A DNA stretch of 32,579 bases from Cyanobacteria bacterium QS_8_64_29 (GTDB taxonomy: Bacteria > Cyanobacteriota > Cyanobacteriia > Cyanobacteriales > Rubidibacteraceae), in the NCBI GenBank assembly GCA_003022125.1, contig PXQH01000009.1:1-32579 (forward strand), written 5' to 3'. This document shows positions 1 through 32,579 of this stretch, one piece after another (within the stretch, counting starts at the first letter, position 1; each line of letters opens with the position of its first letter). The notes below the pieces were generated by a model, which worked only from the letters and a program-made list of their open reading frames with translations, made no database searches and was not told the origin of the DNA. The translations under genes and the position numbers were made by a program.

Positions 1-62
1 AAGTCCGCCGACAGGATGGAAGGTGCAATAGCAAAGTTTTTTTGTGAGTTTGCCCGTGTCAT
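1..62 (-). CDS. rpe: Ribulose-phosphate 3-epimerase, N-terminal fragment (cut by window edge)
   Basis: Only about 20 codons are inside the window. Reading the minus strand from the ATG at 60-62 gives a short polar leader followed by FAIAPSILSADF, the hallmark beta-1 strand of ribulose-phosphate 3-epimerase (APSILSADF, containing the substrate-binding serine). The enzyme interconverts ribulose-5-phosphate and xylulose-5-phosphate in the Calvin and pentose phosphate cycles, a TIM-barrel metalloenzyme. Two in-frame ATGs further upstream (92 and 104) are possible starts. I chose 62 because cyanobacterial Rpe proteins usually begin with a short MT-type leader. The rest of the gene lies left of the window. 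Confidence 0.85.
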   Translation of the reverse strand, partial: MTRANSQKNFAIAPSILSAD

Positions 63-102
63 AGCGGTTCGATATTCCGATAAGCCCTTCATTCGCTTAA
101 GC

Positions 103-108
103 ATCTTA
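103..108 (-). promoter_or_regulatory. Possible -10 box for rpe
   Basis: On the minus strand TAAGAT lies about 40 bases before the preferred rpe start, inside an AT-rich patch (AAAATTTTGTTAAGATGC) in otherwise GC-rich DNA. No clear -35 is visible. If this is the -10, the two upstream in-frame ATGs would fall at or before the transcript start, which supports the start at 62. Inference only. Confidence 0.3.
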
Positions 109-166
109 ACAAAATTTTGCGCCCCTCCGAGAACCCCGGAAGCAGGTCATGGGAGGCTCGTGCGGC

Positions 167-1063
167 TCAAGCGGCCCGAACTACAGCCGCTGCCAGCGCC
201 GGGACGAACAAGACGCCATCGATGGCAATGTCGTAGACCCAGCGCGGCGTGCGGCGATCAACGGCCCACAGATAGGCCCAACTGCAAGCCGTTGCCAGCA
301 GCACCTCAATTTGGCAGTCGATAGCGCCATGGCGCCATCCCCAAAGCAGAGCGAGCAGCACCAGTCCATAGAGGGCGCTCAAAATGAGCTTGGTGCCGCG
401 CACGCCTGCCAGGCAGGGCAGCGTGGTTACCCCGCTAGCGCCATCGGCATCCAAATCGCGGATGTCAAAGGCGTGCGAGTTGCACGCAATAAAGGCGAAC
501 AAAAACAGTGCCGTTAGGGTTGCTGCTTCGTCAAAATGGGCGCCAGCGTAGGCCAGCGGCAGCCCTACCGTGGCGTAGGTAAGCGTGCTGCAAACGATCC
601 AGGCTTTGCTCCCCGGAATGTCTTTGAGGCGGTACCACTGCCGCCCGTTCTGGCTGGAGAGCGGCAATAGCGGGACGCCATAGAGCAACGGCACGATCCC
701 CGCGCAGCTGGCGTAGCGCACCGCTGGCGGTGCCGCGACCAGCAGGTAGGCGCTTCCGGCCACCGCCACTAGTAGCAGTCCCAAAATGCCGCCGTTGTTG
801 CGAAAGTACGCCTGAAGTTGCGGAACCGGTTGCCAGTACGCATCCAGCAGACGGTCGAGGTTGTAGGGAACGAGCGCCGTTGCAAACACCAAAGCAATGG
901 GCCGCCAATCGAGCGCCAGGCCCATCATGAGCTGGGCGAAACCCGCTAGCGAGGCAATCGCGGCAGCAATCCAGATGCTGGGATAGACAATTCCCGTTAG
1001 GAATTGCTGGTACCCCCAAAATCCCATTCGCTTGAGCGGGCTGAGTACCAAGGAGCGGACCAT
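167..1063 (-). CDS. UbiA-family prenyltransferase-like membrane protein
   Basis: A protein of 298 residues with about eight hydrophobic helices. Two Asp-rich motifs at the expected spacing identify the UbiA superfamily: NLDRLLD near residue 68 (a variant of NDxxDxxxD) and DIRDLDADG near 202, followed by GVTTLP. UbiA enzymes move prenyl groups onto aromatic acceptors (quinones, tocopherol, chlorophyll, heme) in the membrane. The first motif is not canonical, so substrate and activity are open; cyanobacteria carry several uncharacterised UbiA paralogues and this resembles those more than MenA, UbiA or ChlG. It lies about 30 bases downstream of the decayed tetR gene on the same strand. A later in-frame Met (residue 13) is an alternative start; no strong ribosome binding site decides between them. 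Confidence 0.7.
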   Translation of the reverse strand: MVRSLVLSPLKRMGFWGYQQFLTGIVYPSIWIAAAIASLAGFAQLMMGLALDWRPIALVFATALVPYNLDRLLDAYWQPVPQLQAYFRNNGGILGLLLVAVAGSAYLLVAAPPAVRYASCAGIVPLLYGVPLLPLSSQNGRQWYRLKDIPGSKAWIVCSTLTYATVGLPLAYAGAHFDEAATLTALFLFAFIACNSHAFDIRDLDADGASGVTTLPCLAGVRGTKLILSALYGLVLLALLWGWRHGAIDCQIEVLLATACSWAYLWAVDRRTPRWVYDIAIDGVLFVPALAAAVVRAA

Positions 1064-1094
1064 CAGGAAAATCTGCGTGGGATGCCGATTCAGT

Positions 1095-1689
1095 TTACGC
1101 TCGGCTCGCTTGAGTCAAAGTCGCAACCAAGCGCTCGGAATCCATGGGCGTGATCGCCTCACCGTGCAGTATTTTTTGCGTCACCATAAAGTAAAAAAGC
1201 GTGCCGACAAACAGGCGCGCTGGGCTTCGGAATCGGCAATCTCGAGCTCCGGGTGACAAGCAAGGTAATAGCTGAGGCGATCAATGCCGGGTTTGGACAA
1301 GTGGCTGACAAACGTTTGGGCTAGCTCGGGAAAATGACCCGACTCGCCAATCAGCAAGCGGGCAAAGTTCATCATTTGAGGGTCGTTGCCCATCAAGTCC
1401 AATGCATGTTGGGCCAGCTGGCGCAGGACCATGCGGGGCTCGCCCTCTAACGGGAGGGGCTCAAACAGCGCGCAGAATTTCTGCTGCGCCATTTGCTGCA
1501 CTAGGCGCTCGAACAAGCAGCGCTTGTCGCTGAAATAGCTGTAGATCGTGGTTTTGGAGACGCCGGCGGCAGCGGCCACGCCATCCATGCTCGTGCTGGC
1601 ATAGCCATGCCTGAGGAATTCCTGCATTGCCCCTTGCAAGATGGCGGTCGCTTTATCGGTCTGAGGGGGGTGGTGCGGCTCTGGGCCAT
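1095..1689 (-). pseudogene. TetR/AcrR-family repressor with two frameshifts
   Basis: A TetR-type regulator is recognisable but needs two frame changes. The central frame holds a classic HTH (ASTSMDGVAAAAGVSKTTIY, then YFSDK) and most of the ligand domain. From ATG 1689 the first residues MAQSRTTP are in another frame and join TDKATAILQGAMQEF if one base is added in the C-run at 1665-1670. Near 1213-1222 a second one-base change restores ARLFVGTLFYFMVTQKILHG and a normal C-terminus ending at the TAA at 1095-1097. Without the fixes the open frame has only 152 residues and no conventional start. The gene is either decayed or carries sequencing errors in GC-rich runs. It is divergent from a truncated membrane-fusion-protein gene, with an operator-like palindrome between them, so it probably repressed an efflux operon. 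Confidence 0.75.
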
Positions 1690-1750
1690 GCTAGCAGGGA
1701 ACAACTTGCAGTTAAGGATGGCTTAATTATGGTAGCTTGGCGCTTGTAAT

Positions 1751-1767
1751 AACTAAACCGTTTAGTT
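1751..1767. promoter_or_regulatory. Probable TetR-family operator palindrome
   Basis: AACTAAACCGTTTAGTT is a perfect 7-bp inverted repeat (AACTAAA/TTTAGTT) around a 3-bp spacer. It lies between the tetR gene and the divergent membrane-fusion-protein fragment, in the place and with the size expected of a TetR dimer site. It is AT-rich inside GC-rich DNA, so chance is unlikely. Its persistence beside a damaged repressor gene and truncated target suggests recent decay. Confidence 0.7.
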
Positions 1768-1856
1768 TAAATTGGTTGCCATCTGCTGCCAGCCGTTTGG
1801 GTCGCGCCCGGTTGGGAGCGCCCGTGTGAGCCCGAACTGTCCCGAACGAGAGTTTG

Positions 1857-2054
1857 ATGGGCGAATCGGCACCAACGCCTCAGGAGCAACTCCCCGAAGC
1901 GGACCAGCACCCCCGGCGCCGCTTGCGGCTGCGCTGGTTGTTGCCAATGGGGTTGCTCGCCGCGGCCGGGATTGCCGGCGGCATCTGGTACTTTTGGCTG
2001 CGGCCTGAGCCCGAACCGGTGCTGCGGGTGAGCGGCCGGATCGAGGGGCACTAG
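1857..2054 (+). pseudogene. Truncated HlyD/membrane-fusion-protein gene (N-terminus only)
   Basis: From ATG 1857 the frame gives 65 residues: a polar, proline-rich cytoplasmic start, a basic stretch (RRRLRLRW), one transmembrane helix (about residues 25-46), then VLRVSGRIEG. That last motif is the first beta strand of the HlyD/EmrA/AcrA-like membrane fusion proteins of ABC or RND exporters, which normally continue for another 300 or so residues. Here the frame stops at once (TAG 2052-2054) and nothing downstream resembles the rest; tRNA-Cys follows within about 120 bases. It looks like a deletion remnant of an efflux operon once controlled by the divergent TetR. A short intact single-helix protein is less likely because the strand motif is cut mid-domain. 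Confidence 0.6.
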
Positions 2055-2135
2055 CATCTGGCGCTTCCGGGCACAGCTTAGCTAGTCCCCAAGGCGGTTC
2101 GGGAGCGGCACGCTTGCAGCTTGGGGATACCCCTT

Positions 2136-2166
2136 AAAAGGGCTCGGCCGCCCATAGCGACCGAGC
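2136..2166 (-). terminator. Possible terminator after tRNA-Cys
   Basis: On the minus strand a 6-bp stem GCTCGG/CCGAGC with a 13-base loop ends in CC and then four U residues, starting just 3 bases after the tRNA. Moderate match to an intrinsic terminator. Confidence 0.4.
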
Positions 2167-2169
2167 GAG

Positions 2170-2240
2170 AGGCGGCACCCAGATTCGAACTGGGGATAAA
2201 GGCTTTGCAGGCCCCTGCCTTACCGCTTGGCTATGCCGCC
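2170..2240 (-). tRNA. trnC: tRNA-Cys (GCA)
   Basis: The minus strand folds as a 71-nt cloverleaf: acceptor GGCGGCA/TGCCGCC, D arm GCC..GGC, anticodon loop CTGCAAA with anticodon GCA, T arm CCCAG-TTCGAAT-CTGGG and discriminator U. The anticodon stem has two G-U pairs. CCA is not encoded. The short D loop is usual for tRNA-Cys. Confidence 0.95.
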
Positions 2241-2294
2241 TCGCTGCCGCTGTTGATTGTAGCAAAGCCGCCGCCCGCAACCCCCTGCCAACGC

Positions 2295-2331
2295 GCACCG
2301 AGCCACCCCCATTTGCGGGGTGGCTCGGTGC
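2295..2331 (-). terminator. Strong 15-bp hairpin after the small membrane-protein gene
   Basis: GCACCGAGCCACCCC and GGGGTGGCTCGGTGC form a perfect 15-bp inverted repeat with a 7-base loop, 28 bases past the stop of the 37-residue gene and before tRNA-Cys. There is no U-tract, as is common for cyanobacterial terminators. It would insulate the tRNA from the upstream gene and could act on both strands. Confidence 0.7.
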
Positions 2332-2358
2332 AGCGCTCTGAGCGGCTACGCGCAGGTG

Positions 2359-2472
2359 CTAAATCCCTTTGCTTTGCAAGGCCATTAGGGCCAGAATGCC
2401 TAAGCTCATGGCAACGAGGGCAATCCCCAAGCCAATGGATTGACCCAAATCGTTCGAGCGCGTCGTTCGCAT
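2359..2472 (-). CDS. Small single-helix membrane protein (37 aa), unknown
   Basis: The minus strand from ATG 2470-2472 encodes 37 residues: a polar N-terminus MRTTRSNDLGQSIG, one hydrophobic helix (about residues 14-33) and a short SKGI tail. An ideal ribosome binding site, AAGGAG, lies 9 bases upstream and a strong hairpin follows the stop, so it looks like an independent, well-expressed gene. The layout is that of small photosynthetic or respiratory complex subunits (Psb, Pet, Ndh types), but I do not recognise it as any of the standard ones. It lies upstream of tRNA-Cys and downstream of the Rre1-like gene, transcribed in the same direction. Confidence 0.7.
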   Translation of the reverse strand: MRTTRSNDLGQSIGLGIALVAMSLGILALMALQSKGI

Positions 2473-2591
2473 TTTATTAAGCTCCTTAATTATATGAGCT
2501 ATTTATTCTAATCTAGGGCGAGCGACGTGCCCGCTCCTACTTCCATGCGGGCGGCGGTAACGCTTTTTAATCTAGCTTTATGTTTGTTAAT

Positions 2592-3293
2592 TTACTCTTG
2601 CTCGAGCTCGCCGTGCTGGAGCGCGTAGCGGACGAGTTCGGTGCGGCTGTTGGTGCCGGTTTTGCTAAACAGCCGGCTGACGTATTTTTCGACGTTGCGC
2701 ACGCTTGTATCGAGCTCGCGCGCAATCTCTTTATTCATTAAGCCGTCGGTGACGAGTTTGAGAACGCTGCGCTCGCGCGGGGTCAGGGCGACGGCTACAT
2801 CGCGATCGGCGGTGGCGGCGCGCGATCGCTGGCCCAGCATGCCCTTGATCTCGGCAATTTGTTGGGCAATGCTATCCAACTCCGAGGACTCCACGCTGCC
2901 CTCGGTTAGGGTGCTGCGCCGCTGCAGCAAGTTCTTGATGATCGCGACAAGCTCTTCCGGCTCAAAAGGCTTGGACAGGTAGGCATCGCAACCGGCCTCA
3001 TAGCCCTGGATGCGGTCGGCTGTCATGCCTTTGGCCGTCAAAAAGATCGCCGGGAGCGCCTTGAAGCGCGGATCCGCCCGCAGCTGCCGCAGGAACTCGT
3101 AGCCATCCACCTGCGGCATCATGATGTCCACAATGGCCAAATCGGGCGTCTCGTCTTGCAGTAGCTCCCACGCTTGCTGGGCATCGCTGGCGGCGCGGAC
3201 GGTAAACGATTCGCCTTCTTCCAGATACGCCTTAACCGACTCGCGCAGGCCCGGTTCGTCATCGACCAGCAATAGCTTGGCTTGCTCTGCCAT
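2592..3293 (-). CDS. NarL/LuxR-type response regulator, Rre1/Ycf29-like
   Basis: A response regulator of 233 residues. The receiver domain (about 5-125) has the acidic pair D11-D12, phospho-acceptor D56 in IVDIMMP, T86 and K108 in LSKPF. A linker of about 40 residues leads to a LuxR/NarL HTH (about 168-228) with LTPRERSVLKLVTDGLMNKE and NVEKYVSRLFSKTG. The NVEKYVSRLF recognition region and overall layout match cyanobacterial Rre1 and algal-plastid Ycf29, the partner of the conserved sensor Hik2, which acts in redox, salt and heat responses. The paralogue assignment is from memory of the family, so it is named only as Rre1-like. No histidine kinase is adjacent. mraY lies upstream on the same strand about 65 bases away. 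Confidence 0.85.
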   Translation of the reverse strand: MAEQAKLLLVDDEPGLRESVKAYLEEGESFTVRAASDAQQAWELLQDETPDLAIVDIMMPQVDGYEFLRQLRADPRFKALPAIFLTAKGMTADRIQGYEAGCDAYLSKPFEPEELVAIIKNLLQRRSTLTEGSVESSELDSIAQQIAEIKGMLGQRSRAATADRDVAVALTPRERSVLKLVTDGLMNKEIARELDTSVRNVEKYVSRLFSKTGTNSRTELVRYALQHGELEQE

Positions 3294-3357
3294 AGCGGTC
3301 TGCCCGCTCGCTGCTTCTCAATCTATCAACCCGAGCACCGGGCGCGCGGAGCTCCTG

Positions 3358-4458
3358 CTAGCGCAGAACAAACGCCAGGCCCACCAGCAGCGCTGAGAGC
3401 AGATAAAACGCCCCCACCACTTGGGTCTCCGACCACCCTGTTAGCTCCAGATGGTGGTGGAGGGGGGCCATTTTGAGCAGGCGATTGCCCCGGCCACCGG
3501 CATCTTTAGTGGCTTTGTAGTAGCCCACTTGCGCGATGGTGGAAACGGACTCGGCAAAAAACAGCCCGCTCACCACAAACAGCTCCCACAGGCTTGCCCC
3601 GGCAATCCCGACGGCTGCCAGCGCGCCCCCGAGGGCCAAAGAGCCCGTATCGCCCATGAAAGCGCGGGCCGGGTTGCGATTGTGGTAGACAAAGCCCAGG
3701 CAGCTACCGCTGGTAGCTGCACAAAAGACCGCCAGCTCGCCGGCGCTCGGCGCCACCAGCGCCCCTAGCCCCAACAGCGCAATGGCGGCAGTGCCGGCAG
3801 CCAGGCCGTCGACGCCATCGGTCAAGTTGGTGGCATTGCTCTCGGCAGCAAAAACAAACACCGCCAGCGGCCAAAACAGCGCGCCCAGCGGCAGGACCCA
3901 CCCCAGCGGAAGCAATACGGCCGTCAGCCCGGTCGGCCCGGTGGCCGCCAACCACAGGCAAAACGCGATCGCCACAGCCACTTGCAGCCCCAACTTCAAC
4001 CGAGGCGAGATGCCGGCATTGGAGCGCTGGCGCAGGATCTGCCAGTCGTCGCTCCAGCCAATGGCGCTGTACGCCAGCGTCACGGCCGAGACAGCCAGGA
4101 CCTCGGGTGCCCCACGCGTCCAGAATACAGCCACTGCAACGGCAACCGGCACGAAAAACGCACCGCCCATGGTGGGGGTGCCGGCCTTTTGCAGGTGGGC
4201 CTGGGGCCCATCGGCTTGGACGAATTGCCCCAACCGCAAGCGCCGCAGCAGCGGAATGACCCCATAGCCTAGTCCGGCACTGAGCAGGGCAGCCACGGCG
4301 AGCGGCGCGCTCAAGATGGCGGCGCTCTCGGGCGAGGGGCCCGCTGCACGCAAGACATCGACCCCCACGGCAAAACCCCCTAGCAGGAGGGCCAGCAGGA
4401 CCAACAGGGCGGTTCCGCTAGGTGTGGGAATGGCGCGGGCAAATGAATGGGCTTTCAC
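3358..4458 (-). CDS. mraY: Phospho-N-acetylmuramoyl-pentapeptide transferase
   Basis: MraY transfers phospho-MurNAc-pentapeptide from UDP to undecaprenyl phosphate, making lipid I, the first membrane step of peptidoglycan synthesis. The protein of 366 residues has about ten transmembrane helices. Family motifs are complete: GTPTMGG (about 93-99), the DD pair in GWSDDW (137-138), NATNLTDGVDGLA (about 208-220) with catalytic Asp residues, FMGDTGSLALGG (about 267-278) and LHHHLELTGW near 333. The N-terminal extension before the first motifs is typical of cyanobacterial MraY. It lies between a DUF3134 gene and the Rre1-like regulator gene, all on the minus strand; the other mur genes are not in the window. 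Confidence 0.97.
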   Translation of the reverse strand: MKAHSFARAIPTPSGTALLVLLALLLGGFAVGVDVLRAAGPSPESAAILSAPLAVAALLSAGLGYGVIPLLRRLRLGQFVQADGPQAHLQKAGTPTMGGAFFVPVAVAVAVFWTRGAPEVLAVSAVTLAYSAIGWSDDWQILRQRSNAGISPRLKLGLQVAVAIAFCLWLAATGPTGLTAVLLPLGWVLPLGALFWPLAVFVFAAESNATNLTDGVDGLAAGTAAIALLGLGALVAPSAGELAVFCAATSGSCLGFVYHNRNPARAFMGDTGSLALGGALAAVGIAGASLWELFVVSGLFFAESVSTIAQVGYYKATKDAGGRGNRLLKMAPLHHHLELTGWSETQVVGAFYLLSALLVGLAFVLR

Positions 4459-4482
4459 GGCGTTGGCTGCAGGCTAAGTGGG

Positions 4483-4731
4483 CTACTGTTCGAGCTCGCC
4501 CAAGCTGCCCTCTTCCTGGAGGGCCGTTGAGGTGCTGAAATCGCGCTCCTCGCCTTCCATGAGCTCAACGATTTCCTCGTCTTCCTCGCGCTGCTTGTTT
4601 TCCTCTTCTACCTCGCGCGCGAGCAGGCGACCGTTGGCCTCCAGCCAGTCCAGCAGCGAGGCCTCTTGCTGCAGCGGAATCGCGCCTGCCGGTTCGTGGC
4701 GCGGCTGCTCTTTCATGGCGGGGTTGTTCAT
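4483..4731 (-). CDS. DUF3134-family small acidic protein
   Basis: From ATG 4729-4731 the protein has 82 residues. It starts MNNPAMKEQPRHEP, continues with IPLQQEASLLDWLEANGRLL and ends in a strongly acidic tail (EEENKQREEDEEIVELMEGEE). This N-terminal signature and the acidic tail match cyanobacterial DUF3134 proteins, whose function is unknown. The start is set by GGAGGGG 4 bases upstream; a longer open frame upstream (to 4809) is arginine- and alanine-rich and unlikely to be translated. It precedes mraY by about 24 bases on the same strand, so the two may be co-transcribed. No membrane segment. Confidence 0.8.
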   Translation of the reverse strand: MNNPAMKEQPRHEPAGAIPLQQEASLLDWLEANGRLLAREVEEENKQREEDEEIVELMEGEERDFSTSTALQEEGSLGELEQ

Positions 4732-4877
4732 GGGCCCCTCCAGTATACGTCTCGCTCCTAACCTACCACGGGCGCCAGCCGCCGCCGGCCGGGCAAGCGG
4801 ACTTCGCAAAACTTAGCGCCCGCCGGAAACAGCCGGCTGCCGCTGTAATAATTGCAGGGCGGAGCTAGGAACCGGCC

Positions 4878-5462
4878 ATGCAGGAAAAAACGGCGTTGCT
4901 GGGGGCCATTGCCGGCCGCAACCGCGGCTTGTTAGCCGGCGAGGTCGATCGGGCCAACTTGCTATCGGCGATCGCCGGGCTCGAAGCGGTCAACCCCAAC
5001 CCCGAGCCGCTCGAGCGCAGCGATCTGCTCGATGGCGACTGGCGCCTGCTCTACACCACCAGCCAAGATTTGCTGGGCTTCGATCGCTTTCCGCTGCTGC
5101 AAACCGGGACCATTTACCAGAGCATCCGCAGCGACCGGCGCCGCGTTTTCAACGTGGCCGAGTTGCTAGGGCCACCGCTGCTGGAGGGCATCTTTACGGT
5201 GCTGGCCAGCTTTGAGGCCAGCTCCAGTAACCGAGCAGACGTTCGCTTTGAGCGTGCGGTTACTGGGTTGCAGCGTGCCATGGGCTACCGCTCGCCGGGC
5301 GATTTGCTCGAGCGGCTGGAGCGGGGGGAGCGCTTTTGGCCGCTGGATTTTGACCTCCGCGATCGCGACCGGCGCGGCTGGCTCGAGACGACTTACCTGG
5401 ATGAGGAGCTGCGCATCGGCCGCGGCGACAAAGGCAGCGTGTTTGTCTTGCGCAAGGAGTGA
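4878..5462 (+). CDS. PAP/fibrillin family protein
   Basis: A protein of 194 residues of the plastid-lipid-associated/fibrillin family. Characteristic features are the N-terminal helix with KTALLGAIAGRNRG, the NPNPEPL..SDLLDGDWRLLYTTS motif (about 40-63), an IYQSI strand near 80, and a C-terminal W-L-E-T-T-Y-L-DEELRIGRGDKGSVFVL ending typical of the lipocalin-like barrel. Cyanobacterial members bind lipids or pigments at thylakoids and have been linked to photoprotection. It has no signal peptide. The stop overlaps the GTG of the downstream nuclease-like gene (GTGA), indicating translational coupling. Confidence 0.9.
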   Translation: MQEKTALLGAIAGRNRGLLAGEVDRANLLSAIAGLEAVNPNPEPLERSDLLDGDWRLLYTTSQDLLGFDRFPLLQTGTIYQSIRSDRRRVFNVAELLGPPLLEGIFTVLASFEASSSNRADVRFERAVTGLQRAMGYRSPGDLLERLERGERFWPLDFDLRDRDRRGWLETTYLDEELRIGRGDKGSVFVLRKE

Positions 5463-6262
5463 AGGGGGCGCCCGTGGCAGCAGCAACGCCCGCGATCGCG
5501 CGCCTGGCCCAGAGCCAGCTCGATTGGCTCGAGACCTGCCCGCGCCAGTTCCAGCACGCCTACCTGGACTGCTTGGGGGCATTGCCCAACCCGGCCCAGC
5601 AGGCCCGCCGCGACTGGGGCGAGCGCTTCCACCTGCTGATGCAGCAGCGCGAGCTGGGGGTACCTGTGGAGTCGTTTTTGCGCCAGGATCCCCAGCTCGA
5701 GCGCGCGCTCAACGCCCTGCTGAGCCCTGCCCCCGAGCTGTTTGCCCCACAAGCCAATACCCGCCGTGCGGTAGAGCACCGCCGCAGCCTGCGTTGGGGG
5801 CACTACCTGCTGAGTGCCATTTACGACCTGCTGGCCGTCGGGCCGGATGGCATCCAGATTGTGGATTGGAAAACCCACCTGCGGCCCCAGCCGCGAGCGA
5901 GGCTCGCCGCCGCCTGGCAGACTCGCCTATACCGCTACATCCTGGCTGAGACAGCCGATTGCGCGCCCGAGCGCATCACCATGACCTACTGGTTTGTGGG
6001 CGCGCCCGCGGGCCCGAGCTCGGTTCGCTTTGACTACAGCCAGCAGCAGCACGCCCAAACCGGCCGCGAGCTGCAAGCCCTGCTGGAGCAGCTGGATGCG
6101 TGGTGGACCGCCTACCGCGATCGCGGCGTTCCCTTCCCGCAGGTGCCCGAGGAAGAAGGACACTGCACCGCTTGCCGCTTTGCGGCGCGCTGCCAGCGAT
6201 CCCCGCAAGCAAGCGAGCCCGAGGCGAGCAATTGGGCCTCGGTTGGCGAAGTGGCACCTTGA
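5459..6262 (+). CDS. RecB-like PD-(D/E)XK nuclease with likely 4Fe-4S cluster
   Basis: A protein of 267 residues resembling the PD-(D/E)XK nuclease domain of RecB, AddB and Cas4. Catalytic positions are E106 in VEHRRSL, D123 in IYDLLAV, D136 and K138 in IVDWKTH, then QTRLYRY near 154. Four cysteines are placed as in AddB/Cas4 iron-sulfur nucleases: C27 (CPRQF) and C236-x2-C239-x5-C245. It should therefore be a metal-dependent DNA exonuclease or nickase with a structural cluster. No CRISPR, Cas or helicase gene is nearby, so it is a stand-alone member known from many cyanobacteria. The GTG at 5459 overlaps the fibrillin stop, but AAGGAG is too close to it; the in-frame GTG at 5474 may be the true start. 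Confidence 0.82.
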   Translation: MKGAPVAAATPAIARLAQSQLDWLETCPRQFQHAYLDCLGALPNPAQQARRDWGERFHLLMQQRELGVPVESFLRQDPQLERALNALLSPAPELFAPQANTRRAVEHRRSLRWGHYLLSAIYDLLAVGPDGIQIVDWKTHLRPQPRARLAAAWQTRLYRYILAETADCAPERITMTYWFVGAPAGPSSVRFDYSQQQHAQTGRELQALLEQLDAWWTAYRDRGVPFPQVPEEEGHCTACRFAARCQRSPQASEPEASNWASVGEVAP

Positions 6263-6268
6263 CGGGCG

Positions 6269-6361
6269 CTAGCGACTGCGCGTGGCAAAAAACAGCGCTG
6301 CCAGCACGATGGTCCCCAGCAGCGCCAGCGGCACCCAGAGCTCGGCAACCTCAATCGCCAT
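6269..6361 (-). CDS. Possible 30-aa single-helix membrane protein
   Basis: The minus strand from ATG 6359-6361 reads MAIEVAELWVPLALLGTIV, continues hydrophobic, and ends FFATRSR before TAG. A short acidic N-terminus, one helix and a positive C-terminus are typical of tiny thylakoid or respiratory subunits. The ribosome binding site is weak (GGGG 5 bases upstream). It fills the gap between the nuclease gene and the large plus-strand gene, on the opposite strand. I cannot match it to a named subunit; it may be a chance open frame. Confidence 0.35.
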   Translation of the reverse strand: MAIEVAELWVPLALLGTIVLAALFFATRSR

Positions 6362-6429
6362 ACGGCCCCAACTCGTCACTCGGCAAGCGCGCAAATAAGA
6401 TATAGACTACCGTTTTTCTGGCCTCAGCC

Positions 6430-9015
6430 GTGCCCTTTCCCGATGTCGTTACGTGGCTGCAGGAGCGGACTGCCCTGAGCCTACTGTCCGAGGAAGTCCT
6501 GAGCGCCATTGCCCCTTTTGTCGAGCAGCGCCGCGCCCCAGCCCACCAGCACCTGGTCGTCGAGAACAAGCGGCCGGTGGGCCTCTACATTCTCAAATCC
6601 GGGCAGCTCGAGAGCAACAAGCCCGATCGCATTGCCCAGCTCAGCCCGGCCCAAACCGGCCAGACCGTGAACTTGCTGCCGGGGGCGCTGATCAACTTCC
6701 AGCCGCTGCTGCTGGATCAGCCCACCCGCGAGACAGTGGTAACCCAAAGCGACTGCGAGCTGCTGTTCGTTCCGGCTGCCCAGTTCAAGGCGCTGGTCTC
6801 GCAGTACCCCGAAATCTCGCGCGTTTTCTCGCAGCAGCTAGCCCAAGACTTGGCGCAGGTTTCGTCGCAGCTGAGCTTCGAGCAGGAGCGCGCCTACATC
6901 CTGCGTCCCTACCTGGTCACCAAAGCCAAACGCGGGATCGTCGGGCGCAGCCGCTACGCCGTGCGGCTGCGGCAGGAGATCCAGCAGGCGTCGCAGGAGC
7001 GCCAGTCCGTGCTGATCTTCGGCGAGCCCGGCCTAGAAAAAGACAACAAAGCGGCCCTGATTCACTTTGGCTCCCCTTACCGGCGCGAGCCCGCAATCAA
7101 TGTGGACTGCAGCAAGCTCCAGACCAGCGGTGCCGAACTGTTCGGCTGCGCCGGGGGTAAGCCGGGCCTAATTGAAGCGTTGGGGGAGGGAACCCTGGCG
7201 CTCAACAACAGCCACGAGCTGCCGCAAGAGCTGTACGAGCCCATTGCCGAGCTGCTCAAAACTGGCACCTATACGCCGGTCAACCGACCGGGTGCGCCGC
7301 CGGCGCAAAAGCAAACCTGCCACGCGCGCATCATCCTGATCTCGGAAAGGACCGTTCCGGCGCTGGACCCGCTAGTGGGGCGCACGATCAAAGTTCCGCC
7401 GCTGCGGGTACGCAAAGCCGATCTCGACGATCAGCTCAAGTACTACATCAACCTGATCTGCCGCTCCAAGGGCGTGCCCAAGCCCCGCATCACCGCTGAG
7501 GCATTGCGGCAGCTGCAGGACTACGACTTCCCCAACAACCTTAGCGAGCTGGCCAACCTCGCCGAACGCGCGGTCGTTCAGCTGCAGGGAACCACGGAGC
7601 TAACCGAGGAGATCCTGTGGCCCTCGCGCAGCAAGCAAAAGCGGCTGCGGCTGAACCTGTTTAACGCCTCGCCCAGCTTTCGCCGCTTTCTGCGCAGCCC
7701 CTGGTGGCCGGACCGGCTCAACTATTGGGTCATCCTGCCGCTGTACACGCTCGTGGTCGTCCTGATGTTTGTTGGCCCCCAAACGCGGGACCAAAACATC
7801 GGCCTCAACCTGTTCTGGGCTTGGTGGTGGCCGCTAATCCTGTTGGGCTTTCCCTTTGTCGGCCGCCTCTGGTGCGCCATTTGCCCGTTCATGATCTACG
7901 GAGAGATTACCCAAAAACTCTCGCTGTGGTTGGTGCCGCGCCAGCTCAAACGCTGGCCCCGCCAGTCCGCCGAGAAGTGGGGCGGCTGGTTTCTGTTTGG
8001 GCTGTTCGCGCTCATTTTGCTGTGGGAAGAGCTCTGGGAGCTGGAGAATACGGCCTACCTGTCGGCCTGCCTGCTGCTGCTGATCACCGCCGGGGCCATG
8101 ATCTTCTCGGCCATTTTCGAGCGCCGGTTCTGGTGCCGCTACCTTTGCCCCATCGGCGGCATGAACGGCATGTTTGCCAAGCTCTCGATCGCCGAGCTGC
8201 GGGCACAGCAAGGCACGTGCTCGGCCGAGTGCACCACGTACCAGTGCTACAAGGGCGGCCCGGCCAAGGGCGAAGGGCAAGAGACCATGGGCTGCCCGCT
8301 CTACTCGCACCCGGCCCAGATGCAGGACAACCGCGACTGCGTGCTCTGCATGACCTGCCTCAAGGCCTGCCCCCACCGCTCGGTGGAGCTCAACCTGCGC
8401 CCGCCGGGGATCGAGCTCTGGACCACGCACAAGCCCCGCAGCTATGAGGTGGCCCTGATGCTGCTGCTGCTAGGGGCTGTCTTTCTGCACCGCCTGCCTG
8501 CCGTTCGAGCCCAGCTGGGCCTGGAGCTGAATTTGGAGCCGTTTGGCATGCACGCGCTGGGCGCGGTGGCAGCCCTGAGCCTGCCCGCCGCGATTCCGCT
8601 GCTGGCTTACAGCGCCATTCAGGGCACCTACCGGGCGGTCAAACGGCTGGCGCCCAAGGCCAACCCCATCCGGCTCAAGCCGCGCCCGTTTGGGGAACTG
8701 GCGTACGGCTACCTGCCGCTGGTGCTGGCAGCCAACCTGGCGCATTACATTCCCTACGGTTTGGGCGAGGCGGGGCGCATCCTGCCGGTGGGCTTTGCCA
8801 CCTTCGGGCTGAACGGTACAGGACTGCCTGTTGCCGTCGCCCACCCGGCCGTGATTGCCTTTTTGCAAGCCCTGACGCTCATTGCCGGTGTCTGGCTGAG
8901 CGTCTGGCTAACGCACAAGATCGCCCGCCAGCCGCTGCGCGCGCTGCTGCCGCAGCACGTGGCTGCCTTTGCCCTGGGCTCGGGCGTTTGGTTGGTGGTA
9001 ATTGAAGCGAGCTAG
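6430..9015 (+). CDS. Three-part protein: cNMP-like domain, degenerate sigma54-type AAA+ domain, polyferredoxin membrane domain
   Basis: A protein of 861 residues with an unusual domain order. Residues about 10-150 resemble the CRP/cNMP-binding fold. Residues about 168-400 resemble the AAA+ domain of sigma54 activators: IVGRSRYAVRLRQEI, a Walker A-like GEPGLEKDNK (198-207), NVDCSKL, AELFG, then LPPLRVRKADL-type signatures and DYDFPNNLSEL. The Walker lysine context, Walker B (LALNNSHELP instead of LDE) and GAFTGA loop are altered or absent. Residues about 430-861 form a NapH/NosR/CcoG-like membrane module with WCAICP (482-485), WCRYLCP (569-573), CSAEC and CVLCMTCLKACP (637-647), enough for one or two 4Fe-4S clusters, plus further helices. 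There is no HTH. It is probably a redox- or ligand-gated membrane electron-transfer or sensory protein; its role is unknown. Confidence 0.8.
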   Translation: MPFPDVVTWLQERTALSLLSEEVLSAIAPFVEQRRAPAHQHLVVENKRPVGLYILKSGQLESNKPDRIAQLSPAQTGQTVNLLPGALINFQPLLLDQPTRETVVTQSDCELLFVPAAQFKALVSQYPEISRVFSQQLAQDLAQVSSQLSFEQERAYILRPYLVTKAKRGIVGRSRYAVRLRQEIQQASQERQSVLIFGEPGLEKDNKAALIHFGSPYRREPAINVDCSKLQTSGAELFGCAGGKPGLIEALGEGTLALNNSHELPQELYEPIAELLKTGTYTPVNRPGAPPAQKQTCHARIILISERTVPALDPLVGRTIKVPPLRVRKADLDDQLKYYINLICRSKGVPKPRITAEALRQLQDYDFPNNLSELANLAERAVVQLQGTTELTEEILWPSRSKQKRLRLNLFNASPSFRRFLRSPWWPDRLNYWVILPLYTLVVVLMFVGPQTRDQNIGLNLFWAWWWPLILLGFPFVGRLWCAICPFMIYGEITQKLSLWLVPRQLKRWPRQSAEKWGGWFLFGLFALILLWEELWELENTAYLSACLLLLITAGAMIFSAIFERRFWCRYLCPIGGMNGMFAKLSIAELRAQQGTCSAECTTYQCYKGGPAKGEGQETMGCPLYSHPAQMQDNRDCVLCMTCLKACPHRSVELNLRPPGIELWTTHKPRSYEVALMLLLLGAVFLHRLPAVRAQLGLELNLEPFGMHALGAVAALSLPAAIPLLAYSAIQGTYRAVKRLAPKANPIRLKPRPFGELAYGYLPLVLAANLAHYIPYGLGEAGRILPVGFATFGLNGTGLPVAVAHPAVIAFLQALTLIAGVWLSVWLTHKIARQPLRALLPQHVAAFALGSGVWLVVIEAS

Positions 9016-9458
9016 CTGACCTCGAGCAGCTCGAGATCGAAGTACAGGTCCTGCCCGGCTAGGGGGTGATTGGCATCCAGAGTGACGGTTTGCTCGGCGA
9101 CCTCGGTGATGCGAACGGGCATGGGGTCTTGCCCTTCCTGCCGGATTTGCAGCTGCTCGCCCACTTGCAGATCGATTCCTTCGGGGATGCGCTCGCGCTC
9201 GACTTGCAGCACCATTTCGTCGCGGTAGGGACCGTAGGCGTTATCGGCCGGAACGTGCAGGTTTTGCTTGACCGACTTGCTGGCATCGGCAGAATCCATG
9301 CCTTCCACGGCCTGTTCGACCCCGGGGATGATCTCGCCCTGGCCGAGGGTGAACTCCAGCGGCTCGCCGCGCTCTTTGGAAGAGTCGAACTGCGTGCCGT
9401 CCTCAAGCTTGCCCGTATAGTGAACTTTGACCGTGCTGCCTTGCTGTGCCTCTGCCAT
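9012..9458 (-). CDS. FKBP-type peptidyl-prolyl isomerase, SlyD-like
   Basis: A protein of 148 residues with the split FKBP fold of the SlyD group: VKVHYTGKLEDGTQFDSS at the start, PLEFTLGQGEIIPGVEQAVEGM (about 33-54), an inserted chaperone flap (about 68-125), and a closing DANHPLAGQDLYFDLELLEV. It lacks the His-rich metal tail of E. coli SlyD. Such proteins isomerise X-Pro bonds and help folding in the cytoplasm. It converges on the large polyferredoxin gene; the two stop codons share 4 bases (CTAG). Its start is about 100 bases from that of the divergent recJ. Confidence 0.93.
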   Translation of the reverse strand: MAEAQQGSTVKVHYTGKLEDGTQFDSSKERGEPLEFTLGQGEIIPGVEQAVEGMDSADASKSVKQNLHVPADNAYGPYRDEMVLQVERERIPEGIDLQVGEQLQIRQEGQDPMPVRITEVAEQTVTLDANHPLAGQDLYFDLELLEVS

Positions 9459-9559
9459 GGTTGCCTCGTGCGTGGGGGCGACGCCCGCTGGGCGTTGCGC
9501 TGCGGACGTTGTGCTGGCAGCCTAACACGGCCGCCACTGCCCCTAGGAGCCGATCACGC

Positions 9560-11875
9560 ATGAGCGTCTCCCAGCGCTGGCAACTGCCGCCGAGTGAGCT
9601 CCCGCCGGATGAATTTGTGGCGGCCGTGCGCGAGTGCGCGCCGCAGGCGGGCGCGCGCACGGCCCAGCTGCTGTGGCAGCGTGGCCTGCGCGATCGCCAC
9701 CGCGTGGCGGGGTTTTTGGACCCGGCGCGCTACCAACCCAGCCCGCCCTCCGCGCTGGATCCCGAAATGGCGCGCGCCGTCCGGCGCATCGGGCAGGCCC
9801 ACGCCGCAGGCGAGCGAGTTGCCATCTGGGGCGATTTCGATGCGGATGGCCTAACCGCCACCAGCGTGCTCTGGGAAGGGCTGGGGCAGTGGTTCGCGCC
9901 GCACCAGCAGCTGCGCTACACCATTCCCAACCGCTTGAGCGAGTCCCACGGGCTCAACCGCGCCGGCATTGCAGCGCTGGCGCAGTGGGGCGCAACGCTG
10001 CTGGTGACCTGCGATACCGGCAGCAGCGACAGCGAGAGCCTGGCCTACGCGCAATCGCTGGGGCTGGATGCCATCGTTACCGACCACCACACGCTCCCCG
10101 AGCAGCGACCGCCAGCAACCGCGATCGTCAATCCGCGCTACCTGCCCCAGGCACACCCGCTGCAGCCGCTCTCGGGGGTGGCCGTGGCCTACAAACTGAT
10201 GGAAGCGCTCTACGCACAGCCCCCAAGGCCGCCGCAGCAGTCGCTCCAGTCGCTGCTGGATTTGGTGGCCGTTGGCTTAATTGCCGATCTGGTCGAGCTG
10301 CGCGACGATGCCCGCTATTTAGCCCAGCAGGGCATCCGCCAGCTGCAGCACCAAGCGCAACAGGGCACGCGCCCCGGCATTGCCCGCTTGCTGCGGCTCT
10401 GCCAGCGCCACGGCGATCGCCCCACCGACATTGCCTTCGGCCTGGGACCGCGGATCAATGCCGCCAGCCGCGTTCTGGGCGATGCCAGTTTCTGCATCGA
10501 GCTGCTGACCGGGCGAGGGGCCCAGTCCTGCCACGCGTTGGCCGAGCGCGCCGATTTGGCTAACACGCGCCGCAAAGAGCTGCAGCGAACGATTGCGAGC
10601 GATGTCCGCCGCAAGCTGGCCCACTGCGATCTCTCCACTACCGCCGCGATCGTGCTGCAAGACCCGCAGTGGGTCAGCGGCCTTTTGGGCCTCGTCGCCG
10701 GCCAGATTGCCGAGGAATTCGGCCGCCCCACCCTGCTGCTTACCACTGGCGATGGCCTGCAAGGGGACCAGGGCGAGCCCCTGGCACGGGGATCGGCCCG
10801 CTCGGTGGGCGGCCTCGATCTCTACCAGCTCGTGCGCGAGCAGTCCCACTTGCTGCACCAATTCGGTGGGCATCCGCTCGCTGCCGGGCTGAGCCTGCCC
10901 GCGCGCAACGTGCCGCTGTTGGCCCAGGCCTTGGACCGCCAACTGCGGCAGCACTGGCAGCGCAGTGCGGGCGAGCTGGCGCCGCGGCTGGCGATCGATC
11001 TCACCGTGACGGCCGATGCGCTGGGGCAAGCGCTGTTTGGCGAGCTCAAACTGCTCGAGCCCTTCGGCATGGGCAATCCCGCGCCCAAGCTGCTGGTGCG
11101 CGATTGCTGGTTCGCGCAACTGCACCAGCACAACCTCGAGGATGCGACCGGCCGCAAAATCCGCTACATTCGCACGACGTTTCGGCTTTGCGATCGCTCG
11201 GCACCGCAGGGTGTGCCCGGGGCCTGGTGGGGCCACTACCGGCACGAGCTGCCGGCTAGCGATCACTGCGACGCTGTCGTCGAGCTAGCCTATAACGCGG
11301 CCCAAAAGCGCTACGACGTGCGCTTGCTGGCCGTGCGCGCCAGCACTGCCGATTCCGCGCCGGCGCAGGGGCAAGGGCGCGGCTGGCTGTGGGACTGGCG
11401 CGAAGGCACCGAGCGCTGCCAAGCCGGCATCGAGCCCCTGATCTTGCGCACCTGCCCGGCCAGTTGGGCTGCCCTGCAGGTGCAGCTGCGAGCAGCCATC
11501 GCCCAGCAGCGTCCGCTAGCGCTGGCCTACAGGCCGCCGCATGAGGCAGCCCCCGAGCGGGTCTGGCAGCAGCTGTTGGGGATTGCCCGCTACCTGGCGC
11601 GCACGGGCGAAGCCGTGGCGCGATCACGCCTGTGCCAGCGACTGGAGTTGGAGGAGGGGGGCCTGGATCTGGGGCTGGCGGCCTTGCGCGAGCTGGGCAT
11701 CAGCTTAGAGGCCTCCGAGCGGGTCCTGAGCGTGCGCCAGCTACCGTCACCTGCCGCGCCGGCTGACGGCTGCGTTGCGGCCTTTCAGCAAGCGGTAGCC
11801 GAAACCCGCTTCCGGCAGCAGTACTTTTGCCAGGCGCCGCTTGCCTCGCTGCAAGCCGCGCTGGAGCTGGACTAG
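9560..11875 (+). CDS. recJ: Single-stranded-DNA-specific 5'-3' exonuclease RecJ
   Basis: RecJ degrades single-stranded DNA 5' to 3' in recombination and mismatch repair. From ATG 9560 (AGGAG about 10 bases upstream) the protein has 771 residues. DHH-superfamily motifs are present: VAIWGDFDADGLTATS (about 89-104), LVTCDTGSSDSES, IVTDHHTLPE (about 171-180), VAVGLIADLVELR, LGPRINAASRVLGDA and the DHHA1 motif FGGHPLAAGLSL (about 434-445). A C-terminal extension of about 200 residues after the OB-like domain is typical of cyanobacterial RecJ. mutS follows after about 70 bases, and RecJ is one of the exonucleases used after MutS-directed incision in other bacteria. The open frame extends upstream of 9560 but that part is not RecJ-like. 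Confidence 0.96.
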   Translation: MSVSQRWQLPPSELPPDEFVAAVRECAPQAGARTAQLLWQRGLRDRHRVAGFLDPARYQPSPPSALDPEMARAVRRIGQAHAAGERVAIWGDFDADGLTATSVLWEGLGQWFAPHQQLRYTIPNRLSESHGLNRAGIAALAQWGATLLVTCDTGSSDSESLAYAQSLGLDAIVTDHHTLPEQRPPATAIVNPRYLPQAHPLQPLSGVAVAYKLMEALYAQPPRPPQQSLQSLLDLVAVGLIADLVELRDDARYLAQQGIRQLQHQAQQGTRPGIARLLRLCQRHGDRPTDIAFGLGPRINAASRVLGDASFCIELLTGRGAQSCHALAERADLANTRRKELQRTIASDVRRKLAHCDLSTTAAIVLQDPQWVSGLLGLVAGQIAEEFGRPTLLLTTGDGLQGDQGEPLARGSARSVGGLDLYQLVREQSHLLHQFGGHPLAAGLSLPARNVPLLAQALDRQLRQHWQRSAGELAPRLAIDLTVTADALGQALFGELKLLEPFGMGNPAPKLLVRDCWFAQLHQHNLEDATGRKIRYIRTTFRLCDRSAPQGVPGAWWGHYRHELPASDHCDAVVELAYNAAQKRYDVRLLAVRASTADSAPAQGQGRGWLWDWREGTERCQAGIEPLILRTCPASWAALQVQLRAAIAQQRPLALAYRPPHEAAPERVWQQLLGIARYLARTGEAVARSRLCQRLELEEGGLDLGLAALRELGISLEASERVLSVRQLPSPAAPADGCVAAFQQAVAETRFRQQYFCQAPLASLQAALELD

Positions 11876-11947
11876 CCAGCGGGCTTCGGTGCTCGCGGGC
11901 GCCTTGCGGTAAGGTCATGGCCAGATGACGACCGCTTGCCATCGCTG

Positions 11948-14599
11948 ATGAGCGCCTCCCCCGAGCCAGCGCAACCCGCGGAGAGCAAAGCCGCGCAAGC
12001 GGCCCGCAACGCCGACTACACCCAGCTCGATTTCGACAAGCTGACGCCCATGATGCGTCACTACATCGAGCTTAAGGAGCAGTACCCGCACGCGCTGCTG
12101 CTCTATCGGGTGGGCGACTTTTTTGAAGCGTTTTTTACCGATGCCATTACGGTCGCGCGCGAGCTCGAGCTCGTCCTAACCAGCAAGGAAGGGGGCAAAG
12201 CAATCGGGCGCGTTCCCATGACGGGAGTGCCCCACCATGCCCTCGAGCGCTACAGCCGGTTATTGGTGGAACGCGGCTACGCCATCGTCGTTTGCGATCA
12301 GGTGGAGGATGCTGCCCAAGCAGCCGCCGAAAACCGCATGGTGGCGCGCCAGGTTACGCGGTTGCTGACCCCCGGCACCGTCATGGAAGACGAGATGCTG
12401 TCCGCGCGCCGCAACAACTTTTTGGCGGCGGTGGTCCTGGCAGGCGAGCACTGGGGGCTGGCCTACGCCGACATCTCCACCGGCGAGTTTTTGACCACCC
12501 AATCGCGCGATCGCGAGGCGCTGCAGCTGGAGTTGCAGCGCCTGCAACCCGCTGAGGTCTTAGTTCCCACCGACGCGCCAGACTGGCACGGACTGCTGCG
12601 TCCGGGCGAGCGCTCCCAGGCCCTGCCCGATTGCCTGCCGGAGGCATTTTGCTACACCCCGCGCCCGCAAGCCCCCTTCGAGCAGGCCGAGGCCCGCCAG
12701 CGATTGCTGCAGCAGTTCCAGCTGCGATCGCTGGAGGGCATGGGCTGCGAGCACCTGCTGTTGGGCGTGCGCGCCGCCGGCGGCCTGCTGGAGTACCTGG
12801 AGAGCACCCAGAAGGCCCATCGCGTGCCGCTGCAACCCATTCGGAGCTACGCGCTCGCCGAGTACCTCATCCTGGATGCCCAAAGCCGCCGCAACCTGGA
12901 GATCGCCCAAACGGCACGCGATGGCACCTTTGCCGGCTCGCTGCTTTGGGCCCTGGATCGCTGCCGCACGGCCATGGGCAGCCGGACCCTGCGCCGCTGG
13001 CTGCTGCAACCGCTGCTCGACATTCCCAGCATCCAGGCGCGCCAGGACACCATCCAGGAACTGGCCGATGGCAACGCCTTGCGCGAGGACCTGCAGCAGC
13101 AGCTGCGGCAACTCTCCGATCTGGAGCGGCTGACGGGCCGGGCCGGGGCCGGCACAGCCAACGCCCGCGAACTGGCGGGGCTGGCCGAGTCGCTGGTGCG
13201 CTTGCAGGCGCTGAGCTCGCTGGCCGCCCAGGGCAGCTCGCCTTACCTGCACGCCCTGCACGCGCTGCCGCCCGAGCTGGAGCAGCTGGGCCAGCGCATC
13301 CTGGACCATTTGGTCGATTCGCCCCCGCAGCAAGTCCGCGAGGGCGGGTTGATCCGCGAGGGCGTCCGCGACGAGCTCGACCGCCGGCGGGCCGCCGTGC
13401 GCGACGACCAGAACTGGATTGCCAACCTCGAAGCCAGCGAGCGGGAGCGTACCGGCATTGCCAACCTCAAAGTGGGCTACAACAAAACCTTTGGCTACTA
13501 CATCGGCCTGCCGCGCAGCAAAGCCGCGCACGCCCCGGCCGACTACGAGCGCAAGCAAACCCTCACCAACGAAGAACGCTACGTCACTGCCGAGCTCAAA
13601 ACGCGCGAGGCGCGCATTCTCAACGCGCGCGAGGAGCTGGATCGGCTCGAGTACGAGATCTTTGCCGAGCTGCGCGCCGAGGTGGGCCAGCACGCCCAAA
13701 CCATCCGCGATGTTGCCCAGGCTGTCGCCGCGCTCGACGTGCTGGCGGGGCTGGCCGAGGTGGCCGTCCATCAAGGCTACTGCCGCCCGCAGATGAGCGC
13801 CGAGCGCCCCCTCGAAATTGCGGACGGGCGCCACCCAGTGGTGGAGCAATCGCTGCCGGCCGGCTTTTTTGTGCCCAATGGGACGGCGCTGGGGAGCGAG
13901 CAGGCACCGGATGCCATCATCCTCACTGGCCCCAATGCCAGCGGCAAAAGCTGCTACCTGCGCCAGGTGGGGCTGATCCAGCTCATGGCTCAGACCGGCA
14001 GCTTCGTGCCGGCCAGCCAAGCCCGGCTGGGGATCTGCGATCGCATCTTTACCCGCGTGGGCGCCGTCGACGACCTCACTACCGGGCAATCCACCTTCAT
14101 GGTGGAGATGAACGAAACGGCCAACATTCTCAACCACGCCACGGCGCGATCGCTGGTGCTGCTGGATGAGATCGGCCGCGGCACGGCCACCTTCGACGGG
14201 CTCTCCATTGCCTGGTCGGTTGCGGAGTACCTAGCCACCGAGCTGCGCGCGCGCACGCTGTTTGCCACTCACTACCACGAGCTCAACGAGCTAGCCAACT
14301 GGCTGCCTAACGTGGCCAACTACCGCGTCACGGTCAAAGAACTCCCCGACCGGATTGTGTTTTTGCACCAGGTGCAGCCTGGGGGCGCCGATCGCTCCTA
14401 CGGCATCGAGGCCGGTCGTTTGGCCGGGTTGCCGGGCCCCGTCATCGAGCGCGCCCAACAAGTCATGCACCAGATCGAAAAGCACAGCCGGATTGCGCTG
14501 GGCTTGCGCAAGAGCCTGGGCGCCCAGACCGGATCTGCGGCCTCCTGCAACGGCGACGGGCAGCAGCTCGATATTTTCGGCGGCGATGGCATGCCTTAA
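11948..14599 (+). CDS. mutS: DNA mismatch repair protein MutS
   Basis: MutS recognises mismatches and small loops in DNA. From ATG 11948 it has 883 residues. The mismatch-binding motif appears as [12 protein letters not shown] (GxFxE) near residues 56-67, followed by [20 protein letters not shown]. The ATPase domain has Walker [15 protein letters not shown] (about 659-672), Walker [19 protein letters not shown] (about 735-752) and LFATHYHEL. The order of mismatch, connector, lever, clamp and ATPase domains is complete, so this is MutS1 rather than MutS2. The ending [11 protein letters not shown] is short after the dimerisation region. It is downstream of recJ on the same strand, probably one transcript. 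A TTG 12 bases upstream is in frame but less likely. Confidence 0.97.
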
Positions 14600-14711
14600 A
14601 AAGAACAGATTTAGAAATATTGAGCCAAGGCGCAATCCCTCAGTGCCGCTCGAGTGGCGTGTTAGGCTTGCCAACCAGAGTTCGGCGTCCATCTGAGGAG
14701 AGGAGAACGCT

Positions 14712-14954
14712 GTGGACTGGCAAACGCACTCCGCCGCCAACCAAGCCACCGACGACATTCGCGACTACGTTGCCCAGCTCCAAGTTCATATGTCGCTGCA
14801 GGCGCGCAACCTCGTTCCGGCGCTGACCGAGGCGCGCGATAGCCGCGAGCAGCTGCTGCAACAGGCGCAAGCCGACCTTGAAAAAATGACCTCACGCCAT
14901 GCCAACGGCAGCACGGCCCTGTGGCAAACCGATTTCTGCTCGCTAGAGCGCTAA
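14712..14954 (+). CDS. Small unknown protein (80 aa), amphipathic helical
   Basis: GTG 14712, preceded by GAGGAGAGGAG about 8-17 bases upstream, starts an 80-residue protein beginning DWQTHSAANQATDDIRDYVA. It is mostly polar and predicted helical, with heptad-like LQARNLVPALTEARDSREQL and LLQQAQADLEKMTS, so a short coiled coil is plausible. No membrane segment or known domain is seen. The strong ribosome binding site and the intrinsic terminator just after it support a real gene. It lies about 110 bases after mutS; that gap has no clear terminator. Function unknown. Confidence 0.6.
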   Translation: MDWQTHSAANQATDDIRDYVAQLQVHMSLQARNLVPALTEARDSREQLLQQAQADLEKMTSRHANGSTALWQTDFCSLER

Positions 14955-14987
14955 ACCAAGGCGCCAGCCACCCCCCTAATTGGCATC

Positions 14988-15014
14988 AAAGCAGGCAATT
15001 TGCCTGCTTTTTTT
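14988..15014 (+). terminator. Intrinsic terminator
   Basis: An 11-bp stem AAAGCAGGCAA/TTGCCTGCTTT with a minimal loop is followed by a run of seven T residues in total. It is a textbook Rho-independent terminator 34 bases after the 80-residue gene. Confidence 0.92.
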
Positions 15015-15052
15015 GTATTGGCAATCCCTACCGCGAGCTGCAACCATAACGG

Positions 15053-15091
15053 CCAGTCGCGCTCGGGGGCTGTACCACCGAGCGCGACTGG
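15053..15091 (+). promoter_or_regulatory. Long perfect hairpin before the antiporter gene
   Basis: CCAGTCGCGCTCGG and CCGAGCGCGACTGG form a perfect 14-bp inverted repeat with an 11-base loop (GGGCTGTACCA), 31 bases before the antiporter ATG. There is no T-run. It lies beyond a good terminator, so a second terminator for the upstream gene is not needed. It may be a 5' untranslated-region structure or a protein site. Inference. Confidence 0.45.
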
Positions 15092-15122
15092 ACTGCGTGC
15101 AAACCCAAATCCTGCTTTTGCC

Positions 15123-16562
15123 ATGAGCGCGCTAACGAGTTGGGCCTATCGCTTCGAGCCGTGCATTTTGGCAGCAGCCGAGGGCGGCGAATCGGCCGAC
15201 GGCACCGTGGTGCTAGCCGGCGTGCTGCTGAGCCTGATCGCGGTTTATCTGGCCAGCAAGGCTGGCGGCGAGCTTTGCGCGCGCCTCAACTTGCCCTCGG
15301 TGCTGGGCGAGCTCCTCGGCGGCGTTGTCGTGGGCGTATCGGCGCTACAAGTTCTGGTTTTCCCCGAGGCCGGAGCCTCGGCGCAAGATTCGCTTATCAT
15401 GCGCCTGCTGGCAGCCACCACCGACCTCGATTTAGCCGATGCGGATGCCGCGTTCGCCGCGCAGAGCGAGGTTATTACCATCCTGTCGGAGTTGGGGGTG
15501 GTCATTTTGCTGTTCGAGATCGGGCTGGAATCCGATCTCAAGGAACTGCTGCGCGTGGGACCGCAAGCAGCCCTGGTGGCGATTGTGGGCGTGGTGGCAC
15601 CTTTTGCAGGCGGAACGGCGGGCCTGTTTTATTTGTTTGACGTTCCGGCCATCCCAGCGATTTTTGCCGGCGCTGCCCTGACCGCGACCAGCATCGGCAT
15701 CACGGCCAAGGTCTTAGCCGAGCTGGGCCAGCTAAACGCCCAGGAAGGCCGCATCATCATTGGCGCGGCCGTGCTGGATGACATTCTGGGCGTCATCATC
15801 CTGGCCGTCGTCGCCAGCCTGATCAAAACCGGCGACGTTCAGGTGGGCAACATTGTCTATTTGGTGGCGAGCGCGGGCGTGTTTTTGGTGGGCGCCATTT
15901 TGCTGGGCCGCCTCCTTAGCCCCTATTTCGTCAGCTTGGTCGATGAGATGAACACCCGCGGCCAGCTACTGCTGATGTCGCTAGTGGTGGCATTCGGCTT
16001 GGCCTACGTGGCAACCGCCATCCAGCTCGAGGCCTTGTTGGGCGCGTTTGCCGCCGGGCTGATCCTGGCCGAGACCGAGAAGCGCCAGCCTCTAGAAGAA
16101 CAGATCGTGCCCGTGGCGGATGTCTTTGTGCCAGTCTTTTTTGTCTGCGTTGGGGCCAAAACCGATCTGAGCGTCCTCAACCCGGCCGTGCCCAGCAACC
16201 GCGAAGGGTTGATCCTGGCTGCCTTTTTGATTTTGGTCGCCATTTTGGGCAAGGCGATCGCCGGCTACGCCATCGTCGGCCAGCCCGAGACCGACAAACT
16301 GGCCATTGGCATAGGCATGGTGCCGCGCGGCGAGGTGGGGTTGGTGTTTGCCGGCATTGGCTCCTCCAGCGGTGCCCTATCCGAGTCCACGGATGTTGCC
16401 ATCGTGGTCATGGTGATCGTGACGACCTTTATTGCGCCGCCGCTGTTGCGCCTGGTTTTCCCGCAAGCGCCCGCCGAAGCGGCCGAGGCGGAGCAAGCGG
16501 CCCCCTCACCGGCCGCCCCGACAGCCGAGAGCGAAGAAACGGCCCAGCAAGATCGCAAGTAG
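15123..16562 (+). CDS. CPA2-family Na+(K+)/H+ antiporter, NhaS3-like
   Basis: From ATG 15123 the protein has 479 residues with about 12 membrane helices. It belongs to the KefB/NapA-type CPA2 family. LARLNLPSVLGELLGGVVVG-like sequence opens the transport domain. ILFEIGLESDLKEL-type sequence, ALTATSIGITAKVLAELG and the paired aspartates in AAVLDDILGVIIL (about residues 217-229) are the core ion-binding motifs. VPRGEVGLVFAGIG is the conserved late motif. The last 40 residues are an Ala/Glu/Pro-rich soluble tail without a TrkA-N domain. Synechocystis NhaS3, a close type, works in the thylakoid membrane in Na+/H+ exchange; the assignment to NhaS3 rather than another NhaS is inferred. Confidence 0.85.
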   Translation: MSALTSWAYRFEPCILAAAEGGESADGTVVLAGVLLSLIAVYLASKAGGELCARLNLPSVLGELLGGVVVGVSALQVLVFPEAGASAQDSLIMRLLAATTDLDLADADAAFAAQSEVITILSELGVVILLFEIGLESDLKELLRVGPQAALVAIVGVVAPFAGGTAGLFYLFDVPAIPAIFAGAALTATSIGITAKVLAELGQLNAQEGRIIIGAAVLDDILGVIILAVVASLIKTGDVQVGNIVYLVASAGVFLVGAILLGRLLSPYFVSLVDEMNTRGQLLLMSLVVAFGLAYVATAIQLEALLGAFAAGLILAETEKRQPLEEQIVPVADVFVPVFFVCVGAKTDLSVLNPAVPSNREGLILAAFLILVAILGKAIAGYAIVGQPETDKLAIGIGMVPRGEVGLVFAGIGSSSGALSESTDVAIVVMVIVTTFIAPPLLRLVFPQAPAEAAEAEQAAPSPAAPTAESEETAQQDRK

Positions 16563-16785
16563 GCCCCCCTACTGGCGATCGCGTGCGTTAAGATTGCGTT
16601 CGATTTGCAATCGCCTGGAACGGTTGGCCAGCCGCAGCAGTCGGTCGTTCTTTGGGAGATTGGGCAGATGGCACATCGCTGTTGGGATAGCAGCATTCTC
16701 AAATTCCCCTATCGGTGTTAAGACAGAACTCGGCCAAGCACGTCCGTGCGAGCGCGCAGGCTCTATCGTTTGGTGAGGAGTGAGA

Positions 16786-18627
16786 TTGGTTAGCTATCGC
16801 TGGCTGCTGCTTGGGTGCCTGGGGGCGCTGCTAGCGCCGGCCCCTGCCGAGGCCGGCGGCTTAATGTACTGGCGCTTCGAGCAGAGCAAGCAGCAGCTGA
16901 CGTTCCGCACTGAAGAGGGCGTCCAGCCTAAAGCGCAGCTCATTACCAACCCCACCCGCGTCGTCATCGATTTGCCCGGGACGAAGCTGGAGCGCCCCAC
17001 GGTAAACGACCCCGTAGGCGGCGCTATCCGCGAGGTGCGCCTCGGCCAGTACGACGAGCAGACCACTCGCATCGTTGTTGAGCTCAAATCTGGCTATACG
17101 ATCGACCCCGAGAAGGTCCAAATCCGCGGCTACACGCCCCGGCGCTGGTCAGTCACGCTGCCCGAGCCGCAAAAGCGCGAGGTGTCGCTGCCCTCAGCTT
17201 CGCCATCCGGCAGCAGCGATGCAACGGCCAACCGCCTGCCAGCGAGCTTGCAAGTCACCCAGCAGGGGTTGTTCCTCAATCTCAATGGCAATTCGCCGGA
17301 TGAGGTCAACATCAGCCGCGCCCAGGGCGGCAAGCGCTTCGATGTTGCCCTCAAAGGCACCCAGCTTCCCGAGGACTTAGCCGGCCAGACCTTCCCCATC
17401 AACCGCCACGGTGTGGCCGAGATACGCTTCTTGCAGCAAGATGGGGCCACCGCGATCGCGCGCTTGCAACTGACCCAGGCTGCGGACCGCGGCGCTTGGC
17501 AAGCCTCTTACAGCGAGGTGGGCGGTTTGGTGTTGCTTCCGCCCCCGGGCGGCAACACCGGCAGCGGGGCTTCGCTCGAGGCCGTCGAGCGTTCGGCGCC
17601 AGGGGCAGAGCCGGCAACCATCCAATCCGTGCAGCTCTCGGGGCCCGGCGATCGCATCCTGATTCGAGCGGATGGCCCCCTCGGCGCCCAAAGCAGCGCG
17701 CGTGACGATAGCGGCGGCTATACCATTACTTTGCCCCAAGCCCAACTAGACGCCTCAGTCCAGGGTCCCAACCTGACCGAAGACAGCCCCATCGCGCGCC
17801 TACAACTGCGACAGCAAGATAGCGACACGGTTGCCGTCCGCGTGGGGCCCAAGCCAGGGGTCAGCATCGGCGACATTGACCGGCCGCGCGAGGGGACTTT
17901 GGCGCTCAAGCTAGAGCGAACGCCCACGCGCCGCTCCATAGCCGTCCCCGAGCCCGAACGCTTGATTCAGGTGGCCGAGGGCGGCTCGGGAGGCAACAAC
18001 ACCCAGCAGCAACGTTCCAACTCAGCCCAATCCAGCCAGGCCAATAAACCCAAACCCTCCGAGGTCATCGAGCAAAACGTGCTCGTCATGCTCGATCCCG
18101 GCCACGGCGGCAAGGACCCGGGCGGGCGAGGCATCGGCGGTCTCTCCGAGATCGATGTGGTGGGCGACATTGCCAAGCATGCCGCGCGCAAGATGCAGCA
18201 GGCCGGCATTAGCATTCGCCTCACCCGGGATGACAACTACTTTGTCAGCCTCGAGCGGCGCGCCGAGATGGCCAACCGGCAGGATGCCGATCTGTTCGTC
18301 AGCATCCACGCCAACACCATGGCCGCCAATCGCCCCGACGTTAACGGCATTGAGGTCTATCACTACGACTCGAGCGGCACGGGCAAGTGGCTGGCCAAAA
18401 ACATCCACCAGCAGATTCTGCGCAACATCGATGTCACCGATCGGGGCTTGCAGACCGCCAACTTCTACGTTCTGCGCAACACGGCCATGCCCGCTGTCCT
18501 GGTGGAGACCGGCTTTTTGACGGGGCGCCAGGATGCCCGCCGGTTGAAGGACCCGCAGTACCGCCGCCGAATGGGCGAGGCGATCGCGCAAGGCATTCTG
18601 CAGTACGTGCAGCAGGCCGACTTTTAG
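16786..18627 (+). CDS. amiC: N-acetylmuramoyl-L-alanine amidase with AMIN domain
   Basis: A periplasmic amidase of about 613 residues that cleaves the glycan-peptide bond of peptidoglycan. A signal peptide (LLLGCLGALLAPAPAEAGG) is followed by an AMIN domain (about 25-125: LTNPTRVVIDLPG-type sequence, IREVRLGQYDEQTTRIVVEL), a second less conserved AMIN-like segment, and a Ser/Gln-rich linker. Amidase_3 comes last (about 432-610). Zinc ligands are visible in VMLDPGHGGKDPG, LSEIDVV, FVSIHANT and VETGFLTG. In filamentous cyanobacteria such amidases make septal nanopores; in unicellular ones they act in daughter-cell separation. The GTG at 16780 overlaps the GAGGAG ribosome site, so TTG 16786 is preferred. 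murI follows about 40 bases downstream. Confidence 0.93.
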   Translation: MVSYRWLLLGCLGALLAPAPAEAGGLMYWRFEQSKQQLTFRTEEGVQPKAQLITNPTRVVIDLPGTKLERPTVNDPVGGAIREVRLGQYDEQTTRIVVELKSGYTIDPEKVQIRGYTPRRWSVTLPEPQKREVSLPSASPSGSSDATANRLPASLQVTQQGLFLNLNGNSPDEVNISRAQGGKRFDVALKGTQLPEDLAGQTFPINRHGVAEIRFLQQDGATAIARLQLTQAADRGAWQASYSEVGGLVLLPPPGGNTGSGASLEAVERSAPGAEPATIQSVQLSGPGDRILIRADGPLGAQSSARDDSGGYTITLPQAQLDASVQGPNLTEDSPIARLQLRQQDSDTVAVRVGPKPGVSIGDIDRPREGTLALKLERTPTRRSIAVPEPERLIQVAEGGSGGNNTQQQRSNSAQSSQANKPKPSEVIEQNVLVMLDPGHGGKDPGGRGIGGLSEIDVVGDIAKHAARKMQQAGISIRLTRDDNYFVSLERRAEMANRQDADLFVSIHANTMAANRPDVNGIEVYHYDSSGTGKWLAKNIHQQILRNIDVTDRGLQTANFYVLRNTAMPAVLVETGFLTGRQDARRLKDPQYRRRMGEAIAQGILQYVQQADF

Positions 18628-18667
18628 GGGCGCCTGCCGCGCTAGGCGTGACTGTCGTTAGCTGTTG

Positions 18668-19564
18668 ATGCCATCGCTTGGTTCTTCCCAACTCGAGCTG
18701 CGCGCTTCCGAGGCCGGCGCCGATCCCAACGCCCGCATTGGCATTTTTGACAGCGGCGTGGGCGGCATCACCGTGCTTCGCGAGCTCTACCGGCACTTGC
18801 CAGCCGAATCCGTGCTCTACTTTGCCGATACGGCGCGGCTCCCCTACGGCACGCGATCGCAGGCTGAGATCGTCCAGTTCGCGCGCGAGATCCTCCACTG
18901 GATGGTGGCCCAGCACGTCAAAATTGCCATCATGGCGTGCAACACCTGCTCGGCGCTCGCGCTCGAGGTGGTGCGCCACGAGTTCGACATTCCCATTTTG
19001 AGCCCGATTGCACCTGCTTCCCAAGCCGCTGTCGCGCAGGGGGGCCGCATCGGAACCATTGCCACCCCAGCCACGGCCGCCAGCAACGCCTACAAGCGCG
19101 CCATCCACGCGATCGACAGCAGCGCTTCCGTGTGGCAGGTGGGCTGCCCGGAGTTCGTCCCGCTGGTGGAGCAAAACCGCATCACCGACCCCTACGCCTA
19201 TCGCATCGCGCAGCAGTATCTGGCGCCGCTGCAGGCGCGCGGCATCAACACGCTCATCTACGGCTGCACGCACTACCCCCACCTCGCTCCCGTGCTGCAG
19301 GCCATCCTCGCGCCCCAGGTGCGCACCATCGATCCGGCCCATCACGTGGTGGCGCTCGCCGAGCGCGAGCTCGCGCAGCGGAACCTCAAAAGCACCCACC
19401 CTGCCCAGCCCACGCGCTTCTGCGTTAGCGGCTCGCCCCAACAGTTCGCGCAACTGTCGCGCCAATGGCTGGGATGTATCCCCCAAGTGGAGCGCGTCGA
19501 TTTGGCTGCGACCCGTCCGGTGCCGTTCCCGTCGGCCAGCGGCGCGAAGTCCGCGGCCGAATGA
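18668..19564 (+). CDS. murI: Glutamate racemase
   Basis: MurI makes D-glutamate for the peptidoglycan stem peptide. The protein has 298 residues from ATG 18668. Catalytic signatures are complete: IGIFDSGVGGITVLREL (about 24-40), DTARLPYGTRS (54-64), the first cysteine C91 in MACNTCSA, and the second C200 in YGCTHYPHL. An N-terminal extension of about 20 residues precedes the domain. It follows amiC closely and precedes sds, forming a cell-wall and isoprenoid run also seen, to my memory, in other cyanobacteria. Co-transcription with amiC is likely given the 40-base gap; no terminator lies between. Confidence 0.96.
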   Translation: MPSLGSSQLELRASEAGADPNARIGIFDSGVGGITVLRELYRHLPAESVLYFADTARLPYGTRSQAEIVQFAREILHWMVAQHVKIAIMACNTCSALALEVVRHEFDIPILSPIAPASQAAVAQGGRIGTIATPATAASNAYKRAIHAIDSSASVWQVGCPEFVPLVEQNRITDPYAYRIAQQYLAPLQARGINTLIYGCTHYPHLAPVLQAILAPQVRTIDPAHHVVALAERELAQRNLKSTHPAQPTRFCVSGSPQQFAQLSRQWLGCIPQVERVDLAATRPVPFPSASGAKSAAE

Positions 19565-19591
19565 GGGCGGAGGGACAACGCGCCACTAGCT

Positions 19592-19597
19592 TAGAAT
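19592..19597 (+). promoter_or_regulatory. -10 box before sds
   Basis: TAGAAT, followed by TGG, lies 55 bases before the sds start. The same box (TAGAATTGG or TAGAATGG) precedes aroA and purL, which supports its use as a -10 element. No clear -35 is seen. Confidence 0.45.
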
Positions 19598-19651
19598 TGG
19601 AAGCACGTATGTAAATTTTCATAACGACCGCCGCGCTGGATGGGCCCATCG

Positions 19652-20623
19652 ATGACCTCCGTCGCCTCGCTGCTAGCGCCCGTTGAAGCGGACCTGCGCC
19701 TGCTGGCCGATAACCTCAAGTCCTTGGTGGGGACGCGCCATCCCATCTTGAGCGCGGCAGCCGAGCACTTGTTCGGCGCGGGCGGCAAGCGCATGCGGCC
19801 CGCGATCGTCTTGCTAGTCTCGCGCGCGACTGCAACGGCCGATGACATCACGCCGCGGCACCGGCGCCTGGCCGAGATCGCCGAGATGATCCACACCGCC
19901 AGCCTGGTTCACGATGACGTTGTCGATGAAGCCCCAACGCGGCGCAACGTCGCCACCGTCAACCACCTGTTCGGCAACCGCGTGGCCGTGCTGGCCGGCG
20001 ATTTTTTATTCGCCCAGTCATCGTGGTATCTGGCCAATCTGGACAATCTGGATGCGGTCAAGCTGCTCTCGGAGGTCATTCGCGACTTCGCCGAAGGCGA
20101 GATCCAGCAGGAGCTGAGCCAGTTCGACACCAGCCAGTCGATCGCGGCCTACCTACAAAAAAGCTATTTCAAAACGGCCTCGCTGATGGCCAACAGCGCC
20201 AAAGCGGCCGGCTTGCTCAGCGGGGTCAGCAGCAGCACGGCCGAGCAGCTCTACTGCTACGGGCGCGATTTTGGCTTAGCTTTCCAGATCGTGGACGACA
20301 TTTTGGACCTGACGGCCTCTAGCGAGGTGCTAGGCAAACCGGCGGGCTCGGATTTGGCGGGCGGCAACCTGACCGCACCAGTGCTTTACGCCCTGGAGGA
20401 AGTGCCCGAGCTGCAGTCGCTTTTGGCCCGCAAGCTAGCTCAATCGGGCGATCTCGAGCGCGCCATGGACTTGGTCAATGCCAGCAACGGCATCGCGCGC
20501 GCGCGCGAGCTGGCCCACCAGCACGTTCGCCAAGCCATGCAAGCACTGGAGGCACTCGAGCCATCGCAACCGCGGCAAGCATTGCTGGAGCTGGGCGACT
20601 ACGCCGTCGGGCGCCTGTACTGA
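19652..20623 (+). CDS. sds: Solanesyl/long-chain polyprenyl diphosphate synthase
   Basis: A trans-prenyltransferase of 323 residues that builds the side chain of plastoquinone. It starts [20 protein letters not shown], as in cyanobacterial solanesyl diphosphate synthases, and has [14 protein letters not shown] (about 43-56). The first Asp-rich motif is [10 protein letters not shown] (D88, D89, D92), and the second is [35 protein letters not shown] and KTASLMANS are typical of the long-chain group. I chose ATG 19652 over ATG 19640 because homologues begin at this Met. It lies about 90 bases after murI and 59 bases before aroA on the same strand. Confidence 0.94.
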
Positions 20624-20651
20624 GCCGCCGCCTGGCCGATCACGGCTTTGG

Positions 20652-20657
20652 TAGAAT
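20652..20657 (+). promoter_or_regulatory. -10 box before aroA
   Basis: TAGAAT, followed by GG, lies 26 bases before the chosen aroA ATG. It includes the first two bases of an in-frame upstream ATG (20656), which would therefore lie before the transcript start. This argues for the start at 20683. Confidence 0.45.
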
Positions 20658-20682
20658 GGCGCAGCTGCTGCCGGCGCTGCCC

Positions 20683-22047
20683 ATGCCCGAGCCTACTGTT
20701 TCGCTGCAAGGGGACGAGCTCGCAATCCGCCCGCCGCCCGGCGGTCCCGCGCTCTCGGGAACCCTCCAAGTCGCAGGCGATAAATCCATCTCCCACCGCG
20801 CGCTCATGCTGGGTGCCATTGCCGAGGGCGAAACGCGCATCCGGGGCTTGCTGCTGGGCGAGGATCCGCGCAGTACCGCTCGCTGCTTTCGGGCCCTGGG
20901 GGCGACCATCGGCGAGCTCAACGCGACCGAGGTGGCCATCCAGGGCGTGGGGCTGGGCCAGCTGCAAGAGCCCGAGACAGTGCTGGATGCCGGCAACGCC
21001 GGGACGACCCTCCGCTTGATGCTGGGGCTGCTGGCCGCGCATCCGGAGCGCCTGTTTGTGGTCACCGGCGATCGCTCGCTGCGATCACGGCCCATGGACC
21101 GTGCCATCCAGCCCTTGCAGCAAATGGGCGCCTGCATTTGGGGGCGCCAGCACGATCGCTGCGCGCCGCTGGCCGTGCGCGGTCGTGTACTGCAACCGAT
21201 CGGCTACCGCCTGCCGGTGGCCTCGGCCCAGCTCAAATCGTGCTTGCTGCTGGCCGGGTTGATGGCACCAGGAACAACGACGGCGATCGAGCCGGCGCAA
21301 TCGCGCGATCATACCGAGCGCATGCTGCCCGCGTTTGGGGCCACCGTCGAGACCGATCCCGAGCGCGGCAGCGTCACGGTGGCCGGCCCAGCGCGCTTGC
21401 GCGGGCAGATGGTGGTCGTGCCGGGCGATATCAGCTCGGCGGCCTTTTGGCTGGTAGCCGGGGCCATCGTGCCCGGGGCCGACATCCGCATCGAGAACGT
21501 GGGCGTCAATCCCACTCGCACCGGCGTTCTGGAAGCCCTAGCGGCCATGGAGGCCCGGATTGAGCTGCAGAACCAGCGCACGGTGGCTGGCGAGCCGGTG
21601 GCCGAGGTGCGGGTGCGCCACAGCACCCTGCGCAGCTGCCGCATTGCCGGGGAGTGGATCCCGCGCGCGATCGACGAAATTCCGGTTTTGGCGGTCGCCG
21701 CGGCGTTCGCGCGCGGTACGACGGTCATTGCCGATGCCGCCGAGTTGCGGGTCAAAGAAAGCGATCGCCTCGCGGTCATGGCAGCGCAGCTCAACCGCAT
21801 GGGCGCTCAGGTCAGCGAGCGCGCCGACGGCCTCGAAATTGCAGGTGGCCGCACGCTCGAGGGCGCGGAGCTCGATGCTTGCTCGGACCACCGCGTCGCC
21901 ATGAGCCTGGCCGTTGCGGCCCTGGGCGCGCGCGGGGATACCCGCATCCGCGGGGCCGAGAGCATAGCCGTCTCCTACCCTGAGTTCGCCTCGCAGCTGC
22001 AGCAGCTGTGCGGCGGCGGCAGCGCTACTCCGGGTCCGCACTCATGA
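20683..22047 (+). CDS. aroA: 3-phosphoshikimate 1-carboxyvinyltransferase (EPSP synthase), class II motif set
   Basis: EPSP synthase joins shikimate-3-phosphate and PEP in aromatic amino-acid synthesis. The protein has 454 residues from ATG 20683 and begins like cyanobacterial AroA, about 31 residues before GDKS. It has GDKS (32-35), SAQLK (180-184), RDHTE (207-211) and NPTR (275-278), the four motifs used to define class II EPSP synthases, plus [42 protein letters not shown] and [15 protein letters not shown]. The residue that is Ala in the tolerant CP4 enzyme is Gly here (G107). An in-frame ATG at 20656 overlaps the likely -10 box. The 3' end overlaps gatC on the other strand by 23 bases. 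Confidence 0.96.
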
Positions 22048-22330
22048 TGCGCGGAACGCGGAAGTAGTCATCCTCGCGCTCGGGTGCCTGCTTCAACATG
22101 GCCTCCCGCTTGGGATGGGGGCGCAGCTCGTCTGGGCGCGTGACGTTGCTGACGGCAATCGCGCGGAAGGTGGGCGGCACCTCGCTGGTATCGAGCTCGC
22201 TCAGGCGCTCGAAGTAGGACAGGATACTGCTGAGCTGGCTGGCAGTGCGCTCCTCTTCTTCGGGCGCGAGCTCGAGCCGGGCCAAGCGGGCCACTTTGCG
22301 CACTTCATCGCGGCTGATGGCATTGGCCAT
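22025..22330 (-). CDS. gatC: Glutamyl-tRNA(Gln) amidotransferase subunit C
   Basis: GatC is the small scaffold subunit of the GatCAB complex that converts Glu-tRNA(Gln) to Gln-tRNA(Gln), needed because cyanobacteria lack a glutaminyl-tRNA synthetase. The protein has 101 residues, with the conserved start [23 protein letters not shown], then [21 protein letters not shown], and [15 protein letters not shown] near the end, finishing [10 protein letters not shown]. It follows ycf3 by 16 bases on the minus strand, so the two are probably co-transcribed. Its 3' end overlaps aroA tail to tail by 23 bases. gatA and gatB are not in the window. Confidence 0.96.
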
Positions 22331-22346
22331 GGGAAACGCCTCGCAG

Positions 22347-22868
22347 CTAAATCAGAACGTCAATCTCGGAGCGGCCGGTGGTTTTGAGCCAGTTCTGCGC
22401 CTCGATGTAGTTGTTGGGCGCGATGCGGATGGCCTCTTTCCAGTATTCAGCGGCTTTGTCAAAGTAGGCTTCGGCTTGCTCGCTGTCGCCGTCGGCTTGG
22501 GCTTGCTCGCCTTGCTGATGGTAGATGACGGCAACGTTGTTGAGAGCCTGGGGCAGCCGCGCATTGAGCTCGATGGCCTCGTGGTAGTAGCGCAGCGCCC
22601 GTTCGTACTCGCCGTTACTGGTGTGAATGAGCCCAATGTTGTAGAGCACGTAGCTGCGATCATAGGGATCCTCTTCCAGCTCCAGGGCCATGTTGTAGTT
22701 CTCCAGCGCCTCGGCGTACTCCCCATCCGATTGCGCCGACATGCCGTCGCGGTAGTAGGCAAAGGCCTCTTTGGACCGCTTCTGCGTGGGAAGCAGCTTG
22801 AGGATGGTATCGGCCAGGACGGTAAACGATTTGTCGATGAAATTATCGTTGCGCTGCGTGCGGGGCAT
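22347..22868 (-). CDS. ycf3: Photosystem I assembly protein Ycf3
   Basis: Ycf3 is a thylakoid-associated TPR protein needed to assemble photosystem I, where it chaperones PsaA/PsaB. The 173 residues begin [20 protein letters not shown], continue [24 protein letters not shown], and contain three TPR repeats (about 35-68, 72-105, 120-153). [14 protein letters not shown] is the standard ending. The start at 22868 is fixed by AGGAG 7 bases upstream and by homology; the open frame continues upstream for 32 codons that are not Ycf3-like. It is divergent from purL and followed by gatC. Confidence 0.97.
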
Positions 22869-22934
22869 GGCTCGCTCCTGGCACAGCTCCGACTGCTGTC
22901 CTCCAATCCTAGCTTGCCCGGGCTGCTGCTGGTC

Positions 22935-22940
22935 TAGAAT
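22935..22940 (+). promoter_or_regulatory. -10 box before purL
   Basis: TAGAAT, followed by TGG, lies 30 bases before the purL ATG in the 101-base space between divergent ycf3 and purL. It matches the boxes before sds and aroA. Confidence 0.45.
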
Positions 22941-22969
22941 TGGGGCCGTTGCCAGCGCCGCCACCCCTC

Positions 22970-25312
22970 ATGTCCGCGATCGCCAGCGCCCCGTTCTCAG
23001 CCCAGGTCATTGCGGCTGAGGGGCTCAAGCCGCCGGAGTACGAAACCTTGGTGCAGGGCTTGGGCCGCCACCCTAACCGGGCCGAGTTGGGCATGTTCGG
23101 CGTCATGTGGTCCGAGCACTGCTGCTACAAAAACTCTCGCCCTTTGCTGGCGCAATTCCCCACCACCGGCGAGCGCATTGTGGTGGGACCGGGCGAGAAC
23201 GCGGGGGTAGTCGATTTGGGCGATGGCCTGCAGCTGGCGCTGAAAGTGGAATCGCACAACCACCCCTCTGCCATTGAGCCCTACCAAGGGGCTGCCACGG
23301 GCGTGGGTGGCATCCTGCGCGACATCTTTACGCTAGGCGCCCGCCCGATCGCGTTGCTGGATTCGTTGCGCTTCGGCTCGCTCGAGGACGCTCGCGCCCG
23401 CCGCCTGTTTGCCGGCGTGGTTGAGGGCATCGCCGGCTACGGCAATAGTGTGGGCGTACCGACGGTAGGCGGCGAGGTCTATTTCGACCCAGCCTTTAGC
23501 GGCAACCCGCTGGTCAACGTCATGGCGCTGGGCCTGGTTGAGACTGAAGGGATTGTCCGGGCCGGCGCGTCCGGTATCGGCAACCCGGTCATCTATGCTG
23601 GGGCAACCACCGGCCGGGACGGCATGGGCGGGGCCAGCTTTGCCAGTGCCGAGCTGAGTGCCGATGCCAGCGACGATCACCCGGCCGTGCAAGTGGGCGA
23701 TCCCTTCACCGAAAAAGCGCTGATCGAAGCCTGCCTGGAAGCGTTCCAGACAGGGGCTGTGGTCGCCGCCCAGGACATGGGCGCTGCCGGCCTCACCTGC
23801 TCGAGCGCCGAGATGGCGGCTAAAGGCAGGGTAGGCATCGAGCTGGATCTCGATCGCGTACCGGCGCGCGAGGCGGGCATGGGGGCCTACGAGTACCTGC
23901 TCTCGGAGTCCCAGGAGCGAATGCTGCTGGTCGCCCAGCAAGGGCGCGAAGCTGAGCTCACCGCCATTCTCCAGCGCTGGGGGCTTCACGCCACGGTCGC
24001 CGGCGCGGTCCTAGCTGAGCCGGTAGTCCGGGTTCGGTTCCAGGGGGGGGTTGCAGCTGAGGTCCCCGCGCGCGCCCTGACCGACGATGCGCCCACCTAC
24101 CACCGCAGCAGCCCCAGCGAGCCGCCCGCCTACGCGCAAGCCGCCTGGCAGTGGCAGCCCCATGCCTTGCCACCGGCTACCCGGTCGGGGTTGGCCAACA
24201 ATAGGGGCGAGCTGAGCTGGCGCCAGATCCTGCTGCAGCTGCTCGATGACCCCACCGTCGCCCCCAAGCGCTGGGTCTATCGCCAATACGACCACCAAGT
24301 CCAGAACAACACGGTCGCGCTCCCTGGGGCCGCCGATGCGGCCGTGCTGCGCGCGCGCCCGCAAGGGGCGGGCCAGCACATCAAGCGCGGCATTGCAGCC
24401 ACCACGGATTGCAACGCGCGCTACGTCTATCTCGATCCCGAGGAAGGGGCCAAGGCCGCCGTTGCCGAGGCGGCACGCAACCTCAGCTGTGTAGGGGCCG
24501 ACCCGCTGGCGGTGACCGACAATTTAAACTTCGGCAGCCCCGAGACCGAGGTGGGTTACTGGCAGCTTTCGGCCGCCTGCCGCGGCATTGCCATTGCCTG
24601 CCAGGCCCTAGAGACCCCCGTTGCTAGCGGCAACGTCTCGCTCTACAACGAAACCATCGACGCCCAGGGGACGCCGCAACCGGTTACCCCCACACCGGCC
24701 ATCGGCATGGTGGGCTCGCTGCCGGATGTTACCCAGGCCTGCGGCAGCGGCTGGCAGGCCCCAGGCGATGCCATCTACTTGCTGGGAGACGGCGCTGGCG
24801 GCGTCACCTTGGGCGGCTCGCAGTACCTGGCCGCTGTTGGCGGTCAATGCACGGGCCGACCGCCGCGCGTGGACTTGGCGCTCGAGCGCCAAGTCCAGCA
24901 AGCCTGCCGCACGGGCATCCGGGCAGGCTACGTTCGCAGCGCCCACGACTGCGCCGAGGGGGGCTTGGCCGTCGCAGTGGCCGAAGCCTGCCTGGGCGGC
25001 GGGTTGGGGGCCGAGATCAATCTGGGGGCCCTGGAGGCGGACCGCAGCGAGTTGCGTTGGGACGCGTTGCTGTTTGGTGAGGCCGCCAGCCGGATTTTGG
25101 TGGCCGTCCCGCCCGAGCATCAGGCGGCGTGGGAGGCCGAGCTGGCGCAACAGCTGCCGCGAGCCTGGTACCGCCTGGGCGCGGTCTGCAGCGAACGGAG
25201 GGGCTTGCGGCTGCTCGCCGCCGATGGCGACGCCGTGCTGGACGCTAGCCTGGAGGTGCTGGCCCACGCGGCCGACAACGCGCTGGCGCGGCGCTTGCAG
25301 GAACCGCTTTGA
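22970..25312 (+). CDS. purL: Phosphoribosylformylglycinamidine synthase subunit PurL (small, three-subunit type)
   Basis: PurL converts FGAR to FGAM with ATP and ammonia from PurQ, the fourth step of purine synthesis. The 780 residues from ATG 22970 fit the short PurL that works with PurS and PurQ rather than the 1,300-residue fused enzyme. Motifs seen are [19 protein letters not shown] (about 44-62), [20 protein letters not shown] (about 87-106), GGVGRD-like [27 protein letters not shown] and [20 protein letters not shown]. It is about 100 bases upstream of purF on the same strand; purS and purQ are not in the window. Confidence 0.97.
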
Positions 25313-25410
25313 GCGGGCCTGACTGGGCCGCTCCCAATTGTTAGGGTAAGGGTCGTTAAGCCCCAGTTAAAGCGCGCTGCCCACGGACTGCCCGCAAGGA
25401 AGCAAGCGTC

Positions 25411-26877
25411 ATGTTGCCTGCTGCAGACGAGGGCGTGCCCCTCACCGCTCCGGACGCCGACCGGTTGAAGGACGCCTGCGGCGTCTTTGGCGCCTACGCC
25501 CCCGAGCAAGATGTGGCCCGGTTGAGCTATTTCGGGCTCTATGCCCTACAGCACCGGGGTCAGGAATCGGCTGGCATTGCCACCTTCGAGGGCGAGCGGG
25601 TCCACCTACACAAAGACATGGGCCTAGTAGCCCGGGTGTTTGATGAAGCCAGTTTGAACGAGCTGCCCGGGAGCGCCGCGATCGGCCATACGCGCTACTC
25701 CACCACCGGCTCCAGCCTGGTCGCCAACGCGCAACCCACCCTCGCGCACAGCCGCCTGGGGTCGCTGGCGCTGGCGCACAACGGCAACCTGGTTAACCCT
25801 GGCGAGCTGCAAGCGGCTCTCAAAGCCAGCCACTACGAGTTCGCCACCACCACGGACTCGGAGGCGATCGCGGTGGCCATTGCCCAAGAGGTAGACCGCG
25901 GCCAGGATTGGATCGCCGCGATCACCGCGGCCCTACAGCGCTGCAGCGGGGCGTACAGCTTAGCGATCGGGACCCCCACCGGCATTGCCGGGGTGCGCGA
26001 TCCGCACGGCATCCGGCCGCTGGCGATCGGCACGTTGGGCGACAGTCCGCAGCGCTACGTTCTGGCCTCGGAGACGGCGGCGCTGGATCTCATCGGCGCC
26101 CGCTACCTGCGCGAGGTTGAGCCGGGGGAGCTGGTCTGGATCGATGAGTCCGGCCTAACGGCGTACCCCTTGGGCGATGCAGTCGAGCGCAAGCTCTGCA
26201 TCTTCGAGATGATCTATTTCTCCCGGCCCGACAGCCTGGTCAACGGCGAAACCCTCTACAGCTATCGGGTGCGCTTGGGGCACCGCCTGGCGCGCGAGTC
26301 TCACATCGATGCCGATGTGGTCATTCCCGTTCCCGACTCGGGCGTGCCGGCCGCGATCGGCTTTGCCCAGACCTCGGGCATCCATTACGCCGAAGGGCTA
26401 ATCAAAAACCGCTACGTGGGGCGCACCTTCATCCAGCCCACCCAAAGCATGCGCGAGGCCGGCATCCGGATGAAGCTCAACCCACTCAAAGATGTCCTGG
26501 CCGGCAAGCGCGTCATTATTGTCGATGATTCCATCGTGCGCGGCACGACCAGCGGCAAGATCGTCCAAGCCCTGCGCGACGCCGGCGCCGTTGAGGTCCA
26601 CATGCGCATCTCCTCGCCACCGGTGACCCACCCGTGCTTTTACGGCATCGATACTGACAGTCAGGATCACCTCATTGCGGCAACCCAACCGGTGGATGAA
26701 ATTGCCGATTCCATTGGGGCCGACTCGCTGGCCTACCTCAGCCTGGAGGGCATGCTGGAAGCAACCGGGCAAGATCCCAACCGCTTCTGTACGGCTTGCT
26801 TTACCGGGGACTATCCCATCCCCATCCCCGAGGCGCTGCAGCAGTCCAAACTCATCTTGGAGCGAAGCTCCTCCTAG
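25411..26877 (+). CDS. purF: Amidophosphoribosyltransferase
   Basis: PurF makes phosphoribosylamine from PRPP and glutamine, the first committed step of purine synthesis. The 488 residues start with a 22-residue propeptide; cleavage would expose catalytic C23 in KDACGVFGAY. The glutaminase domain has LQHRGQESAGIAT, IGHTRYSTTG and AHNGNLVN. The PRPP motif is VIIVDDSIVRGTTS. Cysteines in KLCIFEMIYFSRPDS, THPCFYGID and FCTACFTGDYP match the 4Fe-4S cluster ligands of the Bacillus-type enzyme, suggesting oxygen-sensitive regulation. A ribosome site AAGGAAG lies about 10 bases before the ATG. It follows purL, with which it may share a transcript. Confidence 0.97.
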   Translation: MLPAADEGVPLTAPDADRLKDACGVFGAYAPEQDVARLSYFGLYALQHRGQESAGIATFEGERVHLHKDMGLVARVFDEASLNELPGSAAIGHTRYSTTGSSLVANAQPTLAHSRLGSLALAHNGNLVNPGELQAALKASHYEFATTTDSEAIAVAIAQEVDRGQDWIAAITAALQRCSGAYSLAIGTPTGIAGVRDPHGIRPLAIGTLGDSPQRYVLASETAALDLIGARYLREVEPGELVWIDESGLTAYPLGDAVERKLCIFEMIYFSRPDSLVNGETLYSYRVRLGHRLARESHIDADVVIPVPDSGVPAAIGFAQTSGIHYAEGLIKNRYVGRTFIQPTQSMREAGIRMKLNPLKDVLAGKRVIIVDDSIVRGTTSGKIVQALRDAGAVEVHMRISSPPVTHPCFYGIDTDSQDHLIAATQPVDEIADSIGADSLAYLSLEGMLEATGQDPNRFCTACFTGDYPIPIPEALQQSKLILERSSS

Positions 26878-26961
26878 GGCCTGCGGCAGCCACTCCTCAC
26901 AGCGAAGGGACACGCCTTACGCTGGGATTGCCAATTTGTGTCTGCTCCCTAGGAGGCCACC

Positions 26962-28026
26962 ATGCCCCAAGTCCGCGCTTACGGTGCCCAGTCGCCTACC
27001 GCCGAGCTGGCGCCGCTGATGATCGAGCGCCGGGCGCTGCGCCCCGATGACGTTGCGATCGCCATCCGCTATTGCGGCATCTGCCATACGGACATCCACT
27101 TCGTTCGCAATGATTGGGGCGGTACCGAGTACCCCATCGTGCCCGGTCACGAGATCGTCGGCCGCGTGACGGCAGTGGGCTCGCAAGTCAGCGCGTTTAG
27201 CGTCGGCGACACAGTCGGGGTAGGCTGCATGGTCGACTCTTGCCGCGAGTGTCGCGCCTGTCAGGATGGGCTAGAGCAGTACTGCCTCGAGGGCTGCGTG
27301 CTGACCTACAACGGCCACGACCGCCACGATGGCAGCCTCACCTATGGCGGTTATGCCGAGTCCATCGCGGTGAGCGAGCGTTTTGTGGTTCGCGTTCCAG
27401 ACGGGCTCGATCCGGCCGCTGCAGCCCCCCTGTTGTGCGCCGGCATTACAACCTACTCGCCGCTCAAGCACTATGGCGTTCGGGCTGGCAGCCGCGTTGG
27501 CGTGGTTGGCATGGGCGGACTGGGCCACATGGGCATTAAGTTTGCCCGCGCTATGGGCGCGGAAGTTACGGTTTTCACGCGCTCCCAGGACAAAGTGACC
27601 GAAGCCCAGCGTCAGGGCGCCGACCGCGTTGTGGTCTCGAGCAACGAGCAGCAGATGGCCGAACTGGCGGGCCAGCTCGATTTCATCCTCGATACGGTCC
27701 CGGTCCAGCACGATCTGAACCCGTACCTCAAGGCGCTGACCTACGACGGCACCTACATCCTGGTGGGCTTGCTGGAACCCATCGATCCCCCACTGGATGC
27801 CGGCGCAATTGTAACCCAGCGGCGATCGCTAGCTGGTTCGCTCATCGGCGGCATGCCCGAGACTCAAGAGGTGCTCGATTTCTGCGCCGAGCACGGCATC
27901 GCTTGCAATATCGAGCGGCTCGACATTCGCAGCATCAACACAGCCTACGAACGGGTACAGCGTGGTGACGTCAAATACCGCTTTGTCATTGATATGGCTA
28001 CGCTGACCGATGGGAGCAACGAATAG
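26962..28026 (+). CDS. Zinc-dependent NAD(P) alcohol dehydrogenase, YahK/cinnamyl-type
   Basis: A medium-chain dehydrogenase of 354 residues, closest in pattern to E. coli YahK and cinnamyl alcohol dehydrogenases, which reduce diverse aldehydes with NADPH. Catalytic zinc ligands lie in YCGICHTD (C38) and PGHEIVG (H63), with the third in LLCAGITTYSPL. Structural zinc cysteines are C94, C97, C100 and C108. The Rossmann motif is GVVGMGGLGHMGIKFA (about 174-189). The ending GDVKYRFVID is the family's C-terminal mark. AGGAGG lies 6 bases before the ATG and a perfect terminator hairpin follows, so it is a single-gene unit. The physiological substrate cannot be read from sequence. Confidence 0.94.
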   Translation: MPQVRAYGAQSPTAELAPLMIERRALRPDDVAIAIRYCGICHTDIHFVRNDWGGTEYPIVPGHEIVGRVTAVGSQVSAFSVGDTVGVGCMVDSCRECRACQDGLEQYCLEGCVLTYNGHDRHDGSLTYGGYAESIAVSERFVVRVPDGLDPAAAAPLLCAGITTYSPLKHYGVRAGSRVGVVGMGGLGHMGIKFARAMGAEVTVFTRSQDKVTEAQRQGADRVVVSSNEQQMAELAGQLDFILDTVPVQHDLNPYLKALTYDGTYILVGLLEPIDPPLDAGAIVTQRRSLAGSLIGGMPETQEVLDFCAEHGIACNIERLDIRSINTAYERVQRGDVKYRFVIDMATLTDGSNE

Positions 28027-28041
28027 CCCCAGCAGTAGAGG

Positions 28042-28066
28042 GGGACCCCGCCAATAGCGGGGTCCC
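28042..28066 (+). terminator. Hairpin terminator after the alcohol dehydrogenase gene
   Basis: GGGACCCCGC and GCGGGGTCCC form a perfect 10-bp stem with a 5-base loop, 15 bases past the stop. There is no long T-run, only AATT after the stem. Confidence 0.75.
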
Positions 28067-28167
28067 AATTGGGCAGCCCATGCACGACCGGTCGAGTCCA
28101 GGGTCGCTACAGGAGGTTTTCTCAATAGAGAGCGGACCTTGACCTGAACAAGGGCACGAATCGAGCG

Positions 28168-28599
28168 CTAGAGGGTCTGGCTGTAGGTTCGCAGTTTCTG
28201 GGCTGCTTGCAGGCCCGTTTGCGGACAGTTGGCAATTAAGCCGCGCACGAACGCTTCCGCGCGATCGCGATTGCCGTCGTTTTTATCCGTTGCAGCTAGC
28301 ACCAGCCACGCTTGCCGATTGGGATCGCTGGTGTTTTGGCAAGTTTTTGCCCCGGTCGCGTAAAAGTCCTGTTGCGTCTCCAAGTTGCTGGGGACTTGCT
28401 GCCAGAGGGCAGTTGCCTCCTGCTGCGAGAGATCGGGGAAGCTTTGCTGAGTGCGTTGGTAGAGGGCCAAGGCTGCGCTGCTAGCGCCGCCGCCCTCGGA
28501 GGCCATTGTGGCAAGTGGGCCCACCTGACCGGTTGCCGCTAGGGCAGCAATTGAGCCCCAAACCGCAATCGTGCGCTTCCAGCGATTGTTATCCTTCAT
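28168..28599 (-). CDS. Secreted or membrane-anchored protein of unknown function (143 aa)
   Basis: From ATG 28599, with GGAGAG a few bases upstream, the protein has 143 residues. A basic start (MKDNNRWKRT) and hydrophobic segment (IAVWGSIAALAATGQVGPLA) form a likely signal peptide. The mature part is helical and Gln/Ala-rich, with LYQRTQQSFPDLSQQEATAL and LVLAATDKNDGNRDRAEAFV, and two cysteines (KTCQNTS and IANCPQT) that could form a disulfide. I do not recognise a family. The open frame extends upstream for 41 codons rich in Cys and Trp that are not signal-peptide-like. It is convergent with the alcohol dehydrogenase gene and marks the start of the accessory region. Confidence 0.6.
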   Translation of the reverse strand: MKDNNRWKRTIAVWGSIAALAATGQVGPLATMASEGGGASSAALALYQRTQQSFPDLSQQEATALWQQVPSNLETQQDFYATGAKTCQNTSDPNRQAWLVLAATDKNDGNRDRAEAFVRGLIANCPQTGLQAAQKLRTYSQTL

Positions 28600-28794
28600 G
28601 CCGTCTCTCCAGCAGTTATCCCATGCCAGCCTACAGCCAGCCGTGCGCTTGTGGCAGCCAAGCAGCTGACTGCTAGCAGTGCTTCCTTTGTTCCCATCTT
28701 CGAGCCAAAGGCACTCTGGCACAACTGCCCAATGGCCTCATCCAGCCAGCGGAGGCAGTCCGTTTTGTAGGACTGGGTCCGTAGTTGGCATTAG

Positions 28795-28940
28795 CACTAC
28801 CGAGTTGCGATCACCGAGCGGCGAGACGCCACGGCCGCTATAGTTGCGATCGACAAAGGCACGCTCAACCACCTACTCGTAGCTGATCGCATTTGGATGC
28901 ATCGCCTTACTGGACAGGGGCCCACCTATCGAGCCCTGCC
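28795..28940 (+). pseudogene. DinB-family protein fragment
   Basis: The plus strand in this frame reads ERRDATAAIVAIDKG then GTLNHLLVADRIWMHRLTG and GQGPTYRALP. This is the core of a DinB/YfiT-type four-helix protein, in which LNH supplies the first metal-binding His and NHLLVADRIW is a signature helix. There is no start codon: a TAG immediately precedes the frame (28792-28794), and the N-terminal helix is missing. The frame stays open to 29022, but past about 28940 it no longer resembles DinB and runs into the antisense end of the next gene. The remaining 195 bases to the left (28600-28794) hold nothing I can identify. A genuine gene remnant is inferred from the strong motif. Confidence 0.6.
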
Positions 28941-28986
28941 ATTCCGTCAAGAGCAGCACCATGGCAGTCCGTGGATTGCCTATCAG

Positions 28987-29646
28987 CTACTCGCTTGGCT
29001 CCTCAAACAGCGCTGCCGCTAGTTCTAAAAAGCTCGGCCCCGCCTCGGGACTCTCCAGCACTAGGGCCAACCGCTCGTATCCGGTCCAGGTGAATACCAC
29101 GCCGCCTTTCCCATCAGGCTCAAAATGCTGCGGCGCTTCCCCACCTAGCGCCTGCAGGACATCCAACCAAGCCCGCTCGAGCAGTTCCTCGCCTTCGGCC
29201 CTGGAAAACTCGGGGATAGCACCCCGTTCAAGCCGGTCCATAACGGCATCCGCTCGCTCGGACGGGAGCAGTGCTCCCAGCAGGTCCACCGACTGCAAGT
29301 AGGGATGCCGCGCGTGAAGGTAGGCCTCCAATAGCACGACATAGCTCGCCGCCCAAGCGTCCGAGCGCTTGCTGAGGGTGCGGCTCCCTCGCTGTACTAG
29401 CGCCTGGAAAAATGCTGGGACGCCCACCTGCGCTTCTAGCAGCTCGATGGGATCGGGCTCGATGACGGTACTGGCATAGCGCACGTACCAGTTCCAACCA
29501 GGGGGTGCCTGTCCGAGCAGATGCTCTCGTGCCTCCGGCGAGCACAGCAGGTGGCCTTCGCTGGCGGAGAAATCGTCGCCCGGCTCGAACCCAGCTTGCA
29601 CGAGCTGGCAAGCCATCGAGGCGAGTAAGGACCGCGCACTGGGCAT
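28987..29646 (-). CDS. Unknown protein (219 aa), accessory region
   Basis: A soluble, acidic protein of 219 residues from ATG 29646. It begins MPSARSLLASMACQLVQAGF and has a Trp/Tyr-rich stretch (APPGWNWYVRYASTVIEP, about 48-65), a long helical middle part with AYLHARHPYLQSVDLLGALL, and a Leu/Glu-rich end. There is no signal peptide or membrane helix. The conserved look of the helical part and uniform codon use over 660 bases support a real gene, but I recognise no domain. Its 3' end overlaps the open frame continuing from the DinB fragment on the other strand. No clear ribosome binding site is seen. Confidence 0.55.
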   Translation of the reverse strand: MPSARSLLASMACQLVQAGFEPGDDFSASEGHLLCSPEAREHLLGQAPPGWNWYVRYASTVIEPDPIELLEAQVGVPAFFQALVQRGSRTLSKRSDAWAASYVVLLEAYLHARHPYLQSVDLLGALLPSERADAVMDRLERGAIPEFSRAEGEELLERAWLDVLQALGGEAPQHFEPDGKGGVVFTWTGYERLALVLESPEAGPSFLELAAALFEEPSE

Positions 29647-29721
29647 GCGATCACGCTTAGGCGGGACGGTACCCTCAAGCTAGCATCTGCCTGCCTACCC
29701 AGTTGCTGCAACGCAGCCCTC

Positions 29722-29825
29722 ATACCAATTCTCGTGGCTTGTGCACTAGATTGCGACCTCCAAAACTTCCTCAATATGGGAGTCATATTTTTTGAAAAGC
29801 GTGCATCCACTGCTCAAATTGGTAT
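29722..29825. mobile_element. MITE-like element, copy 1 (104 bp)
   Basis: A 104-bp unit bounded by ATACCAATT and AATTGGTAT, repeated in the same orientation at 31565-31668. By hand alignment 90 of 104 positions match with no gaps. It is too short to encode a transposase. Imperfect shared features inside are GTGCACTAGATT, CTCAATATGGGAGTCAT and AAGCGTGCATCC. This copy lies between the unknown 219-residue gene and the DUF350 gene, in their shared upstream space. No convincing target duplication is seen (flanks TC and CA). The 168 bases between it and the DUF350 gene hold a GCTGTCAGCT/GCTGTCAGC direct repeat and no gene. Confidence 0.85.
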
Positions 29826-29993
29826 CAAACCTATGCCACGGCAGCTCATTCCCATCTCGCGCGAGCGAGAGGAGGTTCTTAGCGGCAGCAGTTGGCTTGC
29901 AAGCCAGCCAATCGCCCAATTGCTGTCAGCTGCTGTCAGCAGGCCGCTGCTGTGCCAAAATAGGCGCGTTGTTTCCGATACCGAGTTGAGTTT

Positions 29994-30203
29994 ATGTTGG
30001 ATTTTCTTCAATCTGTTGGCATCAGTACAGGGTGGACGGTTATTGGCGTCCTGCTGCTGTTTGGATCGACGGTTCTGTTCGATCGCATTACACCACTCAA
30101 CTATCGGCAAGAGATTCACAATGGCAACGTCGCTGCTGCGGTCGTGATTGCCGCAATTATTCTATCTATGGGCGCCATCGCAGTAGCCAATCTGGCTACC
30201 TAA
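29994..30203 (+). CDS. DUF350-family small membrane protein
   Basis: A protein of 69 residues with two hydrophobic helices (about 13-29 and 47-66) around LFDRITPLNYRQEIHNGNVAAAVVIAAI. The motif D-x-L-T/I-P-LNYRQEI..GN-x-A-A-A is the mark of DUF350 (YjfL-like) repeats; this is a single-repeat member. DUF350 proteins of unknown biochemical role occur next to spermidine synthase and envelope-stress genes in many bacteria. Here a membrane-type spermidine synthase remnant lies 1.3 kb downstream on the same strand. No strong ribosome site is visible; the ATG at 29994 is set by homology. Confidence 0.8.
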   Translation: MLDFLQSVGISTGWTVIGVLLLFGSTVLFDRITPLNYRQEIHNGNVAAAVVIAAIILSMGAIAVANLAT

Positions 30204-30242
30204 TCAGCAGCCTGAGATACCAAATATTATCTTTCATAATTG

Positions 30243-31231
30243 ATGTCTGCTACAACTTACAAAACTTATCGTTTTATTGAGACAAGCTTAATTCTTTTTC
30301 CGATCTCGGCTGCTGCCATTCTGGCAACTTTCATACTGTCTTATTTGGGGCGACAGTCTTTGCTCTCCGAAACGGTGACTGCCCGCCCGATAGCCCGGCG
30401 AAACTAACGCTTCAGCGCGTTCCAGCCAATCGCCTCGGGGCGCTGCGCATTGACGTGCGCGCCCACGTTGCGAGCGACCGCTGGATCACTTACGAAGTGC
30501 AGCTGCGCGCGCGCGATGGCGACATCCTAGCTTCTGCCATCAAAAAAGGTTGGCATGAAACGGGCATTTGGCGCGAAGGCGGCGAGTCGGGGATGTGGGA
30601 AGAAAAGGATCTACGCGGCGGCTTTGATATAAAGCTAACTCAACAACAGGACATGCGACTGGCAATCGCCGTTCTTGACTACACCGATACGACTGGCGAA
30701 CCAGTTGAAGAGAAAGCCAGATTTGATGTCACGGTCCGCAATGGTGTTATCGACACGCGCTACCTGTGGGCCGGTCTCGCTGGAACCGCTGCCTTGGGCG
30801 TGCTAGCCGCGATAGCCCTTAATTTTACCGGGAAGCGTATTATTAACGCCTCTGCAAACGATAGCGATGTCAGCGCTCGAGGAGTGGTAGGCGGTCGGAA
30901 GTCTTTGGTCAAAGTCAAAGTTGTCGTCCTAGCGGACGAAAATGCACCGGGCGTGTTGCAGGTGCATCTCAACATTCGCGATCGCAACGGCGAGCTGGTC
31001 CAACAGGAGAGGCTCTCGGTCCTACTCAGATGGTTGAGAGAGGACGGCGAAATCCAAGGTGGGCGCGGGATCGCTCGGTATTTTGTGCTACTCGAGCCCC
31101 GGGATTCCTACGGTTTCTACGTTGAAACTGTCCCCGATGGTCCCGTCGATCGCGTCACGCTATTTGTCGACGATGGAGTGCGGACCCTAACGCCTATTGA
31201 GGTCCACCATCTGACAACCTCCGCAGCTTGA
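30243..31231 (+). pseudogene. Membrane-anchored protein of unknown function, apparent frameshift
   Basis: The long open frame ending at 31231 has no good start: its earliest start codon, GTG 30455, falls mid-domain. Coding-like sequence continues upstream as LRNGDCPPDSPAKLTLQRVP. In another frame, ATG 30243 gives a short polar start and a membrane helix (ETSLILFPISAAAILATFIL) that ends near the T/G run at 30344-30350. Adding one T there joins the two into about 330 residues: a cytoplasmic tip, helix, outer domain, second helix (about LWAGLAGTAALGVLAAIAL), then a beta-rich domain with VVVLADENAPGVLQVHLNIR. I know no named family. It lies between DUF350 and the small exported protein in the damaged polyamine cluster. 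If 258 residues from GTG is the real gene, no frameshift is needed. Confidence 0.55.
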
Positions 31232-31255
31232 GCGGTGAAACGCTAGGGAAAAGCC

Positions 31256-31489
31256 ATGCTAGTTCGCCTGTTTGCAATTGCAGCCCTAGCCATCTCCGTT
31301 ACCACGGTGTGGTTTGCCTGCACTGCCCGCTCGGCGCTGACGCTGCGCCAGGAGGGTGGCGATACGACCTATTGGCCGCGCCACGGAACCTATCCTTCAG
31401 GGTACTACCAAGGCGGTACCTGGATTATGCCCTCCAACCGCGCCCAATACCGCGGGTTTCGGGGTGGCGGTCCGGGCGCCGGCAAGTAA
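31256..31489 (+). CDS. Small exported Gly/Tyr-rich protein (77 aa)
   Basis: ATG 31256, with AGGGA about 8 bases upstream, begins a 77-residue protein. MLVRLFAIAALAISVTTVWF is a signal or anchor helix; a cysteine follows (ACTARS) but the context is not a clear lipobox. The mature part is rich in Gly, Tyr and Arg (TYPSGYYQGGTWIMP, QYRGFRGGGPGAGK) and probably disordered. It starts 24 bases after the preceding gene and just before the spermidine synthase remnant, so all were probably one operon with DUF350. Function unknown. Confidence 0.6.
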   Translation: MLVRLFAIAALAISVTTVWFACTARSALTLRQEGGDTTYWPRHGTYPSGYYQGGTWIMPSNRAQYRGFRGGGPGAGK

Positions 31490-31514
31490 CGGCTGAGGAC
31501 CCCATACTGCGCTC

Positions 31515-32482
31515 GTGAACGATGCCACACCGCCAACGCTGAACCGCTCGCAGCGCAACCTCTTATACCAATTCTCGTGGCTTGTGCACTAGATTTTGCC
31601 CCTCGAAACTCCCTCAATATGGGAGTCATGTTCTGTAGTAAGCGTGCATCCGCTGCTCAAATTGGTATAACCAGCAGCAGTCGCGGCTGCTGACGCGCTT
31701 TGTCCAGATCGAGCTCGCGATAGGGCCCCTGAGCGCGTTGCTCCCGCTGGGACTCTTCGCCCTTTTCGTCGCCGATGGCTATCTTTGGCTCGGCCTGGCC
31801 CTGGTCACGCTCGTCCTAGGCACGCTCGCGGGATTGGAGGTGCCGCTGCTAACGCGCGCGTTGGAGCAGGAGCGGGGCGTTCGCAACGCCATTGCCGGCG
31901 TGCTGGCGCTCGACTACCTGGGGGCCTTGATTGGGTCGCTGGCCTTTCCGCTGGTGTTGCTTCCACTGCTGGGGTTTTTTCCAGCTGCTGCCCTTATCGG
32001 CGCCTTGCCGGCTGGCATGGTGTTTTTATTGGGGCGATCACTGGTCGTGCTGCGGCAGTGGCGCTTCTGGGGGCTGGGTTTAAGTCTGGGCCTATGCCTG
32101 CTGGCCCCGCTGACCGTTCCCATCGGCAACGCGTTGGAGAGCAACCTGTACGATGCGCCCATCATCTCGCGCACTCAGTCCGAGTACCAGCGCATAGTCC
32201 TGACGCGCCAGCAGCACGACGTTCGCCTGTTTCTGGATGGTGACCTGCAACTGTCCACTACCGACGAGCACCGCTACCACGAAGTGTTCGTCCATCCCGC
32301 CTTACAAGCAGTTCCAAGCCCCAAACGCATTCTGATTTTAGGCGGCGGTGACGGCATGGCCCTGCGCGAGGTTTTGAAATGGAAGACCGTGGAAGAAGCC
32401 GTCGTCCTCGAACTCGATCCCGCCGTGGTGGCGCTAGCCAGCCAGCACCCGCTGCTAGCGCGCGCCAATGGGAATGCCTTTA
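31515..32482 (+). pseudogene. speE: Membrane-type spermidine synthase, interrupted at both ends
   Basis: Spermidine synthase moves an aminopropyl group from decarboxylated SAM to putrescine; this type carries an N-terminal membrane domain. GTG 31515 starts a plausible leader (NDATPPTLNRSQRNLL) that runs into the MITE at 31563 and stops. After the MITE, in another frame, RLLTRFVQIELAIGPLSALL begins the later helices, followed by GTLAGLEVPLLTRALEQ and LALDYLGALIGSL. The catalytic domain then starts: YDAPIISRTQSEYQRIVLTR, LFLDGDLQLSTTDEHRYHE, ILILGGGDGMALREVLK (SAM site) and VVLELDPAVV. It stops abruptly at ANGNAF, where an insertion element begins. The first helices are missing and the frame changes, so the MITE came with a deletion. 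The gene cannot be functional as it stands. Confidence 0.88.
31563..31670. mobile_element. MITE-like element, copy 2, inside speE
   Basis: The second copy of the 104-bp element, here with perfect 11-bp termini TTATACCAATT/AATTGGTATAA. It interrupts the spermidine synthase remnant after about 16 codons. The flanking TA on each side could be a TA target duplication (as for IS630/Tc1-type transposases) or part of the terminus; copy 1 does not share it, so the mobilising family is open. Confidence 0.88.
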
Positions 32483-32579
32483 GAGTGCCTAACAAAACTG
32501 GTAGGGATGAGGAGGGAGAGCTCCGGTCTATGCCATGGCCAAACCGCTCGTACCCAACGAACTCTGGGCCGAAATCGAG
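32483..32579 (+). mobile_element. Left end of an IS5-family-like insertion sequence (cut by window edge)
   Basis: speE coding sequence breaks off at about 32482, and a short non-coding leader starting GAGTGCCTAACAAAACTGG leads to a transposase start. TTAG at 32480-32483 fits the YTAR target preference of some IS5-group elements. The exact first base, the inverted repeat and the target duplication cannot be confirmed because the right end is outside the window. Confidence 0.7.
32535..32579 (+). CDS. IS5-family-like transposase, N-terminal 15 residues
   Basis: ATG 32535 reads MAKPLVPNELWAEIE, the typical start of IS5-family DDE transposases and their DUF4096 N-terminal domain (pattern PLxxxELWxxIEPLLP). 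GAGGAGGGAGAG about 16-25 bases upstream can serve as ribosome binding site. The remaining gene lies right of the window, so activity and subgroup cannot be judged. Confidence 0.75.
   Translation, partial: MAKPLVPNELWAEIE

Follow-up and report, generated by a model that had tools for sequence, protein, structure and literature searches.

The two short direct repeats near the right end of the window (the whole 32,579-nucleotide stretch of Cyanobacteria bacterium QS_8_64_29 that was analysed, from contig PXQH01000009.1) are copies of a 102-bp MITE, which is very probably moved in trans by an ISAcma28-like IS630 transposase of the same genome, with duplication of the target TNA (N being free). 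Their identity as MITE copies follows from 3-bp TNA target duplications and from a precise empty site, while the case for the transposase rests on the ends of a longer element.

The Repeat Pair in the Window

Two 104-nt units, at 29722-29825 and 31565-31668, both on the + strand, align without gaps at 90 of 104 positions (86.5%), with a longest common run of 31 nt. This agrees with the earlier note, drawn from the sequence letters, which had described an ungapped direct pair of equal length, about 87% identical, with common termini. Both units start with ATACCAATT and finish with AATTGGTAT; end pairs of this kind at such spacing occurred in none of 100 shuffles, and no other direct repeats of 40 nt or more occur within the window. 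The equal length of the two copies stands, but the figure of 104 bp falls to 102 bp once the target duplications are removed. The element proper, TACCAATT...AATTGGTA, occupies 29723-29824 and 31566-31667. As had been seen, the copies bracket a DUF350 gene, a frameshifted membrane gene and a small exported gene, and one copy is intergenic while the other lies in a gene, here recognized as spermidine-synthase-like. Copy 1 and the bracketed genes are laid out as follows:

29720..29722, + strand, left target-site duplication TCA of copy 1 (TCATACCAATT at 29720)
29723..29824, + strand, MITE copy 1, 102 bp, intergenic, upstream of the DUF350 gene (TACCAATT...AATTGGTA)
29825..29827, + strand, right target-site duplication TCA of copy 1 (TGATACCAATT on the - strand, 29817-29827)
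29994..30203, + strand, DUF350 membrane protein gene, context between the copies (PF03994, 5e-11)
30240..31231 (approximate), + strand, frameshifted membrane gene, context (ORFs 30240-30407 and 30455-31231)
31256..31489, + strand, 77-aa exported protein gene, context (78-aa counterpart in Phormidium willei)

The flanks of copy 1 are clean (TCA/TCA). At the place matching the frameshifted membrane gene, P. willei has a 353-aa gene. The window pair is unremarkable among the MITE copies of this genome, because close pairs are common there: 33 pairs lie within 1843 bp among 89 listed copies, against about 6.5 expected under a uniform spread.

A Dispersed Family with TNA Target Duplications

The genome itself (G000) is available as a 2.22-Mb draft in 69 contigs. 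The genome-wide search proposed in the earlier note favours a MITE, as it returned about 90 copies, dispersed and alike in their ends (90 matches to a sequence model built from 20 copies), 44 of them with perfect 9-nt ends. The element is short, lacks a transposase gene, and carries imperfect short inverted ends, TACCAATT/AATTGGTA, of the kind that delimit MITEs: at either end, TACCAATT is followed by 11 variable bases and TGCAC, the latter at the same offset in 60 of 64 left ends and 62 of 64 right ends.

Identical 3-bp flanks of the form TNA enclose 55 of the 64 full copies. The duplication is of constant length, a 2-bp duplication being found for one of these copies, and duplications of 1 or 4-7 bp for none. 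Nine of the 64 are without matching flanks, and seven of these nine still have TNA on both sides, which is expected if their halves stem from different insertions. An empty site was directly observed at the DNA level: a paralogous sequence in C64 (L067) is identical at 119 of 122 positions to the joined flanks of the copy at C47:17435, straight through the junction, where TGA occurs once, as precise insertion predicts. A second empty site, in an IS5-like gene common to C40 and C65, is covered by only 5 bases on one side. Dispersed copies, target duplications and the empty site bear out the proposal that the family has been mobile.

Another reading, named in the earlier note among those that would count against mobility, is that of a conserved RNA or regulatory element (a riboswitch, REP-like hairpin or terminator) kept at fixed positions. 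The repeat is indeed an imperfect palindrome with conserved ends and a conserved central CTCAATATGG, and the fold of one copy is better than those of its shuffles (z about -2.9). Nevertheless, this reading is already refuted by the TNA duplications and by the empty site. In addition, the copies are dispersed, in both orientations, in unrelated genes rather than at conserved positions, Rfam gave no match, the covariation term is near 0, as would not be expected of a structured RNA, and among 391 sampled genomes of the order the element is confined to its own genome and the sister genome G001. Its probability is next to negligible.

The sister genome holds two MITE relatives, about 80% identical to the consensus query and 76% to the window copy. 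The hits in G303 and G218 fall in an ATPase and a cyclase gene and were rejected as chance matches, and no related MITE copies were found in collections of phage, plasmid and viral contigs. In the collections searched the family is a new one, though of an ordinary kind. Like the MITEs of Anabaena sp. 90 and Nezha, to which it is likened by description and not by sequence, it is short, cyanobacterial and present in many copies. The Anabaena sp. 90 elements also interrupt genes, as here, but they have no matching IS in their genome (PMC3542288), whereas an IS with the same ends is present in this one. Some copies lack 5-10 nt of one tip, and natural truncation was considered for them and then dropped; since they stop at contig ends or at the starts of N runs, they are probably assembly scars.

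Insertions in Host Genes

With the frames reconstructed across the insertion sites, 32 of 180 aa or more are interrupted by full copies, and genes for a Na/H exchanger, a Na/Ca exchanger, PhzF, a secretin and TnpB are recognizable among them. Five copies are nested within about 850 bp (G000:C58:15705-16557), in a cluster that takes in a TnpB-like (Cas12f1-like TNB) gene and its surroundings. A few insertions, at L086 and L102 (G000:C42 and C2), keep in frame the long ORFs in which they lie, whose family is unknown, and lengthen them from 433 to 468 aa and from 624 to 659 aa.

These intragenic copies bear on a further alternative, in which the repeat is a protein-coding insert adding a 35-residue peptide in frame, after the manner of the Rickettsia palindromic elements, which are likewise about 100 bp long, intragenic and of a length that can keep the frame. 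The combined length of the MITE and its duplication, 105 bp, is divisible by three; 28 of 34 copies have one frame open (IPILVACALD...), and several intragenic copies are read through in frame. However, the open frame is not preferred: of the 32 cases, 13 are antisense, and those in sense orientation are spread over the three phases as 5, 9 and 5. The nonsynonymous/synonymous ratio of the open frame is 0.74 of expectation, compared with 0.90-1.13 in the other frames, and one MITE subfamily carries a TAG stop. Unlike the Rickettsia elements, the MITE shows no in-frame preference and has target duplications. The coding element was rejected on its weak signal and absent frame preference, and we judge it highly improbable. 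Neither a coding nor an RNA or regulatory role is supported for the repeat.

Copy 2 and the Spermidine-Synthase-Like Gene

The second copy in the window differs from the first in its flanks and in what surrounds it:

31539..31565, + strand, 5' remnant of the spermidine-synthase-like gene (LNRSQRNLL), left of copy 2 (tblastn, P. willei residues 40-48)
31563..31565, + strand, left flank TTA of copy 2, unlike the right flank
31566..31667, + strand, MITE copy 2, 102 bp, within the spermidine-synthase-like gene
31668..31670, + strand, right flank TAA of copy 2, unlike TTA
31669..32490, + strand, 3' part of the spermidine-synthase-like gene (tblastn, 66% identity, P. willei residues 109-382; PF01564)

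The match of the 5' remnant is short, with an E value of 0.45 by itself, and its place and order are those expected. The gene reads from LNRSQRNLL to the TTA flank and restarts at QQQ past TAA; the 60 residues in between (P. willei 49-108), which are present in four relatives (Phormidium, Geitlerinema), are absent. Since these 60 codons are missing where the flanks mismatch, about 180 bp appears to have been lost exactly at copy 2, and the TTA/TAA mismatch seems to mark this copy as chimeric or rearranged, and not as a clean insertion. Two insertions in the one gene may have recombined, which would remove about 180 bp and leave a single element with unlike flanks; alternatively, one insertion may have been followed by an adjacent deletion made by the transposase. 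The suggestion that direct pairs of the element can delete the DNA between them is likely supported to this extent, as copy 2 looks like such a product, although an assembly collapse would look the same.

Such a collapse would concern copy 2 only, and is compatible with the MITE reading: two nearby copies would have been merged in assembly, giving the unlike flanks and the missing 60 codons together. Many of the contigs of the draft end about 100 nt into a MITE copy, and several interior copies stop at that same point or at N runs. Against this, copy 1 is clean, and the sequences on the two sides of copy 2 come from one gene and lie in the correct order, which a real deletion between two insertions predicts likewise. 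An artefact at copy 2 is possible, if somewhat doubtful. An IS5-like fragment (MAKPLVPNELWAEIE...) that ends in an N run also interrupts this gene (window 32490-32579; L098, G000:C9:32300-33569), and, with MITE copy 2, the gene looks broken at at least two places.

An IS630-Type Element with Matching Ends

The earlier note had placed the mobilising transposase outside the window, which agrees with the finding, elsewhere in the same genome, of the ends of a likely IS630-family partner. Among the 157 TNATACCAATT termini of the genome, 153 were inspected in their loci, the other four being solitary and on contigs after C43; a subsequent search with an IS-end pattern found ends at C53 and C60, among those contigs. 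Several solitary TNATACCAATT termini at contig ends lead into a longer element, of which one end starts a gene (MTTVFNVDIAESPQQL...) and the other encodes ...TIRSLTNWKFIR. The pattern search located the same IS ends at C5, C18, C31, C34, C37, C53, C60, C65, C39 and C13, and at the contig ends of C5, C18, C31, C34, C37, C53 and C60 they read TACCAATT, 11 bases and TGCAC beside a TNA flank. Comparison of the MITE ends with IS ends, as had been proposed, therefore led to an IS630-type element with the same tip and the same spacing. A complete autonomous copy was not found in the assembled genome, the interior of the element being lost at contig breaks.

The relatives of this element encode IS630-family transposases. 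A related, decayed IS is nearly complete in G001, and its C-terminal part matches NF033545 (IS630), with DDE_3 just under the cut-off. A relative in G094 reaches 131.9 bits with NF033545 (cut-off 100), as an IS630-type DDE transposase should. In the genome itself, an IS630 remnant at C16 scores over the cut-off for PF13358, while a 46-aa fragment from the left end of its IS gave no hit in the transposase-model search. The closest named element is ISAcma28 (IS630, Acaryochloris marina), with a transposase 57% identical over a query that is a composite of IS630 remnants from this genome and its sister. The ISAcma28 copy on the A. marina plasmid pREC2 has TACCAATT tips like those of the MITE, and TTA/TTA flanks. 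ISAcma28-like elements make TNA duplications as seen here, but they measure about 1.13 kb and carry a transposase gene, whereas the MITE has 102 bp and an unrelated interior. In two IS630 relatives, L189 (G002:C3) and L199 (G094:C1), a pair of ORFs with the break after AFKK(N/T) encodes the transposase, an arrangement suggestive of programmed frameshifting.

The tips also vary in parallel. TCCC-type tips, an older subtype, are found in G001 at IS left ends and in both MITEs, and in the genome itself at the C16 IS630 remnant and in the divergent MITE C47:2827. No argument for the IS transposase as the mover of the MITE is stronger than this parallel variation. Some IS right ends of G001 have TAC-type instead of TCCC-type tips, which counts against the partnership. 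Beyond the first 8 bases, the similarity between MITE and IS compared with shuffled sequences gave p = 0.002 for left ends and p = 0.19 for right ends, so that the resemblance exceeds that of shuffled sequence for the left ends only. The MITE interior is not derived from that of the IS, even in shortened form.

A 3-bp TNA duplication is typical of IS1031-type (IS5-family) elements, and the genome contains IS5-like remnants (DUF4096, PF01609), so that a transposase of that family might be considered as the mover. The IS5-like elements found here nevertheless differ from the MITE at their ends (GGCGCGTTCGCAAA..., and a start near GCTAAGAGCGCC); the IS630 element, by contrast, shares the tip, the spacing and the TNA flank of the MITE. 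Mobilization by an IS5-family transposase is thus very unlikely.

With the IS630 partner, a DDE transposase of the ISAcma28-like group, resident in the same genome, would mobilise the MITE in trans. It would bind about 25 bp at each end of the MITE, and the excised element would be joined to 3-bp staggered cuts at TNA, leading to the duplication of TNA. We infer cut-and-paste chemistry, the expected route, by likeness to ISY100 of Synechocystis, which belongs, like the partner, to the IS630 DDE superfamily. ISY100 inserts at TA with a 2-bp duplication (PMC2170065), whereas the MITE has 3-bp TNA.

TNA Duplication among IS630 Relatives

The papers searched give a 2-bp TA target duplication for IS630/Tc1/mariner elements (PMC2170065), and TA for the whole IS630-Tc1-mariner infraclass, with the TATA of Sailor as the exception (PMC8533490). 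Sailor (DD82E) thus likewise departs from TA, but not to the TNA found here (PMC8533490). The partner group does not follow the 2-bp TA rule, TNA being seen in the MITE and in its IS630 relatives. A tip-free scan of single IS630 loci was noisy, and loci with a TACCAA-type tip pair were used instead: 20 such loci were available, mostly from other cyanobacterial genomes and with three copies contributed by a single genome, and 15 have identical 3-bp flanks. A different IS630 in G002, with TATGAA tips, has 3-bp duplications in seven of eight copies. Among the papers searched, none was found that names ISAcma28 or ties IS630 to TNA duplication.

These observations raise an evenly balanced possibility, namely that a widespread cyanobacterial branch of IS630/Tc1/mariner went from a 2-bp strand-transfer stagger at TA targets to a 3-bp stagger at TNA, a change that the 55 clean insertions of the MITE family would document.

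Significance

The genome, at 2.2 Mb compared with 2.8-4.8 Mb in its family and with many genes interrupted by MITE or IS copies, looks to be in decay. The MITE is one more IS-derived miniature element, and a useful marker of this apparently decaying cyanobacterial genome. What deserves to be followed up is the target duplication of the IS630-type partner group: the MITE, together with IS630 relatives of more than ten cyanobacterial genomes, duplicates TNA, against the published TA rule. If this is confirmed and proves absent from ISfinder, it would become possible to test directly how stagger length and target choice evolved in the superfamily.
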